Part shown: one piece after another, positions 1 through 64,000 of the stretch
Numbering within the stretch: position 1 is the stretch's first letter
How the letters are laid out: each line of letters opens with the position of its first letter
DNA from: Halomonas sp. H10-9-1
GTDB taxonomy: Bacteria; Pseudomonadota; Gammaproteobacteria; Pseudomonadales; Halomonadaceae
NCBI RefSeq assembly: GCF_040147005.1
Contig: NZ_JAMSHO010000001.1
Coordinates: 1,488,001 to 1,552,000 of the forward strand
Reading direction: 5' to 3'
Length of the DNA stretch: 64,000 nucleotides
Position numbers and translations under genes: made by a program
The notes under the pieces: model-generated
What the model saw: only the letters and a program-made list of their open reading frames with translations
Databases searched by the model: none
What the model was told of the DNA's origin: nothing

Positions 1-2
1 TC

Positions 3-269
3 GTGCTGCGCGCGGCCCCGCTCCACGAGGAGCTGCAGCTGGGCTCGGCCTGGCATGCCCTGTGGCTGTTCATGGTGCGCTACGTCAGCCCCCTGGGGAT
101 CCTGGTAATCTTCGTGGATGCCCTGGGTATCGTGGCCGTGGAGTTCGGTTCACACTGGCCCATCCTGCTGGGGCTGCTGTTGCTCTTCGCCCTGGTGGGG
201 GAGCTGGCCAGCCCCAGGCTGCGCCCCACCCTGACGGATGATGCCGGATCACGAGAGGGAGCCGAATGA
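3..269 (+). CDS. NSS-family sodium-dependent symporter, C-terminal fragment
   Basis: This is the 3' end of a gene that begins upstream of the window. The 88 visible residues hold two hydrophobic segments: one around SAWHALWLFMVRYVSPLGIL, typical of the last helices of neurotransmitter:sodium symporters, and a final WPILLGLLLLFALVG helix. A charged cytoplasmic tail follows. The protein would be an inner-membrane amino-acid or amine uptake carrier driven by sodium. The stop codon lies just ahead of cobA, so the two may be cotranscribed. Family assignment from a fragment this short is moderate, and the substrate cannot be inferred. Confidence 0.6.
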   Translation: MLRAAPLHEELQLGSAWHALWLFMVRYVSPLGILVIFVDALGIVAVEFGSHWPILLGLLLLFALVGELASPRLRPTLTDDAGSREGAE

Positions 270-1100
270 GTGCCGACAGAGACCCACGGGGGGGGCGCCC
301 CGGCGCAAGCCAAGCCGCGGGGCATGGTCAGCCTGGTGGGCGCGGGCCCCGGCGACCCCGAGCTGCTGACCCTCAAGGCGCTGCGGCGTCTCGAGGCGGC
401 CGAGGTCATCCTCCATGACCGCCTGGTGAGCCCCGAGGTGCTGGCCATGGCCAATCCCGCCGCCCGGCGGCTGTATGTCGGCAAGGCGCGATCCTTCCAT
501 AGCCTGCCCCAGGCCGAGATCAACCAGGCGCTGGTCGACTGGGCATGCCAAGGCAAGCGGGTGGTGCGCCTCAAGGGCGGTGACCCCTTCATCTTCGGGC
601 GCGGCGGCGAGGAGCTCGAACGCCTGGCCGAGGCCGGCGTTGACTTCGAGGTGATCCCCGGCATCACCGCCGCCTCGGGCTGCGCCGCCTACGCCGGCAT
701 TCCGCTGACCCACCGCGACTACGCCCAGTCGGTGCGCTTCATCACCGGCCACCTCAAGAACGGTAGTGCCGATCTCGACTGGCCGGCGCTGGCGAGTCGA
801 GGCCAGACCCTGGTCTTCTACATGGGCCTGCATGGCCTGCCCGAGATCTGCCGTCAGTTGGTCGCTCACGGCCTGCCGGGCGAGACCCCGGTGGCGCTGA
901 TCGAACAGGGCTCCACGGCCCGTCAGCGAGTGCACCGGGCGAGCCTTGCCAGCCTGCCGGGGGAGCTGCTCGGGGTCGGCGTCAAGCCGCCCACCCTGAT
1001 CATCGTCGGTGGCGTGGTGGCGTTGCATGACCGCCTGGCCTGGTTCGAGACGGCCCAGGCCGGAACCGCCGGCTGGGAAACCACCGGGCGCCGCGGCTAG
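270..1100 (+). CDS. cobA: Uroporphyrinogen-III C-methyltransferase
   Basis: SAM-dependent methylase making precorrin-2 from uroporphyrinogen III, the branch point to siroheme and cobalamin. The N-terminal glycine-rich motif [15 protein letters not shown], the [15 protein letters not shown] block and the GITAA segment are diagnostic. At 276 aa it is the stand-alone SUMT form, without the CysG oxidase/ferrochelatase half. I chose the GTG at 270, which has a purine-rich GAGAGGGA stretch at about 252-259; an in-frame ATG at 324 would still keep the full domain. The gene ends inside a CTAG shared with the convergent solute-binding protein gene, so the two stop codons overlap. Confidence 0.93.
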
Positions 1101-2197
1101 TCGGAGGCGCCGTTTTGGCCAGCGCCGAGCGGGCGGCGAAACTCGCGCTGCCAGCGCGCCAGTAGCGCCTGGCGCTTGAGACGGTCGAGGCCGGCGAGCA
1201 GGCTGGGGCCCAGGCCCGGTGGACGCAGGGCGTTGCCGAATCGCTCGCGCAGTGCGGTGGCGCTACCCGGGCCAGTCAATGCGGGGTGGATGGCGCCCAG
1301 CGAGGTCTCTTCGGCCAGCGTGCGTTGGCCCTCCAGGCTGATCAGGAAATCCATGAACAGGCTCGCGTTTTCCGGGTTCGGCGCGCGACGCGGCACGAAG
1401 GCCAGGCGCTGGCTGACCAGGGCGTAGTCATCGGGAATGATCATCTCGAGATCCGGGGCCGCCGCCACGATGGGGGCGGCATAGCTGCCGAGCAGGTTGT
1501 AGCCGACCAGGAAACGACCCTCAGCAAGGCCATCGAGCATCGCCCCGGTGGTCTCCACCAGCTCCGCCTCGACGCCACCCAGGGCGGCCACCAGATCCCA
1601 GTAGCGCGGCGAGAGTCGCGACTCCTGCATGGCATAGGCATAGCCTGCGCCGCTGCGCACCGGGTCATAGCTGGCCACGCGTCCCGCCAGTGGCTGGCGC
1701 TGGGTATGCAGCAGCGCCAGCAGTTCGGCGTGGTTGCGTGGTGGGGGGGCGAGCTCTGCCAGCTCGCGGCGAACCACCATGACGATGGGCTCGAAGGTGA
1801 AGGCGACCAGCTCGTCGCGCCAGCGCGCCCAGGCCGGCCAGGTGTCGAGGTGCGGGCTGTCGAGCGCTCGGGCGTGGCCCTCGTTGGCCAGCGCGAACTG
1901 CCAGGGCATGGCCGAGGAGATCAAGACGTCAACCTCGTCGGGGTGTGCGAGGAAGCGCTCATGCAGCGCCAGGGTGGTGAGGTTCCGGTAGCGCAGCTCG
2001 ATTCCCGGGTGACGGCGATGGAAGGCTTCCAGCAGCGGTCGTGCCTGGGGCAGGTCCAGGGCGGCATGAATCACCAGCGAGCGTGTCGGGCCGGCATCGC
2101 CCTCGGCGGGCAGTCGCAGGGTCTGCCCGGCGAGGGCGATCAGCGGCAGCAGGCAGAGGGCGGCGAGGAGCGCCCGGCGAACGATCGCGTGCTTCAT
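1097..2197 (-). CDS. Extracellular solute-binding protein of the two-component operon
   Basis: A 366-aa periplasmic binding protein. It starts with a Sec signal peptide ([23 protein letters not shown], cleavage near ALA-GQ) and has the family 1/6 solute-binding fold seen in iron and oxyanion receptors, with motifs such as [16 protein letters not shown] and [17 protein letters not shown]. Its start overlaps the histidine kinase stop by 4 nt. No ABC permease or ATPase lies nearby, so it may present a ligand to the kinase rather than feed a transporter; that is inference. Similar proteins are linked to TctE-like kinases in other proteobacteria. The ligand is unknown. Confidence 0.75.
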
Positions 2198-3567
2198 GTC
2201 AGCGCCTCCGGAAAGCGTAGCTCCACCCGCAGCCCATCCCCGCCGGCGCCTTCGCCGAGACTCAGTCGAGCGCCGTGGTTGCGGGCAATGCCGTCGACGA
2301 TGGCGAGACCCAACCCCGAGCCGTCTCCGTCATCGCGTCCCCGGTGAAAGGGGCGCAGGACCAGCAGGCGTCGCTCGGCCGGGATGCCTGGCCCGTCATC
2401 CTCGACGAACAGTCGGGGAGGGTCGCTGAGGACACCCAGGGTGATGCGGCGAGCGCCATAGCGGCGTGAATTGTCGATGAGATTGGCCAGGGCTTCCTGG
2501 AGCTGCCATTCGCTCGCCGCTACGCGCAGCGGCGATGCCAGGCAGTCGGCGCCCAGGTCGATGCCGGCCTGGTGGCAGGCCATCCAGTGGTCGCGAATCG
2601 CCTGGCGCACGCAGTGGTTGAGGTCGAGGGGGTGAAGCTCGGGGCGGTATTCGGGGTTGTCGAGGCGGGTCAGCGAGAGCAGCTGCATGGCCAGCCGGGC
2701 GGTTCGCTCGCTGGTGGAGTGCACCGTCTCCAGGGCGGCACGCCACTCCTCGGGTTCCGGCCGGCGCAGGGCCAGCTCGGCACGTGCCGAGATGCCTGCG
2801 AGGGGCGTGCGCAGCTGATGCGAGGCATCGCCGATGAAGCGTTCCTGGTTGGCGCGCACCCGCCGCATGCGTGCCAGCAGCTCGTTGAGCGCCTCGCGCA
2901 GTTCGGCGAGCTCCCGGGGCAGGTCCAGGTCGAGCGAGGTCAGGGTGCGTGGATCCCGGGCGCGGATGGCGTGACGCAGCCGGGTCAGCGGCTCGAGTGC
3001 GGTGCGGGTGGCCAGCAGAAGGGTGGCCACCGCCAGTGCCCCCATGGCCAGGATGCCGGCCAGGTTGCTGCGCAGCAGCTCGAGGCGCAGGGCGTCGCGC
3101 CCTTCGCGGGTGTGGGCAACCCGCACCTCGAATCGCTCTCCACTGCGCCAGTCCTCGAGGCGTGAGCGGCGAACGCCCTGGCGCAGGGCCATGCCGTGCC
3201 ATTCGATATCGCGGTAGAGCAGGGTATCGCCGCTGGGCGCGCTCTCGGCAGGATGCGCGGGCAGCTTGGCGTTGCCGGTGATGTGGCGGCCCTGCTGGTC
3301 CACCAGGGAGTAGAAGACTCGCTCCTGGGCGTCGCCCGCCAGCATCTCGAGGGCGGCTGGCGGCAGGTCGAGCCACAGCCGCTCGTCCTGCCACTGCACC
3401 TGTTCGGCGATCGCCAGGGTGGCGGCGTCGAGCAGGCGGTCATAGGCACGGTCGGCGGTGCTGCGGGCCTCGAGCCAGGCCTGCAGCAGCAGCAGGGCAC
3501 CCAGCGTCAATAGCGGCAGGGTCAGCCAGGCCAGCAGGCGCCCGTAGAGGCTGCCGGCAAGGTTCAC
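2194..3567 (-). CDS. tctE: TctE-like sensor histidine kinase
   Basis: A 457-aa membrane sensor kinase. An N-terminal helix (about 9-30) and a second at about 170-190 flank a periplasmic sensor of the 2CSK_N type. A HisKA domain follows with the phospho-acceptor in DASHQLRTPLAGI, then a HATPase domain with N-box NLIDNSRRYG, G1 box VEDDGPGIP and G2 box GSGLGLAIV. TctE partners respond to tricarboxylates in Salmonella; the divergent tctCBA transporter supports the same role here, but the ligand is inferred. It overlaps the response regulator and the binding-protein gene by 4 nt each, indicating translational coupling. Confidence 0.85.
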   Translation of the reverse strand: MNLAGSLYGRLLAWLTLPLLTLGALLLLQAWLEARSTADRAYDRLLDAATLAIAEQVQWQDERLWLDLPPAALEMLAGDAQERVFYSLVDQQGRHITGNAKLPAHPAESAPSGDTLLYRDIEWHGMALRQGVRRSRLEDWRSGERFEVRVAHTREGRDALRLELLRSNLAGILAMGALAVATLLLATRTALEPLTRLRHAIRARDPRTLTSLDLDLPRELAELREALNELLARMRRVRANQERFIGDASHQLRTPLAGISARAELALRRPEPEEWRAALETVHSTSERTARLAMQLLSLTRLDNPEYRPELHPLDLNHCVRQAIRDHWMACHQAGIDLGADCLASPLRVAASEWQLQEALANLIDNSRRYGARRITLGVLSDPPRLFVEDDGPGIPAERRLLVLRPFHRGRDDGDGSGLGLAIVDGIARNHGARLSLGEGAGGDGLRVELRFPEALT

Positions 3568-4229
3568 GGCTTGGCTTCCAGCAGGTAGCCGAGGCCGCGT
3601 ACCGTCCTGAGCGCCACGCGCTCTCCTGGCAGGCGCTTGCGCAGCCGGTGCACGTAGACCTCGATGGCGTTGTCACCTAGCATCTCGCCGCCGAAGGCCT
3701 CCTCGGCGAGGCGCGCCTTCTCCACGGGTTCGCCGGCATGGCGCAGCAGGCACGCCAGCAGGCGCTGCTCGCGGGGCGGAAGGGGGAAGGGGATGCCGTC
3801 GATGGTGAAGCCGAGGGTGGTGGCGTCGAGCTCGAGCGGCCCCAGGGTGAGGCGGGTAGCGCGGGCGTGACGCCTCAGCAGGGCGCGGACCCGGGCCTCC
3901 AGTTCGTCGAGGGCGAAGGGCTTGGCCAGGTAGTCATCGGCCCCCAGGTCCAGGCCGCGTACGCGGTCCTCCACGGCGCCACGCGCGGTCAGCACCAGCA
4001 CTGGGGTCTCGCGGTCGTGTCGGCGTAGTGCCTCCAGGACCCCGAGGCCGCCGGTTCCCGGCAGGTTGAGGTCGAGTAGCACCAGGTCGATGCCGTGTTC
4101 GCGATCCGCGAGCCGCGCCAGGGCCGTGTCACCACGGGGCAGGTGTTCGACCCGGTGACCGTGGTCGCGCAGCAGGGACAGCAGGGTGTCGGCCAGCAGG
4201 GCATCATCTTCCACCAGCAGCAGGTTCAT
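3564..4229 (-). CDS. tctD: TctD-like OmpR-family response regulator
   Basis: 221-aa two-domain regulator. The receiver domain shows the acidic pair in LLVEDDALL, the phosphorylation Asp in VLLDLNLPGTGGLG, and the conserved Lys in YLAKPFALDE. The C-terminal OmpR winged helix ends in EVYVHRLRKRL and VRGLGYLLE. It probably receives phosphate from the adjacent TctE-like kinase and activates tctCBA, which diverges about 0.8 kb away. The start overlaps the end of the IclR-type regulator gene by 4 nt. Assignment as the tctCBA regulator rests on gene neighbourhood. Confidence 0.87.
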   Translation of the reverse strand: MNLLLVEDDALLADTLLSLLRDHGHRVEHLPRGDTALARLADREHGIDLVLLDLNLPGTGGLGVLEALRRHDRETPVLVLTARGAVEDRVRGLDLGADDYLAKPFALDELEARVRALLRRHARATRLTLGPLELDATTLGFTIDGIPFPLPPREQRLLACLLRHAGEPVEKARLAEEAFGGEMLGDNAIEVYVHRLRKRLPGERVALRTVRGLGYLLEAKP

Positions 4230-4831
4230 GGCGCCGGCTCCTCGACAACGTCTCCGGGGGGAGTGTCCAGGTGGTGGATGGCCTCGGCCAGGGCCCGGTC
4301 TGCAGTAGCGGTCACCAGGCGCCCCTCGGGACCCGAAAGCGCCAGCCAGCGGGGCGGTGACCCCGGCAGGGGATGGGCGACCATCACGCCACCGGCAAGC
4401 GCGGGGCAGGGTGAGCCGCGGGTGGCCGGGGGCCAGGTGACGCCGGGGCGCAGATCATGGCGCAGGGCGCTGGCGGGTAGCGCCGCCAGCCGGCACTCGA
4501 TACGTCCTCCCACCTGCTCCAGCAGCGAGGCGGTCTCGCCGAGGCGGGCCGCCAGGCGCTCGAGGAGCGGCTGGATACGAGCGGCGAGCAGGCGGGCGGG
4601 ATCCTGGCGCCGTGCCAGGCGCGCGGGGGTCTCGCCCAGCTGCCAGCGGCCGTCGGCATCGCGGCGCACATAGTCGAAGCGCGAAAGCGACCCCAGCAGG
4701 CGCAGCAGGGTGCTCTTGTAGAAGCCGGTGGCCTGGGCCAGCTCGGCGAGGCTCATGACCGGCCGGTCGGCGTCGAACGCCTCCAGTACCGTCAACGCGC
4801 GCTCGACGGCCTCCACGCGATCTTGGGCCAT
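4226..4831 (-). CDS. Short IclR-family transcriptional regulator
   Basis: About 201 aa from the ATG at 4831 (MAQDRVEAVERALTVLEAF); an upstream in-frame start would add 12 arginine-rich residues that do not look like the family. The N-terminal helix-turn-helix is typical of IclR (MSLAELAQATGFYKSTLLRLL). The effector domain is short: IclR proteins usually have 250-270 aa, and this one ends after roughly half of the ligand-binding part with a polar tail. It may bind ligand weakly or not at all. It heads the operon with tctD, tctE and the binding protein and diverges from tctCBA, so it probably acts on the palindrome at 4945-4970. Confidence 0.75.
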   Translation of the reverse strand: MAQDRVEAVERALTVLEAFDADRPVMSLAELAQATGFYKSTLLRLLGSLSRFDYVRRDADGRWQLGETPARLARRQDPARLLAARIQPLLERLAARLGETASLLEQVGGRIECRLAALPASALRHDLRPGVTWPPATRGSPCPALAGGVMVAHPLPGSPPRWLALSGPEGRLVTATADRALAEAIHHLDTPPGDVVEEPAP

Positions 4832-4944
4832 ACTGAAGCGACTCCCTCGGGGCCATCCCCCTCTCAAACTTTGGTCGTAATTCGCCCGCGCGGCGTTGAC
4901 GGGCCGCGGGCCGCCCTCTAGCTTTCCATCCTGAAGAATATAGT

Positions 4945-4970
4945 TCTGCCTTACAGAATTGTAAGGCAGA
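4945..4970. promoter_or_regulatory. Perfect 26-nt palindrome, candidate operator of tctCBA
   Basis: Eleven-base arms TCTGCCTTACA and TGTAAGGCAGA are separated by GAAT with no mismatch. It sits immediately after a -10-like TATAGT (4939-4944), so it would cover the start of transcription of tctC, and it lies 65 nt ahead of the tctC start codon. There is no good -35 at the right distance, which fits an activator-dependent promoter. The likely binders are the IclR-type regulator or the TctD-like regulator encoded divergently. No T-run follows, so a terminator is less likely. Confidence 0.6.
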
Positions 4971-5034
4971 TGACAGCCTCCGGCAAGCGCCCTCTGCTGC
5001 CGGCCTTCGAGACAACAAGACGAGGAGATCCTCC

Positions 5035-6024
5035 ATGTCGATCAAGACGCCGCTCACGCTTATCGCCGTCGCCGCCCTCTCGGCCGGCGCCGGCAACGCC
5101 ATGGCCTTCGAACCCCAGGGCAAGGTGGAGTGCATCGCGCCATCGGATCCCGGCGGCGGCTGGGACTTCACCTGCCGCAGCGTGGGCAACGTCCTGCAGG
5201 AGCTGGACCTGGTGCCCGGCAACGTCCAGACCATCAACATGGCCGGCGCCGGTGGGGGGGTGGCCTATGCCCACGTGGTCAGCAAGCGCGCCGGTGACGA
5301 GCAGCTGCTGGTGGCCGCCTCGACCGCTACCACCACGCGCCTGGCCCAGGGGCAGTTTCCCGGCATGGATGCCGACATGGTCAACTGGATCGGCGCCCTG
5401 GGTGCCGACTATGGCGTGATCGCCGTGTCGGCCGACTCCGAGTACCAGGACCTGCCGGCGCTCATGGAAGCCGTCGATGAGGACCCGCGTAGCGTCAAGT
5501 TCGCCGGCGGCAGCGCCAAGGGCGGCTGGGACCACCTCAAGGTGCTGATCACCGCGAATGCGGCCGGGGTCGATGAGCTGCCGCGTATCCCCTACCTCTC
5601 CTACAACAACGGCGGCGAGGCCATGACCCAGGTCGTCGGTGGCCATGTCGACGCCTTCACCGGCGATATCTCCGAGGCCCAGGGCTTCATGGAGTCGGGG
5701 GACCTCAGGGTGCTCGCGGTGCTTGCCGAGGAGCGCCTGCCGGGGGAGGAGTTCAGCCACATTCCCACCGCCATCGAGCAGGGCATCGAGGCGCTGGGGC
5801 CCAACTGGCGTGGCTTCTATACGCCGGCCGAGATCTCCGATGAGGCGCGCCAGTACTGGAGCGATGCCATGGATACCGTCTATGCCAGCGAGGAGTGGAA
5901 GGAGTTGATGGTCAGCAACGGCCTGATGCCGTTCCACATGACCGCCGGCGAGTTCGAGACCTTCGTCAAGGAGCAGATTGCCGATATCGAGCAGCTCTCC
6001 AAGGATATCGGGCTGATCCAGTGA
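5035..6024 (+). CDS. tctC: Tripartite tricarboxylate transporter substrate-binding protein
   Basis: 329-aa periplasmic receptor of the Bug/TctC family. The signal peptide ends near NAMA-FE. The Bug fold is shown by VECIAPSDPGGGWDFTCR in the first ligand loop and the later GGSAKGGWDHLK segment. ATG 5035 is preceded by GAGGAG at 5022-5027. It delivers a carboxylate (citrate or related) to the TctBA membrane complex encoded next; its stop is 5 nt ahead of the tctB start. Expression is probably set by the divergent regulators and the palindrome upstream. Confidence 0.9.
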   Translation: MSIKTPLTLIAVAALSAGAGNAMAFEPQGKVECIAPSDPGGGWDFTCRSVGNVLQELDLVPGNVQTINMAGAGGGVAYAHVVSKRAGDEQLLVAASTATTTRLAQGQFPGMDADMVNWIGALGADYGVIAVSADSEYQDLPALMEAVDEDPRSVKFAGGSAKGGWDHLKVLITANAAGVDELPRIPYLSYNNGGEAMTQVVGGHVDAFTGDISEAQGFMESGDLRVLAVLAEERLPGEEFSHIPTAIEQGIEALGPNWRGFYTPAEISDEARQYWSDAMDTVYASEEWKELMVSNGLMPFHMTAGEFETFVKEQIADIEQLSKDIGLIQ

Positions 6025-6029
6025 CCACT

Positions 6030-6476
6030 ATGAACGATCGCATCTTCGGCATCCTGCTGATCGCCCTGGCCGTCGCGTACGGCTGGGGTGCCACTCAGCT
6101 TCCCGCTCCCTTCGGCGGCAGTGAGGCGGTGGGTCCCGAGACCTTCCCGCTGCTGCTCTCGGTGGTGCTGGTTCTCTCCAGCCTGTATCTCATCGTGCGT
6201 CCCGACCCCGACAACGCCTGGCCCTGGAGCCGCACCGGCATCGAGCTTGTGATCGCCGTCGTGGTGCTGGTGCTCTATGCGGCGCTGCTGCAGCCGCTGG
6301 GCTTCATTCTCAGCACTACCCTGGCGGTCGGCACCCTGTGCTGGCGCATGGGGTCGGCGCCGGTGCGCGCCTACCTGACCGGCGGGGTGTCGGGCGTGGT
6401 GGTGTTCCTGCTGTTCAACTTCGCCCTCGACCTGGCCTTGCCACTGGGCGTGCTTTCCTTTCTGGAGGTGGGCTGA
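6030..6476 (+). CDS. tctB: Tripartite tricarboxylate transporter small membrane subunit
   Basis: 148 aa with four hydrophobic segments: residues about 5-22, 38-55, 73-100 and 115-140. This matches TctB, the small integral subunit of the tripartite tricarboxylate transporter. I chose ATG 6030 (MNDRIFGILLIALAV); a GTG at 6021 in frame would overlap the tctC stop and add three residues. It ends in a TGATG-type overlap with tctA, so TctB and TctA are probably translated together. Confidence 0.85.
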   Translation: MNDRIFGILLIALAVAYGWGATQLPAPFGGSEAVGPETFPLLLSVVLVLSSLYLIVRPDPDNAWPWSRTGIELVIAVVVLVLYAALLQPLGFILSTTLAVGTLCWRMGSAPVRAYLTGGVSGVVVFLLFNFALDLALPLGVLSFLEVG

Positions 6477-8002
6477 TGGAGACCCTCGGCTACCTGATCG
6501 ACGGCTTCGGGGTGGCGCTGGCGCCCCATAACCTGATGTTCGCGCTGCTCGGGGCCTTCCTGGGCACCCTGATCGGCGCGCTGCCGGGCCTGGGGCCGGC
6601 CAACGGCGTGGCGATCCTGATTCCACTGGCCTTTTCCCTGGGCCTGGCCCCCGAGACGGCACTGATCATGCTCACCTCGGTCTATGCGGGGGCCATGTAT
6701 GGAGGCCGGATCTCCTCGATCCTGCTCAATATCCCTGGCGATGAGCCGGCCATGATGACCTGCCTGGATGGCTATCCCATGGCTCAGCAGGGCAAGGCCG
6801 CCGAGGCGCTGGCGATCTCCGCCGTGGCTTCCTTCATCGGCAGCCTGGTGGCCACCATCGGGCTGATCCTGCTCGCCCCGCTGCTGGCGAAGTTCGCCCT
6901 GACCTTCGGCCCCGCCGAGTACTTCGCGCTCTTCCTGCTGGCCTTCGCCACCCTGGGGGGGATCACCGGCAAGAACCCCATGAAGACCGTGGTGGCGGCC
7001 TGCATCGGCCTGATGATCGCTACCGTGGGCATCGACAATACCGGGGTGCAGCGCTACACCTTCGGGGTGCTGGAGCTCTACGAGGGCGTGGACTTCATCA
7101 TTGCCATCGTCGGCCTGTTCGCCATCTCCGAGCTGCTGTTCTTCATCGAGGAGCGCGCCGGCGGGGGCAAGGCGAAGATGACCGTCAACAAGCTGTCACT
7201 GAAGTGGGCCGACATCCGCAATATCCTGCCGTCGAGCCTGCGCGGCGGGGTGCTGGGCTTCATCGCCGGCGTGCTGCCGGGTGCCGGGGCGTCACTGGGC
7301 AGCTTCATCGGCTATACCCTCGAGAAGAAGGTGGTGGGCAAGAAGGGGTATTTCGGCGCGGGGGACCCGCGCGGCGTGGCTGGCCCCGAGGCCGGCAACA
7401 ACGGGGCCTCCAGTGGTGCGCTGGTACCCATGCTGACGCTGGGGGTACCAGGCAGTGGTACCACGGCGGTGCTGCTGGCGCTGCTGATCTCGCTCAACAT
7501 CACCCCCGGCCCGCTGATGTTCACCCAGAACGCCGATATTGTCTGGGGCGTGATCGCGGCGTTGCTGATCGGCAACTTCCTGCTGCTGCTGCTGAATATC
7601 CCGCTGGTGGGGATCTTCGTGAAGCTGCTCTCGGTGCCGCCGATGTTCCTGCTGCCGGTGGTGACCATGATCGCCTTCGTGGGCATCTACTCGATCAGCA
7701 ACACCACCTTCGATCTCTATTTCATGGTGGCCTTCGGCGTCGCCGGCTATATCTTCCGCAAGCTGGAGATCCCGCTGGTGCCGATCATCCTCGGCCTGCT
7801 GCTGGGGCCGGAGATGGAGAAGAACCTGCGCCATGCCATGGATATCTCCGATGGTGACTGGACCATCCTGTGGAACAGCGGCCTGGCCATCGGCCTGTGG
7901 GTATTCGCCGGCCTGGGGCTGATCCTGCCCTATGTCGTCGGACCGCTGCTGCGTCGGCGCATGAAGGTGACCACCGGTACGGGAGGTCCCGAGGGCGACT
8001 GA
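6476..8002 (+). CDS. tctA: Tripartite tricarboxylate transporter large membrane subunit
   Basis: 508-aa polytopic protein with about a dozen hydrophobic segments. The TctA signature is visible in LGALPGLGPANGVAILIPL near the N-terminus and the related VLPGAGASLGSFIGY repeat near residue 270, plus GNNGASSGALVPMLTLGVPGSGTTA. It forms the transport channel with TctB and uses substrate delivered by TctC and an ion gradient. ATG 6476 overlaps the tctB stop by 1 nt. It is the last gene of the tctCBA operon; a hairpin follows at 8025. Confidence 0.92.
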   Translation: METLGYLIDGFGVALAPHNLMFALLGAFLGTLIGALPGLGPANGVAILIPLAFSLGLAPETALIMLTSVYAGAMYGGRISSILLNIPGDEPAMMTCLDGYPMAQQGKAAEALAISAVASFIGSLVATIGLILLAPLLAKFALTFGPAEYFALFLLAFATLGGITGKNPMKTVVAACIGLMIATVGIDNTGVQRYTFGVLELYEGVDFIIAIVGLFAISELLFFIEERAGGGKAKMTVNKLSLKWADIRNILPSSLRGGVLGFIAGVLPGAGASLGSFIGYTLEKKVVGKKGYFGAGDPRGVAGPEAGNNGASSGALVPMLTLGVPGSGTTAVLLALLISLNITPGPLMFTQNADIVWGVIAALLIGNFLLLLLNIPLVGIFVKLLSVPPMFLLPVVTMIAFVGIYSISNTTFDLYFMVAFGVAGYIFRKLEIPLVPIILGLLLGPEMEKNLRHAMDISDGDWTILWNSGLAIGLWVFAGLGLILPYVVGPLLRRRMKVTTGTGGPEGD

Positions 8003-8024
8003 AGCGCGCTTGCCAGAACTGCCC

Positions 8025-8056
8025 ACGGGGGTGCCGGCCGAGCCGGCGCCCCCGTT
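8025..8056 (+). terminator. Hairpin after tctA, probable terminator
   Basis: Arms ACGGGGGTGCCGGC and GCCGGCGCCCCCGT form 14 pairs (one T-G) around CGA, 22 nt after the tctA stop. The downstream T content is low, so it is a GC-rich, weakly canonical terminator. Confidence 0.5.
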
Positions 8057-8157
8057 GCGTGAGCGGGCCAGCCTCGCCACCCCACTGCGCGCCGCGGGTT
8101 TCGGCGTTATGCTGGCGCTTTAGTGGAGTGCGCTGGCTGATGAACAGAGAGGGGAGA

Positions 8158-9609
8158 ATGGCCAAGGTGAGGAGGCGGCGAATGTGGCCATGGATCCTGA
8201 TGGCGTTGCTGGTGGCCTGGGGCGCCATGGGCGCGTGGCAGCGCTATAAGCCGCTGCCCGACGGCGTCTCCCGGGCCTTCCCGGAGCGCCCGGCCGAGGC
8301 GGTCCGCTTCCTGGCCGACGAGTCGTGGTTCGATGCGACGGGTGAGCGTCATCTGGAGCAGCACATCTTCGACGAGGTGCTGGACCTGATCGGCCAGGCC
8401 CGGCGCCTGGTGGTGCTGGACATGTTCCTCTTCAACGACTTCGCCGGGGGGAGCGATGGCGACGGCTTTCGTCCGCTCTCCACGGAGCTGAGCGATGCCC
8501 TGATCGCGCAGAAGCGACGCTACCCCGGGCTCGAGGCGGTGGTGATCACCGACCCGCTCAACACCCTCTACGGGGGACTCGAGCTCGACCATCTCCAGGC
8601 CCTGCGCGATGCCGGTATCCGGGTGGTGATCACCGACCTCAATCGCCTGCGGGCGTCCAACCCGCTCTGGTCGGGCGGCTGGCACCTGGGCCCGCGATGG
8701 CTCGGCAACGCCAGCGAGGGCGGCTGGCTGCCCAATGCCCTGGGGCCGGGGCGGGTGCCACTGCGCAGCTACCTGGCGCTGCTCAACTTCAATGCCAACC
8801 ATCGCAAGACCCTGGTGGTGGACCATGGCGATCGCTGGGCTGGCCTGGTGACCTCCGCCAATCCCCACGACGCCAGCAGCCTGCATGGCAACGTGGCGTT
8901 GCGATTCGAGGGAGCGGCGGCGCTGGACCTGCTGGCCTCCGAACGCCCGGTGGCGGGCTGGTCGGGCGTGCGCCTGGCCGGGCCGCCGGCGCCCGACGAT
9001 GAGAACGCGCCGCCCGGGAAGGCGAGGCTGCAGGTGCTGACCGAGGGCGCCATCCGCGATGCGCTGCTGGCGGCCATCGAGGCCAGCGGCGAGGGCGATC
9101 GGCTGGACATCGCCGTCTTCTATCTGGCCCACCGTGAGGTGATCGCCGCGCTGGTGGCGGCCAAGGCGCGTGGCGTGGCGCTTCGTGTGCTGCTTGATCC
9201 CAACCGCGACGCCTTCGGGCTGGAGAAGGGCGGCATCCCCAACCGTCCGGTGGCCCGTGAGCTCCATGAGGCCGGTATCCCGGTGCGCTGGTGTGCCAGC
9301 CAGGGCGAGCAGTGCCATAGCAAGTTGCTGCTGCGTCGCCCGGCCGGCGGCGGAGAAGCCGAACTGATCCTCGGCTCGGCTAATTTCACGCGCCGCAATC
9401 TCGATAATCTGAACCTGGAGACCAGCGTGCGCCTGGTGGGCACGGCGGATGCGCCGGCACTCCGGGAGGCGGCGGCCTTCTTCGAGGAGCGCTGGAGCGA
9501 CTCCCCCGAGCGCAGCACCAGCGTGCCCTTTGCGGCCTTCGACGACGCCACGCCCTGGCAGCGCTTCCGCTATCGGGTCATGGAGGCGACGGGGCTCTCT
9601 ACCTTCTAG
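8158..9609 (+). CDS. Phospholipase D / cardiolipin synthase-like protein
   Basis: 483 aa. An N-terminal anchor (MWPWILMALLVAWGAMGAW) is followed by two PLD-type domains. The first HKD motif is intact (NHRKTLVVD). In the second (CHSKLLLRRP) the His and Lys are kept but the expected Asp is replaced; a GSANFTRRNLDN segment follows. Such proteins transfer phosphatidyl groups, for example in cardiolipin synthesis. ATG 8158 has AGAGAGGGG just upstream; ATG 8140 in frame would add six residues. The altered second motif leaves activity uncertain. It is monocistronic by spacing. Confidence 0.8.
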   Translation: MAKVRRRRMWPWILMALLVAWGAMGAWQRYKPLPDGVSRAFPERPAEAVRFLADESWFDATGERHLEQHIFDEVLDLIGQARRLVVLDMFLFNDFAGGSDGDGFRPLSTELSDALIAQKRRYPGLEAVVITDPLNTLYGGLELDHLQALRDAGIRVVITDLNRLRASNPLWSGGWHLGPRWLGNASEGGWLPNALGPGRVPLRSYLALLNFNANHRKTLVVDHGDRWAGLVTSANPHDASSLHGNVALRFEGAAALDLLASERPVAGWSGVRLAGPPAPDDENAPPGKARLQVLTEGAIRDALLAAIEASGEGDRLDIAVFYLAHREVIAALVAAKARGVALRVLLDPNRDAFGLEKGGIPNRPVARELHEAGIPVRWCASQGEQCHSKLLLRRPAGGGEAELILGSANFTRRNLDNLNLETSVRLVGTADAPALREAAAFFEERWSDSPERSTSVPFAAFDDATPWQRFRYRVMEATGLSTF

Positions 9610-9642
9610 CGCCTGCCGCCAAGGCGCCCCCTGTTCGGGGCA

Positions 9643-10581
9643 TCAATCCACGTGGGTGATGGGCTGATGCCGCGGGTCGATGTGCCAGGGCAGGCCGAGG
9701 CGGGCATTGCGCTCCAGTTCGGCGATCACCTGGGCGCCCAGCAGCAGGATGATGGCGCCGACCTCCAGGCTCAGCAGCACCACGATCAGGGTGGCGAGTG
9801 ATCCGTAGACGGCGTTGACGAAGGAGAGGTTGGCGAAGTAGTAGACCAGCAGCAGGCGCACGCCTTCCCATAGCAGGGCGGCCACGAAGCCGCCCACCAG
9901 GGCGCGACGCAGGGCGATCCGCACCACGGGCAATACCTTGTAGATGGCGCTGAACAGCAGGAAGACGCCGGCGAAGCTGGTCAGGTTGAGCAGCGGCTCG
10001 GACAGGCCGGCCAGCGGCAGGGCGTGCCCGCGTAGCGCCAGCGTCAGGGCGTTGAGCCCGCTCAACAGGCTGACCGCCAGGGTCAGCGCCAGCAGCCCGG
10101 CGCCGAGCACCAGCATGAAGGCGTAGGGCAGCAGCACCGAGACCCAGACGCGGCGCCCCTGGTGCGGGGTATCCGGGGCGTGGAAGATGATCGCCAGGGC
10201 GTCTTCCAGCATGCGGAAGGCGAAGGAGCTGAACAGCAGCAGCACCGGAAAGCCCAGCAGGCCGATCACATCGCGGGATGCCAGCAGGGTATCGACCGCA
10301 TCGAGCAGCACCTCGGCGTGGGCCGGCGCCAGATGGCGGGCCTGAATCGTCAGCACCTCCAGCAACTGCTGCTGGTCGACCACGCGGGTCAGCAGCACCA
10401 CCATCACGGCGAACAGCGGCACGATAGAGAGCAGGATGTTGTAGCCCACCCCGCCGGCCAGCAGGACGCCACGGTTGCGCAGGAAGGCGCAGATTACCCG
10501 CCACAGGAAGCGCGCTATCCGCGGCAGCAGGGTAACGGCAAGAGGGCGAGCAGGGGGAGGAGATATCATCGGCCTTGCCAT
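9643..10581 (-). CDS. YihY/BrkB-family inner membrane protein
   Basis: 312 aa with about six membrane segments. The family core is seen in RNRGVLLAGGVGYNILLSIVPLFAVM and YFANLSFVNAVYGSLATLIVVLLSLEVGAIILLLGAQ. The family was once mislabelled ribonuclease BN; its real role is not settled, with transport or envelope functions proposed. It converges on the PLD-like gene with a 33-nt gap holding a short GCCCC/GGGGC hairpin. Confidence 0.85.
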   Translation of the reverse strand: MARPMISPPPARPLAVTLLPRIARFLWRVICAFLRNRGVLLAGGVGYNILLSIVPLFAVMVVLLTRVVDQQQLLEVLTIQARHLAPAHAEVLLDAVDTLLASRDVIGLLGFPVLLLFSSFAFRMLEDALAIIFHAPDTPHQGRRVWVSVLLPYAFMLVLGAGLLALTLAVSLLSGLNALTLALRGHALPLAGLSEPLLNLTSFAGVFLLFSAIYKVLPVVRIALRRALVGGFVAALLWEGVRLLLVYYFANLSFVNAVYGSLATLIVVLLSLEVGAIILLLGAQVIAELERNARLGLPWHIDPRHQPITHVD

Positions 10582-10755
10582 CCGTGGACGTTACGGCATC
10601 ATACGCTCGCGCCTGCGCCCTGCGTCAACGCTTGGCGTGCCGGGACGGCTCTTGCGTACCTCGCAGATACTGCATGGCAACGCCTCGCCGGGGCCCGCAT
10701 AATGCGGCGAGCCGACTTCCCGAGGCGCCTCCACCTCCTTCCGATAAGAGACCCC

Positions 10756-11430
10756 ATGGCCAAGTTCGAAACGATCGGTATCGCAAGCATCCCCGGCAAG
10801 GGCAGTGAGCTGCGGCTGTTGCAGCGCAACGACGAGTTCTCGATTCGCATCGTCGGGGCCCCCGGCGAGCTGATGAACACTCGCCTGCACGGCTCCGAGG
10901 ATGCCCTGGCCGAGCTGGCCTGCCAACGGGTCGCCGAGCGGCCCGGCGCTCGGGTGCTGGTGGGTGGCCTGGGCATGGGCTTCACCCTGGCCGCGGCGCT
11001 CAAGGCCCTGGGGGCAGATGCCGAGGTGGTGGTGGCCGAGCTGGTGCCGGGCGTGGTGGAGTGGAATCGTGGCCCGCTGGGTACCGCCGCCGGCAATCCC
11101 CTGGCCGACCCTCGCACGCGGGTCAGCATCGGCGACGTGGGTGAGCTGCTGCGCCGCGAGCCCGGCGGCTTCGATGCGATCATGCTCGACGTGGACAACG
11201 GCCCCGAGGGGCTGACAAGGCGCGAGAACGACTGGCTCTATTCGCCCGAGGGACTGGCCACTGCACAGCAGGTACTGCGTCCCGATGGGGTGCTCGCGGT
11301 GTGGTCGGCGGGCCAGGATCCGGCCTTTACCGAGCGCCTGCGGCGGGTCGGCCTGCTGGTCGAGACGGTCGCGGTGCGCGCCCAGCGTCCCGGCAAGGGG
11401 GCCAGGCACTGCATCTGGCTGGCCTACTGA
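10756..11430 (+). CDS. Spermidine synthase-like protein without the N-terminal domain
   Basis: 224 aa. The methyltransferase-like Rossmann fold is shown by motif I ARVLVGGLGMGFTLAAAL, the acidic VVVAELVPGVVEWNRGPLG segment, and FDAIMLDVDNGPEGL, which resemble SpeE/spermidine-synthase-like proteins. The N-terminal beta tetramerisation domain of true spermidine synthases is absent, and the catalytic Asp pair is not obvious, so aminopropyl transfer is uncertain. ATG 10756 follows the run GATAAGAGACCCC. An inverted repeat CTCGCCG/CGGCGAG lies around 10684-10711 upstream. Confidence 0.7.
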   Translation: MAKFETIGIASIPGKGSELRLLQRNDEFSIRIVGAPGELMNTRLHGSEDALAELACQRVAERPGARVLVGGLGMGFTLAAALKALGADAEVVVAELVPGVVEWNRGPLGTAAGNPLADPRTRVSIGDVGELLRREPGGFDAIMLDVDNGPEGLTRRENDWLYSPEGLATAQQVLRPDGVLAVWSAGQDPAFTERLRRVGLLVETVAVRAQRPGKGARHCIWLAY

Positions 11431-11505
11431 GATGTCGGCAACGGTAGCGCTGGGGCAGGAGCCCCAGAGCATGGTGGATCGGAACGCTTCGGCAGAGGAG
11501 CAGGA

Positions 11506-12237
11506 ATGAGCAACAACGAAAGTGGCGAACGCCTCTCCAAGCGGCTGGCCCGCGAGCTGCCCTGTTCTCGCCGCGAGGCCGAACTCTATATTGCCGGGGG
11601 CTGGGTGAGCGTCGATGGCCGGATCGTCGAGGAGCCCCAGTTCAAGGTCATCGACCAGCGACTCGAGCTCATGCCGGGGGCCCGGCCCTTGGAGATTCCG
11701 CCGGCGACACTGCTGTTCAACTGCCCTGCCGATATCGGCGTCGCCGAGGGCGAGGACCTGGCCAGGCGACTGATCCGCAAGGCCAACCACTGGACGGAGG
11801 ATCCCGCCGGTCAGCCGCCGCTCAAGGCACACTTCCGTGGACTGGTCACCCTGCTGCCGCTGGGCCCCGCCGAAGCGGGCCTGCTGGTATTCACCCAGGA
11901 TCGTGGCGTGGTGCGACGCCTGGAGGAGAAGCGCTCGCGGCTGGAGGAGGAGTGGCTGGTGGAGGTGACCGGTACTCTGGACGAGCAGGGGCTCACGGCG
12001 CTGCGCGATGGGTCGGCGGTGCCGGGGCGCCGCCTGGCCCCGGGCAAGGTCAGCTGGCAGAGCGAGACCCGCCTGCGCTTCGCAATGAAAGGCATGGTAC
12101 CCGGCCAGCTCGAACCGATGTGCCGTGCCGTGGGTCTCACGGTGGTTGGCCTGCGCCGCCTGCGTGTTGGCGGCGTATCACTGGGTTCGGTGCCGGCCGG
12201 AGAGTGGCGTTACCTGCGGCGCGACGAGCGTTTCTGA
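11506..12237 (+). CDS. S4-domain pseudouridine synthase homologue lacking the catalytic Asp
   Basis: 243 aa. An S4 RNA-binding domain covers about residues 8-55 (RLSKRLARELPCSRREAELYI), followed by an RsuA/RluF-type fold. In active enzymes the motif is GRLD, two residues, T, one residue, GLL, then LTxD. Here the same place reads LPLGPAEAGLLVFTQD, so the catalytic Asp is Gly and the Thr is Glu. The C-terminal motif LEPMCRAVGLTVVGLRRLRVG is kept. It may bind RNA without modifying it. ATG 11506 is preceded by AGGAGCAGGA. Fold confidence is high and activity is doubtful. Confidence 0.8.
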   Translation: MSNNESGERLSKRLARELPCSRREAELYIAGGWVSVDGRIVEEPQFKVIDQRLELMPGARPLEIPPATLLFNCPADIGVAEGEDLARRLIRKANHWTEDPAGQPPLKAHFRGLVTLLPLGPAEAGLLVFTQDRGVVRRLEEKRSRLEEEWLVEVTGTLDEQGLTALRDGSAVPGRRLAPGKVSWQSETRLRFAMKGMVPGQLEPMCRAVGLTVVGLRRLRVGGVSLGSVPAGEWRYLRRDERF

Positions 12238-12382
12238 GTCGCGAGGGGCAAGTCCGCGAGGCCCTTTCCCCGCTGGGTATCGCTCTGTATGCTGGACCCG
12301 AGTACCCCACAATTGCCCGGTTCCTGCCGACCGGCGCCGAATCCGGTGCCGGCTTCTGGGCCAACTCAACGAGGATACATCC

Positions 12383-13447
12383 ATGTCGGAAACCCCGCAG
12401 ACATCACCGTTCAAGGATAACCGCGTGCGCGGCCTCGCCGGCATCGCGGCCGTCGGTGTGGTCTGGGCGATCATCGCCCAGAGCAGTGCCGGTACCCACA
12501 AGGAGGCGCGCGAGGCCCTGGAGGCCGAGATGGCCGTGCTGGAGTCGCGCAATCAGGCGTTGGCCACCCAGCTGGAAGAGCACGACCAGGCCAGCCAGGA
12601 GATCGAGGCGCTCGAGGCGCAGATCGCCGAACTCGAGCAGCGCCGACAGACCCTGGAGGCCGACGTCGAGGCACGTGAGGCCGAGGCCAGCGAGCGCCTG
12701 GAGGCCATCCAGGCCGAGATCGGCTCTGCCGAGACGCGACTCGAGGAGCTGAAGGGGTCCCGGGAGGCCCTTGAGGCGAATATTGCCACACTCGAAGAGG
12801 AGCAGTCGGGCCTCGAGGTGACCCTGGCGGAGCTGAAGGAGGAGCGCGACACCGTGGAGCAGGCGCTCAGCGATGCCGAGGAGGCGCGCGAATCCGCCGA
12901 GGCTGCCCGTCAGGAGGCCGAGGGCCAGCGTCAGGAGGCCGAAGAGGCCCGCCAGGCGGCGCTGGAGGAGCGCCAGGCCGCCGAGGAGGCGCGTCAGCAG
13001 GCAGAAGCGGACCTGGAGAGCCTGCAGGGGGAGATCGATGCGGCGGGAGAGCGCCATGCGGCACTCCAGGAGGAGGTCGAGGCCAGCCAGGAGGAACACG
13101 AGGCGCTGCGCTCCGAGCTCGCCACCCTCACCGAGGAGCGCGATGCCCTGAACCAGGCACTCGAATCGCTGCGTGGAGAGCGTGACGAGGCGCAGCGGGC
13201 GGTCGAGGAGGCCGAGGGCCGGCTCGAGGATCTCAGGCTCGCGATCGGCATCGGTCGTGACGAGCTGGCCAGTGTGGAGAGCGAGGTCGAGCGGCGCGAG
13301 ACCCAACTGCGTGGGTTGGAATCGCAGCTGGCGAGGTGGCGCAGTGAGCTCGAGTCGCTGGAGGTCGGCAGCGAGGCGAGCGGCGCCGATGCACCGTCGG
13401 CAGACACCGAAACCAACCTTGGTGGTGAAGCCGAGGGGCAGGGCTGA
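12383..13447 (+). CDS. Membrane-anchored long coiled-coil protein of unknown function
   Basis: 354 aa. A short polar start is followed by one hydrophobic segment (GLAGIAAVGVVWAIIAQ, about 17-33), then about 290 residues of almost unbroken heptad-rich Glu/Ala/Arg/Gln sequence, with internal repeats of the kind EARQEAEGQRQEAEEARQAA near residues 175-215. The tail is acidic and low in complexity. It resembles generic SMC-like or TolA-like coiled coils only in composition, so I assign no function. It could be a periplasmic or cytoplasmic rod anchored at the membrane. A strong hairpin follows 23 nt after the stop. Confidence 0.75.
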   Translation: MSETPQTSPFKDNRVRGLAGIAAVGVVWAIIAQSSAGTHKEAREALEAEMAVLESRNQALATQLEEHDQASQEIEALEAQIAELEQRRQTLEADVEAREAEASERLEAIQAEIGSAETRLEELKGSREALEANIATLEEEQSGLEVTLAELKEERDTVEQALSDAEEARESAEAARQEAEGQRQEAEEARQAALEERQAAEEARQQAEADLESLQGEIDAAGERHAALQEEVEASQEEHEALRSELATLTEERDALNQALESLRGERDEAQRAVEEAEGRLEDLRLAIGIGRDELASVESEVERRETQLRGLESQLARWRSELESLEVGSEASGADAPSADTETNLGGEAEGQG

Positions 13448-13470
13448 CCCCGCGTGTCTCGACGGCATCA

Positions 13471-13502
13471 CAGGACGGCGGGCCCCAGGGCCCGCCGTCC
13501 TG
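13471..13502. terminator. Perfect 15-bp hairpin between the coiled-coil gene and apbC
   Basis: Arms CAGGACGGCGGGCCC (13471-13485) and GGGCCCGCCGTCCTG (13488-13502) match without error around a 2-nt centre. It follows the coiled-coil gene stop by 23 nt and precedes apbC by about 100 nt. No T-run follows on either strand, so it is a strong structure but not a textbook terminator. Confidence 0.5.
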
Positions 13503-13599
13503 CCATGGGAGGTTCGGTCGACGCAGTGCAGGGCGTATACTGATTTCCAGAGGGGCGGCCGCGTGCCGGCCTTGGATTCAACAAGCGAAGGAGCAGGAC

Positions 13600-14403
13600 G
13601 TGATCGAAGGGGTCAAGCATATCGTCGCCGTGGCATCCGGCAAGGGCGGCGTCGGCAAGTCCACCGTGACCGTGAACCTGGCCCTGGCCATGGCCGCGGA
13701 AGGCTATCGGGTCGGTATCCTGGATGCCGATATCCATGGCCCCAGCCAGGCCCAGATGCTCGGCGTGGGGGAGGGGGTGCGTCCCGCGGCGGCCGGCGAG
13801 AATCGCATGCGTCCGCTCGAGGCCCACGGTATCCAGGCCATGTCCATGGCCTTCATGGTCGATGTCCGCGAGCCCATGGTGTGGCGCGGCCCCATGGTGG
13901 CCGGCGCCTTCCAGCAGCTGCTGACCCAGACCGCCTGGAATGACCTGGACTACCTGTTCATCGACATGCCGCCGGGCACCGGTGATATCCAGCTGACCCT
14001 GGCCCAGAAGGTGGCGGTGGATGGTGCGGTGATCGTCACCACGCCCCAGGACATCGCCCTGCTGGATGCCCGCAAGGGCATCGAGATGTTCCGCAAGGTC
14101 AATGTGCCGGTGCTCGGGGTGGTGGAGAACATGTCGCTGCATACCTGCTCGAACTGCGGTCATGCGGAGCCGATCTTCGGCGAGGGGGGCGGCGAGCGCA
14201 TCGCCCAGGAGTACGAAACCCGGGTGCTGGGTCGCCTGCCGCTGTCGCTCTCCATCCGCGAGCAGGTCGATGGCGGCCGGCCCACGGTGGTCGCCGAACC
14301 GGAGGGCGAGGTAACCGCTACCTTCCGCGACATGGCGCGCCAGGTGGCCGCGCAGGTGCAGGTGCCGTCCGGCGAGGGGCCGAGTATCTCGTTCAGCGAT
14401 TGA
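13600..14403 (+). CDS. apbC: Iron-sulfur cluster carrier ATPase (Mrp/ApbC)
   Basis: 267 aa, GTG start. The deviant Walker A GKGGVGKST, the switch DADIHGPSQ, the Walker B-like FIDMPPGTGD, and the CXXC in HTCSNCGHAE identify a Mrp/NBP35 P-loop protein that carries Fe-S clusters to apo-proteins in the cytoplasm. The N-terminal MIP18/DUF59 domain of longer Mrp proteins (about 360 aa) is missing: the protein starts directly before the P-loop. GTG 13600 is preceded by AAGGAGCAGGA. dcd follows about 100 nt downstream on the same strand. Confidence 0.92.
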   Translation: MIEGVKHIVAVASGKGGVGKSTVTVNLALAMAAEGYRVGILDADIHGPSQAQMLGVGEGVRPAAAGENRMRPLEAHGIQAMSMAFMVDVREPMVWRGPMVAGAFQQLLTQTAWNDLDYLFIDMPPGTGDIQLTLAQKVAVDGAVIVTTPQDIALLDARKGIEMFRKVNVPVLGVVENMSLHTCSNCGHAEPIFGEGGGERIAQEYETRVLGRLPLSLSIREQVDGGRPTVVAEPEGEVTATFRDMARQVAAQVQVPSGEGPSISFSD

Positions 14404-14504
14404 GCCTCGAGTGCTCGCCGGCGTGACGCCCGCGCCCGGGGCCGCTATCATGGCGGCCCCGGGCCCAGGCGCCCCCTGATTCCAACGCAGCAGGAAAAGG
14501 TTCC

Positions 14505-15071
14505 ATGAGCATCAAGTCCGACAACTGGATTCGCCGCATGGCCGAGCAGGAGGGGATGATCGAACCCTTCGAGGCCGACCAGGTTCGCTATGTGAACGAG
14601 CGTCGGGTGATCTCCTACGGGACCTCCAGTTATGGCTATGACGTGCGTTGCGCCGACGAATTCAAGGTGTTCACCAACATCCATTCGGCGGTGGTTGACC
14701 CCAAGGCCTTCGACGACAAGAGCTTCGTTGACGTCAAGGGCGATGTCTGCGTGATACCGCCCAACTCCTTCGCCCTGGCACGTACCGTGGAGTACTTTCG
14801 CATCCCGCGCAGCGTGCTGACCATCTGCCTGGGCAAGTCCACCTACGCCCGCTGCGGCATCATCGTCAACGTGACGCCGCTGGAGCCGGAGTGGGAAGGG
14901 CACGTAACCCTGGAGTTCTCCAATACCACCAACCTGCCGGCCAAGATCTATGCCAACGAGGGGGTGGCCCAGATGCTGTTCCTGGAGTCCGACGAGGTGT
15001 GCGCGATCTCCTACAAGGATCGTGGCGGCAAGTACATGGGCCAGCGGGGCGTAACGCTGCCGCGCACCTGA
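14505..15071 (+). CDS. dcd: dCTP deaminase
   Basis: 188 aa, the usual size. It converts dCTP to dUTP in the pyrimidine deoxynucleotide pathway. Family signatures are [16 protein letters not shown] at the start, the dUTPase-like [24 protein letters not shown], and [16 protein letters not shown] with the catalytic region. ATG 14505 is preceded by AGGAAAAGG. It is followed by a tandem repeat and a terminator shared with the convergent purN. Confidence 0.96.
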
Positions 15072-15090
15072 GGGCCTGCGGCCAGGTTCA

Positions 15091-15127
15091 AGTGACAAGG
15101 TGCCAGTGACAAGGTGCCAGTGACAAG
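15091..15127. repeat. Tandem repeat, period 14, after dcd
   Basis: AGTGACAAG occurs three times, separated by GTGCC, giving a 14-nt period. It starts 19 nt after the dcd stop and abuts the terminator stem at 15128. Confidence 0.85.
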
Positions 15128-15161
15128 AAAGCCCCGCCGGCGCTTAGCCTGCGGGGCTTTT
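15128..15161. terminator. Bidirectional terminator between dcd and purN
   Basis: Arms AAAGCCCCGC and GCGGGGCTTT enclose a GC-rich loop, with T-runs on both strands (TTTT after the plus-strand stem, CTTTCTTG on the minus strand). It serves dcd on the plus strand and purN on the minus strand. Confidence 0.85.
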
Positions 15162-15178
15162 CAGTGCCGCTGAACGCC

Positions 15179-15230
<52 letters not shown>

Positions 15231-15246
15231 GTTGGCCGCTGGCCAC

Positions 15247-15980
15247 TTATTCCTCGACGTCCTCGTCGAGCTCCTCGGCGGCGTCGGCGTGGGACATGCG
15301 CAGGCCGTGGGGCGGCAGCGGGGTGCCGTCCAGGGTCGCACCCTCGCCGCTGAACTGCAGGCGCCCCTCCAGGCACCACTTCACGGCGATCGGGTAGATC
15401 AGGTGCTCGCGGGCGTGGACCTTCTGCTTGAGGCTCTCCTCGGTCTCGTCCGCGGCCACCTCGACCACGGCCTGCATCAGGACCGGACCGCCGTCGAGCT
15501 CCTCGGTGACGAAGTGCACGCTGCAGCCGTGCTCGGCGACACCATCGGCCAGCGCCCGGGCGTGGGTGTTCAGGCCCTGGTAGTTGGGCAGCAACGAGGG
15601 GTGGATATTGATCAGGCGGCCCAGGTAGCGTTGCACGAAGCGTGGGGTGAGGATGCGCATGAAGCCGGCGAGTACCACCAGGTCCGGCTCATGGCGATCG
15701 ATCACCTTGATCAGCGCGCCGTCGTAGGCGTCGCGGCTCTCGTACTCGCGATGGGGCAGGGCGACGGCATCGATGCCGGCATCCCTGGCACGCTTGAGCC
15801 CGTAGGCGTCCGGCTCGTTGGCGATCACCGCGACGATCTCGCCGCCCAGGCGGTCGTGGACCTGCTCGTCGATCAGCGCCTGAAGGTTGCTGCCGTTACC
15901 GGAGATCAGCACCACCACCCGCGGGGCATCGGCGGCCTCGGGGGTGAAGTCCTGTAGGGTATCGCTCTGGTAGTGCTCGC

Positions 15981-15984
<4 letters not shown>
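15247..15984 (-). CDS. purN: Phosphoribosylglycinamide formyltransferase
   Basis: 245 aa. It formylates GAR with 10-formyl-THF in de novo purine synthesis. Visible motifs are [18 protein letters not shown] (phosphate loop), [13 protein letters not shown], the catalytic [16 protein letters not shown], and DGGPVLMQ. The start ATG (15984) overlaps the purM stop by 4 nt. The N-terminus carries about 20 extra residues ([19 protein letters not shown]) and the C-terminus an acidic tail compared with the roughly 212-aa E. coli enzyme. Confidence 0.95.
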
Positions 15985-17045
<1,061 letters not shown>

Positions 17046-17170
17046 CGGGAGTCCTGTCGGGTGGTCGGCGTGGCGGGAGCCGCCACGCGGTAGGCAAGTC
17101 TGGGGCGGAATTGTAGCATCACGGCGAACGGCTGGCAGCCCGTCGGCGGTCGTGGGACAAGGAGGTAGCA

Positions 17171-18250
17171 ATGCGCAGACAGTGGTGGGTCGCGGCCGGG
17201 TTGGCGGCGCTGGCGCTGTGGTTCTTCATCAGCATCGAGCCGGTGCTGATGCCGTTCTTTGTCAGCATGGTGCTGGCCTATCTGGGTGACCCCCTGGCCG
17301 ACCGCCTGGAGGCACTGGGCCTGTCGCGCCGACTCTCGGTGTCGCTGGTGTTCCTGCTGCTGACGCTGGTTATCGTGGTCTCGCTGCTGCTGGTGATGCC
17401 GGTGCTGGGTCGCCAGCTCGCCCAGCTGGTGGAGTCGCTGCCGGCAGTGCTCGAGTGGGTACAGCAGACGGTGGTACCGAAGGTGCAGTCGTTGACCGGC
17501 ATGGACCTTTCCACCGATATCGATGCCCTGCGCCAGACGGTGATGGACAACTGGAAGGAGACCGGCACCTTCGCCGCGACCCTGCTCTCCCAGGTGTCGC
17601 GTTCGGGCCTGGCACTGGTCGGCTGGATCGGCAACCTGGCATTGATTCCGGTGGTCACCTTCTACCTGCTGCTCGACTGGGACATCATCGTCGCCAAGGT
17701 GCGCGACTGGCTGCCGCGGCGCTGGGAGGATACCGTGATCCGCCTGGCGGGCCAGTGCGACGAGGTGCTCTCGGCGTTCCTGCGCGGCCAGCTGATCGTG
17801 ATGCTGTGCCTGGGGATCATCTACGCCATCGGCCTCACCCTGCTGGGGGTGCGCTTCGGCCTGCTGATCGGTCTGCTCTCGGGGCTGGCCAGCATCGTGC
17901 CCTACCTGGGTGTGATCGTCGGCATCAGCGTGGCCGGCCTGGTGGCCTTCTTTCAGGGCGGCGAGTGGTGGCTGCTGCCGGGGGTGGCGGCGGTGTTCGG
18001 CTTCGGCCAGGTGGTGGAGAGCGTGGTGCTGCAACCCAAGCTGCTGGGCGACAAGATCGGCCTGCACCCGGTGGCGGTGATCTTCGCGGTACTCGCCGGT
18101 GGCAACCTGTTCGGCTTCACCGGGGTGCTGCTGGCGCTGCCGGCGGCGGCGGTGATCATGGTACTCTTGCGGGAACTCAACAGCCGCTACAAGAACAGTG
18201 CCTTGTACGACGAGACACTCAACCGAAGCCACGACGAGGAGTCGCCATGA
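17171..18250 (+). CDS. AI-2E / PerM-family membrane transporter
   Basis: 359 aa with eight or so membrane segments: two near the N-terminus, then a soluble stretch at about 80-145, then the family core, including [18 protein letters not shown] and the [36 protein letters not shown] motif of the PF01594 family. The family includes the E. coli PerM and the TqsA exporter; the substrate here is unknown. ATG 17171 follows AAGGAGGTAG. It overlaps hda by 4 nt, so the two are translated together. Confidence 0.9.
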
Positions 18251-18948
18251 GCCGTGCGCCCGCGCAGCTGCCACTGGGCGTCGGGCTGCGTGACGATGCC
18301 ACCTTCGTCAACTTCCATCCTGGCCCCAACGCCACCCTGGTGGGGCGGCTGACTCACCAGCTCGAGCCCGAGGGCGAGCCCTTTCTCTACCTGTGGGGGG
18401 CGCCGGGAGTGGGGCGCAGCCACCTGCTGCAGGCCGCCTGCCACGCGGCCTCGGATCGCGACATGCGGGCCCTCTATCTGCCGCTGGAGGAGCTCGGCCA
18501 CTTCCCCCCGCTGATGCTCGAGGATATCGAGCGCCTGGACCTGGTGGCCATCGATGACCTGGATCGGGTGGTGGGACGGCCGCGCTGGGAGGAGGCGCTC
18601 TTTCACGCCTTCAACCGCCTGCGTGACGCCGGCAAGCGGCTGGTGGTGGCCGCCGAGGCGTCGCCGCGCCAGCTGCCCGTGAAGCTTCCCGACCTCGCCT
18701 CGCGCCTCACCTGGGGGGTGACCTTCCACGTCCAGGGCCTGGACGACAGCGGCCGCCTGGCCGCCCTCCAGCTACGCGCTCGAGTGCGTGGCATGCTGCT
18801 CACCGATGACGTGGCTCGCTACATCCTCCACCGCGGGCCGCGGCGGCTCGACGAGCTGTTCCGACTGTTGGAGGAGCTCGACCGCGCCTCGCTCTCCGCC
18901 CAGCGCAAGCTGACCATTCCCTTCGTCAAGCTGGCGCTGGGCTGGTAG
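18247..18948 (+). CDS. hda: DnaA regulatory inactivator Hda
   Basis: 233 aa. A DnaA-like AAA+ domain with a degenerate P-loop (WGAPGVGRSHLLQA), Walker B-like LVAIDDLDRVVG, and the sensor/box regions ending in RRLDELFRLLEELDRASL. Near the N-terminus, LPLGVGLRDDATFVNFHPG includes the QLPLGV clamp-binding motif for DnaN. Hda promotes ATP hydrolysis by DnaA with the sliding clamp, preventing re-initiation. It overlaps the PerM-like gene by 4 nt (ATGA). Confidence 0.94.
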   Translation: MSRAPAQLPLGVGLRDDATFVNFHPGPNATLVGRLTHQLEPEGEPFLYLWGAPGVGRSHLLQAACHAASDRDMRALYLPLEELGHFPPLMLEDIERLDLVAIDDLDRVVGRPRWEEALFHAFNRLRDAGKRLVVAAEASPRQLPVKLPDLASRLTWGVTFHVQGLDDSGRLAALQLRARVRGMLLTDDVARYILHRGPRRLDELFRLLEELDRASLSAQRKLTIPFVKLALGW

Positions 18949-18961
18949 CCAAGCACTTGAC

Positions 18962-19507
18962 TCACCGCGCGAGCGTTATCTCCCTGTGCTGTCCGTTACC
19001 CAGCGAGATCTGGCGGATCACTACCCTGGGTTTGCCGGTCTGCGGGTCTGGGCCTGCACCCGAGACGTAGAACTCCCCTGCGGGCAGGTTGGAGACACGG
19101 AAGTAGCCGTTGCCGTCGGTGCGCGTGGTGTGGGTGTACTCCCGTGCCCTGGGGTCGGCGGGCTCCACGGCAACACCGGCCAGCGCCTTCTCGGCGGCCT
19201 CGGCGGAGTAGCTGGTCACCGGCGCCACCGAGACGCCGGCATTGGGCACCGGGCGGCCGCTCAGCGTCAGGCGTCCGCTGACTACCGCGCTGCCTTGCTT
19301 CTCTAGTCTGGCGTATTCGGCCTCGGGGAAGGCGACTCGGCGGGTCGCACGCGGCGGGCCGGCAGTGCGCTCGGGCTCGGCCGTCGGCTGTGACGGCGAG
19401 GGTTCGCCTCGTTCGATGACCTCGATGCGCTCGGTGGGGGCGGGGGGAACGACCTCGCAGCCGGCCAGCACCAGCGCCGCCAGGACGATGGGAAAGAAGC
19501 GTTTCAT
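18962..19507 (-). CDS. Lipoprotein with a carboxypeptidase-regulatory-like domain
   Basis: 181 aa. A lipoprotein signal peptide with the lipobox LVLAGC places the modified Cys at residue 17. A proline-rich linker (about 20-60) leads to a beta-sandwich region (VSGRLTLSGRPVPNAGVSV, then TRTDGNGYFRVSNLPAGEFYVSG), which resembles the CarboxypepD_reg / SpaA-like fold. It is probably anchored in the outer membrane. No partner is encoded next to it. It converges on hda with a 13-nt gap. Confidence 0.7.
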   Translation of the reverse strand: MKRFFPIVLAALVLAGCEVVPPAPTERIEVIERGEPSPSQPTAEPERTAGPPRATRRVAFPEAEYARLEKQGSAVVSGRLTLSGRPVPNAGVSVAPVTSYSAEAAEKALAGVAVEPADPRAREYTHTTRTDGNGYFRVSNLPAGEFYVSGAGPDPQTGKPRVVIRQISLGNGQHREITLAR

Positions 19508-19593
19508 GATTGACCTCCCTATCCGGTTGAATGTCAGCAGGCGCCCCGTGCCTGGGCCAAGGGTAGCGCAAAGCCGGGGCGAAGGGCATGCCG

Positions 19594-19632
19594 GGACAAA
19601 ACGAAGACCGCCGCCCTGCGAGGGGCGGCGGT
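19594..19632 (-). terminator. Terminator of the phasin gene
   Basis: Arms ACCGCCGCCC (19607-19616) and GGGCGGCGGT (19623-19632) form a 10-bp stem. On the minus strand it is followed by CTTCGTTTTGTC, about 50 nt after the phasin stop. Confidence 0.75.
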
Positions 19633-19683
19633 TTCGGGCTCTTCCGGGGGAGAGCAGGGCGCCGTGGCGCCCCTGGGTCAAGC

Positions 19684-20064
19684 TTACTGGGCGGCCTTGG
19701 TGGCGGTCGCCTGGGCCTGCTTGACGTTGTCCTCGGTGAGCTTCTGGCTCTGCTGGACGAAGTCCTGCTGCAGGGAGACCACCTTCTCGGCGTCGCTCTT
19801 CATGCGCTCGGCGAGGTCCTTGGCGACCTTCTGCTGGCCTTCCATGTAGGTGCGCAGGCCTTCGGCATCCTTGACGTTCATCAGGGTGCGCAGCTGGGCC
19901 AGGCCGGTGTCGGTGTAGGCCTTGGTGGCGTCGAGCTGGGCGTGGGCCAGCTTCTCGCTGTAGTCCACGGCCAGGTTGGCGTAGGCGAGTGCCGGGGCGA
20001 AGAACATGGACTCGACCTGCTTGGTGTCGAAGACCTTGGTGTCGAAGTTGAAGGCGTTCATCAT
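19684..20064 (-). CDS. Phasin family protein (PHA granule-associated)
   Basis: 126 aa, highly helical, without signal or membrane segment. MMNAFNFDTKVFDTKQVESMFFAPALAYANLAVDYSEKLAHAQ and the later AEGLRTYMEGQQKVAKDLAERM match small phasins of the TIGR01841 type, which coat polyhydroxyalkanoate granules. No PHA synthase is encoded in this window. A good promoter and a TGC(N3)GCA site lie upstream (20115-20151) and a terminator downstream, so it looks like a well-expressed single-gene unit. Confidence 0.85.
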   Translation of the reverse strand: MMNAFNFDTKVFDTKQVESMFFAPALAYANLAVDYSEKLAHAQLDATKAYTDTGLAQLRTLMNVKDAEGLRTYMEGQQKVAKDLAERMKSDAEKVVSLQQDFVQQSQKLTEDNVKQAQATATKAAQ

Positions 20065-20114
20065 GGTGGAACCTCCTGGTTTCACTGAGTGTCGGGGGAG
20101 CATTGCTGCTCTGT

Positions 20115-20151
20115 TGCAATGCACAATAGCAGACCGCCTTGTGCGGTGCAA
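20115..20151 (-). promoter_or_regulatory. Phasin promoter with a candidate PhaR-type operator
   Basis: On the minus strand, TTGCAC (20151-20146) and TATTGT (20128-20123) are 17 nt apart, a good sigma-70 pair. TGCAATGCA (20115-20123) touches the -10 and has the TGC(N3)GCA form of the PhaR site described in Paracoccus and Rhodobacter. A wider inverted repeat GCATTGC/GCAATGC spans 20100-20122. No phaR gene is visible in this window. Confidence 0.5.
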
Positions 20152-20242
20152 CATCGATATCGAGTGTCGCCTCGAATATCGCCTCGTATAGTGTGGGCCT
20201 TGCCGAATGCGGCGCGCGGCACCATGGTGGGAGGAGAGACCC

Positions 20243-21646
20243 ATGACCGACACGAGGAGCCAGGCGATGAGTGCGACACGCAGCGAACGCGACAGCATGG
20301 GGGCGCTGGAGGTCCCGGCGGATGCCCTCTATGGGGCGCAGACCCAGCGCGCCGTCAACAACTTCCCGGTCTCTGGCCAGGCCATGCCAGCGCCGTTCAT
20401 TCACGCTATTGCGCATATCAAGCTCGCCGCGGCGCGCGTCAATGCCGAGCTTAAGTTGCTCGACGACGAGCGCGCCGAGGCGATCGCCACCGCCGCCGAG
20501 GCGGTGATCCGCGGCGAGCATGATGAGCACTTTCCGGTGGACGTCTTCCAGACCGGTTCTGGTACGTCCAGTAACATGAATGTCAACGAGGTGCTGGCGA
20601 ACCTGGCCAGTCGCAAGGGGCTGGAGGTGGGGCCCAATGATCATGTCAACATGGGCCAGTCCAGCAATGACGTGATTCCCACCGCCATCCATGTCGCCGC
20701 GGCGCTGGAGGTGACCAACCGCCTGCGACCGGCCCTGGTCCACCTGCGCGAGACCATCGACAGGCGTGCCGCCGAGCTCGACGGCGTGGTCAAGACTGGC
20801 CGCACCCACCTGATGGACGCCATGCCGCTGCGCATGAGCCAGGAGCTGGGCGGCTGGTCGAGCCAGCTGGGGCAGGCCATCGAGCGTCTCGACAGTGCCC
20901 TGGTCAGGCTCTGCCGCATTGCTCAGGGCGGCACGGCAGTGGGCACGGGCATCAACGCCCACCCCGAGTTCGCCTCGCGCATGGCCGCCCGGCTCTCCGC
21001 ACAGAGCGGGCTCGTGTTCACCGCCAACGACAGCTTCTTCGCCAGCCTCGCCTCCCAGGATGCGGCGGTGGAGCTATCCGGGCAGCTCAGGGGCCTGGCC
21101 TGCGTGATCATGAAGATCGCCAACGATCTGCGCTGGATGAACTCCGGCCCCCTGGCCGGCCTCGGCGAGATCGAGCTGGAGGCCCTGCAACCGGGCAGCT
21201 CGATCATGCCGGGCAAGGTCAACCCGGTGATCCCCGAGTCGGCGGCCCAGGCCGCTGCCCAGGTGATCGGGCTCGATACGGCGGTCACCGTGGCCGGGCA
21301 GAGCGGCAACTTCCAGCTCAACGTCATGCTGCCGCTGATCGCACACAATCTGCTGACGTCGATCACCCTGATGAGCAATACCGCCTGGTTGCTCGGCAAC
21401 CGCGCCATTGCCACCTTCCGGGTGCGTGAGGAGAACCTCGCCGAGCCGTTGTCACGCAACCCCATCCTGGTGACGGCGCTGAACTCGGTGATCGGCTACA
21501 ACGCCGCGGCGGCCATCGCCAAGCAGGCCTACCAGGCCGGTCGGCCGATCATCGAGGTGGCCGAGGAGCTGACCGGGCTCTCCCGCGCCGAGCTTGAACG
21601 GCTCCTCGATCCCGCTGCCCTGACGCGAGGCGGAATACCGGAATAG
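20243..21646 (+). CDS. fumC: Fumarate hydratase class II
   Basis: 467 aa, the normal size of the iron-independent homotetrameric fumarase. Signatures include TGSGTSSNMNVNEV, NMGQSSNDVIPTAIH, KTGRTHLMDAMP and the superfamily signature GSSIMPGKVNPV. It catalyses fumarate-malate interconversion in the TCA cycle. ATG 20243 is preceded by GAGGAGA at 20231-20237; the earlier in-frame codons give a non-family sequence. It diverges from the phasin gene. Confidence 0.95.
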   Translation: MTDTRSQAMSATRSERDSMGALEVPADALYGAQTQRAVNNFPVSGQAMPAPFIHAIAHIKLAAARVNAELKLLDDERAEAIATAAEAVIRGEHDEHFPVDVFQTGSGTSSNMNVNEVLANLASRKGLEVGPNDHVNMGQSSNDVIPTAIHVAAALEVTNRLRPALVHLRETIDRRAAELDGVVKTGRTHLMDAMPLRMSQELGGWSSQLGQAIERLDSALVRLCRIAQGGTAVGTGINAHPEFASRMAARLSAQSGLVFTANDSFFASLASQDAAVELSGQLRGLACVIMKIANDLRWMNSGPLAGLGEIELEALQPGSSIMPGKVNPVIPESAAQAAAQVIGLDTAVTVAGQSGNFQLNVMLPLIAHNLLTSITLMSNTAWLLGNRAIATFRVREENLAEPLSRNPILVTALNSVIGYNAAAAIAKQAYQAGRPIIEVAEELTGLSRAELERLLDPAALTRGGIPE

Positions 21647-21649
21647 CGC

Positions 21650-22714
21650 TCACTCCTGCTGCTCGCGCTCCTTGCCCTCGTGGACCGTGTCGCGGGCCTC
21701 GAGGTGCTCATCGGCGTTCGCCTCGGGCGTGTCGTGTTCGTCGGCTCGGGCTGGCCGGAAGCAGACCGTGGTCAGGATCGGGAAGTGGTCGGAACCGATG
21801 TGTGGCAGGCTTCGCATGGCCTCGAGGGTGAAATGCTCGCTGGTGAAGACATGGTCCAGTGGCCAGCGCAGCAGCGGGTAACTGGCGTGGAAGGTGCTGA
21901 ACATGCCACGCCCCCGACGCGGGTCGAGCATGCCACTGACACGGCAGAACAGTCGCGTGGTTCGCGACCAGGCCACGTCGTTGAGGTCGCCCGCCACCAG
22001 CGTCGGCACCGGGTCATTGTGGATCGCCTTGCCCACCAGCAGCAGCTCGGCATCGCGCCACAGTGACTCTTCGCTCTCGCCGGGGGCCGGCGGGCGTGGG
22101 TGCAGGGCGTGGAGGTGGACCTCGTCGCCGCAAGGCAGGCGAACGCCGGTATGGATCGAGGGAATATCATCCTGGATCAGCCACTCCACCCGAGGCGATA
22201 TCAGGGGCAGGCGCGAGTAGAGGTGCATGCCGTAGAGGTTGTCCAACGGAACCCGCACCGCTTCGGGCCACTCCTGGTTCAGGGCGGCATCGAGCTGCTC
22301 CTGCCACCAGTCATCCGACTCCAGGGTGAGCACCAGATCTGGGCGGTGTTCGCGGATCTGCGTGATCAGCGCTCGGGCGTTACGGTTGGGGGTGAGGACA
22401 TTGGCGACAAGCAGTGTCAGGCAGCGCTCATCGAGGCCGGGTCGGGCGGCCTTCACCTGCACCGGCCATAGCGGGGTCCAGGGGAGTATATAGGCGAGCT
22501 GGATCGCGATGACCAGCAGGCAGGCCCCCGAACCGATCCACGACCAGGGGGCGTCGGCGACTACGCAGAGGGGCAGCAGCAGCAGGGCGGCGATGGCCAG
22601 CTGTACTCGGGGGAATTCGGCAACACGAATCCACCACCAGGTAACGCGCAGTCTGGCGACGAGGGTGATGCCGAGCAGCAGCAAGGCAAGCACGGCAGAC
22701 GCAATGGAGATCAC
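21650..22714 (-). CDS. Membrane-bound endonuclease/exonuclease/phosphatase-family protein
   Basis: 354 aa. Three N-terminal hydrophobic segments (about 3-20, 38-53, 60-77) precede an EEP domain: LLVANVLTPNRNA, LVLTLESDDWWQEQL, LVAGDLNDVAWS (metal/catalytic Asp-Asn) and HIGSDHFPIL (catalytic His). The active site should face the periplasm. It resembles uncharacterised YafD-like proteins. A polar tail follows the domain. It converges with fumC, with a 3-nt gap. Confidence 0.85.
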   Translation of the reverse strand: MISIASAVLALLLLGITLVARLRVTWWWIRVAEFPRVQLAIAALLLLPLCVVADAPWSWIGSGACLLVIAIQLAYILPWTPLWPVQVKAARPGLDERCLTLLVANVLTPNRNARALITQIREHRPDLVLTLESDDWWQEQLDAALNQEWPEAVRVPLDNLYGMHLYSRLPLISPRVEWLIQDDIPSIHTGVRLPCGDEVHLHALHPRPPAPGESEESLWRDAELLLVGKAIHNDPVPTLVAGDLNDVAWSRTTRLFCRVSGMLDPRRGRGMFSTFHASYPLLRWPLDHVFTSEHFTLEAMRSLPHIGSDHFPILTTVCFRPARADEHDTPEANADEHLEARDTVHEGKEREQQE

Positions 22715-22822
22715 GATGCAGTTTTCCTTGCGGACGATGGTGCCAGCATACCCCGCAAAGGCCCGTTTGGCTCGACCAGCTCATCCGACCAGCCCGTTCT
22801 AACCGGAGCTCATGCCAACACC

Positions 22823-23419
22823 ATGTCAAACATCCATCCGATGACGTCAGGCCAGTGGCATAACCGTTACCTTCTGATGCGCCACGGCCACAGCCAGGCC
22901 AACCAGCAGGGCGTCATCATCAGCTCGCCGGAACAGGGGGTTGCCGGCTATGGTCTCTCGTGCCGAGGGCGGGAGCAGCTCGATGCGCTGCTGGCCGACT
23001 GGCGATGGGCGATCCCCGAGCGAATCCTGCATTCGGATTTCCTGCGCACCACCGAGACGGCAGCGCGCATCGCGCAGTACTTCGGCCTGCGGCTCGAGCC
23101 CGAAACACGATTAAGGGAACGCCATTTCGGGGCGTTCGAGGGTGAGGGGGACGAGCACTACGCCGAGGTCTGGGCGCGAGATGCCCTGGACCCCGGGCAT
23201 CGGCATGCCGGCGTCGAGTCGGTGGTCGAGGTGGCCGCGCGGATGATGGCGGCGATCGAGGCGCTGGAGCGGGAGCATGCTGGTGAGACGCTGCTGCTGG
23301 TCAGCCACGGCGACCCGCTGCAGATCCTGCTGACCGCCCTGGAGGGCCGCGAACTGGCTCGGCATCGCGATCGAGAGCCGCTGGCGCCGGCCAGCATCAC
23401 GTCATTGAACACGCCTTGA
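22823..23419 (+). CDS. Histidine phosphatase family protein
   Basis: 198 aa. The phosphohistidine motif LMRHGHSQAN is near residue 19, the second catalytic His is in LLVSHGDPLQ, and LRERHFGAFEGEGDEHY holds the middle acidic residue. It is a cytoplasmic phosphatase of the phosphoglycerate-mutase fold (PhoE/CobC-like); the substrate is unknown. The last 23 nt overlap the 3' end of glpD on the other strand. Confidence 0.88.
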   Translation: MSNIHPMTSGQWHNRYLLMRHGHSQANQQGVIISSPEQGVAGYGLSCRGREQLDALLADWRWAIPERILHSDFLRTTETAARIAQYFGLRLEPETRLRERHFGAFEGEGDEHYAEVWARDALDPGHRHAGVESVVEVAARMMAAIEALEREHAGETLLLVSHGDPLQILLTALEGRELARHRDREPLAPASITSLNTP

Positions 23420-24980
23420 GGGCGGCGCGTTCGGCGAGGTAGTCGACGAGGCGCCGGCGTTGGCCCGGGGTGACGCGTATGTCGAGCTTGGTGCGTCGCC
23501 ACAGGATATCCTCGGCCCCACGGGCCCACTCCTTGTCGACCAGGTAGTTGACCTCGGCGGCGCTAAGGCCGGCGCCGAGGCTCTCGCCCAGGTCCGCCTC
23601 CTCCCGCGCGCCGCCGAGGAATTCTCGACACAGGCTGCCGTAGCTGCGTGCGAAGCGGGCCGCTCGTGCTTCACCCAGCCAAGGGTAATCGCGGAGCAGT
23701 TCGGCCCGGAAGGTCGCCTGGCTCTCGATGTCGCCGCCCGGCAGCGGGACGTGCTCGGTCCACGCCGGGCCCATGGCAGGCAGCCACGGGGCCAGGCGTG
23801 CCAGGGCCGCTTCGGCGAGCTTGCGGTAGGTGGTGATCTTGCCACCGAACACCGATAGCAGCGGTGCGCCCCGGCAGTCGAGGGAGAGGGTGTAGTCCCG
23901 CGTCATGGCGGCGGGGTCGGTGGACTCGTCATCACACAGCGGCCGCACCCCGGAGTAAGTCCGCAGCACATCATGGCGGCCGAGTTGCTGTCGGAAGTGA
24001 GCGTTGACCACCTCGAGCAGGTAGTCGACCTCCTCGGTGCTGGCGCTGACCCGTCCTGGATCGCCGGTGTAGCGGCGATCTGTGGTGCCGATCAGGCTGA
24101 AGTCCTGCTCCCACGGCAACACGAAGACGATGCGCCCGTCGTGATGCTGCAGGATATAGGCGCGGGGATCATCGTGAAGTCGTCGCACGATCAAGTGGCT
24201 GCCCTGGATCAGGCGCACGGCGTAGCGTGGCATGCGCCCGACCTGCTCGCGGATCACGCGCTCGACCCAAGGGCCCGCGGCGTTGACTAGGGTACGTGCG
24301 AGGCGCGTGAAGCGTTGGCCCCCGTGGGACTCCTCCAGGGTGATCTCCCAGAGGCCGTTGATCTCGCGGGCCGAGATGCAGCGGGTTGCCACCAGAATCT
24401 CGGCGCCACTAGCGTGGGCCTGGCGGGCGTTGAGCACTACCAGCCGGGCATCGTCGACCCAGCAGTCCGAGTACTCGAAGCCGCGCCGGATCGTGTCGAC
24501 CAGCGGGGAGTCGGCAGCGAAACGCAGGCTACGGGAAGCGGGAAGTGCCTGGCGTCCACCGAGGTGGTCGTAGAGGAGCAGTCCGGTGCGCAGCAACCAG
24601 GCGGGGCGTAGGTGAGCGCGATGGGGCAGGATGAAGCGCAGCGGCCAGATGATGTGTGGCGCCTTGGCGAGCAGCACCTCGCGCTCGCGCAGCGCCTCTC
24701 GCACCAGCCGAAACTCGTGGTGTTCGAGGTAGCGCAGGCCGCCGTGGATCAGCTTGCTGCTGGCCGATGAGGTGGCACCCGCGAGATCGCCCTGTTCGCA
24801 AAGCCCGACGCTGAGCCCCCGGCCCGCGGCGTCGTTGGCGATGCCGGTGCCGTTGATGCCGCCGCCGATCACGAACAGGTCGAGGGGGCTGGCGTTGGGC
24901 ACCAGGGTCACTGACAGTTCGTTAGTGAAATCATAAGACTCACAATAGAACATAACTGCAGATGAAGATTTCACGGACAT
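23397..24980 (-). CDS. glpD: Aerobic glycerol-3-phosphate dehydrogenase
   Basis: FAD-dependent membrane-associated enzyme that oxidises sn-glycerol-3-phosphate to DHAP and passes electrons to quinone. The FAD motif [22 protein letters not shown], the [16 protein letters not shown] segment, and [15 protein letters not shown] are conserved. The start is uncertain: ATG 24980 has a TAAGG upstream and gives 527 aa with about 33 residues before the FAD motif. ATG 24953, GTG 24911 or GTG 24902 would give the usual N-terminus. It is divergent from glpK and tail-overlaps the histidine phosphatase gene by 23 nt. Confidence 0.93.
24916..24931. promoter_or_regulatory. GlpR-like box candidate in the glpD-glpK intergenic region
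   Basis: AGTTCGTTAGTGAAAT resembles the E. coli GlpR operator core GTTCGATAACGAACAT, with both half-sites recognisable but imperfect. It would lie in the regulatory region only if glpD starts at GTG 24911 or 24902. This is weak evidence based on similarity remembered for GlpR. Confidence 0.3.
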
Positions 24981-25029
24981 TGTGCCTTACCCTGAATCAT
25001 TAGAATTGAACCTTCCTGCAGGAGCTCCT

Positions 25030-26514
25030 ATGGCCGACTATCTGCTCGCTATCGATCAGGGCACTACCAGCTCCCGCGCTATCCTCTTCGATCGCGAGGG
25101 ACAGGCCGTTGCCACGGCGCAGCGCGAGTTCCCGCAGCACTTTCCGCATGATGGCTGGATCGAGCATGACCCCGAGGATATCTGGGAGTCCGTGCTCACC
25201 ACCTGCCGCGAAGTGCTCGCCGAGAGCGGCGTGGGCCCCGAGGCGATCGCCGGGGTCGGGATCACCAACCAGCGCGAGACCACCCTGCTGTGGGATCGGG
25301 CCACCGGGGAGCCGCTGTACAACGCCATCGTCTGGCAGGATCGTCGCACCGACCAGGCCTGCCGCAAGCTGCGCGATGCCGGCCACCTCGAGCGGGTGCA
25401 GTCGCGCACGGGGCTGCTGATCGACCCCTACTTCTCGGCGACCAAGCTGGCCTGGTTGCTGGACAACGTCGAGGGGGCGCGGGAGCGCGCCGTGCGCGGC
25501 GAGCTGGCCTTTGGCACCGTGGACAGTTTCCTGATCTGGCGCCTCACCGGTGGCCGGGTGCACGCCACCGATGCCACCAACGCCTCGCGCACCGCCCTGT
25601 TCAACATCCACGAGCAGTGCTGGGACGAGGCGCTGCTGGCGCTGTTCGACATTCCGGCGAGCCTGCTGCCCGAGGTCAGGGACTCCAGCGACGACTTCGG
25701 CCGCGTCGAGGCCCACTGGCTGGGCGGTGCACTGCCCATCGCCGGGGTGGCGGGCGACCAGCAGGCCGCGCTGGTCGGCCAGGCCTGCTTCTCGCCGGGC
25801 ATGGGCAAGAGCACCTACGGCACCGGCTGCTTCATGATCGTCAATACCGGAGAGGGCGCCGAGACTTCCCGCAATCGCCTGCTGACCACGGTGGCCTACC
25901 GGCTCGACGGCAAGCCCACCTATGCCATGGAGGGCAGCATCTTCGTGGCCGGGGCCACGGTACAGTGGCTGCGCGACGGCCTGCGGCTGTTCGCGCATGC
26001 CGCCGAGACGGAGGCCCTGGCGCGCCAGACCCGCGGCGGCCACAGCGTCTACCTGGTGCCGGCCTTCACCGGCCTGGGCGCCCCGCACTGGGATCCCAAG
26101 GCGAGGGGGGCCATCTTCGGCCTGACCCGCGACACCGGGATTGCCGAGATCGTCGCCGCCGGCCTGCAGGCGGTCTGCTACCAGACACGCGACCTGCAGG
26201 TCTGCATGGACGATGACATGTCGGCCACGCCGGGTATCCTCAGGGTCGATGGGGGGATGGTGGCCAACAACTGGGTGATGCAGTTCCTCGCCGACATGCT
26301 GGGTGTTCCGGTGGACCGTCCCACGGTGCTCGAGACCACGGCCCTGGGGGCGGCCTACCTGGCGGGCCTGCGGCTCGGCTGGTATCGCGACCTCGACGAG
26401 ATCGCCGCGCTATGGCGCTGCGAGCGACGCTTCGAGCCGCAGATGGAGGAGGCCGAGCGCGAGCGCCTCTATAGTGGCTGGAAGGAGGCCGTCGAGCGGG
26501 TGCGCACCGAGTGA
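25030..26514 (+). CDS. glpK: Glycerol kinase
   Basis: 494 aa, the usual size. It phosphorylates glycerol to sn-glycerol-3-phosphate, the substrate of GlpD. Motifs include [17 protein letters not shown] at the N-terminus, [40 protein letters not shown] and [19 protein letters not shown]. The ATG at 25030 is chosen because GCAGGAGCT lies just upstream; the frame opens earlier but that part is not family sequence. No glycerol facilitator glpF is visible beside it. Confidence 0.96.
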
Positions 26515-26613
26515 CCCTCGGGTGGCTTCGGACATGGTGCCGCGCCCTGGGGGGGCTGACCCCGCTGCCGAGCGTGTGGCGCCAACCCTCTGATACTACT
26601 GAGCAGTCAACAA

Positions 26614-26633
26614 CCTGGGGGCAGGCCCCCAGG
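26614..26633. terminator. Hairpin after glpK
   Basis: CCTGGGGG and CCCCCAGG pair around CAGG, about 100 nt after glpK. There is no clear T-run after it, so it is only a possible terminator or insulator ahead of the tRNA promoter. Confidence 0.35.
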
Positions 26634-26666
26634 GCTACTTCGAGTTCTCGGCGAGGCCATCGGGGC

Positions 26667-26694
26667 TTGCATTTCCGAGACGGATGGGTAGAAT
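26667..26694 (+). promoter_or_regulatory. Sigma-70 promoter for the tRNA-Val pair
   Basis: TTGCAT (26667-26672), a 16-nt spacer and TAGAAT (26689-26694) lie about 45 nt before the first tRNA. GC-rich sequence follows the -10, as expected for a stable-RNA promoter. Confidence 0.6.
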
Positions 26695-26737
26695 ACGCAT
26701 CCGTTGCCACGCCCTAGGCATGATGCAGCAGTGATCC

Positions 26738-26814
26738 AGGACCATAGCTCAGTTGGTTAGAGCGCCACGTTGACATCGTGGAGGTCGGCGGTTCAAATCC
26801 GCCTGGTCCTACCA
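26738..26814 (+). tRNA. tRNA-Val (anticodon GAC), copy 1
   Basis: 77 nt including CCA. Acceptor AGGACCA pairs with TGGTCCT. The D arm is AGCTCAGTTGGTTAGAGC. The anticodon stem CCACG/CGTGG encloses loop TTGACAT with GAC at the anticodon position. The T arm is GGCGG-TTCAAAT-CCGCC. The CCA end is encoded. It is identical to the copy 25 nt downstream. Confidence 0.97.
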
Positions 26815-26839
26815 GATCTCGCTCGGTGACACTCGTTCC

Positions 26840-26916
26840 AGGACCATAGCTCAGTTGGTTAGAGCGCCACGTTGACATCGTGGAGGTCGGCGGTTCAAAT
26901 CCGCCTGGTCCTACCA
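26840..26916 (+). tRNA. tRNA-Val (anticodon GAC), copy 2
   Basis: Base-for-base identical to the first copy over 77 nt including CCA. The spacer is 25 nt and not similar to the tRNA, so the pair is a clean tandem duplication transcribed from one promoter, followed by a hairpin at 26924. Confidence 0.97.
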
Positions 26917-26923
26917 GATTTTG

Positions 26924-26957
26924 AATGGCCCCCGCAGCCCTTGCTGCGGGGGCCATT
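26924..26957 (+). terminator. Terminator after the tRNA pair
   Basis: Arms AATGGCCCCCGCAG and CTGCGGGGGCCATT form 14 pairs around a 6-nt loop, starting 7 nt after the second CCA; the stem ends in TT and is followed by TGCCTTG. Confidence 0.8.
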
Positions 26958-26978
26958 TGCCTTGCATGACGGCAGGGA

Positions 26979-27437
26979 TCAGGCGAGGTCGGTACGCTCG
27001 ATGAAGGTGGATGCCAGGGCCTCGATGCCGGCCTGGTCCGTGTCGGTGAAGCGCCCCCGGTGCGGGCTGTCCAGGTCCAGCACGCCCCACAGTCGGCCTG
27101 CCACCACGATGGGCACCACCAGTTCGGCGCGGGAGGCGGCATCGCAGGCGATATGGTCGGCCACGGTGTGGACATCATCCACGCGCTGGGTGGAGCGTGT
27201 GCGTGCTGCTGCCCCGCACACTCCCTTGGCGAAGGGGATGGGGTGGCAGGCCGGTTTGCCCTGGAAGGGGCCCAGGGAGAGCAGCTCTGGCTGGCGCTGC
27301 AGATAGAACCCGACCCAGTTGAGATCGGGGACCTGCTGCATGATGAAGGCACAGGTCTGGGCGCTGTTGGTCAGCCAGTCGCGGGTGTCGAGCAGGGCTG
27401 CCAGCTGGCGATTCAGCAGCGAATAGTCGGGCGTCAT
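26979..27437 (-). CDS. msrC: Free methionine-(R)-sulfoxide reductase (GAF domain)
   Basis: 152 aa. A single GAF domain with the three cysteines of the fRMsr family: GKPACHPI, GVCGAA and IACDAASRAELV. NWVGFYL and LDSPHRGRFTDTDQAGIEALA are further family marks. It reduces free Met-R-sulfoxide in the cytoplasm. The start is preceded on the minus strand by AAGGAGCC. It lies downstream of metNIQ on the same strand, but a hairpin and a dispersed repeat separate them, so it is probably its own unit. The functional link to methionine uptake is notable. Confidence 0.92.
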   Translation of the reverse strand: MTPDYSLLNRQLAALLDTRDWLTNSAQTCAFIMQQVPDLNWVGFYLQRQPELLSLGPFQGKPACHPIPFAKGVCGAAARTRSTQRVDDVHTVADHIACDAASRAELVVPIVVAGRLWGVLDLDSPHRGRFTDTDQAGIEALASTFIERTDLA

Positions 27438-27456
27438 CTTGGCTCCTTGAAACAGC

Positions 27457-27480
27457 AGGGCCGGCCTTGCGGCCGGCCCT
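27457..27480 (-). terminator. Hairpin between metQ and msrC
   Basis: Perfect 10-bp arms AGGGCCGGCC and GGCCGGCCCT around TTGC. On the minus strand it is followed by GCTGTTTC, then the msrC ribosome-binding site. It probably ends metNIQ transcription. Confidence 0.55.
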
Positions 27481-27500
27481 CTGGCATTGTCGGTGCTGAT

Positions 27501-27598
27501 CCGGCGGCAAGCCTGCGAGGAGGCGCTGTGAACCCCTCCCTGGGCGCTACCGACGCCATCCCTGGCGTAGGACCTCCTCTCCGGCTTGCCCCCGGCGC
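27501..27598. repeat. Dispersed palindromic intergenic element, copy A
   Basis: About 98 nt. The ends are inverted repeats: CCGGCGGCAAGCCTGCGAGG at the left and CCTCCTCTCCGGCTTGCCCC at the right. Inside are an AGGCGCTGTGAA motif and a second nested palindrome (GACGCCATCCCTGGCGTAGG). It is closely similar to 36649-36745; a degenerate left half occurs at 37751-37775. It lies between metQ and msrC and has no ORF. It behaves like a MITE- or BIME-type element. Confidence 0.75.
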
Positions 27599-27625
27599 AC
27601 CTTGCCGCCAGGCAATCGAGTTACC

Positions 27626-28414
27626 TTACTTCCAGCCGGGCACCGCCTGGGCACCGAACAGCTCCGCCGCCTTGGCCTCGACCTCCTCGGTCTGGTAGGC
27701 CTTGACCAACTGCTGGATCGCCTCGCGCTCCTCGTCGCCGCCCCGCACCGCGATCAGGTTGACGTAGGGCGATTCCGGGCCCTCCTTGATCAGGGCGTCA
27801 TCCAGGGTCAGGCCGGCAGGCTGGGCAAAGGTGTTGTTGATGAAGGCCATGTCGACGTCGGGCAGCACCCGCGGGAGCTGGGCGGCCTCGATCTCGCGGA
27901 ACTCGAAGTCGCGCGGGTTGGCGGCGATGTCCAGCGGCGTGGCTTCCAGATTCTCCGGGTCGGCCAGCTCGAGCATGCCGAGGTTGTGCATCAGGATAAG
28001 CGCGCGCCCCTCGTTGGAGGGGTCGTTGGGCAGGGCGATGGTGGCGCCGTCCGGCAGCTCGTCGATGCTGTCGTACTTCTCGGAGTACGCGCCGATCGGG
28101 TAGACGAAGGTGTAGCCGGCGATGGCGAAGTCATAGCCGCGATCCTCGACCATGGAGCGCATGTAGGGCTCGTGCTGGTAGGCATTGGCGTCGAGGCTGC
28201 CGTCGGCCAGGGCGGCGTTGGGCGTCACGTAGTCGGTGAACTCGATGATCTCCACCTCGAGGCCGTATTCGCGCTCGGCGATTTCGGCGGCCACCTCCAT
28301 GACCTGGGTCTCGGGGCCGGCGACGGTGCCGATCTTGATGGCATGATCGTCGGCCAGCGCGCTGCCCAGGGGCAGGGTAGAGGCGAGCAGGGTGGCGAGC
28401 AGTGTCTTGCGCAT
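27626..28414 (-). CDS. metQ: Methionine ABC transporter substrate-binding protein
   Basis: 262 aa of the NlpA/MetQ family: IKIGTVAGPETQVMEVAAEIA, the YQHEPYM motif, LPNDPSNEGRAL and a binding-pocket FINNTFA. The signal peptide MRKTLLATLLASTLPLGSALA has no lipobox cysteine and a signal-peptidase I site at ALA-DD, so the protein should be soluble in the periplasm rather than a lipoprotein. It is the last gene of metNIQ and lies 225 nt after metI, with a palindromic element between. Confidence 0.92.
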   Translation of the reverse strand: MRKTLLATLLASTLPLGSALADDHAIKIGTVAGPETQVMEVAAEIAEREYGLEVEIIEFTDYVTPNAALADGSLDANAYQHEPYMRSMVEDRGYDFAIAGYTFVYPIGAYSEKYDSIDELPDGATIALPNDPSNEGRALILMHNLGMLELADPENLEATPLDIAANPRDFEFREIEAAQLPRVLPDVDMAFINNTFAQPAGLTLDDALIKEGPESPYVNLIAVRGGDEEREAIQQLVKAYQTEEVEAKAAELFGAQAVPGWK

Positions 28415-28520
28415 GGAATCGCTCCTTGTTGGGTGATGGATCGATAATAATGGAATAATAAAAGTAATTTAAATAGCAAAATGCTATTGAATGATTGCGA
28501 ACAGGGTCTGATTTACGCAG

Positions 28521-28620
28521 CGAGCGAAGTCACGCCGGTCGCCGCCGCAGCGCAGCTCCCGGAGTGTAGCCTGTTACATGAGGAGAGCGAGCAGCGCCGG
28601 CGGCCGGGATGTCGAGCGCC
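28521..28620. repeat. Imperfect inverted repeat between metI and metQ
   Basis: The left arm around GCCGGTCGCCGCCGCAGCGC and the right arm around GAGAGCGAGCAGCGCCGGCG are reverse-complementary over about 36 nt with several mismatches, centred on GTGTAGCCTGTTACATG. The region has no ORF and is flanked by an AT-rich stretch (28440-28500). It is different in sequence from the element at 27501. Confidence 0.5.
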
Positions 28621-28639
28621 GCAGGAAATCAGAACCCTT

Positions 28640-29293
28640 TTATTTGTGGTCGCTCTTGCGAACGAGATAATCCCCCAGGCTCTGGAAGCCCTGCACCATG
28701 ACCACCAGGATCACCACGGTAATCAGCATGATGGTGGGATTGAAGCGATTGTAGCCGTAGCGGATCCCGAGGTCGCCCAGGCCGCCGCCACCGACGGCGC
28801 CGGCCATGGCCGAGTAGCTCACCAGGGTCACGATGGTGATGGTGAGCGCGGTGAAGATGCCGCCTCGGGCCTCCGGCAACAGCACCTTGGCGATGATCTG
28901 CCAGGGCGTGGCCCCCATGGACTGGGCGGCCTCCACCAGCCCCGGGTTGATCTCGTTGAGCGCGCCCTCCACCAGCCGTGCGATGAACGGAATGGCGGCG
29001 ATGGTCAGTGGCACGGCGGCGGCGTTGGTGCCGATGGAGGTGCCCACCAGCATCCGCGTGAAGGGAATGATCGCCACCATCAGGATGATGAAGGGGATCG
29101 AGCGGCCGATATTGGTGATGATGCCCAGTGCGCCGTTGAGTGCCGACTGGGCCAGCACCTGGCCGGGGCGGGTGACATAGAGCAGCACCCCCAGCGGGAT
29201 GCCCACCAGAGCCGAGATCACCCCGGAGATGGCCACCATGTAGAGAGTGTCGAGAGTCGCCTCGAGGATCAGTTCAAGCATTGCGCTGGACAT
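28640..29293 (-). CDS. metI: Methionine ABC transporter permease
   Basis: 217 aa, the length of E. coli MetI. Five or so membrane helices and the binding-protein-dependent permease EAA loop (ALNEINPGLVEAAQSMGATPWQII). MetI and MetN form the membrane complex for D- and L-methionine import. I chose ATG 29293 (MSSAMLELILEATLDTLYMV), which overlaps metN by 20 nt; ATG 29281 is an alternative. Confidence 0.93.
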   Translation of the reverse strand: MSSAMLELILEATLDTLYMVAISGVISALVGIPLGVLLYVTRPGQVLAQSALNGALGIITNIGRSIPFIILMVAIIPFTRMLVGTSIGTNAAAVPLTIAAIPFIARLVEGALNEINPGLVEAAQSMGATPWQIIAKVLLPEARGGIFTALTITIVTLVSYSAMAGAVGGGGLGDLGIRYGYNRFNPTIMLITVVILVVMVQGFQSLGDYLVRKSDHK

Positions 29294-30335
29294 GGCCGAG
29301 CACCTCCACGTGAAGATCATGGGATTCGAGATAGTCGAGGGCCTCGAGGGTCTTCTCCGCCGGCCCCATCAGCTCGGCGATCATCAGCCCCAGGGTGCGT
29401 TCCTGGATCGACTCCACCTTGGCCTGCAGGATGCTGACGTCGACGCCGCACTCCCGGGCCAGGCGCGACACCAGTGGTGAGGCCACGGCGTCGCCGCGAA
29501 AGGCCAGGCGTACCACTGGGTGGGTGTTATGGCCCGGGGACGCCTCGAGTCGCTCGATCAGTGCCCGGGGGGGCTCCAGCTTGAGGAAGTCGTTGAGGAA
29601 CTCGCGGCCCAGCCGGGTCTGCGGGGCGGTGAAGAAGTCGCCCACATCGGCCTCCTCCACCAACTCGCCGTCGGAGATCAGGCTCACCCGATGGCAGATC
29701 GACTTGACCACCTCCATCTCGTGGGTGATCAGCAGGATGGTCAGGCCGAGCTTCTGGTTGATATCGCGCAGCAGGGCGAGGATCGAGCCGGTGGTCTGGG
29801 GGTCGAGCGCCGAGGTGGCCTCGTCGCACAGCAGTACCTTGGGGCGGCTGGCGAGTGCCCGGGCGATGGCCACGCGTTGCTTCTGGCCGCCAGAGAGCTG
29901 GGCCGGATACTGGTTCGCCTTGTCGGCGAGGCCCACCAGCTCCAGCAGCGGGGTGACCCGGCTGCGGATCTCGGCGCCCTTCATGCCCATCAGTTCCAGG
30001 GGCAGGGCCACATTGGCGAAGGCCGTGCGGTTGGTGAGCAGGTTGAAGTGCTGGAAGATCATGCCTATGCCGTGGCGCGCCTGGTTCAGCGCCTGGCGTG
30101 ACAGGCCGGTGAGTTCGCGGCCGTCGACGGTGACGGTGCCCGTGGTGGGGCGTTCCAGCAGGTTGACGCAGCGGATCAGGGTCGACTTGCCTGCGCCGGA
30201 CAGGCCGATCACGCCATGGATGCGGCCCGCGGGCACGTGGAAGTCGACATGCTTGAGCGCCGGCACGGTCCTGGCGATGCCGCCGTGTCGGCCCTTGAGC
30301 ACATAGGTCTTGGAAACGTTGTCGAGTCGGATCAT
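29274..30335 (-). CDS. metN: Methionine import ATP-binding protein
   Basis: 353 aa. Walker A GLSGAGKST, signature LSGGQKQRVAIARAL, Walker B VLLCDEATSALD, and a C-terminal NIL/ACT domain (VVRLAFRGDAVASPLVSRLA) that binds methionine and inhibits transport in MetN. ATG 30335 (MIRLDNVSKTYVLKGRHGG) is chosen; the open frame upstream runs through the terminator and is not coding. It carries a small insert RHGGIARTV near the start. Transcription is controlled by the riboswitch at 30428-30500. Confidence 0.94.
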   Translation of the reverse strand: MIRLDNVSKTYVLKGRHGGIARTVPALKHVDFHVPAGRIHGVIGLSGAGKSTLIRCVNLLERPTTGTVTVDGRELTGLSRQALNQARHGIGMIFQHFNLLTNRTAFANVALPLELMGMKGAEIRSRVTPLLELVGLADKANQYPAQLSGGQKQRVAIARALASRPKVLLCDEATSALDPQTTGSILALLRDINQKLGLTILLITHEMEVVKSICHRVSLISDGELVEEADVGDFFTAPQTRLGREFLNDFLKLEPPRALIERLEASPGHNTHPVVRLAFRGDAVASPLVSRLARECGVDVSILQAKVESIQERTLGLMIAELMGPAEKTLEALDYLESHDLHVEVLGHVQRNA

Positions 30336-30383
30336 GGATACCACCGCTGTGGGCGCCGAGGCGGGTAGTGCGGGGCAGGGGCC

Positions 30384-30411
30384 AAAAAAAAGGCCACCCT
30401 TGCGGGTGGCC
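30384..30411 (-). terminator. Attenuator terminator in the metNIQ leader
   Basis: On the minus strand, GGCCACCC and GGGTGGCC pair around GCAA, directly followed by eight T. It lies about 50 nt before the metN start codon and about 17 nt after the riboswitch core. The GGGUG at the end of the riboswitch (30430-30426) could pair with the CACCC of this stem, giving an anti-terminator. Confidence 0.9.
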
Positions 30412-30427
30412 ATCAACGCTGGACACA

Positions 30428-30500
30428 CCCTTTTAGCTGCACTTCACGCCATGACCGAGTCATGTCGCGGGCGCCCGCAAGCCGGGTTCAAATCGGCGCC
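30428..30500 (-). ncRNA. SAM-II-type riboswitch with an extra hairpin, upstream of metNIQ
   Basis: Read on the minus strand. P1 is GGCGCC (30500-30495) pairing with GGCGCC (30475-30470). Its loop GATTTGAACCCGGCTTGCG closely matches the SAM-II loop. The 3' part GTGAAGTGCAGCTAAAAGGG (30447-30428) matches the SAM-II L3/P2 region, including the conserved GCUAAAA. Between P1 and L3 sits an inserted hairpin CATGAC-TCG-GTCATG (30464-30450). A promoter precedes it and an intrinsic terminator follows, so SAM binding would stop metNIQ transcription. The fold is read by eye from remembered SAM-II examples. Confidence 0.78.
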
Positions 30501-30517
30501 ATTCAATGTAGCGGGCA

Positions 30518-30546
30518 AGCATAGGGGTAGGCCAGGAGCCTGTCAA
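30518..30546 (-). promoter_or_regulatory. Sigma-70 promoter of metNIQ
   Basis: On the minus strand TTGACA (30546-30541), a 17-nt spacer and TATGCT (30523-30518). The predicted start near 30511 puts the riboswitch about 10 nt into the transcript. Confidence 0.8.
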
Positions 30547-30720
30547 TCACGCCGGCGGCCTACCTGGCTTCTCGGTGTTAATGCCGAAATATCATTTGTT
30601 GATGTCGCGAGATATGGTGGATCTTGTGGTGTCTGGCGGCGATGGACGCGAGTGTGACGAATTGCCTACACTCGTCTTCCTTTCCAAGCCCCGTGCGGGC
30701 GTCAGCTGCCAGGAGCCGTC

Positions 30721-31350
30721 ATGTTCACCGGTATCGTCCAGGGCACCGCCGAGGTGGTGGCCATCCAGGAGGCCGAAGCCTTCCGTACCCATGTCGTCGC
30801 GTTGCCCGGGAGCCTGGGGGATGGGCTCGCGATCGGGGCCTCGGTGGCCCATAACGGCGTCTGTCTCACGGTGACCGCCATCGATGGCGAGCACGTCAGC
30901 TTCGACCTGATGCGCGAGACGCTGCGGGTCACCAACCTCGGTGAGCTGGCGATGGGCGATCGCGTCAACATCGAGCGCGCGGCGCGCTTCGGTGATGAGA
31001 TCGGCGGTCACGCCATGTCGGGCCATGTCATGGCCGTGGCCGAGTTGGCGGAGCTCGATGAGGCACCCAACAACCGCCGACTGTGGTTCGAGGTGCCCCA
31101 TGCCCTGGGGCGCTTCCTGTTCGCCAAGGGCTATATCGGTGTCGACGGGGCAAGCCTGACCATCGGTGAGGTGCGTCGTGCCACCGCCGAGCATGGCCCG
31201 CGCTTCTGCGTCGACCTGATTCCCGAGACCCTGCACCGCACCATCCTGGGCGAGCGTGTGCCCGGCGATCGGGTCAATATCGAGATCGACCCTCAGACCC
31301 AGGCCATCGTCGAGACGGTGGAGCGGGTGCTGGAGACCCGCGGCATCTAG
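30721..31350 (+). CDS. ribE: Riboflavin synthase, alpha subunit
   Basis: 209 aa. Two tandem lumazine-binding domains, each with a related start: MFTGIVQGTAEV for the first and MSGHVMAVAELAELDEA leading into the second; GVDGASLTIGEV is a family mark. It makes riboflavin from two 6,7-dimethyl-8-ribityllumazine molecules. ATG 30721 is preceded by CCAGGAGCC. It is not clustered with other rib genes, and I see no FMN riboswitch in the preceding 170 nt. An inverted repeat CGAGTGT/ACACTCG lies at 30649-30674. Confidence 0.95.
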   Translation: MFTGIVQGTAEVVAIQEAEAFRTHVVALPGSLGDGLAIGASVAHNGVCLTVTAIDGEHVSFDLMRETLRVTNLGELAMGDRVNIERAARFGDEIGGHAMSGHVMAVAELAELDEAPNNRRLWFEVPHALGRFLFAKGYIGVDGASLTIGEVRRATAEHGPRFCVDLIPETLHRTILGERVPGDRVNIEIDPQTQAIVETVERVLETRGI

Positions 31351-31409
31351 CGTTGGTGGCGGCGGCTGACGCGGCCCCCGCCAGCTGCTTAACTTTGCCA
31401 GACGCTGCC

Positions 31410-31432
31410 GCCTCGCTTCGCCGCGAGGCTTT
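31410..31432 (+). terminator. Hairpin after ribE
   Basis: GCCTCGC and GCGAGGC pair around TTCGCC and are followed by TTTGGG, 60 nt after ribE. A second inverted repeat GGGTAC/GTACCC (31433-31459) follows at once and may be an operator for the permease gene. Confidence 0.5.
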
Positions 31433-31497
31433 GGGTACCATGTGCGGTTTTCTGTACCCAGGATTGCAGCACCGTCCACGCGCCCAGGAACGACACC

Positions 31498-32802
31498 ATG
31501 CTGAATCGCCTGATCGAACGCCAATTCAAGCTCGCCGAGCACAACACCTCCGTCAAGACGGAGGTCATCGCGGGGTTCACCACCTTCCTGACGATGGCCT
31601 ACATCATCTTCGTCAACCCGAGCATCCTCTCCGAGGCGGGCATGGACTACGGTGCGGTGTTCGTCGCCACCTGCCTGGCCGCGGCGCTGGGCTGCCTGGT
31701 GATGGGGCTATGGGCCAACTATCCCATCGCCCAGGCGCCGGGCATGGGGCTCAACGCCTTCTTCACCTACGGCGTGGTACTGGGCATGGGCTACACCTGG
31801 GAGGCGGCGCTGGGCGCGGTCTTCTTCTCGGGCCTGACATTCTTCCTGCTCAGCATCTTCCGAATCCGTGAGTGGATCATCAACTCGATCCCGTTCTCCC
31901 TGCGCTTGGGGATCGCCGCGGGCATCGGCCTGTTCCTGGCGATGATCGCCATGAAGAACGCCGGCATCGTGGTCGCCAACCCGGCCACCTATGTCGCGGT
32001 GGGCGACCTCTCCGAACCGCCGGCGCTGTATGCCCTGCTGGGCTTCTTCGTGATCACCGCGCTCTCCTACATGCGGGTCACCGGGGCGGTGATGATCGGC
32101 ATCCTCGGCATCACCGTGCTGGCCATGGTGCTGGGCCACAATGAATATGGCGGCCTGATGTCCATGCCGCCCTCCATGGCCCCCACCTTCATGGCGCTGG
32201 ATCTGGCCGGTGCGCTGGATGTGGCGATGCTCAGCGTGATCTTCGCCTTCCTGTTCGTCGACCTCTTCGACACCTCCGGCACCCTGATCGGCGTGGCCCA
32301 CAAGGGCGACCTGCTCGACGAGGAAGGCAAGCTGCCCCGCATCGGACGGGCGATGATGGCCGACAGCACCGCCTCCATGGCCGGTGCCGTGTTCGGCACC
32401 TCCACCACCACCAGCTACGTGGAGTCTACCGCCGGCATCGCCGCGGGGGGGCGCACCGGCCTGACCGCCGTGGTGGTGGCCGTGCTGTTCCTGGTCAGCC
32501 TGTTCTTCGCCCCGCTGGCGGGCTCCATCCCGGCCTACGCCACCGCCGGCGCGCTGCTCTACGTGGCGGTGCTGATGGCCGGCAGCCTGGCCCATGCCAA
32601 CTGGGATGACCCCACCGATGCCGCCCCGGTGCTGATCGCCGCCCTGGCCATGCCGCTGACCTTCTCCATCGCCGAGGGGATCGCCCTGGGCTTCATCAGC
32701 TTCGTCGCCATCAAGGCGTTGGCGGGGCGCTTTGGCGACCTCAACCCGGCAGTGATCGTGCTGGCGCTGCTGTTCGCCGCCAAGTTCCTGTTCCTCGACT
32801 GA
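31498..32802 (+). CDS. NCS2-family purine nucleobase permease
   Basis: 434 aa with 13-14 membrane segments, of the AzgA/AdeP/GhxP branch of NCS2. Motifs: [24 protein letters not shown] near the start, [37 protein letters not shown], and [23 protein letters not shown]. It probably imports adenine or hypoxanthine/guanine by proton symport. The genes for apt and gpt follow on the same strand, which supports a purine salvage role. Confidence 0.9.
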
Positions 32803-32824
32803 CCACTCACTACCGAGACCCGCC

Positions 32825-33370
32825 ATGAGCATCTACGGCGACTATATCAAGTCCGTCATTCGCACCGTCCCCGACTGGCCCCAGCCGGGGGTCAACTTCC
32901 GCGATATCACGCCCCTGCTGCAAAACAGCGCCGCCTTCCGCAAGCTGATCGACAGCTTCGTGCACCGTTACCAGGAGATGGACATCGACGCCGTGGCGGC
33001 TATCGACGCCCGCGGCTTCATCGTCGGGGCGCCGCTGGCCTACGAGCTGGGCTGTAGCTTCGTGCCGGTGCGCAAGAAGGGCAAGCTGCCGTTTCGCACC
33101 ATCAGCGAGACCTACACCCTGGAATACGGCGAGGCGGAGGTGGAGCTGCACTCCGATGCCTTCAAGGCAGGCGATCGCATCCTGGTCGTCGATGACCTGA
33201 TCGCCACCGGTGGTACCATGCTGGCCGCCGCCAAGCTGATCAGCCGCAGCGGCGGCCAGGTGGTGGAGACCGCCACCATCGTCGACCTGCCGGACCTGGG
33301 GGGCTCGCAGCATATCCGCAAGGCCGGCTACGGCGTCTTCGCCGTCTGTTCCTTCACCGAGGACGAATGA
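32825..33370 (+). CDS. apt: Adenine phosphoribosyltransferase
   Basis: 181 aa. It converts adenine and PRPP to AMP. The PRPP-binding motif is [37 protein letters not shown] and [11 protein letters not shown] are family marks. ATG 32825 lies 22 nt after the permease stop, and gpt starts 4 nt after its own stop, so permease-apt-gpt-ung looks like one operon. Confidence 0.95.
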
Positions 33371-33374
33371 TCCC

Positions 33375-33854
33375 ATGAGCAGCAACCGCTATCACCAGCA
33401 CTTCACCGTCTCCTGGGATCAGCTCCATCGCGACGTGCGCGAACTCTGCCACCGCCTGGTGGAGCGCGACTTCAAGGGCATCGTCGCCATTACGCGGGGT
33501 GGCCTGATTCCCGCGGCGCTGATCGCCCGCGAGCTCAATGTCCGGCTGATCGACACGGTCTGCATCAGCAGCTATGACCATATGGACCAGGGGGGCCTGG
33601 ATGTGATGAAGGGCGTCGACCATGACGGCGAAGGCTGGCTGCTGGTCGATGACCTGGTGGATACCGGCAAGACCGCCCGCAAGGTGCGCGAAATGTTGCC
33701 TAGGGCGCATTTCGTCACCGTCTACGCCAAGCCCGAAGGCAAGCCGTTGGTCGACCAGTACCTCACCGAGGTGGCCCAGGACTGCTGGATCCAGTTCCCC
33801 TGGGACATGGGCGTGGCCTACGTCGAACCGCTGGCCGACCAGGTCAAGCGCTGA
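33375..33854 (+). CDS. gpt: Xanthine-guanine phosphoribosyltransferase
   Basis: 159 aa, close to E. coli Gpt (152). Type I PRTase motif [17 protein letters not shown], the [23 protein letters not shown] block, and a C-terminal [16 protein letters not shown]. It salvages guanine and xanthine to GMP and XMP. ATG 33375 lies 4 nt after apt, and the stop is 2 nt before ung. Confidence 0.94.
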
Positions 33855-33856
33855 GC

Positions 33857-34555
33857 ATGGACTGCCCCCTCCCCGATAGCTGGCGGCAGTGGCTGGGTCC
33901 GGAGTTCCAGGCGCCCTACATGCAGGTGCTGCGCGACTTTCTCGCCGCCGAGAAGGCCGCCCGCAAGGTCATCTACCCGCACTCGTCGCACTGGTTCCGG
34001 GTCTTCGAGCTCACGCCGCTGGATCGGGTCAAGGTGGTGATCCTGGGCCAGGACCCCTACCACGGCCCGAACCAGGCCCATGGGCTCTGTTTCTCGGTCA
34101 ATCCCGGGGTGCGCATCCCCCCGTCGCTTGCCAATATCTACAAGGAGCTCGCCGCCGACGTCGGTTTCCGGCCCGTGTCCCATGGCAACCTCGAGCACTG
34201 GGCGCGCCAGGGGGTGCTGTTGCTCAACGCCTCGCTGACGGTGGAGCAGGGCAGCGCCGGCTCGCATCGAGGGCGCGGCTGGGAGGTCTTCACCGACCGC
34301 GCTATCGAAACGGTGAGTGCCCACGCGCCACCCTCGGTATTCCTGCTGTGGGGCAGCCATGCCCGCCAGAAGCGGGGGCTGATCGACACCTCGCGGCACC
34401 TGGTGCTGGAGTCGCCGCACCCCTCGCCGCTCTCCGCCCATCGCGGCTTCTTCGGCAACCACCACTTCTCCCGGGCCAACGCCTTCCTGGTCGAGCACGG
34501 CCGCGCGCCCATCGAGTGGCAGCTGCCCGAACAAGCGGACAGGCCAACGCCTTAA
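33857..34555 (+). CDS. ung: Uracil-DNA glycosylase
   Basis: 232 aa. Family 1 UDG: catalytic water-activating motif [25 protein letters not shown], and the minor-groove/leucine loop [13 protein letters not shown]. It removes uracil from DNA at the start of base excision repair. It follows gpt by 2 nt. Its end overlaps the -35 region of the upp promoter. Confidence 0.96.
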
Positions 34556-34580
34556 CCTCAACGCAGGATGTGGGTAGAAT
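34552..34580 (+). promoter_or_regulatory. Promoter upstream of upp
   Basis: TTAACC (34552-34557), a 17-nt spacer and TAGAAT (34575-34580), about 95 nt before the upp start. Confidence 0.5.
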
Positions 34581-34673
34581 GGCGCGCAATTTATCACCGT
34601 GGTCCATGTGACCAAGGTCGCCCGGTTTCCGTCGCCCGCCAACCCCCGTCGCACCAGTGAAGAGGTCTCGACC

Positions 34674-35303
34674 ATGAGCGTCCATGCCATCCAGCACCCC
34701 CTGGTCCAGCACAAGCTGGGCCTGATGCGTGAAGCCGGCATCAGCACCAAGAGTTTTCGCGAACTGGCCGGCGAGTTGGCCAAGCTGCTCACCTACGAGG
34801 CGACCCAGGACCTGGAGCTCCAGCCCCAGGAGATCGATGGCTGGAGCGGCGAGAAGATCCCAGTCATGCTGCTCAAGGGCAAGAAGGTCACCATCGTGCC
34901 GATCCTGCGTGCCGGCCTGGGCATGCTCGACGGTGTCACCGACCTGATTCCCAGCGCGCGAATCAGCGTGGTGGGCCTCTACCGCGATGAGGAGACCCTC
35001 GAGCCGGTGCCGTACTTTGCCAAGTTCGCCAATGACCTCGACGAACGCATGGCCATCGTCATCGACCCCATGCTGGCCACCGGCGGGACCATGGTGGCGA
35101 CCCTGGACATGCTGCGCGAACGGGGTTGCAAGCACATGAAGGTGATCGTGCTGGTGGCCGCCCCCGAGGGCATCAAGCGGGTGCAGGAGGCCTACCCGGA
35201 TATCGAGATCTATACCGCCGGGGTGGATGAACGCCTCGACGAGAACGGCTATATCGTCCCCGGCCTGGGCGATGCCGGTGACAAGATCTTCGGCACGCGC
35301 TGA
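34674..35303 (+). CDS. upp: Uracil phosphoribosyltransferase
   Basis: 209 aa, the size of the E. coli enzyme. It makes UMP from uracil and PRPP. Motifs: [15 protein letters not shown], the PRPP-binding [17 protein letters not shown], and a C-terminal [19 protein letters not shown] 34674 begins [16 protein letters not shown]; the open frame 75 nt further upstream has no family sequence. The gene for the uracil permease follows after a terminator-like hairpin. Confidence 0.96.
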
Positions 35304-35322
35304 TCCCTTCGAACCTGTTGTC

Positions 35323-35355
35323 ACGCCCCTGAGACCTCGCTCCAGGGGCGTTTTT
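35323..35355 (+). terminator. Terminator between upp and uraA
   Basis: ACGCCCCTG and CAGGGGCGT pair around an 11-nt loop and run into TTTTT. It should lower transcription of uraA relative to upp, as a partial or conditional attenuator. Confidence 0.8.
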
Positions 35356-35370
35356 ATGGAGCTCTGCCAT

Positions 35371-36615
35371 ATGAGTGATACCCCTGCGGCCGCCTCACGC
35401 CCCGTCGACTCCCTGCCACGCACGCTGCTCACCGGCGTGCAGATGCTGTTCGTCGCCTTCGGCGCCCTGGTACTGGTGCCGTTGCTCACCGGCCTGGACC
35501 CCAGCGTGGCGCTGTTCACCGCCGGTATCGGTACGCTGCTGTTCCATGGCGTAACGAGGCTGACGGTGCCGGTCTTCCTGGCCTCGTCGTTTGCCTTTAT
35601 CGCGCCGATTCAGGGGTCCATCGCCAACTTCGGTGTGTCGGCCACCATGGGGGGGCTGATGGCCGCCGGCCTGGTCTATGTGGTGATCTCCCAGGCCGTT
35701 CGCCTCAAGGGTACCGCCTGGCTGCACCGCCTGTTGCCGCCGGTGGTGGTGGGGCCGGTGATCATGGTGATCGGCCTGGCCCTGGCGCCGGTGGCGGTGA
35801 GTATGGCGACCGGCGAGACCAGCGATCATATCGACTACGGTCCGGCGCTGTTCCTGTCGATGGCAAGCCTCCTGGTGACCCTGGTGCTGGCGGTCTTCGG
35901 TCGCGGCATCGTGCGCCTGGTGCCGATCATGGGCGGCATCGTCAGCGGCTATGTCCTGGCATGGGGCATGGGGCTGGTGGACTTCACCCCGGTGCGCGAG
36001 GCGGCCTGGTTGGCCCTCCCCGAGTTCACCGCGCCAAGCTTCCACTGGGCGGCGATCCTGTTCATGATCCCGGTGGCCATCGCGCCGGCGGTGGAGCATA
36101 TCGGCGACATGGTGGCGATCGGTTCGGTGACCCGTCAGAACTACCTCCTGAAACCGGGCCTGCATCGCACCCTGCTCGGCGATGGCCTGGCCACCACCGT
36201 GGCGGCGCTGTTCGGTGGGCCGCCCAATACCACCTACTCCGAGGTGACCGGGGCGGTGACCCTGACCCGTGCCTTCGACCCGCGCATCATGCTGGTGGCG
36301 GCCTGTACCGCCATTACCCTGGCCTTCGTCGCCAAGCTGGGGGCGCTGTTGCAGACCATCCCCGGGCCGGTGATGGGGGGCATCATGACGCTGCTGTTCG
36401 GCTCCATCGCCGTGGTGGGCATGAACACCCTGGTGCGTGCCGGTCACTCGCTGACCGCGCCGCGCAACCTGGTGGTGATCTCGCTGATCCTGGTGTTCGG
36501 CATCGGCGGCATGCAGGTGGGCGGCGGCCAGTTCACCCTGCAGGGGGTGAGCCTGGCCGCCCTGGTGGGCATCGTCCTGAACTGGGTGCTGCCCGGCGCC
36601 GAGGAGGACGAGTAA
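35371..36615 (+). CDS. uraA: Uracil permease
   Basis: 414 aa, NCS2 family, 14 membrane segments. Motifs: LTGVQMLFVAFGALVLVPLLTGLDPSVALFTAGIGTL at the start, the substrate-site region IPVAIAPAVEHIGDMVAIGS, and FGGPPNTTYSEVTGAVTLTRA. It imports uracil by proton symport and works with Upp. ATG 35371 (MSDTPAAA) has GGAG at 35358-35361; ATG 35356 lies in the terminator region and is less likely. Confidence 0.93.
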   Translation: MSDTPAAASRPVDSLPRTLLTGVQMLFVAFGALVLVPLLTGLDPSVALFTAGIGTLLFHGVTRLTVPVFLASSFAFIAPIQGSIANFGVSATMGGLMAAGLVYVVISQAVRLKGTAWLHRLLPPVVVGPVIMVIGLALAPVAVSMATGETSDHIDYGPALFLSMASLLVTLVLAVFGRGIVRLVPIMGGIVSGYVLAWGMGLVDFTPVREAAWLALPEFTAPSFHWAAILFMIPVAIAPAVEHIGDMVAIGSVTRQNYLLKPGLHRTLLGDGLATTVAALFGGPPNTTYSEVTGAVTLTRAFDPRIMLVAACTAITLAFVAKLGALLQTIPGPVMGGIMTLLFGSIAVVGMNTLVRAGHSLTAPRNLVVISLILVFGIGGMQVGGGQFTLQGVSLAALVGIVLNWVLPGAEEDE

Positions 36616-36648
36616 GCAACGGCCAATCAGGCTTGTCGCCGGGCTTTA

Positions 36649-36745
36649 CCGGCGGCAGGCCTGCGAGGAGGCGCTGTAAATACATCCCTGTACACTACCT
36701 CGGCCATCCCTGGTCCTCGGACCTCCTCTTCGGCCTGCCCCCGGC
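36649..36745. repeat. Dispersed palindromic intergenic element, copy B
   Basis: About 97 nt after uraA. It begins CCGGCGGCAGGCCTGCGAGG and ends with CCTCCTCTTCGGCCTGCCCC; the ends are inverted repeats and closely match copy A at 27501-27598. The nested motifs GGAGGCGCTGTAAA and GCCATCCCTGG are shared, while the central part differs (TACATCCCTGTA). It may also end uraA transcription. Confidence 0.75.
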
Positions 36746-36772
36746 GCCCTTGGCTTGCTGGCTATTCCAGTA

Positions 36773-37672
36773 TCAGTCTCTGTAGCGGCGTGTGAGGTCG
36801 CCGTAGGCGTCGATGCGGCGGTCGCGCAGGTAAGGCCAGATACGCCGCACCTCCTCGCCGCGGCCCATGTCCAGGGTCACCAGCAGGCGCTCGGCCTGGG
36901 TGCCGGCGTGGGCCAGCAGCTCGCCCTGGGGCCCGGCGATGAAGCTGCCGCCCCAGAAGTCGACGCCGCGCGCGACCCCGGAGTGGTCCGGCTCGTGGCC
37001 GACCCGGTTGGCCACCACCACCGGCACGCCGTTGGCCACCGCGTGGCTGCGCTGGATCAGGGTCCAGGCGTCCTTCTGGCGCGCCTTCTCGTCATCGTCG
37101 TCGGCGGGGTCCCAGCCGATGGCGGTGGGGTAGAGCAGCAACTCCGCCCCGGCCAGGGCCATCAGCCGCGCCGCCTCCGGGTACCACTGGTCCCAGCACA
37201 CCAGCACCCCGAGCCGCCCCACCGAGGTGTCGATGGGGGCGAAGCCCTGGCCGGCGCCATCGGCATCTCCCGGGGTGAAGTAGAACTTTTCATAGAAGCC
37301 CGGATCGTCGGGGATGTGCATCTTGCGGTAGTGGCCGACGGCGCCGAGCTTGCGGTCGTAGACCACCGCGGTGTTGTGGTAGAGGCCTGCCGCGCGGCGC
37401 TCGAAGAGCGAGCCCACCAGCACGATGTCGAGCTCGGCGGCCAGCGCGGCGAGGCGAGTGCCGGTGGGGCCGTCCAGGGGCTCGGCCAGGTCGAAGAGCT
37501 CGGTATCCTCGTACTGGCAGAAGTAGTGGGTGGCGTGCAGCTCCTGCAACATGACCAGCTCGGCGCCGGTGGCGGCCAGCTCGCGGATGCCGGCCTCGCT
37601 CTCGGCGAGGCTTCTGGCCTTGTCGGGCCAGGCGGGCTGCTGGACCAGGCCGACCTTCAGATGACGGGACAT
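36773..37672 (-). CDS. aguB: N-carbamoylputrescine amidase
   Basis: 299 aa, nitrilase superfamily. The catalytic triad is seen in MLQELHATHYF (Glu), YRKMHIPDDPGFYEK (Lys) and GVLVCWDQWYPEAARL (Cys). It hydrolyses N-carbamoylputrescine to putrescine, CO2 and ammonia, following agmatine deiminase. It is downstream of aguA on the same strand with a 183-nt gap containing repeats. Confidence 0.94.
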   Translation of the reverse strand: MSRHLKVGLVQQPAWPDKARSLAESEAGIRELAATGAELVMLQELHATHYFCQYEDTELFDLAEPLDGPTGTRLAALAAELDIVLVGSLFERRAAGLYHNTAVVYDRKLGAVGHYRKMHIPDDPGFYEKFYFTPGDADGAGQGFAPIDTSVGRLGVLVCWDQWYPEAARLMALAGAELLLYPTAIGWDPADDDDEKARQKDAWTLIQRSHAVANGVPVVVANRVGHEPDHSGVARGVDFWGGSFIAGPQGELLAHAGTQAERLLVTLDMGRGEEVRRIWPYLRDRRIDAYGDLTRRYRD

Positions 37673-37750
37673 GGTGAACTCTCCTCGTGTCTGGTTACTC
37701 TGGATTCACTTTAAGGCTGTTCATCGCCGTCGGGGCCTTTCTGGCGACAC

Positions 37751-37775
37751 GCCTATGAAGAGGCGCTGTGAATGC
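37751..37775. repeat. Degenerate half of the dispersed intergenic element
   Basis: GCCTATGAAGAGGCGCTGTG matches the left half of copies A and B (GCCTGCGAGGAGGCGCTGTG) with a few differences, but no right half follows. It looks like a decayed or truncated copy between aguA and aguB. Confidence 0.5.
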
Positions 37776-37808
37776 TTGTTCCCAGCGCCCCTGCTAGTTT
37801 GGCTATAA

Positions 37809-37860
37809 GACTGTTTTCAAAGACTGTTTTCAAAGACAGTTTTCAAAGACAGTTTTCAGG
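37809..37860. repeat. Four-copy 13-nt tandem repeat at the 3' end of aguA
   Basis: Four consecutive 13-nt units: GACTGTTTTCAAA twice, then GACAGTTTTCAAA, then GACAGTTTTCAGG. The last unit contains the aguA stop codon, so the array begins inside the gene end and extends into the spacer. Confidence 0.9.
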
Positions 37861-38899
37861 CCTGTTTGCTTAGGCTGCCACTGGGCAGCTGCATGGTCAG
37901 GCAGTGCAGGCTGCCGTGCTGGCGGATCACGCTGCGACAGTCGATGGGCACGATGTCGCGGCCCGGGAAGGCCTCGGCCAGGGCGGCCAGGGCCCGGGCG
38001 TCGGCGGCGTCGGCGTAGGTGGGCACCAGCACGGCGCCGTTGATGATCAGGAAGTTGGCGTAGGTGGCCGGCAGCCGGTGGCCATCCTCCGGGTCCAGGC
38101 AGGGCGCCGGCCAGGGGAGGGGGATCAGCCGGTAGGGCTGGCCGTCGGCGCGGCGCAGCGCCTTGAGTTCCGCCTCCATGGCGGCAAGCGCCGGGTAGTG
38201 CGGGTCGTGCTCGTCGTCGCAGCGCACGTAGGCGATGGTGGCCGGATCGCAGAAGCGCGCCAGGGTATCCACATGACTGTCGGTGTCGTCGCCCTCCAGG
38301 TGCCCGTGGGACAACCACAGCACCCGCCTCACGCCGAAGTCCGCGTGGAGCCACTTCTCCACGGCGCGGCGGTCGAGCCCGGGGTTACGGTTGGGGTTGA
38401 GCAGGCAGGCCTCGGTGGTGAGCAGGGTGCCTTCGCCGTCGCTCTCGATGGCGCCGCCCTCCAGCACCAGGCCGCGCTCGCTGACCGCGCAGGCGTAGGC
38501 GCCGGCGGCGGCCAGGCGGCGGGTCAGGGTGTTGTCCCTGGCGGCGGGAAACTTGCCGCCCCAGCCGGTGAACACATAGTCATGCAGCTCCAGCCGTCCG
38601 TCGCGCTCCACCGCCAGGGGGCCATGGTCGCGGGCCCAGGTATCGTTGCTTTCGGCGACCACCAGCCGCAGGCGGTCGGCGGGGACGCCCAGCAATGCCA
38701 GGCGCCGTTCGAGATGGGTGCGGACCAGCGTGGTGGGCACGCTGATCAACACGCTCTCGTAGCGGGCGATGGCGACCACCATCGCCTCTAGGGTCGCTTC
38801 GATGCGTTCCAGCATCGGCGCCCAGTCGCTCTCCGGGCCGGGCCAGGTCAGTTGGACGGCATCCTGGGGATGCCACTCGGGGAGCAGGCGTGTGGCCAT
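37856..38899 (-). CDS. aguA: Agmatine deiminase
   Basis: 347 aa. Peptidyl-arginine-deiminase-like fold; catalytic Cys in HGSLHCLTMQLP near the C-terminus, LSHGHLEGDDTDSHVDTLARF holding His and Asp, and WARDHGPLAV. It converts agmatine to N-carbamoylputrescine, which AguB then hydrolyses. No arginine decarboxylase is visible here. The stop falls in a 13-nt tandem repeat. Confidence 0.94.
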   Translation of the reverse strand: MATRLLPEWHPQDAVQLTWPGPESDWAPMLERIEATLEAMVVAIARYESVLISVPTTLVRTHLERRLALLGVPADRLRLVVAESNDTWARDHGPLAVERDGRLELHDYVFTGWGGKFPAARDNTLTRRLAAAGAYACAVSERGLVLEGGAIESDGEGTLLTTEACLLNPNRNPGLDRRAVEKWLHADFGVRRVLWLSHGHLEGDDTDSHVDTLARFCDPATIAYVRCDDEHDPHYPALAAMEAELKALRRADGQPYRLIPLPWPAPCLDPEDGHRLPATYANFLIINGAVLVPTYADAADARALAALAEAFPGRDIVPIDCRSVIRQHGSLHCLTMQLPSGSLSKQA

Positions 38900-39146
38900 C
38901 GGGTCATGTCCCTGATCGTGGGGTGTCAGGCGGCGAATGTAGGCGGCCCGGTCGCATGATGCAAGCGCTCCACCGTGGAGCAGACCGGGCTATATCATGG
39001 TGCGGCGAGACACGTGCAAATCCCGTGGATTAGCGCTTCCCGGCGATGCAGCGCCAAGGCAAAAGCCTTACCATGGGCGCCCGCCGCCTGGCTACGGGGC
39101 TATCGCCGCCTGATACCAGGACCATTGCCGACAAGGAATGCCATCA

Positions 39147-40388
39147 ATGCTGGATAGACTGCCCTTCCTGATCGGGTTGCGCTATGTGCGCGCCAAGCGC
39201 CGCAACCACTTCATCTCCTTCATCTCGTTGACCTCCATGCTGGGCCTGATGCTCGGTGTGGCCGTGCTGATCCTGGTGCTTTCGGTGATGAACGGCTTCG
39301 ATCACGAGCTGCGCACGCGGATCCTCGGCATGGTGCCCCATACCAAGATCGAATCGCGCACCGGCATGGTGGAGTGGCAGGCGCTGGCCGAGCGACTGAT
39401 GGCGCGCGAGCGGGTGATCGGTGCCGCTCCCTATGTGGAGCAGCAGGGCATGTTCTCGGCAGGCGGCCGCAACGAGGGAGCCATGGTCAACGGCATCCAT
39501 CCCGAGTGGGAGGACCGGGTGTCGATCATCGGTGAGAACATGCAGCAGGGCAGTCTCGCCGACCTCGAGCCCGGGGAGTGGAATATCGTGCTCGGCTCGA
39601 TCCTGGCGCGGCGTCTGGGAGTGGGGGTCGGCGACCGGGTCACCCTGCTGGTGCCCGAGGCCTCGATCACGCCGGCCGGTGTCTTTCCGCGCCTCAAGCG
39701 CTTCAATGTCAGCGGTATCTTCAGCGTCGGGGCCGACCTCGATGCCGCCCTGGCCTACGCCCATATCGAGGACTTGCAGACCCTGGCGCGCCTGGGCGAC
39801 GCCGTGGGCGGCCTGCGCCTGGAGCTTGATGACCTCTTCGCGGCGAGTGCCGAGACCCGCGCGATCATCAACGAGCTGGGGGCGGGCTACCGCGGCTACG
39901 ACTGGACCTTCTCCCACGGCAACCTCTTCCAGGCGATCCAGATGGAGAAGCGCATGATCGCGCTGTTGCTCACGGTGATCATCGCCGTGGCGGCCTTCAA
40001 TATCGTCTCGACCCTGGTCATGGTGGTCACCGACAAGCACGCCGATATCGCCATCCTGCGCACCATCGGCGCCACCCCGCGCTCGATCATGGGTATCTTC
40101 GTGGTCCAGGGCCTGGCCATCGGGGTGATCGGCATCCTGGTGGGCGTGGGGCTCGGGGTGCTGCTGGCGCTGACCATCTCCGACATCATCGATTGGGTCG
40201 AGGCGGTATTCGGCATCCAGTTCCTCGACGCCGGTGTCTACTTCATCAGCAACCTTCCCTCGCGGCTGCACTGGGAGGACGTCGGCAATATCGTCGCCGC
40301 GGCCCTGGTCCTGACCTTCCTCTCCACCCTCTATCCGGCATGGCGCGCCGCCCGCGTGCAACCGGCGGAGGTGCTGCGCTATGAGTGA
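39147..40388 (+). CDS. Lipoprotein-releasing system transmembrane protein (LolC/LolE family)
   Basis: 413 aa. One N-terminal membrane helix (ISFISLTSMLGLMLGVAVLILVLSVMNGFDHELRTRI), a large periplasmic domain (about 50-250), then three C-terminal helices with ADIAILRTIGATPRSIMGIFVVQGL and LYPAWRAARVQPAEVLRYE. The ABC complex extracts lipoproteins from the inner membrane for LolA. ATG 39147 has AAGGA at 39133-39137; ATG 39138 is the alternative. Only one such permease gene is present beside lolD, so the complex may be a LolF-type homodimer. Confidence 0.92.
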   Translation: MLDRLPFLIGLRYVRAKRRNHFISFISLTSMLGLMLGVAVLILVLSVMNGFDHELRTRILGMVPHTKIESRTGMVEWQALAERLMARERVIGAAPYVEQQGMFSAGGRNEGAMVNGIHPEWEDRVSIIGENMQQGSLADLEPGEWNIVLGSILARRLGVGVGDRVTLLVPEASITPAGVFPRLKRFNVSGIFSVGADLDAALAYAHIEDLQTLARLGDAVGGLRLELDDLFAASAETRAIINELGAGYRGYDWTFSHGNLFQAIQMEKRMIALLLTVIIAVAAFNIVSTLVMVVTDKHADIAILRTIGATPRSIMGIFVVQGLAIGVIGILVGVGLGVLLALTISDIIDWVEAVFGIQFLDAGVYFISNLPSRLHWEDVGNIVAAALVLTFLSTLYPAWRAARVQPAEVLRYE

Positions 40389-40425
40389 TGCCCGCCACGC
40401 CCCGAGCCCCCATCAGGAGACCGCC

Positions 40426-41139
40426 ATGGAACGCACCGCCGGGCAGACGATGCTGGAGTGCCACGACCTGACCCGCATCTACCGCGAAGGGCCCCAGGAC
40501 ATTACCGTGCTCGATGGGCTCACCCTCACCGTCAATGCCGGTGAGCGGGTGGCCATCGTCGGTAGCTCCGGCTCCGGCAAGACCACGCTACTCAACCTGC
40601 TGGGGGGGCTCGACCGGCCCAGCCGCGGCGAGGTGCGCATCGCCGATGAGTCGCTGCTCAACCTCGGCGAGGCCGCCCTGGGACGCTTCCGCAACCGTCA
40701 TATCGGCTTCGTCTACCAGTTTCACCATCTGCTGGCCGAGTTCAGCGCGGTCGAGAACGCGGCCCTGCCGCTGATCGTGCGGGGCCAGCGCAAGCAGGTC
40801 GCCGAGGCCAGCGCCATGGCGCTGCTGGAGAAGGTGGGCATGGCGTCGCGCGCCGATCACAAGCCCGGCGAGCTCTCCGGCGGCGAGCGCCAGCGGGTGG
40901 CCATCGCCCGTGCGCTGGTCACCGATCCCAGCCTGGTGCTGATGGACGAGCCCACCGGCAACCTGGACCAGCACACCGCCGCCGGTATCCTGGCCCTGAT
41001 GGATGAGCTGGCGCGTACCGCCGCCTGCGCCTTCGTCATCGTCACCCACGACCCGGCCCTGGCCGCTCATCAGGATCGCGTCATGCGCCTCGATGAAGGG
41101 CGGCTGAGCGAACAGCGGCGGTCGATGACCGAGGTGTGA
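40426..41139 (+). CDS. lolD: Lipoprotein-releasing ABC transporter ATP-binding protein
   Basis: 237 aa from ATG 40426, which has AGGAGA at 40415-40420. An earlier ATG at 40381 overlaps the permease stop by 8 nt and would add 15 non-conserved residues. Walker A GSSGSGKT, FVYQFHHLLAEFSAVEN, signature LSGGERQRVAIARAL, Walker B LVLMDEPTGNLD. It powers lipoprotein release with the upstream permease. Confidence 0.93.
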   Translation: MERTAGQTMLECHDLTRIYREGPQDITVLDGLTLTVNAGERVAIVGSSGSGKTTLLNLLGGLDRPSRGEVRIADESLLNLGEAALGRFRNRHIGFVYQFHHLLAEFSAVENAALPLIVRGQRKQVAEASAMALLEKVGMASRADHKPGELSGGERQRVAIARALVTDPSLVLMDEPTGNLDQHTAAGILALMDELARTAACAFVIVTHDPALAAHQDRVMRLDEGRLSEQRRSMTEV

Positions 41140-41164
41140 GCGCGTCCTCTTGATTCACCGTGCC

Positions 41165-41190
41165 GACGGCCGCCCCTCGTAGCGGCCGTC
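41165..41190. terminator. Hairpin after lolD
   Basis: GACGGCCGC and GCGGCCGTC pair perfectly around CCCTCGTA, 25 nt after the lolD stop, between convergent genes. No T-run, so a weak terminator candidate. Confidence 0.45.
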
Positions 41191-41246
41191 GCCATGTGGG
41201 GGCGGGTTCGCGGGGCGAGATGGGTGGGGCAGTGAGGCGTCGCCTC

Positions 41247-41278
41247 GCCCGTGGGGCTACCCTTGCCCGTGGGGCTAC
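41247..41278. repeat. Direct repeat at the 3' end of the DUF2062 gene
   Basis: GCCCGTGGGGCTAC occurs at 41247-41260 and 41265-41278, period 18. The second copy holds the TAG stop of the DUF2062 gene on the minus strand. Confidence 0.8.
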
Positions 41279-41820
41279 AGACCGTCGTCGCAATCGACGC
41301 GCCGCCGCCGTCGATGGCGGGCCTTCCAGCTGCGCGAGACATGCCAGCGCCACAGCAGCCGCACCGACAGGTTGGCGGCGAGCGCCAGCGCCACCGCCGT
41401 GACCGCCGAGCCCAGCGCCAGGGCGGGAAGGATGTCGCCCAGCCGTTCGGCGACCCAGTGGGTGGAGAGGCGCTTGGGGGCGTCACGTACCGGCACATCC
41501 ATCAGCCAGGCCCCGAGGCGGTAGTTGGCGTAGAAGATCAGCGGCATGGTCAAGGGGTTGGTGACCCACACCAGGCTCACCGCGAGCGGGAGGTTGCAGC
41601 GTGTCAGCCAGGCGCCGCAGGCCGCCACCGCCATCTGCAGCGGGATCGGCAGCATGGCGCTGAACAGGCCCACCGAGAAGGCGTTGGCCACGCTGCAGCG
41701 ACTCAATACCCATAGCGCAGGATTGCCGATCAGGCCGTCCATGAAGCGTAGCGAGCGCTGTCGCCTCAGGGTGTCGGGGTGGGGCATGTAGCGCTGTAGC
41801 AGGCGGCGCGGCATGGGCAC
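41275..41820 (-). CDS. DUF2062 domain membrane protein
   Basis: 181 aa. Core sequence VANAFSVGLFSAMLPIPLQMAVAACGAWLTRCNLPLAVSLVWVTNPLTMPLIFYANYRLG defines DUF2062, a small inner-membrane family of unknown function. Three or so helices and a basic tail. The same neighbour is found between Lol genes and comEC in Pseudomonas, so its position is conserved, but I assign no role. Confidence 0.85.
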   Translation of the reverse strand: MPMPRRLLQRYMPHPDTLRRQRSLRFMDGLIGNPALWVLSRCSVANAFSVGLFSAMLPIPLQMAVAACGAWLTRCNLPLAVSLVWVTNPLTMPLIFYANYRLGAWLMDVPVRDAPKRLSTHWVAERLGDILPALALGSAVTAVALALAANLSVRLLWRWHVSRSWKARHRRRRRVDCDDGL

Positions 41821-41927
41821 TGGCTCGCGGCATCATGACCTGGCCTATTATCCATACAAGGCGGCGGCACCGCACCCGCGGCCTTTCACGCTGCGGGGAG
41901 ATCGGCCCCGGTTGTCGGAGCCAGGCA

Positions 41928-44210
41928 ATGCCGAGAGGATGGGCACTTCCCCTGGCCCTTGCCGTGCTGTCGGGCATCGGGCTGGGGGCCAGTCCGCCGC
42001 CGGGCCTCGCCGAGGGGTTGGGCCTGGCGCTGCTGGTCGCGTTGGCGCTGCGCTGTCGGGCGGCGCAGGCGGGTGTGCTGCTGGCCGCCTGGATGGCGGG
42101 TTGCGTGTTGACAGTACAGGGCGGTCAGCTACCGCCGGGACTGGGGGGCGTCGACCTGGCGCTGGAGGGACGGCTCGAAGCGGTGGCGCCCCAGGGGCGC
42201 CTGACCCGTCTCGTCGTGGCCGTGGAGCGCTGCCGGCCCATTGCCTCGCCGCGGCTGCCCTGCGCGGAGTTGCGGCGGGTCCGCCTCAATGCCTATGCGC
42301 CGCCTGCCATGCTGGCGGGTGAACGCTGGGCGCTCACCGTCAGGCTGCGACCGCCCGGCGGCCTCGCCAACCCCGGCACCTTCGACTATCGCGCCTGGCT
42401 GTGGCGCGAGGGCATCCAGGCGACCGGCTATGTCCGCGATTTCCCGGCCCCGCAGCGCCTCGCGCCGGCGTCGCCCGACCCTCGCCGGCTGGCACTGGCG
42501 CTGCTCGACGAGCGGGACCTGCCTGCCCGTCCGGCGCGCTGGCTGGCGGCCTTGACCCTGGGAGCCGGTGACCGGCTCTCCGATGAGGACTGGGCGCTGC
42601 TCAACGCCAGCGGCACCACCCACCTGATGGTGATCTCCGGCCTCCACGTGAGCCTGGTGGCGGGCTTCGTGCTGCTGCTGGGGCGCGGCGTCGCACGCCT
42701 GGTGACCCCGGGCCGCTGGCGGCTGGCGGTGTGGCCCTGGTGGCTGGCGGCGCTCGGGGCGAGTGGCTATGCGCTGCTGGCCGGGCTCGAGCCGCCGGCC
42801 CTGCGCGCCTTGACCATGACCCTGGTGGGCCTCTGGGTAGCCAGCGGGCGCCATGCGCCTGGACCCTGGCAGGGCTGGTGGCTGGCGCTCGCCCTGGTGC
42901 TGCTGATCGACCCGCTCAGCGCCTGGCGGCCGGGGCTATGGCTCTCCTTCGGGGCGGTGGCCATGCTGATCCTCATCTGGCAGGGCCGTCCGCGACCGCG
43001 CGGGGTGCATGGCTGGCTATGGGGTCTGGTGCGTACCCAACTGTTGCTGGCCCCGGCGATGGCGGCCGCCGTACTGCTGGCCTTCGACCGGCTGGCGCCG
43101 GTGGCACCGCTGGTCAATCTGGTCGCCGTGCCGCTGGTGGGCAGCCTGCTGGTTCCCCTGGGGCTGCTGGGCTGGCTGCTGATACCCTTGCCGGGCCTGA
43201 CGCACGCCTGCTGGTGGCTGTTTGCACGGCTGGCGGAGGCGCTGGCCCGGCTGCTGGAAGCGGCGGTGGCATGGCAGCCACCATGGTACCCCGAGCCCGA
43301 CCAGGCGCTGCCGGTGGCGCTCGCGCTGTTCCTCCTGGCCGCGCTGTGGGGGCTGCCCGGCCTGGATCGACGCCTGCGAGTGACGGCCGCGCTGCTGCTG
43401 GGGCTGGTCCCGCTGCTGTGGCAGCCCGTCCGCGTGCCCGCCGGCGAGCTGGTGGTCAGGGTCCATGACGTGGGGCAGGGACAGCTGGTGGAGTTGCGTA
43501 CCGCCGGCTATCGGCTGCTCTACGATACCGGTCCACGTTTCGCTTCCGGCTTTACGCCGCTGGAAACGCTGTGGCCACCGGGGCAAGCCTTCGACACGGT
43601 GATCGTCAGCCATGCCGATGGCGACCATGCCGGTGGCGTGGTGGGCCTGGAAGCGCAGCATCGCGTCGTGCGCTATCTGGGGCCCCCGGCGGCCCTGCCG
43701 GAGGCCCGCGGCGAGCCCTGCACGGCCGGTCGCGAGTGGCGCCGGGATGGCGTCGGTTTCCGCCTGTTGTGGCCACCCGAGAGTGCCCAGGGACTCTCGG
43801 ACAACGACCTCTCCTGCGTGCTGGAGGTCACCGCCGGCGACCATCGCCTGCTGCTGACCGGCGACCTGGGCAAGGCCCAGGAGCGTCGGCTGCTGGGTGG
43901 GGTCGCGGCTCCCGTGAGCCTGCTGCTCGCCGGCCACCACGGCAGTGCCACCAGCTCAGACCCGGCGCTGGTGATGGCGCTGGCCCCGCGCCACCTGGTC
44001 TACAGCGTGGGGCGCCATAACCCCTTCGGCCACCCGGCGCCCGAGGTGGTCAGGCGCTTCCGGCGTGCCGGGGCCTGCCAGTGGAGCACCGGCCTGGACG
44101 GCGCCCTGACCTTCCGGCTCGGCGGTGACGGGCCACCGAGGCTGGAGACGGCCCGCCCCGGTGCGCGGCCCGGTGTTGATTGCGAGCACCTTGCGTTAGA
44201 ATCGCCGTAA
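41928..44210 (+). CDS. comEC: DNA internalization / competence protein ComEC (Rec2)
   Basis: 760 aa from ATG 41928 (MPRGWALPLALAVLSG), preceded by GGAG and AGG; the frame is open back to 41835 but that part is not membrane-like. N-terminal DUF4131 region, then a Competence domain with LTLGAGDRLSDEDWALLNASGTTHLMVISGLHVSLVAG and several helices, and a C-terminal metallo-beta-lactamase domain (VHDVGQGQLVELRT, IVSHADGDHAGGV, LLLAGHHGSATSS). It forms the inner-membrane channel for single-stranded DNA uptake. No other competence genes lie here. Confidence 0.92.
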   Translation: MPRGWALPLALAVLSGIGLGASPPPGLAEGLGLALLVALALRCRAAQAGVLLAAWMAGCVLTVQGGQLPPGLGGVDLALEGRLEAVAPQGRLTRLVVAVERCRPIASPRLPCAELRRVRLNAYAPPAMLAGERWALTVRLRPPGGLANPGTFDYRAWLWREGIQATGYVRDFPAPQRLAPASPDPRRLALALLDERDLPARPARWLAALTLGAGDRLSDEDWALLNASGTTHLMVISGLHVSLVAGFVLLLGRGVARLVTPGRWRLAVWPWWLAALGASGYALLAGLEPPALRALTMTLVGLWVASGRHAPGPWQGWWLALALVLLIDPLSAWRPGLWLSFGAVAMLILIWQGRPRPRGVHGWLWGLVRTQLLLAPAMAAAVLLAFDRLAPVAPLVNLVAVPLVGSLLVPLGLLGWLLIPLPGLTHACWWLFARLAEALARLLEAAVAWQPPWYPEPDQALPVALALFLLAALWGLPGLDRRLRVTAALLLGLVPLLWQPVRVPAGELVVRVHDVGQGQLVELRTAGYRLLYDTGPRFASGFTPLETLWPPGQAFDTVIVSHADGDHAGGVVGLEAQHRVVRYLGPPAALPEARGEPCTAGREWRRDGVGFRLLWPPESAQGLSDNDLSCVLEVTAGDHRLLLTGDLGKAQERRLLGGVAAPVSLLLAGHHGSATSSDPALVMALAPRHLVYSVGRHNPFGHPAPEVVRRFRRAGACQWSTGLDGALTFRLGGDGPPRLETARPGARPGVDCEHLALESP
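44176..44202 (+). promoter_or_regulatory. Possible promoter of exbB inside the comEC 3' end
   Basis: TTGATT (44176-44181), a 15-nt spacer and TAGAAT (44197-44202), 49 nt before exbB. The spacer is short, so confidence is low. Confidence 0.35.
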
Positions 44211-44250
44211 ACGTGGCGGGACTCCCGCGGCCACCGGAGAGGATGAGCGC

Positions 44251-44949
44251 ATGGACATGATGGAGGCCCTGGTCGCCGGGGGCTGGCTGATGCTGCCGCT
44301 GCTCGGCTGCTCGCTGCTGGCCACGGTGATCATCATCGAGCGCCTGTGGACCCTGCGCGCCGGGCGCATCGCCCCGCGCGGGCTGGGCCAGGAGGTCTGC
44401 ACACTGATCAGCCGTGGCCAGGTCAACCTCTACTGGCTGGAGAGCCACTCGCCGCTGGGCGGGGTGCTGGCCGCTGGGTTGCGCAACGCCCGGCTTGGCC
44501 ACGAGCAGGTCAGGGCGCGCCTGAGCGAGGCCGCCACCGCGGTGATCCATGACATGGAGCGCTTCCTGAGCCCGCTGGGCACCATCGCCGCCATCGCCCC
44601 GCTGATTGGCCTGCTGGGAACCGTGGTGGGCATGATCGAGGTGTTCGCGGTGATCGTCTCGGGGGACGGGGCGAGCCGTACGGCGGATCTAGCCGGCGGC
44701 ATCTCTCAGGCGCTGGTGACCACCGCGGCGGGCCTCACCGTGGCGATCCCCGCGCTGATGTTCCACCGCTACTTCCAGCGCCGGGTGGAGGATATCACCG
44801 TGCGCATGGAGGAGCAGGCCGGCCAGGTGGTGGAGTTCCTCGCCCACTATGGCGACGACATCACCCTGGCCGAGCGCCAGGAGCCGGCCCGTGATGCCGA
44901 GCGTGTCGAGGCCGACGGCCGGCTCGCCCCCGAGGTGAAGCGCCCGTGA
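44251..44949 (+). CDS. exbB: MotA/TolQ/ExbB proton channel family protein
   Basis: 232 aa. Three membrane segments: about 10-32, 105-130 and 150-175. The family motif is in IAAIAPLIGLLGTVVGMIEVF and GISQALVTTAAGLTVAIPALMFHRYF. It pairs with the ExbD-like protein encoded next (4-nt overlap) to energise an outer-membrane or envelope process. No TonB or TolA gene is adjacent. Its place before msbA and lpxK is shared with other gammaproteobacteria. Confidence 0.88.
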   Translation: MDMMEALVAGGWLMLPLLGCSLLATVIIIERLWTLRAGRIAPRGLGQEVCTLISRGQVNLYWLESHSPLGGVLAAGLRNARLGHEQVRARLSEAATAVIHDMERFLSPLGTIAAIAPLIGLLGTVVGMIEVFAVIVSGDGASRTADLAGGISQALVTTAAGLTVAIPALMFHRYFQRRVEDITVRMEEQAGQVVEFLAHYGDDITLAERQEPARDAERVEADGRLAPEVKRP

Positions 44950-45383
44950 GGTTCCCGCGACGCCGCCGTGAGCCGGTGGAGGTGAATCTCACCCCGCTGA
45001 TCGATGTGGTGTTCCTGCTGCTGATCTTCTTCATGGTCTCCACCACCTTCGAGACCCGCCAGGCACTCGAGCTCACCCTGCCGGAGTCGGTCAGCGGCGT
45101 TGCCACCGAGCCGTCGCCGGTGACCCTGGTGGTCAGCGCCGAGGGCGTCTATCGGCTGGCAGGGCGCGAGCTGGCCCCTGGGTCGCTGGGCGCGGCGCTG
45201 GCCGCCGAGGCACAGCAGGCCCGCGAACATGGCTTGGTGGTGGAGGCCGATGCGCAAGCCCGCCATGCCGACGTGGTGCGCGCCCTCGACCAGGCCGGCC
45301 TGCAGGGCATCCGGCGCGTGCGCATCGCCACCACCGAGAGTTCGCCGAGCGATTCCTCACCCAGACCAACGGAGACGCCGTGA
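44946..45383 (+). CDS. exbD: ExbD/TolR family biopolymer transport protein
   Basis: 145 aa. The single N-terminal helix carries the conserved proton-path Asp in VNLTPLIDVVFLLLIFFMVSTTF; the rest is a periplasmic TolR/ExbD domain. The start ATGA overlap with exbB and the 4-nt overlap with msbA indicate one translated unit, exbB-exbD-msbA. Start codon at 44946 is GTG, as the sequence there is CCCGTGAGG. Confidence 0.88.
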   Translation: MRFPRRRREPVEVNLTPLIDVVFLLLIFFMVSTTFETRQALELTLPESVSGVATEPSPVTLVVSAEGVYRLAGRELAPGSLGAALAAEAQQAREHGLVVEADAQARHADVVRALDQAGLQGIRRVRIATTESSPSDSSPRPTETP

Positions 45384-47152
45384 CTCCCATCGGGACTTCC
45401 CAACACGCTTCCCGGCAGTCGGGCCTGACGCTCTATCGCCGCCTGCTGAGCTATGTGCGCCCCTACTGGCGCTCCTTCGCCCTGGCCACCTTCGGCTACG
45501 CCATCTATGCCGCCTCCAGTACCGCCCTGGCGGAGATGATGAAGCGCCTGATCGATGGCATCCAGGATCCCGATGCGGCCTTTCGGCTGTTCCTGCCATT
45601 GTTCGTGGTGGGCATGTTCGCCGCCCGGGGCCTGGGGACCTTCCTCGGCACCTACTTCATGAGCAACGTGGCGCGCAACGTGGTCCATGCGCTGCGCTGC
45701 GATGTCTTCAACCATATGCTGCACCTGCCGGGGCGCTTCTTCGACAACCACTCCAGCGGCCACCTGATCTCGCGGGTCACCTACCACGTGGAGCAGGTCA
45801 CCGGGGCGGCCACCAAGGCACTGACCATCCTGTTGCGCGAGGGGCTCTTCGTGATCGGCCTGGTCAGCTACCTGCTGTGGACCAACTGGATGCTGACGCT
45901 GCTGTTCCTGGCGGTCACCCCGCTGATCGGCGGGGTGGTGAGCTATACCAGCAAGCGCTTCCGGCGTATCTCGGGGCGTATCCAGGCCTCCATGGGAGAG
46001 GTCACCCACGTCGCCTCCGAGGCGCTCTCCGGCTACCGGGTGGTGCGCACCCACGGCGCCGAGGAGTTCGAGAAGGCCCGCTTCGCGGCGGCCAGCGACT
46101 ACAACCGCCAGCAGAGCCTGAAGGAGGCGCTGACCAAGGCGGTCAGTACCCCGGTGATCCAGCTGCTGGTGGCCCTGGCCCTGGCGGTACTGGTGTGGCT
46201 GGCCATGTCGCCGGCGCTGATGGCCGACATGACCGCCGGCGAGTTCGTGGCCTTCATCACCGCTGCCTCGCTGATGGCCAAGCCGGTGCGTCAGCTGACC
46301 GAGATCAACAGCGAGATCCAGAAGGGCCTGGCCGCCTCGTCGGAGCTGTTCGGGCTGCTCGAGCAGCCTCCCGAGCGCGACGAGGGTACCTACGAGCCCT
46401 CGCGACTTGCCGGTCGCGTGACCCTGGAGGGGGTCGCCTTCCGCTATGCCGATGGCCAGCCGGAGGTGCTCAAGGGCATCGACCTTGAGGTGGCCGAGGG
46501 TGAGATGGTGGCGATCGTCGGGCGCTCGGGCAGTGGCAAGTCGACCCTGGTGGGCCTGTTACCGCGTTTCTATCGTCCGACTGCCGGGCGCGTGCTGATC
46601 GACGACGTGCCCCTGGATGACTACCGGCTGGCGCCCCTGCGCCGCCAGATCGCCCTGGTCTCCCAGCAGGTGACCCTGTTCAACGCGAGCATCGCCGACA
46701 ACATCGCCTACGGGGTGGAGAGCGCCGACCTGGCGGCCATCGAGGCGGCGGCCCGCTCCGCCCATGCCCATGAGTTCATCGAGCGCCTGCCCCAGGGCTA
46801 TGCGACGCTGGTCGGTGACAACGGCGTGATGCTCTCCGGCGGGCAGCGTCAGCGCCTGGCCATCGCCCGGGCGATCTTCAAGGATGCGCCGCTGCTGATC
46901 CTCGACGAGGCCACCTCGGCTCTGGATACCGAGTCCGAACGCCATATCCAGGCGGCACTGGAAGAGGTCTGCAAGGGGCGCACCACCCTGGTGATCGCCC
47001 ACCGCCTCTCCACCATCGAGCGCGCCGATCGCATCCTGGTGATGGAGCAGGGCGAGATCATCGAGCAGGGCAGCCATGCCGAGCTGCTGGCCCGTGATGG
47101 TGCCTATGCAGCGCTGCATCGCCTGCAGTTCCAGGAGGCCGACCCGGCATGA
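45380..47152 (+). CDS. msbA: Lipid A export ATP-binding/permease protein MsbA
   Basis: 590 aa. Six-helix transmembrane domain (about 15-310), then an ABC domain: Walker A GRSGSGKSTL, LPQGYATLVGDNGVMLSGGQRQRLAIARA, Walker B LLILDEATSALD. It flips core-lipid A across the inner membrane. GTG start at 45380 overlaps exbD by 4 nt (GTGA); it is followed by lpxK after a 76-nt gap that contains a degenerate copy of its own 3' end. Confidence 0.95.
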   Translation: MTPIGTSQHASRQSGLTLYRRLLSYVRPYWRSFALATFGYAIYAASSTALAEMMKRLIDGIQDPDAAFRLFLPLFVVGMFAARGLGTFLGTYFMSNVARNVVHALRCDVFNHMLHLPGRFFDNHSSGHLISRVTYHVEQVTGAATKALTILLREGLFVIGLVSYLLWTNWMLTLLFLAVTPLIGGVVSYTSKRFRRISGRIQASMGEVTHVASEALSGYRVVRTHGAEEFEKARFAAASDYNRQQSLKEALTKAVSTPVIQLLVALALAVLVWLAMSPALMADMTAGEFVAFITAASLMAKPVRQLTEINSEIQKGLAASSELFGLLEQPPERDEGTYEPSRLAGRVTLEGVAFRYADGQPEVLKGIDLEVAEGEMVAIVGRSGSGKSTLVGLLPRFYRPTAGRVLIDDVPLDDYRLAPLRRQIALVSQQVTLFNASIADNIAYGVESADLAAIEAAARSAHAHEFIERLPQGYATLVGDNGVMLSGGQRQRLAIARAIFKDAPLLILDEATSALDTESERHIQAALEEVCKGRTTLVIAHRLSTIERADRILVMEQGEIIEQGSHAELLARDGAYAALHRLQFQEADPA

Positions 47153-47228
47153 AGCACAGGCAGGATGGCGGAACGGCGACCCTGGCCGCGGCGCAGCATC
47201 GCCTGCGCTGCCGGAAGTCCAGGCCGGC

Positions 47229-48296
47229 ATGAGCGGGCTGGGCGAGCGCTGGCTGACCGCCGCCTACCGGGGGGATGCCTGGCTGGGGCTGCTGCGCCCA
47301 CTGGAGGCGCTCTACCGCTGGGCGGTGCGGCGTCGCGCCGCTGCCTATGCCAGCGGGCGCCGCCAGGCATGGCGGGCGCCAGTGCCGGTGATCGTGGTCG
47401 GCAACCTGACCCTGGGCGGGACCGGCAAGTCGCCGCTGGTGGCCTGGCTGGTGGAGCGCCTGGCCGCACGCGGCTGGCGGCCGGGTATCCTGTCGCGGGG
47501 CTATGGCGGCAAGGGGGCCGATCATCCGCTGCTCGTGGAGCCCTCGACGCCGGCCGCGGCCTGCGGCGACGAGCCGCGCATGCTGGCCGACCAGACCGGC
47601 GTGCCGGTGGTGGTGGACCCCGACCGCCCGCGCGGGGCGCGGCGACTGCTCGACGCCGGCTGCGACATCCTGGTCAGCGACGACGGCCTGCAGCACCTGG
47701 CCTTGGCCCGCGACCTGGAGCTGGTGGTGGTGGATGGGGCGCGTGGCTTCGGCAACGGGCGCTGCCTGCCGGCGGGGCCGCTGCGCGAACCCATGTCGCG
47801 CCTGGACAGCGTCGATGCCATCCTGGTCAACGGCGAGCCACGGAGCTCGTTGCCCCCGGCCGCCAGGCGCATGGCGCTGGTGCCATCTGCCTGGCGTCGC
47901 CTCGGCGATGGCCGGCGCTACCCCATCGCGGCGCCACCCTTCGTGGGGCCGGTGCATGCCGTGGCCGGCATCGGCCGCCCGGAACGCTTCTTCGAGACCC
48001 TGGAGGGGCTCGGCATCGAAGTGATGGCCCACCCCTTCGGTGACCATCATGCCTTCCGTGCCGACGAGCTACGCTTCGCCGATCATCGGCCGCTGGTGAT
48101 GACCGCCAAGGATGCCGTCAAGTGCCGTGACCTGGCCCCCGGGGAGAGCTGGGTGCTGGAAGTGGAGGCCGCCCCCGAGCCTGCCTTTGTCGCCTGGCTC
48201 GACGAGTGCCTGGCGGCGCTGAGGGTTCGCCGGGTGCCCGGGAAAGATGACACGAATTCGCGAGCCGGCGAGATGCCGGCTCATCCCCCGACCTGA
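47229..48296 (+). CDS. lpxK: Tetraacyldisaccharide 4'-kinase
   Basis: 355 aa. Walker A-like [39 protein letters not shown] and MTAKDAVKC. It phosphorylates the lipid A disaccharide at the 4' position. The start ATG 47229 gives [15 protein letters not shown]; the upstream 150 nt open in the same frame overlap msbA. The gene lies next to msbA and kdsB, all acting on lipopolysaccharide. Confidence 0.95.
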
Positions 48297-48306
48297 GGTG
48301 AATACG

Positions 48307-48516
48307 ATGGACAAGGAACTGCTGGCCATGCTGGTCTGCCCGCTGTGCAAGGGCAAGCTCAAGTACCACCGCGAGGCCGATGAACTGCACTGCCTCTTCG
48401 ATGGCCTGGCCTATCCGGTTCGCGATGGCATCCCGGTGATGCTGGCCGAGGAGGCGCGACAGCTCTCCGTCGACGAGAAGCTGCATGACTCGCCCGGACG
48501 CACGGGAGAGGCCTGA
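48307..48516 (+). CDS. Trm112 / YcaR family small protein
   Basis: 69 aa. [17 protein letters not shown] and [17 protein letters not shown] define the Trm112-like family; only one CXXC pair is present. Bacterial members are of unclear function and usually stand between lpxK and kdsB, as here. ATG 48307 is preceded by GAGGTGAAT. The stop overlaps the kdsB start by one base. Confidence 0.9.
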
Positions 48517-49379
48517 TGGCGGAGGGGACGGGGAAAAATCGAAGGGAGTTCATCGCGGTCATCCCGGCACGCTTCGCCTCGTCACGGTTGCCTGGCAAGC
48601 CGCTGGCCGAGATCGCCGGTGAGCCTATGCTGGCCCACGTCTGGCGACGCGCCAGGGAGAGCGGGGCGACTCGGGTGGTGGTGGCCACCGACGATCCGCG
48701 TATCGAGCAGGCCATGGCGCCGCTGGGAGCGGAGGTGGTGATGACTCGCGCGGACCACCCCTCCGGCACCGACCGACTGGCCGAGGTCGCCGAGCGCCTG
48801 GGGCTCGATGACGATGCCGTACTGGTCAACGTCCAGGGCGACGAGCCTCTGATCCCCCCGGCGCTGATTGATCAGGTCGCCGAGCGACTGTTCGATGATC
48901 CCGGGGCTTCCATCGCGACCCTGGCCGAGCCGATCAACGAGGTGGCGACGCTGTTCAACCCCAACGTGGTCAAGGTGGTACGCGCCCGCGACGGGCGTGC
49001 CCTCTACTTCTCGCGCTCTCCCATCCCCTGGGATAGAGAGTCCTGGGATAGAGAGTTCTGGGATAGAGAGTTCTGGGATAGGGAAGCCTGGAGTCGTGAT
49101 GCCCTGGCCGCGCGCCCCGAGCGGCTGGCCACCGAGGCCTGGTTGCGTCATATCGGCCTCTACGCCTACCGGGCCGCCTTCCTCGCCGAGTACCGCGGCT
49201 GGCCGCCGTCGCCCCTCGAGGCGCTCGAGCAGCTTGAACAGCTGCGCGCGCTGCATCACGGGCATGCCATACAGGTGGCCCTGGCCCGCGAGTCACATCC
49301 CGCCGGTGTCGACACCGCCGAGGACCTTGCCCGGGTACGGGCGCTGCTGGAGTCGGGACAGCCAGGAGGAAACCACTGA
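48516..49379 (+). CDS. kdsB: CMP-3-deoxy-manno-octulosonate synthetase
   Basis: 287 aa against about 248 in E. coli. It activates Kdo with CTP for lipopolysaccharide. [48 protein letters not shown] and [12 protein letters not shown] are conserved. After the PWDR the sequence runs [20 protein letters not shown] (about residues 172-191), encoded by four 15-nt repeats at 49028-49087, before the family sequence resumes at [12 protein letters not shown]. The expansion stays in frame, so the enzyme is probably functional with an enlarged loop. Confidence 0.95.
49028..49087 (+). repeat. In-frame 15-nt tandem repeat inside kdsB
   Basis: Four units of the type CTGGGATAGAGAGTT; units 2 and 3 are identical, unit 1 differs at one base and unit 4 at several. 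Each unit adds Trp-Asp-Arg-Glu-(Ser/Phe/Ala). Confidence 0.95.
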
Positions 49380-49855
49380 TGCGCGTACTGTTCGTCTGCC
49401 TGGGCAATATCTGTCGCTCGCCCACCGCCGAGGGTGTCTTGCGGCACCGGCTCGAGGCCCACGGCCTGGCGGCCCGTGTCGAGGTCGACTCCTGCGGTAT
49501 CGCCTCCTGGCACGAGGGCAAGGCGCCGGATCGGCGCACCTGTGAAGCGGCCGCCCGGCGTGGCATCGACCTCTCGGCGCTGCGCGCCCGCCAGCTGAGG
49601 GAGACCGACTTCCATGCCTTCGACTACCTGCTGGCCATGGACCACGACAACCTGAGGGCCATGCGCGAGCAGGCCCCCGCGGGTCTCGACGTCCATATGG
49701 GGCTGTTCCTCGAGTTCGCCGGCCTGCCGGATGGCGCCGTGCCGGATCCCTATTATGGCGGCGAGGAGGGGTTCGAGGAGGTCCTCGACCTGGTCGAGCG
49801 AGCCGCCGACGGCCTGCTCGAGGAGATCGCCGGGCGCCTGGAGGCAGCGCGTTGA
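49379..49855 (+). CDS. Low-molecular-weight protein tyrosine phosphatase
   Basis: 158 aa. The catalytic CX5R loop is VCLGNICRSPTAEG near residue 7, and the general acid Asp is in DPYYGGEEGFEEVLDLV. It dephosphorylates tyrosine-phosphorylated proteins, often linked to capsule or polysaccharide kinases; no kinase gene is nearby. ATG 49379 overlaps the kdsB stop, with AGGAGGAAACC upstream. murB starts in the overlap with its stop. Confidence 0.92.
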   Translation: MRVLFVCLGNICRSPTAEGVLRHRLEAHGLAARVEVDSCGIASWHEGKAPDRRTCEAAARRGIDLSALRARQLRETDFHAFDYLLAMDHDNLRAMREQAPAGLDVHMGLFLEFAGLPDGAVPDPYYGGEEGFEEVLDLVERAADGLLEEIAGRLEAAR

Positions 49856-50880
49856 ATCCGGAGCGTTTCTCCTCGCATGACCTGACCCGTGCCAATACTC
49901 TGGGCCTGCCCTGTGTGGCGGAGCGCTTCTGCGCCCCGGGGAACCTGGCCGAGCTGCAGGCTGCCCTGGCCGAGGCCAGGGAGCAGGGCTGGCCGCTGAC
50001 GCTTCTCGGCGGCGGCAGCAACCTGATCCTGCCGCCGTTCCTGCAGGGCCTGGTGGTGCGGCCGGCCATGACCGAGTGGTGGCAGGAGGAGAGCGAGGAG
50101 GGCTCGCTGCGGATCCATGCCGAGGCCGGGGTGAACTGGCACGAGCTGGTCATGGGGCTGGCCGCCCGGGGCCTGTGGGGAACCGAGAACCTGGCGCTGA
50201 TTCCCGGCCTCTGTGGCGCCGCGCCGATTCAGAACATCGGCGCCTACGGCGTGGAGCTGGCCGATGTGCTGGAGGCGGTGGAGGTGGTCCATCTGGCGGA
50301 TGGCAGCGTGAACTGGCTGAGCCCCGAGGCGTGCCGCTTCGGCTATCGTGACAGCGTCTTCAAGGGGGCGCTGGCGGGACGGGTGGTGATCACCCGGCTG
50401 GTGTTGCGCCTGTCGCGCCGGGCCCAGCCGCGTCTCGGCTATGGCGACCTGGCGAGCCGCCTGGGGGCGTCACCCACGGCGTTGGAGGTGGCCGAGGCGG
50501 TATGCGCCATTCGCCGCGAGAAGCTGCCCGACCCCGCACTGCTGGGCAATGCCGGCAGCTTCTTCAAGAATCCGCTGGTCGCGAGTGAGCTGGCCGAGCG
50601 ATTGCTGGTCGAGCATCCCGAGATGCCGCACTTCCCCCAGCCGGACGGCCGCGTCAAGCTGGCTGCCGGCTGGCTGATCGAGCGCTGTGGCCTCAAGGGC
50701 TGGCGGGAGGGCCACTTCGGCGTGCACGACCGCCAGGCGCTGGTGCTGGTGCACTTCGGCGGCGGCAGTGCCGCCGAGCTGATGGCCTTCGCCGACCGGG
50801 TGGCTGACAGCGTTCGCGACCGTTTCGGCGTCGAGCTCGAGCGCGAGCCACGCGTGGCCGGGGAGCCGGTGCTCCGCTGA
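49852..50880 (+). CDS. murB: UDP-N-acetylenolpyruvoylglucosamine reductase
   Basis: 342 aa. FAD-binding [19 protein letters not shown]-like [41 protein letters not shown] (catalytic Ser) and [13 protein letters not shown]. It reduces enolpyruvyl-UDP-GlcNAc to UDP-MurNAc in peptidoglycan synthesis. The start is an unusual TTG at 49852, overlapping the phosphatase stop (TTGA), with GGAGG at 49840-49844 giving a 7-nt gap. The next in-frame starts would delete the conserved N-terminus. Confidence 0.93.
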
Positions 50881-50974
50881 CCCTCTTCGCCGAGGCCCAG
50901 GGTCAGGCCCACGAAACGACAGCGCCCGCAGCCATGGCTGCGGTGCGCTGTGCCTTCCAGGGGGGAGCGGGGCT

Positions 50975-53900
50975 TCAGCCCTGCTTGCCCTCCTGCTCGC
51001 GACGGCGGATCTCCCGCGGGTCGTTATGGGCGCGGCGGCGGCGACGGCCTGCGCGGTGCTCGGCCGGCGTCTCGGCGTCGGGCTTCGGCTCTGCCTTGGG
51101 CACCTCGGCCTTCTGCTCGGGCTTCTGCTCTGCCTTGGGCGCCTCGGCCTTCGGCTCCGCCTTGGGCGCCTCGGCCTTGGGCTCGGGCTTCGGTTCCGCC
51201 TTGGGCGCCTCGGCCTTCTGCTCGGGCGTCGACTCCGCCTTGGGCGTCTCGGCCTTCTGCTCGGGCTTCGGTTCGGCCTTGGGCTCGGGCTTAGGTTCGG
51301 GCGTCGGCTCCGCCTTGGGCGCCTCGGCCTTCTGCTCGGGCGTCGGTTCGGCCTTGGGCGCCTCGGCCTTCTGCTCGGGCTTCGGCTCCGCCTTGGGTGC
51401 CTCGGCCTTGGTCTCGGGCGTCGGCTCCGCCTTGGGCGCCTCGGCCTTCTGCTCGGGCTTCGGCTCCGCCTTGGGCGCCTCGGCCTCGGGCTTCGACTCC
51501 GTCTTGGGCGTCTCGGCCTTGGCCTCGGGCTTCGGTTCCGCCTTGGGCGCCTTGGCCTCGGGCTTCGGCTCGGCCTTGGGTGCCTCGGCCTTGGGCTCGG
51601 GCTTCGACTCCGCCTTGGGCGTCTCGGCCTTGGGCTCGGGCTTCGGCTCCGCCTTGGGCGCCTCGGCCTTGGGCTCGGGTTTAGGTTCGGGCTTGGTCTC
51701 CGCCTTGGGCGCCTCGGCCTTCTGCTCGGGCTTCGGCTCCGCCTTGGGCGTCTCGGCCTTCTGCTCGGCCAGCTCCACCGGCTGGGTGTCTTCCGTGGCC
51801 TCGGCCTTGGCGGCTTCCGCCTGCAGACGCTGCTGCTCCTCTAGTGCCTTGGGATGGATGGCGTGCTGGCGGCTGCGGTTGCGCGGGTTGTTGCGCATGC
51901 GCTTGGGCTTGCCGTCATCCACCGGCGCATCGTTCCTGGTCTCGGCCGGCTTTCTGACCTCCTCCTGCTTCTGCGGTTCGGCCGGTTTCTGGCTGGCGCG
52001 TGGGTCGCGCTTGTCGCCGGCGTTCTGGCGGCGGCTGTCGTCGCGTCCCTTGGTGGCATCCTGCTGGCGGGGCTGGCGGCCCTCGTCCTGGCGGTTGCCG
52101 TCCTGGCGGCCACGGCCGCGACCCCCACGATTACCGCGGTTGTCACGGTTGTCGTTGCCTTCCGCCTTGCCATCCGTGTGCTCGTTGTCCTGGCGCGCCA
52201 CGCTACGCCTGTCATCGTTGCGTGGGCGGCGCTGACGGGTGTTGCGTCCGCCGCGTTCTTCCTCGCGGGGGGCGGCCCGGCGCTCGCCCTTGTCGTTGCC
52301 TGCTGGTGCGTTGGCGGGCGCCGGCTTCCGGGGGGCGTCGCCGGAGGGGGCCTCGTCGCCGCCTAGCAACTTGGAGAGTCCCTTGACCAGGCGACCCAAC
52401 ACCCCGCCCTGGGGCTCCTGGGCCACGGGAGGCGCACTGCGCCTAGGGGCGGCGGCCTTGGCGGGGGTGGCGGGCGCTGCCTGCTTCACGGGAGGCTCGT
52501 CCTGCTGCAGCGAGGCGGGCGCCGGCTCATGATGGATCACGGTCTTCACCGCGGCTTCGGCGCGCTGCACCGGCTTGCCGAAGGAGGCTTCCGGCTCCTT
52601 GCCCACCTCGGTGTCGAGGGGGAGCTCAAAGCTGGATTTCTGGCTGCCGTCCTCCTCGACATGGTCGTCGCGCAGGCGCTGAACGTCGTAGTGGGGGGTG
52701 GCCATGTCGGGGTTGGGCAGCAGCACGACGCGCACATCCTGGCGGCGCTCGATGTCGGCCAGTACCTTGCGCTTCTCGTTGAGCAGGTAGGTCGCCACCG
52801 GCACCGGCAGGATGGCGCGGATCTGGGCGCTGCGCTCCTTCATGGCCTCTTCCTCGATGAGGCGCATGATCGACAGCGAGATGGAGCGCACGTCGCGGAT
52901 TGTGCCCTGGCCGTTGCAGCGCGGGCAGACCACGCCGCTGGTCTCGCCCAGCGAGGGGCGCAGGCGCTGGCGCGACATCTCCATCAGGCCGAAGCGCGAG
53001 ATGCGGCCGATCTGGACCCGGGCGCGATCGATCTTGAGGGCGTCGCGCATGCGGTTCTCGACCTCGCGCTGGTTGCGCGCCGGGCTCATGTCGATGAAAT
53101 CGATCACCACCAGGCCGCCGATATCGCGCAGGCGCAGCTGGCGCGCGGCCTCGTCGGCTGCCTCCAGGTTGGTCTGCAGGGCCGTCTCCTCGATGTCGCT
53201 GCCGCGGGTGGCGCGCGCCGAGTTGATGTCGATGGAGACCAGCGCCTCGGTATGGTCGATGACGATGGAGCCGCCGGAGGGGAGCTTCACCTCGCGTTCG
53301 TAGGCGGTCTCGATCTGTGACTCGATCTGGAAGCGCGAGAAGAGCGGCACCTCGTCGACATAGAGCTTGATCTTCTGCTGGTAGGAGGGCATCACCTGGC
53401 GGATGAAGGCCAGTGCCTCCTCGTGCACCGCGGGGTTGTCGATCAGTACCTCGCCGATATCCTGGCGCAGGTAGTCACGCATAGCGCGGATGATGACGTT
53501 GGACTCGCGGTAGATCAGGAAGGGGGCGGGGCGCTTGCCGGCCTCGGCGGTGATCGATTCCCACACCTGCACCAGGTAGTCCAGGTCCCACTGCAGCTCC
53601 TCGGGGCTGCGGCCGATGCCGGCGGTGCGCACGATCAGGCCCATGCGGTCCGGCACGCTGAGCTGGTTCATCGCCTCCTTGAGCTGGCTACGCTCCTCGC
53701 CCTCGATGCGCCGCGAGATGCCGCCGGCCTTGGGGTTGTTGGGCATCAGCACCAGGAAGCGGCCGGCCAGGGAGATGAAGGTGGTCAGGGCGGCGCCCTT
53801 GTTGCCACGCTCTTCCTTGTCGACCTGGACGATCACCTCCTGGCCCTCCTTCAGCACCTCCTTGATGCTGGGGCGGCCGTCGGGATCCTTGACGAAGTAC

Positions 53901-54127
53901 TCGCGGGAGATCTCCTTGAGGGGCAGGAAGCCGTGGCGCTCGGCGCCGAAGTCGACGAAGGCGGCTTCGAGGGAGGGTTCTATGCGGGTGATCTTGCCGC
54001 GATAGATATTGGCTTTCTTCTGTTCCCGGGCACCGGATTCGATGTCCAGATCGTAGAGGCGTTGTCCATCGACCAGCGCGACGCGCAGCTCTTCGGGCTG
54101 GGTCGCATTGATGAGCATCCGTTTCAT
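50975..54127 (-). CDS. rne: Ribonuclease E
   Basis: 1050 aa. N-terminal half: S1 domain ([25 protein letters not shown]), DNase I-like catalytic region with LVVIDFIDM, and the Zn-link CPRCNGQG. The C-terminal half is disordered: an Arg/Asn/Asp-rich part (about 620-760), then residues about 786-1016 made of roughly 17 copies of a [17 protein letters not shown] unit, ending in a basic [10 protein letters not shown] tail. It is the central endoribonuclease and degradosome scaffold. ATG 54127 ([15 protein letters not shown]) is the family start; the frame is open further upstream. Confidence 0.96.
51085..51765 (-). repeat. Repeat region encoding the Lys-Ala-Glu-Pro tail of RNase E
   Basis: About 17 imperfect units of 30-45 nt, with repeated core GCCTCGGCCTT and GGGCTTCGGCTCCGCCTT on the plus strand. 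Units vary in length and sometimes drop or add a PEPK segment, as expected from slippage or recombination. On the opposite strand the same repeats leave a long but meaningless open frame. Confidence 0.9.
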
Positions 54128-54695
54128 GTTGACTCGCACTATATGGCGCCGGTGAGCGCGACGTGGCGAACCGCTGTGTGCTGCGTGCCTGTGCTCAGCG
54201 CATGTCACGGATGCGCAGCTGCGTCCGACCGCGTCGCTCCCGGTGGGGCAGCGCCGCGGCATGAGCCTGTTGAGTACGGGGCGGGGGCAAGACATGTTCC
54301 GGCGGGCGTCACCCATCCGGCCCTGCGGTCACCGCCAACACCTGGCATTCATCGATTCGCCTACGCCGGCCTTCCGGCACGCTGTTGAACGTGTCCCGTG
54401 GCCTGCCGTCGCTCCGTGACTGGGGTAGCGGCGGGGGGGGGGTACGGGCGTGGCGCGTTTATCGCTGTATCATTTGTCTCTTGCTACGGGCGGCGGGACG
54501 TCTTGGCGTCATCGCGGCCTGATCTTTTCGCTCCGGCCTGCGTGTCTGTCGGGCAGGCGCCTTGCGGGTGCAATGATGCCCATTGGAGCGACTTGGCAAT
54601 ATAACAGCAAGCGCCATGGGCAGCAATTGGCGCCGCATGGGGCACAGTGCGTTAGAATGCGCCCTTTCGCAGTTTCTGATCAGTGGAGTCTCGGC
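54128..54695. other. Divergent rne-rluC intergenic region (568 nt)
   Basis: No gene is supported here. It should hold the rne leader on the minus strand and the rluC promoter on the plus strand. TTAGAAT at 54652-54658 is a -10-like element for rluC, without a good -35. A long rne 5' leader is known in E. coli, where it mediates autoregulation; the length here is similar, but I cannot see the specific hairpin by eye. A run of nine or more G lies around 54433. Confidence 0.5.
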
Positions 54696-55643
54696 ATGGC
54701 CGAAGGGCGCGACGTACAGTGGGTGGAGGTGACGGAAGGACAGGACGGCCAGCGGGTCGACAACTTCCTGATGACGCGCATCAAGGGAGCGCCCCGGGCG
54801 CTGATCTACCGCATCGTGCGCAAGGGCGAGGTGCGTGTGAACAAGAAGCGCGTCAAGCCGGATACTCGCCTCGCCACGGGCGACCTGGTGCGTATCCCGC
54901 CGCTGAAGCTGTCGCCTCGCGAGGCGGTGCGCGAGGTGAGCGACAACCTGCGCAACCTGCTGGCGGGCAGCGTGCTGGTGGAGGGGCGTGACTGGCTGGT
55001 GATCAACAAGCCCTCGGGGCTGGCCGTGCACGGCGGCAGCGGAGTCAAGATCGGCCTGATCGAGGCGCTGCGCCAGGTGCGCGAGGATCTCGACTTCCTG
55101 GAGCTGGTGCACCGGCTGGATCGTGATACCTCGGGCTGCCTGCTGCTGGCCAAGTCACGGCCGGCGCTGCTGGCGCTCAACGCCTCCCTCAAGCAGCAGC
55201 AGATGGAGAAGTGCTACCTGGCGTTGGTGGCGGGGCGCTGGCCCGCGCGCCGCGACTTCGTGGCGGCGCGTCTGGATCGCTACACCCTGGCCAACGGCGA
55301 GCGCCGGGTGCGGGTGGATCCCGCGGGCAAGGTGGCCCGTACCCGGTTCGCGGTGCGCGAGGCCTTCCCCGGGGTGAGCCTGCTGGAGGCGGAGCCAGTG
55401 ACCGGCCGCACCCACCAGATCCGCGTCCACGCCGCCCATGCGGGGCATCCGCTGCTCGGCGACGACAAGTATGGTAACCGCGAGGGCCAGGCGCTGGCGG
55501 CGCGGCTGGGCCTCGCACGACTCTTCCTGCATGCCGAGTCGCTGGCCTTTCCCGAGCCCACCAGCGGCCGCGAGGTGCGCATCCGCGCGCCGCTGCCCGA
55601 CGACCTTCAGGCGGTGCTTGCCCGCGCCCGCCGGGCCAGCTGA
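54696..55643 (+). CDS. rluC: 23S rRNA pseudouridine synthase RluC
   Basis: 315 aa. An S4 domain (QRVDNFLMTRIKGAPRALIYRIVRKGEVRVNKKRV), then the RluA-type catalytic domain with the intact active-site motif LVHRLDRDTSGCLLLAKS and the later GRTHQIRVHAAHAGHPLLGDDKYG. It modifies 23S rRNA positions 955, 2504 and 2580 in E. coli. ATG 54696 is chosen; the frame opens earlier but without family sequence. It diverges from rne, as in many gammaproteobacteria. Confidence 0.95.
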   Translation: MAEGRDVQWVEVTEGQDGQRVDNFLMTRIKGAPRALIYRIVRKGEVRVNKKRVKPDTRLATGDLVRIPPLKLSPREAVREVSDNLRNLLAGSVLVEGRDWLVINKPSGLAVHGGSGVKIGLIEALRQVREDLDFLELVHRLDRDTSGCLLLAKSRPALLALNASLKQQQMEKCYLALVAGRWPARRDFVAARLDRYTLANGERRVRVDPAGKVARTRFAVREAFPGVSLLEAEPVTGRTHQIRVHAAHAGHPLLGDDKYGNREGQALAARLGLARLFLHAESLAFPEPTSGREVRIRAPLPDDLQAVLARARRAS

Positions 55644-55652
55644 GGAGTGACG

Positions 55653-56306
55653 ATGCGTTATCGACTGGTGATCTTCGATTGGGATGGGACCCTGATGGAC
55701 TCCGCGGCGCGGATCGTCGGCTGTATGCAGGCGGCGTCACGCGATGCCGGCTGGGGAGAGCTGTCGGCCGAGGCGGTGCGCGACATCATCGGCCTGGGGT
55801 TGCCCGAGGCGATTGCGACGCTCTGCCCGGGCATCGACCCGGATCGCGCCGAGTTGCTGCGTAGCCGTTACGCCTGGCACTTCGTGGAGGGCAGCGACAC
55901 GCCCATGACCTTCTTCCCCGAGGTGGAGCGCGGACTGGCCGAGCTGCATGGGCGGCCGGGGCAGCGCCTGGCGGTGGCTACCGGCAAGAGCCGGCGCGGC
56001 CTCGACCGTGTCTTCCGCGAGAGTGCCTGCGGGCACTGGTTCCATGCCAGCCGGACCGCCGACGAGACCCGCTCCAAGCCACATCCGTTGATGCTCGAGG
56101 AGCTGCTGGCGGAGCTCGCCGTGCCCCCGGCGGAGGCGGTGATGGTGGGGGATACCGAGTATGACCTGGAGATGGCCCGAGCCATCGGCATGGATCGCGT
56201 GGCGGTCACCTGGGGAGTGCATGCCCCCGAGCGCCTGGCGGCGAGTCGGCCGGCCTTCACCGCCCAGACGGTGCCCGAGCTGTTCGACTGGTTGCAGAGG
56301 AGATAG
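55653..56306 (+). CDS. HAD-superfamily hydrolase, phosphoglycolate phosphatase-like
   Basis: 217 aa from ATG 55653 with GAGGAG at 55642-55647; a GTG at 55647 in frame is too close to that site. Motif I IFDWDGTLMDSA, motif II LAVATGKSRRGL, Lys in SKPHPLM, and motif III GDTEYDLEMARAIG. A cytoplasmic phosphatase whose substrate is not known. It starts 9 nt after rluC and ends 3 nt before sppA, so it belongs to the rluC operon. Confidence 0.9.
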   Translation: MRYRLVIFDWDGTLMDSAARIVGCMQAASRDAGWGELSAEAVRDIIGLGLPEAIATLCPGIDPDRAELLRSRYAWHFVEGSDTPMTFFPEVERGLAELHGRPGQRLAVATGKSRRGLDRVFRESACGHWFHASRTADETRSKPHPLMLEELLAELAVPPAEAVMVGDTEYDLEMARAIGMDRVAVTWGVHAPERLAASRPAFTAQTVPELFDWLQRR

Positions 56307-56309
56307 ACG

Positions 56310-57407
56310 ATGTCCGATGAGCGCAATGAGCACCCGGGGGGCGGGGATCCCTGGACCCAGGGGCCCGAGCTGAGTCGCGACGAGGCCAGGGCACGGCGCC
56401 AGGCGAGCGATTCGGACCTGGCGCCGCCGGCAGAGGATGCCGAGGCGCTGCGCGAGCGCCAGCGACTCGAGCAGACGGCGATGATGGGGCGCTGGATTGA
56501 TGGCGTGCTCACCGAGCAGCGACGTTCGCGGCGCTGGAAGCTGTTCTTCCGTTTCCTGTTCGCGGCGCTGATCGCCGCCTCATTGTCGATCACCCTCTAT
56601 GGCCTGCTGGCGGGGCCATCCGCGGTGGGCGGGGCGGAGGGGGCGCACCTCGGGGTGGTCAAGGTGGAGGGCGTGATCGATGCCGATGGGGCGGCCAGCG
56701 CGCAGCGCATCAATGCCGGCCTGAGGCGTGCCTGGGAGGCCGAGCAGAGCCGCGCGGTGGTGCTGCATATCAATAGCCCCGGGGGCAGCCCGGTGCAGTC
56801 CCAGCGCATCTTCGACGAGGTGATGCGGCTGCGCGGCGAGGGCGACAAGCCGATCATCGCGGTGATCGAGGACATCGGTGCCAGCGGTGCCTACTACATC
56901 GCCGCCGGTGCCGATGAGATCATCGCTGCGCCGGCCAGCCTGGTGGGCTCCATTGGAGTGATCTACTCGAGCTTCGGCTTCCAGGAGGCGATCGACCGCC
57001 TGGGTGTGGAGCGCCGCGTCTATACCGCCGGCGACAACAAGGCCTTCCTCGACCCTTTCTCGGAGGTGGCCCCGGCGCAGCGCGAGTTCTGGCAGTCGGT
57101 GCTGGACAGCACCCATGAGCAGTTCATCGCCGCGGTGCGCGAGGGGCGCGGCGAGCGCCTGAGCGATGATGATGCCCTGTTCAGCGGCCTCGTCTGGAGC
57201 GGCGAGCAGGCCCTCGAATTCGGCCTGGTGGACTCCCTGGGCAGCCTCGATACCCTGGCACGGGAGCGTCTTCCCGAGCCCAGGCTGCGCGACTACACGC
57301 CGCGCCTGGATCCCTTCGAGCGCCTCTCGCGACAGTTCGGTCGCGTGGCCCTGGAGTGGCTGGGGCTGCCCCGCGCCGACTCGCCGGTACGCTACCAGCT
57401 GCCCTGA
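56310..57407 (+). CDS. sppA: Signal peptide peptidase SppA (S49 family)
   Basis: 365 aa, the short (36 kDa) SppA type. A charged N-terminal cytoplasmic stretch, a membrane helix at about 75-95 (FRFLFAALIAASLSITLYGLL), then the S49 domain with LHINSPGGSPVQSQRIFDEV, catalytic Ser in EDIGASGAYYIAAGADEI, and Lys region in YTAGDNKAFLDPFS. It degrades signal peptides in the membrane. It follows the HAD gene closely. Confidence 0.92.
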   Translation: MSDERNEHPGGGDPWTQGPELSRDEARARRQASDSDLAPPAEDAEALRERQRLEQTAMMGRWIDGVLTEQRRSRRWKLFFRFLFAALIAASLSITLYGLLAGPSAVGGAEGAHLGVVKVEGVIDADGAASAQRINAGLRRAWEAEQSRAVVLHINSPGGSPVQSQRIFDEVMRLRGEGDKPIIAVIEDIGASGAYYIAAGADEIIAAPASLVGSIGVIYSSFGFQEAIDRLGVERRVYTAGDNKAFLDPFSEVAPAQREFWQSVLDSTHEQFIAAVREGRGERLSDDDALFSGLVWSGEQALEFGLVDSLGSLDTLARERLPEPRLRDYTPRLDPFERLSRQFGRVALEWLGLPRADSPVRYQLP

Positions 57408-57443
57408 AGCTGGCTGAAGAGGCGGCTCTTCCGGCGCCACTGC

Positions 57444-58037
57444 CTACTCGGTGGCGGCGCCCAGCGGGTCCAGGCCCGCCTCGCGCAGCAGCGCGCAGAG
57501 GCGGATCAGCGGCAGGCCGATCAGGGTGTTGGGGTCGTCGCCCTCGAGGCGCTCGAACAGGGTGATGCCCAGCCCCTCCATGCGAAAACTTCCGGCGCAC
57601 TCCAGCGGCTGCTCCCGCTCTATATAGTGCGCGATCTCATCCTTGCTCAAGTGGCGAAACAGCACGTCATAGGTCTCGTGGCAGACCCAGTGGCGGGCGT
57701 GGCGGGTGTCCACCAGCGCCAGGCCGGTCAGAAAGCGCACCCGGTGGCCCGAGAATCGCGCCAGTTGGGCGCGGGCGGTGGCGAGGTCGGTGGGCTTGCC
57801 GAGGACCTCGCCGGCGAACAGGGCGACCTGGTCGGAGCCGATGATCAGGTGTTGCGGCCACTCGCCGGCCAGTTGCTGTGCCTTGGCGAGCGCCAGGCGG
57901 TGCACCAGGCCGCTGGGCGACTCGCCGGGACGGGGCGTCTCGTCGATGTCGGGGCTCTGCCAGGCATAGGGGAGCCCCAGGCGGTCGAGGAGCTGGCGTC
58001 GCCAGCGTGATCCGGAGGCGAGGACGAGGCGTGGCAT
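57444..58037 (-). CDS. yceF: Maf-like protein YceF, 7-methyl-GTP pyrophosphatase
   Basis: 197 aa. LVLASGSRWRRQLLDRLGLPY, the DETPRPGESP segment, LIIGSDQVALFAGEVLGKP, and GSFRMEGLGITLFERLEGDDPNTLIGLPL match the YceF branch of the Maf family, which hydrolyses m7GTP. It converges on sppA and diverges from yceD, a position conserved in relatives. Confidence 0.92.
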   Translation of the reverse strand: MPRLVLASGSRWRRQLLDRLGLPYAWQSPDIDETPRPGESPSGLVHRLALAKAQQLAGEWPQHLIIGSDQVALFAGEVLGKPTDLATARAQLARFSGHRVRFLTGLALVDTRHARHWVCHETYDVLFRHLSKDEIAHYIEREQPLECAGSFRMEGLGITLFERLEGDDPNTLIGLPLIRLCALLREAGLDPLGAATE

Positions 58038-58100
58038 GCGGGGGTCTCCAGGCTATCGGTAGCGCCGCAGGTTAGCATGCTGCGTGGTGCCACGGCGGCT

Positions 58101-58129
58101 TTGACAGGGGCGGGTCGAGTGCCTATCAT
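58101..58129 (+). promoter_or_regulatory. Strong sigma-70 promoter abutting yceD
   Basis: TTGACA (58101-58106), a 17-nt spacer and TATCAT (58124-58129). The yceD ATG starts 10 nt after the -10, so the transcript should begin at or within a few bases of the start codon. Confidence 0.8.
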
Positions 58130-58138
58130 TGCGCGCCT

Positions 58139-58666
58139 ATGTTGACCACGCGACTCCCTGGCAGGGTCGAGCCCTACAAGCTCGCCGCCCGTGCCGAACA
58201 CCTGGAAGGGCTGATGGCCCTGGACGCCTTCGAGCGACTGACCGACGCGGTCGGTCAGCAACAGGGCGATGTCGAGGTATGGCTGGATTTTGCCATCGAC
58301 CCCCAGGGGCGCCGCGAGATTCATGGGCGGCTGCAGGCCGTTCTGCAGCTGCCCTGTCGGCGCTGCCTGCGCCCCATGGCGCAGACCGTCGAGAGCGAGT
58401 TCCTGCTCGGCATGGTCACCAGTGACGCCTTGGCGGCCGAGTTGCCCAGCACCCATGAGCCGGTGCTGGTGGAAGACGAACAGCTGAACCTGCTGACGAT
58501 GGTTGAGGATGAACTGATCCTCAGCCTTCCCCAGGTGGTTTACCACGCTGAGGCCGACTGTGCGGTCTCGCGCGACCAGCTGACCAGCGGGGAGGATGCC
58601 GTGGCATCCCGCGAGCCCGCAGCCAGCCCCTTTGACGTGCTCCGGCACCTCAAGGGGAAATCCTGA
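58139..58666 (+). CDS. yceD: YceD family (DUF177) protein, 23S rRNA accumulation
   Basis: 175 aa. Two CXXC-like features, one in LPCRRCLRPMAQTVESEFLLG, and TMVEDELILSLPQVVYHAE followed by SPFDVLRHLKGKS match YceD, which in plants and E. coli supports 23S rRNA levels and is always near rpmF. No ribosome-binding site precedes ATG 58139, and the promoter ends 10 nt before it, so it is probably read from a leaderless mRNA. The alignment of LPGRVEPYKLAARAEHLEG with the family start supports this codon. Confidence 0.9.
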   Translation: MLTTRLPGRVEPYKLAARAEHLEGLMALDAFERLTDAVGQQQGDVEVWLDFAIDPQGRREIHGRLQAVLQLPCRRCLRPMAQTVESEFLLGMVTSDALAAELPSTHEPVLVEDEQLNLLTMVEDELILSLPQVVYHAEADCAVSRDQLTSGEDAVASREPAASPFDVLRHLKGKS

Positions 58667-58698
58667 TTCATTACCGTTTCACTCTGGAGTGACATCCC

Positions 58699-58869
58699 AT
58701 GGCAGTTCAAAAGAACCGCAAGACCCGTTCCAAGCGCGGCATGCGTCGCAGCCACGACGCCCTGAGCGCCCCGGCCCTGTCCCAGGACAAGGAGAGCGGT
58801 GCCACTCACCTGCGCCACCACGTCTCTCCGGACGGCTTCTATCGTGGTCGCAAGGTCGTCGACGCATAA
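58699..58869 (+). CDS. rpmF: 50S ribosomal protein L32
   Basis: 56 aa: [20 protein letters not shown] followed by a basic, Gly/His-rich tail ([19 protein letters not shown]). This is the standard L32 without the zinc-binding cysteines. TGGAGTGA lies upstream. It sits between yceD and plsX, the conserved order. Confidence 0.97.
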
Positions 58870-58913
58870 GTCGACGACGCGACCCGTGGTGACCCCCGGC
58901 CCCTGATCCCCTC

Positions 58914-59975
58914 ATGCGAATCGCCATCGATGCGATGGGGGGAGACCTCGGGCCCCGCGCCACGGTGCGTGGTGCCGCGGGGGCGGCCCTCCAGGATACT
59001 CGTCTTGCGCTCAGGCTGTTCGGCCCCCGGGCACGGCTGGAGCGTGAGATCGCCAGCCTGCCGCGGCGTCTCGCCGCGGCAAGCTCGCGTATGGAGGTCG
59101 TGGATGCCAGCGGCGAGATCGTCCCGGGGCTGCGGCCCTCCGAGGCGCTGCGTCACGGCAGCGACAGCAGCATGGCACGCATGCTCGGCTGCGTGGCCGC
59201 TGGGGAGGCATCTGCCGGTGTCAGCGGGGGAAATACCGGGGCCTTGATGGCCCTGGGGCGGCGTGCCCTGGGCACCGTGGCCGGCATTCCCCGTCCTGCG
59301 ATCAGCACCGCGATTCCCACGCGCGAGCAGGGGCGCTGTTATCTGCTCGATCTGGGTGCCAACGTCGAGGCCTCCGCCGACCGCCTGGTAGACTTCGCCC
59401 GCATGGGCGAGGCGATGGCACGTCATGTGGATGGCCTCGCGCGGCCGCGGGTGGCATTGCTCAACGTCGGTGTCGAGGGCACCAAGGGCACCGCCAGCGT
59501 GCGCCAGGCCGACGCCCGGCTGCGCGAGCTGCCGGCGTTCGCCTACTGTGGCTATGTGGAAGGCGACGGCATCTTCGCCGGGGCCGCGGACGTGGTGGTG
59601 TGCGACGGTTTCGTCGGCAATGCCGTGCTCAAGGCCAGCGAGGGCCTGGCCCGGATGCTGGTCGCGCGGGTCCAGCAGACCTTCGAGGCCCACTGGGGCA
59701 GCCGTCTGGTGGGGCTGGCGGCGCGGCCGGCGCTGCGCCGGCTGCGCGCCGAACTCGACCCGGTGCGCTACAACGGGGCCAGCCTGCTGGGGCTTTCGGG
59801 TATCGTGGTGAAGAGTCACGGCGGCGCCGACGCCGAGGGTTTCCGCTATGCCGTGCTGCGCGCCGTGCAGGAGGTGGAGCACGATCTGCCGCGACGGCTG
59901 GCTCGGGAATTGGGCGGAGCTCCACGGCATTCTACTTCTCGCCCCGGTGCGGCCGATGGCGATGACAGGCAATAA
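58914..59975 (+). CDS. plsX: Phosphate acyltransferase PlsX
   Basis: 353 aa. It makes acyl-phosphate from acyl-ACP for phospholipid synthesis. [19 protein letters not shown] at the start, [24 protein letters not shown], and [23 protein letters not shown] are conserved. The C-terminus has a polar tail ending in a 14-nt tandem duplication that includes the stop codon (59966-59993). fabD follows directly; fabH is not present between them. Confidence 0.93.
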
Positions 59976-59993
59976 AAGCCAGGCAATAAAAGC
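59966..59993 (+). repeat. Perfect 14-nt tandem duplication at the plsX stop
   Basis: CAGGCAATAAAAGC occurs twice in succession. The plsX TAA lies in the first unit; the second unit extends the spacer to fabD. Confidence 0.9.
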
Positions 59994-60006
59994 AAAGGTG
60001 ACCAAG

Positions 60007-60966
60007 ATGACTCAACCGCTCGCCCTCGTGTTTCCCGGACAGGGTTCCCAGCAGGTCGGCATGCTGCGGGAGCTGGCGGAGCGCTACAGCGTGGTGGGCA
60101 CGACCTTCGAGGAGGCCTCGGAGGCGCTCGGCTATGACCTCTGGCAGGTGGTCCAGGAGGGGCCCGCCGAGGCGCTCAACGCCACGGCCTGTACCCAGCC
60201 GGCGCTGCTCGCCGCCAGCGTCGCCATCTGGCGCATCTGGCAGGAGCTCGAGGGGCCGCGTCCGGGTGCCATGGCCGGTCACAGCCTCGGCGAATACAGC
60301 GCCATGGTCTGTGCCGGGGTGATGCCCTTCGCCGAGGGGGTCAGGCTGGTCAAGCTGCGCGGTGAGGCCATGCAGGCGGCGGTGCCGGCGGGCCAGGGCG
60401 CCATGGCGGCGATCCTGGGGCTCGACGACGCGGTGGTGGAGCAGGCCTGTGCCGAGGCGGCCCAGGGCGATGTGGTCTCGGCGGTGAACTATAATGCCCC
60501 GGGACAGGTGGTGATCGCCGGCAGCAAGGCGGCCGTGGAGCGGGCCATCGCGGCCTGTCAGGAGGCGGGCGCCAAGCGAGCCATGCCGCTGCCGGTCTCG
60601 GTGCCCTCCCACTGTGCGTTGATGGAGCCGGCCGCCGAGCGCCTGGCCGCCGCACTGGGTGAGGTGACACTCAAGACGCCACGTTATACCGTGGTCCAGA
60701 ACGTCGATGCCCAGGCCCATGCCGACATCGAGACCCTGCGCACGCGGCTGATCGAGCAGCTCTATCGGCCGGTACGCTGGACCTCCTGCGTCGAGGCCAT
60801 GGGCCAGCGAGGCGCCGAGGTGTTCATCGAGTGCGGACCGGGCAAGGTGCTCACCGGCCTGGGCAAGCGTATCGCCCGCGGCAGCAAGGGGTTGGCGGTC
60901 AATGATCCGGACAGCCTCGACGCCGCCCTGGCGCTGGCGCGCGGTGCGGCCACCAGCAACGGTTGA
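60007..60966 (+). CDS. fabD: Malonyl-CoA:ACP transacylase
   Basis: 319 aa. FPGQGSQQVGML at the N-terminus, the nucleophile motif AGHSLGEYSAMVCAG (Ser), and the catalytic His in VPSHCALMEPAA. It loads malonate onto ACP. ATG 60007 is preceded by AAAGGTGACCAAG. It lies between plsX and fabG. Confidence 0.96.
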   Translation: MTQPLALVFPGQGSQQVGMLRELAERYSVVGTTFEEASEALGYDLWQVVQEGPAEALNATACTQPALLAASVAIWRIWQELEGPRPGAMAGHSLGEYSAMVCAGVMPFAEGVRLVKLRGEAMQAAVPAGQGAMAAILGLDDAVVEQACAEAAQGDVVSAVNYNAPGQVVIAGSKAAVERAIAACQEAGAKRAMPLPVSVPSHCALMEPAAERLAAALGEVTLKTPRYTVVQNVDAQAHADIETLRTRLIEQLYRPVRWTSCVEAMGQRGAEVFIECGPGKVLTGLGKRIARGSKGLAVNDPDSLDAALALARGAATSNG

Positions 60967-60997
60967 TCTCTTTTCACAGGATGAAGGCGTAATTCTC

Positions 60998-61741
60998 ATG
61001 ACTAGCGAAACCAGAGTCGCTCTGGTCACTGGGGCCAGCCGTGGCATCGGCCGGGCCATCGCCCACGAGTTGGGCCGCCAGGGACGCATCGTGATCGGCA
61101 CCGCGACCAGTGATGCCGGCGCCGAGAAGATCGATGCCGACCTCAGGGCACGGGGCATCCAGGGGGCCGGCCGGCGCCTCGATGTCACCGACCAGGAGAG
61201 TGTCGACGGGTTGGTCAAGGCGATCAGCGAGGAGTTCGGCGCGCCGACCATCCTGGTCAACAACGCCGGCATCACCCGCGACAACCTGCTGATGCGGATG
61301 AAGGAAGGGGAGTGGGACGATGTCGTCGACACCAACCTCAAGTCGGTCTATCGCGTCAGCAAGGCGTGCCTGCGCGGCATGACCCGGGCGCGTTTCGGCC
61401 GCATCGTCAGCATCAGCTCGGTGGTGGCCAGCATGGGCAACCTGGGGCAGGCCAACTATGCTGCCGCCAAGGCGGGCATGGAGGGCTTCACTCGCGCCCT
61501 GGCCCGCGAAGTGGCCTCCCGCGCCATTACCGTCAATGCCGTGGCGCCGGGCTTCATCGCCACCGACATGACCGAGGCGCTGCCCGAGGAGCAGCACAAG
61601 GCCCTGCTCACGCAGATTCCGCTGGCGCGCCTCGGCCAGCCCGAGGAGATCGCCGCGGCGGTGGGCTTCCTCACTGGCGAGACAGCCAGCTATATCACCG
61701 GCGAGATTCTGCATGTCAACGGCGGTATGAACATGCGTTGA
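60998..61741 (+). CDS. fabG: 3-oxoacyl-ACP reductase
   Basis: 247 aa. NADPH motif [17 protein letters not shown], catalytic Ser in [13 protein letters not shown], Tyr-Lys in [14 protein letters not shown], and a C-terminal [17 protein letters not shown]. It reduces beta-ketoacyl-ACP in fatty acid elongation. ATG 60998 gives [24 protein letters not shown] lies upstream. Confidence 0.97.
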
Positions 61742-61760
61742 GAGGTGCCGGGTCCGGCGG

Positions 61761-61789
61761 TTGCGCCGGCCCCGGGGGCTCTATACACT
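61761..61789 (+). promoter_or_regulatory. Promoter ahead of acpP
   Basis: TTGCGC (61761-61766), a 17-nt spacer and TACACT (61784-61789), about 85 nt before acpP. A separate acpP promoter is known in E. coli. Confidence 0.45.
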
Positions 61790-61874
61790 ACCCCGCAGCT
61801 TCCGGCTTGCGGATCTGGAACCCCAAACGGCTGGTCATCTGGACGGCCAATGTGAACGACTGGAGTACGTCATA

Positions 61875-62108
61875 ATGAGCACCATCGAAGAGCGCGTTAA
61901 GAAGGTTGTGGCCGAGCGCCTGAACGTCAAGGAAGAGGACATCCAGAACAGCTCCTCCTTCACCGAGGACCTGGGCGCCGACTCCCTGGACACCGTCGAG
62001 CTGGTCATGGCGCTCGAGGAGGAGTTCGATACCGAGATTCCCGACGAGGAAGCCGAGAAGATCACCACCGTTCAGGAAGCCATCGACTACGTCAACGCCC
62101 ACCAGTAA
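61875..62108 (+). CDS. acpP: Acyl carrier protein
   Basis: 77 aa, very acidic. The phosphopantetheine site is the Ser of [18 protein letters not shown]. It starts [21 protein letters not shown], near-identical in type to other gammaproteobacterial AcpP. It shuttles acyl chains between the Fab enzymes. A terminator follows at 62171, which would allow acpP to be made in excess. Confidence 0.98.
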
Positions 62109-62170
62109 GCCTGGTGGCGGTCGATACCGCTTGTTGATGCTCGGGCCGTCCTCGCCGGAACGGCCATTGG

Positions 62171-62196
62171 AAAGCCGCCTTCAGGGGCGGCTTTTT
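62171..62196 (+). terminator. Terminator after acpP
   Basis: AAAGCCGCC and GGCGGCTTT pair around a 6-nt loop and run into TTTTT, 63 nt after the acpP stop. Confidence 0.85.
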
Positions 62197-62319
62197 CGCA
62201 CCTGGAAGGTGCGCTTGTGCCTTGTCGGGGCGGCATGTCTCGGGGAGACTCGTTATAATGCGCCGAAACAGGCGGCCCGGTCGGGCCGCAATCATACCTG
62301 GACGCCTGGAGGAACGCTG

Positions 62320-63558
62320 ATGACACGTAGACGGGTAGTGGTGACAGGCCTGGGCCTGGTCACACCGGTGGGGAATAGCGTGGAAGAGAGCTGGCGCAAC
62401 ATCGTGGCCGGCAAGAGCGGCATCGCCCCCATCCAGCACTTCGATGTCAGCGGCTTCAACACGAGCTTCGGTGGTTCGGTGAAGGACTTCGATATCAGTC
62501 CCTATCTGAACCCCAAGGACGCCCGCAAGATGGACCTGTTCATCCAGTATGGCGTGGCGGCCGGGAGCCAGGCGATCCAGGATGCCGGCATCGAGTGCAC
62601 GGAAGAGAATGCCGATCGCATCGGTGTGGCCATCGGCTCCGGTATCGGTGGGTTGCCGATGATCGAGCACAACCACAACGCCCTGCTCAAGAGCGGGCCG
62701 CGGCGCATCTCGCCGTTCTTCGTGCCCGGTTCGATCATCAACATGATCTCCGGCAACCTGGCGATCCAGCATGGCTTCCGCGGTCCCAATATCGCGATCA
62801 CCACCGCCTGCACCACCGGCACCCATAACATCGGCTACAGTGCGCGAACCATCGCCTATGGCGATGCCGATGTGATGGTCTGCGGCGGCGCCGAGATGGC
62901 TACCACGCCGCTGGGCCTGGGCGGCTTCTCGGCGGCCCGGGCGCTGTCCACCCGTAACGATGACCCCCAGGCCGCCAGTCGACCCTGGGATCGCGACCGC
63001 GACGGCTTCGTGCTCTCCGACGGTGCCGGCGTGCTGGTGCTGGAGGAGTACGAGCATGCCAAGGCGCGCGGGGCGACCATCTACGCGGAAATCGCCGGCT
63101 TCGGCATGAGCGATGATGCCTATCACATGACCGCCCCCCCCGAGGATGGCAGTGGCGCGGCCCTGTCCATGGCCAACGCCGTGCGCGATGCCGGCCTCGA
63201 GCCGGCGGCGATCGACTATATCAACGCCCACGGCACCTCCACGCCGGCCGGGGATCTCGCCGAGAGCCGTGCCGTTCAGCGCGTGATGGGCGAGGCGGCG
63301 AGGTCGGTGGCAGTGAGCTCCACCAAGTCGATGATCGGCCACCTGCTGGGCGCCGCCGGTGCCGTCGAGGCGGTGTTCTCGATACTCGCGATCCGCGACC
63401 AGGTCGCGCCGCCCACCATCAACCTGGACAACCCCCAGGAAGGTTGCGACCTCGACTATGTGCCGCATACCGCTCGAGAGATGAAGATCGACGTGGCGCT
63501 GTCGAACTCCTTCGGCTTCGGCGGCACCAACGGCACTCTGGTATTCACACGGGTCTGA
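62320..63558 (+). CDS. fabF: Beta-ketoacyl-ACP synthase II
   Basis: 412 aa. Active-site Cys in [14 protein letters not shown], His in [11 protein letters not shown] and [16 protein letters not shown], and the C-terminal [14 protein letters not shown]. It condenses malonyl-ACP with acyl-ACP. ATG 62320 has CTGGAGGAAC upstream. A TATAAT at 62254-62259 may be its own -10 element; no good -35 is seen. Confidence 0.97.
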
Positions 63559-63574
63559 GGAGGGCGCGCCCCGC

Positions 63575-64000
63575 GTGAGCGAGCAGCCTGCCTGGCCCCT
63601 GGACGACCGCGGCGCCGCCTACGGTGACGGCCTCTTCGAGACCATCCTGGTCCGCGGTGGTCGCCCACTGCTGTGGGATGAACACCTGGCACGGCTGGCC
63701 CGGGGCTGCCACGTGCTGGGCATTCCCATGCCGCCCGAGCACGCGTTGGCAGCGCCCCTGGCCGAAGCGGGTCCGGGGCTTGAGGTACTCAAGCTGACGC
63801 TCACCCGGGGCAGCGGCGGGCGTGGCTATTGCCCGCCGGCGTCCCCGCGGCCACGGCTGCGCTGGCAGCTTGCCGAGTTTGTGCCCGTCGAGTCGCGCTG
63901 GCACTCGGGGGTGCGAGTGCGCCACTGTCGGCTACGCCTCGCCAGCCAGCCGCTGCTCGCCGGACTCAAGCACCTCAACCGCCTGGAGAACGTGCTGGCG
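63575..64000 (+). CDS. pabC: Aminodeoxychorismate lyase, N-terminal part
   Basis: The gene runs off the window; 142 codons are visible. LDDRGAAYGDGLFETILVRGGRPLLWDEHLARL is typical of class IV PLP enzymes, and the Lys in LAGLKHLNRLENVL is the expected PLP attachment site. It releases p-aminobenzoate for folate synthesis. GTG 63575 is used, with GAGGAGGG at 63557-63564; position after fabF is conserved in Pseudomonas and E. coli relatives. Confidence 0.9.
   Translation, partial: MSEQPAWPLDDRGAAYGDGLFETILVRGGRPLLWDEHLARLARGCHVLGIPMPPEHALAAPLAEAGPGLEVLKLTLTRGSGGRGYCPPASPRPRLRWQLAEFVPVESRWHSGVRVRHCRLRLASQPLLAGLKHLNRLENVLA

Follow-up and report, generated by a model that had tools for sequence, protein, structure and literature searches.

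The window, a stretch of 64,000 nucleotides from Halomonas sp. H10-9-1, carries on its minus strand the methionine transporter genes metNIQ, in the order metN (start at 30335), metI, metQ. MetN scored 450.6 bits against TIGR02314, below the curated cut-off of 499.7 though this was the best match of its frame, and MetQ reached 276.1 bits with the MetQ-specific model NF008285 (cut-off 374). A riboflavin synthase gene that starts at 30721 is divergent from the leader in front of metN. The gene models downstream and the comparison with relatives (below) bear out metNIQ as the target that had been assigned to this leader. Elsewhere in the window, two tRNA genes (26738-26811 and 26840-26913) lie 28 nt apart, with equal scores and identical letters in their alignments.

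Table 1. Coordinates of the metNIQ leader and its downstream genes in the window.
Feature	Position	Strand	Basis
Sigma-70-type promoter TTGACA-N17-TATGCT	30518..30546	-	10/12 consensus matches
Promoter boxes TTGACA; TATGCT	30546-30541; 30523-30518	-	17 nt apart
P1 5' strand GGCGCC	30495..30500	-	sequence; P1 pairing in 74 distinct sequences
L1 and P2 5' strand GATTTGAACCCGGCTTGC	30477..30494	-	GATTT and TTGCG in 77/77 leaders; pocket positions from the available part of PMC3764141
P1 3' strand (P1') GGCGCC	30470..30475	-	sequence; P1 pairing in 74 distinct sequences
Inserted hairpin P3, flush against the end of P1	30445..30469	-	RNAfold and covariation
L3 remainder AAGTGCA	30438..30444	-	AA[A/G]T, same register, in 76/77 leaders
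P2 3' strand (P2', pseudoknot) GCTAAAAGGG	30428..30437	-	GCTAAA in 77/77 leaders
GGGTG, proposed antiterminator 5' strand, overlapping P2	30426..30430	-	pairing with terminator arm in 72 leaders
Spacer TGTGTCCAGCGTTGAT between P2' and terminator	30427-30412	-	sequence
Intrinsic terminator stem GGCCACCC-GCAA-GGGTGGCC	30392..30411	-	sequence; -17.6 kcal/mol
Terminator U8 tract (T8 in DNA)	30384..30391	-	sequence
metN, methionine ABC transporter ATP-binding protein, 353 aa	29274..30335	-	TIGR02314 best match, E 3.2e-135
metI, permease	28640..29320	-	NF008049, 257.8 bits, above cut-off 212
metQ, substrate-binding lipoprotein	27626..28414	-	TIGR00363 (MetQ/NlpA family), 261 bits, above cut-off 228.85

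Read from 30546 to 30384, the leader presents in order a promoter, P1, the SAM-II loop, P1', a hairpin, the remainder of L3, the pseudoknot strand GCTAAAAGGG, a spacer and a terminator. A preliminary description had claimed a SAM-II-type riboswitch here, and we located its promoter, P1, loop, pseudoknot strand GCUAAAAGGG and intrinsic terminator on the minus strand as it had them. The gap between the -10 box and P1 is 17 nt, and one promoter-grade site was found within 30200-30750, against a shuffle mean of 0.1. The loop strand GATTTGAACCCGGCTTGC contains the pocket nucleotides GATTT and TTGC as well as the CCC partner of the GGG in P2', and a single G separates it from P1' GGCGCC. The folding energy of the leader is by itself no evidence, because the whole-leader fold has a z of only -1.24, with 22 of 200 shuffles equally good (RNAfold).

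At the Rfam gathering thresholds, the whole window returned two tRNAs and no riboswitch. In a permissive search, the SAM-II model (SAM_alpha, RF00521), whose gathering cut-off of 36 bits is a detection threshold and not a biological feature, gave the leader 17.6 bits in a match confined to P1 and L1 (model positions 10-42); the SAM-II long loops and SAM-V models gave no match up to E 10 within 30300-30700. Weak matches to isrD, Phe_leader and other Rfam models were attributed to chance, as they were located on the terminator or far below cut-off. Over the whole source genome (3.79 Mb, 99.99% complete), SAM_alpha at E <= 10 found six places, all below the cut-off: two tandem pairs, the metN leader and one (G000:C1:1946989, 14.4 bits) that was dropped as being without the motifs on reading. 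The control genomes matched SAM_alpha in 14/14 cases at E <= 10 (none above the cut-off), in 3/14 at E <= 0.3 and in 0/14 at E <= 0.01.

Relatives were named by a pattern scan with one genome per species, which gave 66 stretches from Halomonas species, Franzmannia, Modicisalibacter, Phytohalomonas, Larsenimonas, Halotalea, Terasakiispira and others; 18 of the 66 were given to Rfam. The SAM_alpha cut-off was passed by two, from Terasakiispira (47.8 bits) and Phytohalomonas (36.9 bits), both of them metN leaders that share the spacer and the type of terminator but do not carry the inserted hairpin. The hairpin-less metN leaders of Larsenimonas (L113) and Halotalea (L107) fell below the cut-off, so the hairpin is not the sole cause of the low Rfam scores; the other 14 stretches were below it as well. 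The two passing orthologues, the pocket nucleotides and the shared surroundings argue for the SAM-II identity of the inserted form, and among these it is the orthology that decides the matter. The preliminary description would have given up this identity if no covariance model exceeded its gathering score, and in the window none did. We judge that check too strict, given that two hairpin-less orthologues pass SAM_alpha while two others fail; on comparison with relatives the SAM-II identity holds, and SAM binding is predicted with it. The metN leader is nevertheless a variant of SAM-II and not a typical member, as its L3 carries a stem, P3.

We then followed the leader across the family. A core pattern demanding the pocket motifs matched 35/90 genomes of the genus and 35/201 of the family, and the reversed pattern, which served as a control, gave none in the listed rows. 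The strict regular expression missed 51 leaders, many with GATTTGT for GATTTGA, and the counts were redone with a covariance model, R1, made from 17 distinct inserted aptamers including that of the window (MAFFT alignment A2). R1 matched 235/275 family genomes, 219/254 of those of good quality and 20/24 genera. Four pattern matches (L075, L076, L081 and L083) were not metN leaders and were excluded.

Altogether 77 leaders were examined, 73 with the insert and 4 without. GATTT, TTGC (as TTGCG) and GCTAAA are kept in 77/77, a conservation that is partly built in, as the R1 seeds came from a pattern demanding those motifs. In the available part of PMC3764141, the positions U10-U12, U20, U21, G22, C23 and G42-A47 are described as completely conserved and as forming the SAM pocket. 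A MetN-like frame lies downstream in every leader, and a promoter-like site occurs 15-18 nt before P1 in 73 of the 77, against 3/385 random stretches from the same loci. Our own scan found a terminator in 72/77 and recognised none in L176, L185, L041, L048 and L082. The P1 pairs are formed in 99.8% of cells among 74 distinct sequences, and two of the six pairs show changes on both sides. In P2, the three CCC/GGG pairs are possible in 17/17 sequences but invariant, hence without covariation, and a fourth, outermost pair forms in 9/17 and fails in 8/17.

The inserted hairpin had been described as 15 nt long. It exists, but its length needs correction: those 15 nt are the top of a longer, 25-nt helix P3 (CGCG-A-CATGAC-TCG-GTCATG-G-CGTG), with 10 pairs and one A.G mismatch. 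By folding alone, P3 of the window looks only moderately unusual, with -11.4 kcal/mol for the insert plus L3 (RNAfold) and 20/500 single-base shuffles of the insert as low; the proof comes from its relatives. In alignment A2, which was built by MAFFT without structure, 92.5% of cells in the proposed structure pair, and 46 cells show both-side changes versus a shuffle mean of 12.8, with 0/500 shuffles as high and a maximum of 17 when the partners were slid; 8/9 P3 pairs change on both sides. The alignment of 74 distinct sequences was made to the model and so leans toward the structure; here 91.3% of P3 cells are paired, all nine P3 pairs have both-side changes, and such changes fill 194 cells versus a shuffle mean of 49.5 and a maximum of 69 when slid. 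The pairing of P3 is thus strongly supported by covariation.

P3 spans 18 to 46 nt in the 73 leaders, with a widely variable sequence and loop, and the nucleotide of P3 next to P1 takes part in a pair in 60 of the 74 rows that have letters there. At its other end, P3 directly abuts AAGTGCA, which is in register (counted by hand) with A35-A41 of the SAM-II crystal structure 2QWY. AA[A/G]T stands in this register before P2' in 76/77 leaders. Because P3 ends directly before the in-register AAGTGCA, the part of L3 that it replaces is limited to the first few nucleotides. In the accessible portion of PMC3764141, A36 and A37 are described as forming A-minor interactions with P1. The accessory helix P3 is in no SAM-II description that we found in the literature accessible here.

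When leaders were read by eye, those from 14 of the 20 matching genera had a hairpin-capable insert and those from 6 had none. On a MetN tree of 38 rows with weak deep branches, the insert label needs three changes; L266, L268, L269 and L207 are left out of this tree, as the motif search gave no MetN long enough. The tree neither supports nor opposes a single gain of P3. Hairpins that fold better than most shuffles also occupy this insertion point in Salinisphaera-like bacteria, in leaders of MetZ (L098, L123 and L137), and in two Spirochaetes (L134 and L153), which makes it probable that the P1-L3 junction has received an insert on more than one occasion. Other inserts folded no better than shuffles (as low in 129/500 for L149, 127/500 for L081 and 58/500 for L073), and on this count we do not claim a P3 in Herminiimonas (L149).

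A pairing that is kept despite strong changes in sequence, loop and length, a start flush on P1 in those 60 rows and similar inserts at the same place in other lineages would also suit a SAM-II aptamer in which P3 has a regulatory or timing role of its own, as a pause, a protein site or a second input, and is not a passive strut. We consider this unlikely, as neither the loop nor any internal sequence of P3 is visibly conserved, which sets it apart from a protein or ligand site, and the leaders read from 6/20 matching genera do without it.

To return to the SAM-II riboswitch with P3 as an accessory helix, its predicted switching centers on GGGUG, which shares nucleotides with the pseudoknot strand and can pair with CACCC in the terminator's 5' arm. 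The antiterminator that had been proposed on this basis is upheld by its pairing across 72 leaders and by partial-transcript probabilities, its response to SAM being a prediction. Among the 72 terminator-bearing leaders, 71 have GGGTG/CACCC and one has GGGTG/CGCCC; by eye, one clearly different antiterminator was seen, GGTGTCG/CGACACC in Halotalea. The antiterminator and P2 pairs hardly vary and so gain little support from covariation. In transcripts ending at CACCC, the antiterminator has a mean pair probability of 0.89, with values above 0.5 in 68/75 leaders and below 0.5 in 7/75 (L041 and L082, which are without the motif, were left out). In the full transcript, the terminator amounts to -17.6 kcal/mol versus -10.6 kcal/mol for the antiterminator, and the minimum-energy structure of the whole leader contains the terminator, together with an alternative fold, even without ligand (RNAfold). 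The switch must therefore be kinetic, which counts against a simple equilibrium picture.

We propose that GGGUG, lying at the pseudoknot strand's 3' end, would pair with CACCC in the absence of SAM once CACCC has been transcribed; this antiterminator would occupy the 5' arm of the terminator, and RNA polymerase would continue into metN. With SAM, GCUAAAAGGG would be locked in the P2 pseudoknot, leaving CACCC free, such that the terminator would form and methionine uptake would be turned off. Such OFF switching is the usual logic of methionine genes. P3 would probably be stacked under P1, sparing the A-rich part of L3 in the P1 minor groove. Comparison of the leaders supports the parts, their conservation, the P3 pairing and the gene target, and from these we infer SAM binding, the direction of switching and the stacking of P3. 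On the whole, we hold it very probable that a SAM-II riboswitch with P3 at its P1-L3 junction acts as a transcriptional OFF switch on metNIQ. The preliminary description had seen a useful variant in an attenuating, enlarged form; the enlargement, by a conserved P3, stands, but attenuation is expected of SAM-II and not new (Corbino et al.).

Selection probably acts on the spacer, because the sequence GGGTGTGTCCAGCGTTGATGGCCACCC is identical in 68/77 leaders whereas P3 and the loop of the terminator have drifted. The spacer TGTGTCCAGCGTTGAT is almost invariant across genera, perhaps because it acts as a pause site or pairs in part with P1. An anti-P1 pairing of the spacer GCGUU is seen in the minimum-energy fold; we did not rely on it, as L048 has lost GCGTT. 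In L041 (Halomonas almeriensis), the P3 aptamer is retained, the conserved spacer is lost and no terminator is seen by scan; other inverted repeats, GC-rich and with no U tract, stand there.

That the full-length minimum-energy fold retains the terminator without ligand could also point to a plain constitutive leader, with a decayed aptamer-like part and a terminator that serves only to fix a basal level or to produce a small RNA; sRNAs that are terminated leaders have been described in Sinorhizobium, as given in the available part of PMC9373788. However, the pocket motifs are intact in 77/77 leaders and the compensatory changes in P3 and P1 show continuing selection, and we regard such a leader as quite improbable. 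A pocket shifted to another ligand, such as SAH or another methionine derivative, would have in its favor that changes lie outside the pocket and that sequence alone cannot reveal a ligand, but the pocket positions listed in the accessible portion of PMC3764141 are unchanged and the target is methionine uptake, which makes a shift very improbable. A chance look-alike adjoining an ordinary terminator would explain why no SAM-II match in the window exceeds the cut-off, yet it is practically nil, already refuted by R1 in 235/275 family genomes and by the covariation, with 0 matches of the backward control pattern in the listed rows. Judged by its sequence and its relatives, the metNIQ leader is a real, family-wide and probably functional SAM-II attenuator with an accessory helix.

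The two tandem loci of the same genome, L007 (G000:C1:749130-749318) and L008 (G000:C1:1964487-1964675), both consist of a first aptamer, a terminator-like hairpin, a second aptamer, a Shine-Dalgarno sequence and a start codon. Among 27 distinct tandem pairs in the scanned loci, the terminator region contains both a P2'-strand complement (GCTAAAGCG, with variants allowed at two positions) and a GCGGG arm in 22, and GGAG-ATG stands no more than 90 nt from the second aptamer in 25; L002, which is one of the two pairs of the genome itself, misses the P2'-complement test by one letter. The first tandem aptamer has a different terminator-antiterminator that follows the same logic as that of the metN leader. 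The accessible portion of PMC9481103 gives 44 tandem SAM-II examples and includes mixed tandems, and the tandem pairs of this genus fit the published arrangement, with the terminator first and the ribosome-binding site second; the metN element, unlike these, is single. Downstream of the tandem pairs lie genes for hypothetical proteins, one of them small (62-79 aa) and with a motif like DDIVRPELRNDAIL (12 database matches), and a second of about 210-225 aa (21 matches including itself, one labelled CHC2-type zinc finger). The named matches of both are from Halomonas, except for one Pseudomonadota MAG, and the genes beyond them vary.

Beyond the family, we surveyed 369 sampled Gammaproteobacteria genomes, in which the weaker matches are to be taken as candidates. 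At E <= 0.01, R1 matched 162/369 genomes, with about 4 chance genomes expected by its own rough E-values and no control run, and SAM_alpha matched 136/369, with 30 above the cut-off and 0/14 control genomes; the two sets of genomes overlap but differ. The best-scoring 28 loci outside the family (L191-L218) have aptamers mostly below the Rfam cut-off, and 23 of them stand, by eye, before a metZ-like frame; 7 of these 23 frames and that of L137 were run on NCBIfam, and all came out as O-succinylhomoserine sulfhydrylase above cut-off. SAM-II-like aptamers were also seen in Spirochaetes (L134, L153, L102, L127 and L131), with a P3-like hairpin in L134 and L153. Downstream lie ahcY (L134) and metK (L102), both above the NCBIfam cut-off, and, by eye, metK-like frames in L127 and L131.

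SAM-II in Gammaproteobacteria was not unknown before: in the parts of the papers available to us, PMC2258182 has it as sporadic in this class and PMC2704228 places it in Alpha-, Beta- and Gammaproteobacteria, and PMC4239095, which covers about 200 proteobacterial genomes, has SAM_alpha only in Rhizobiales and Rhodobacterales. Our literature search, with most subscription journals and supplements outside its scope, gave no report of a SAM-II/SAM_alpha riboswitch in Halomonas or of SAM-II on metN. A broader reading, which we advance tentatively and judge a little more apt to fail than to hold, takes P3 as the mark of a structural subclass of SAM-II, acquired in the Halomonadaceae and separately in the metZ leaders of Salinisphaera-like bacteria and a Spirochaete ahcY leader, stacked under P1 and tuning folding speed or affinity in an attenuator under kinetic control; within it, gammaproteobacterial SAM-II would be common on metZ and metNIQ and largely missed by the cut-off.

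With SAM-II (SAM_alpha, RF00521), the metN leader shares P1, L1, a predicted P2 pseudoknot, GATTT/TTGC/GCTAAA, a methionine gene as target, a promoter just upstream and a terminator just downstream; it differs in the covarying P3 between P1 and L3, the metNIQ target, the Halomonadaceae host and the sub-cut-off score. The SAM-II long loops (RF01726), judged by name, are likewise a SAM-II relative with enlarged parts, found in Bacteroidetes and marine samples according to the available part of PMC2864571; SAM-V of Pelagibacter has a similar pseudoknot and similar ligand nucleotides (PMC2704228, in its accessible part) and acts on translation in tandems (PMC9481103, likewise). The metN leader matches neither model up to E 10. 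In the SAM-II of S. meliloti metZ, SAM binding is likewise predicted to release an intrinsic terminator; it serves another gene, and the available part of PMC9373788 mentions no inserted stem.

SAM-II is a compact and well-studied pseudoknot, and the natural, family-wide insertion of a helix that varies while almost always staying paired reveals where added structure is tolerated by the fold or benefits it. Natural pairs of leaders with and without P3, on the same gene and with the same kind of terminator, make the effect of a peripheral helix on a kinetic riboswitch measurable. Because 136 of the 369 genomes match SAM_alpha at E <= 0.01 and only 30 do so above the cut-off, annotation pipelines that rely on the Rfam cut-off probably miss most gammaproteobacterial SAM-II. 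For the Halomonadaceae, an industrially used bacterial family, the methionine transporter gains a likely regulator.
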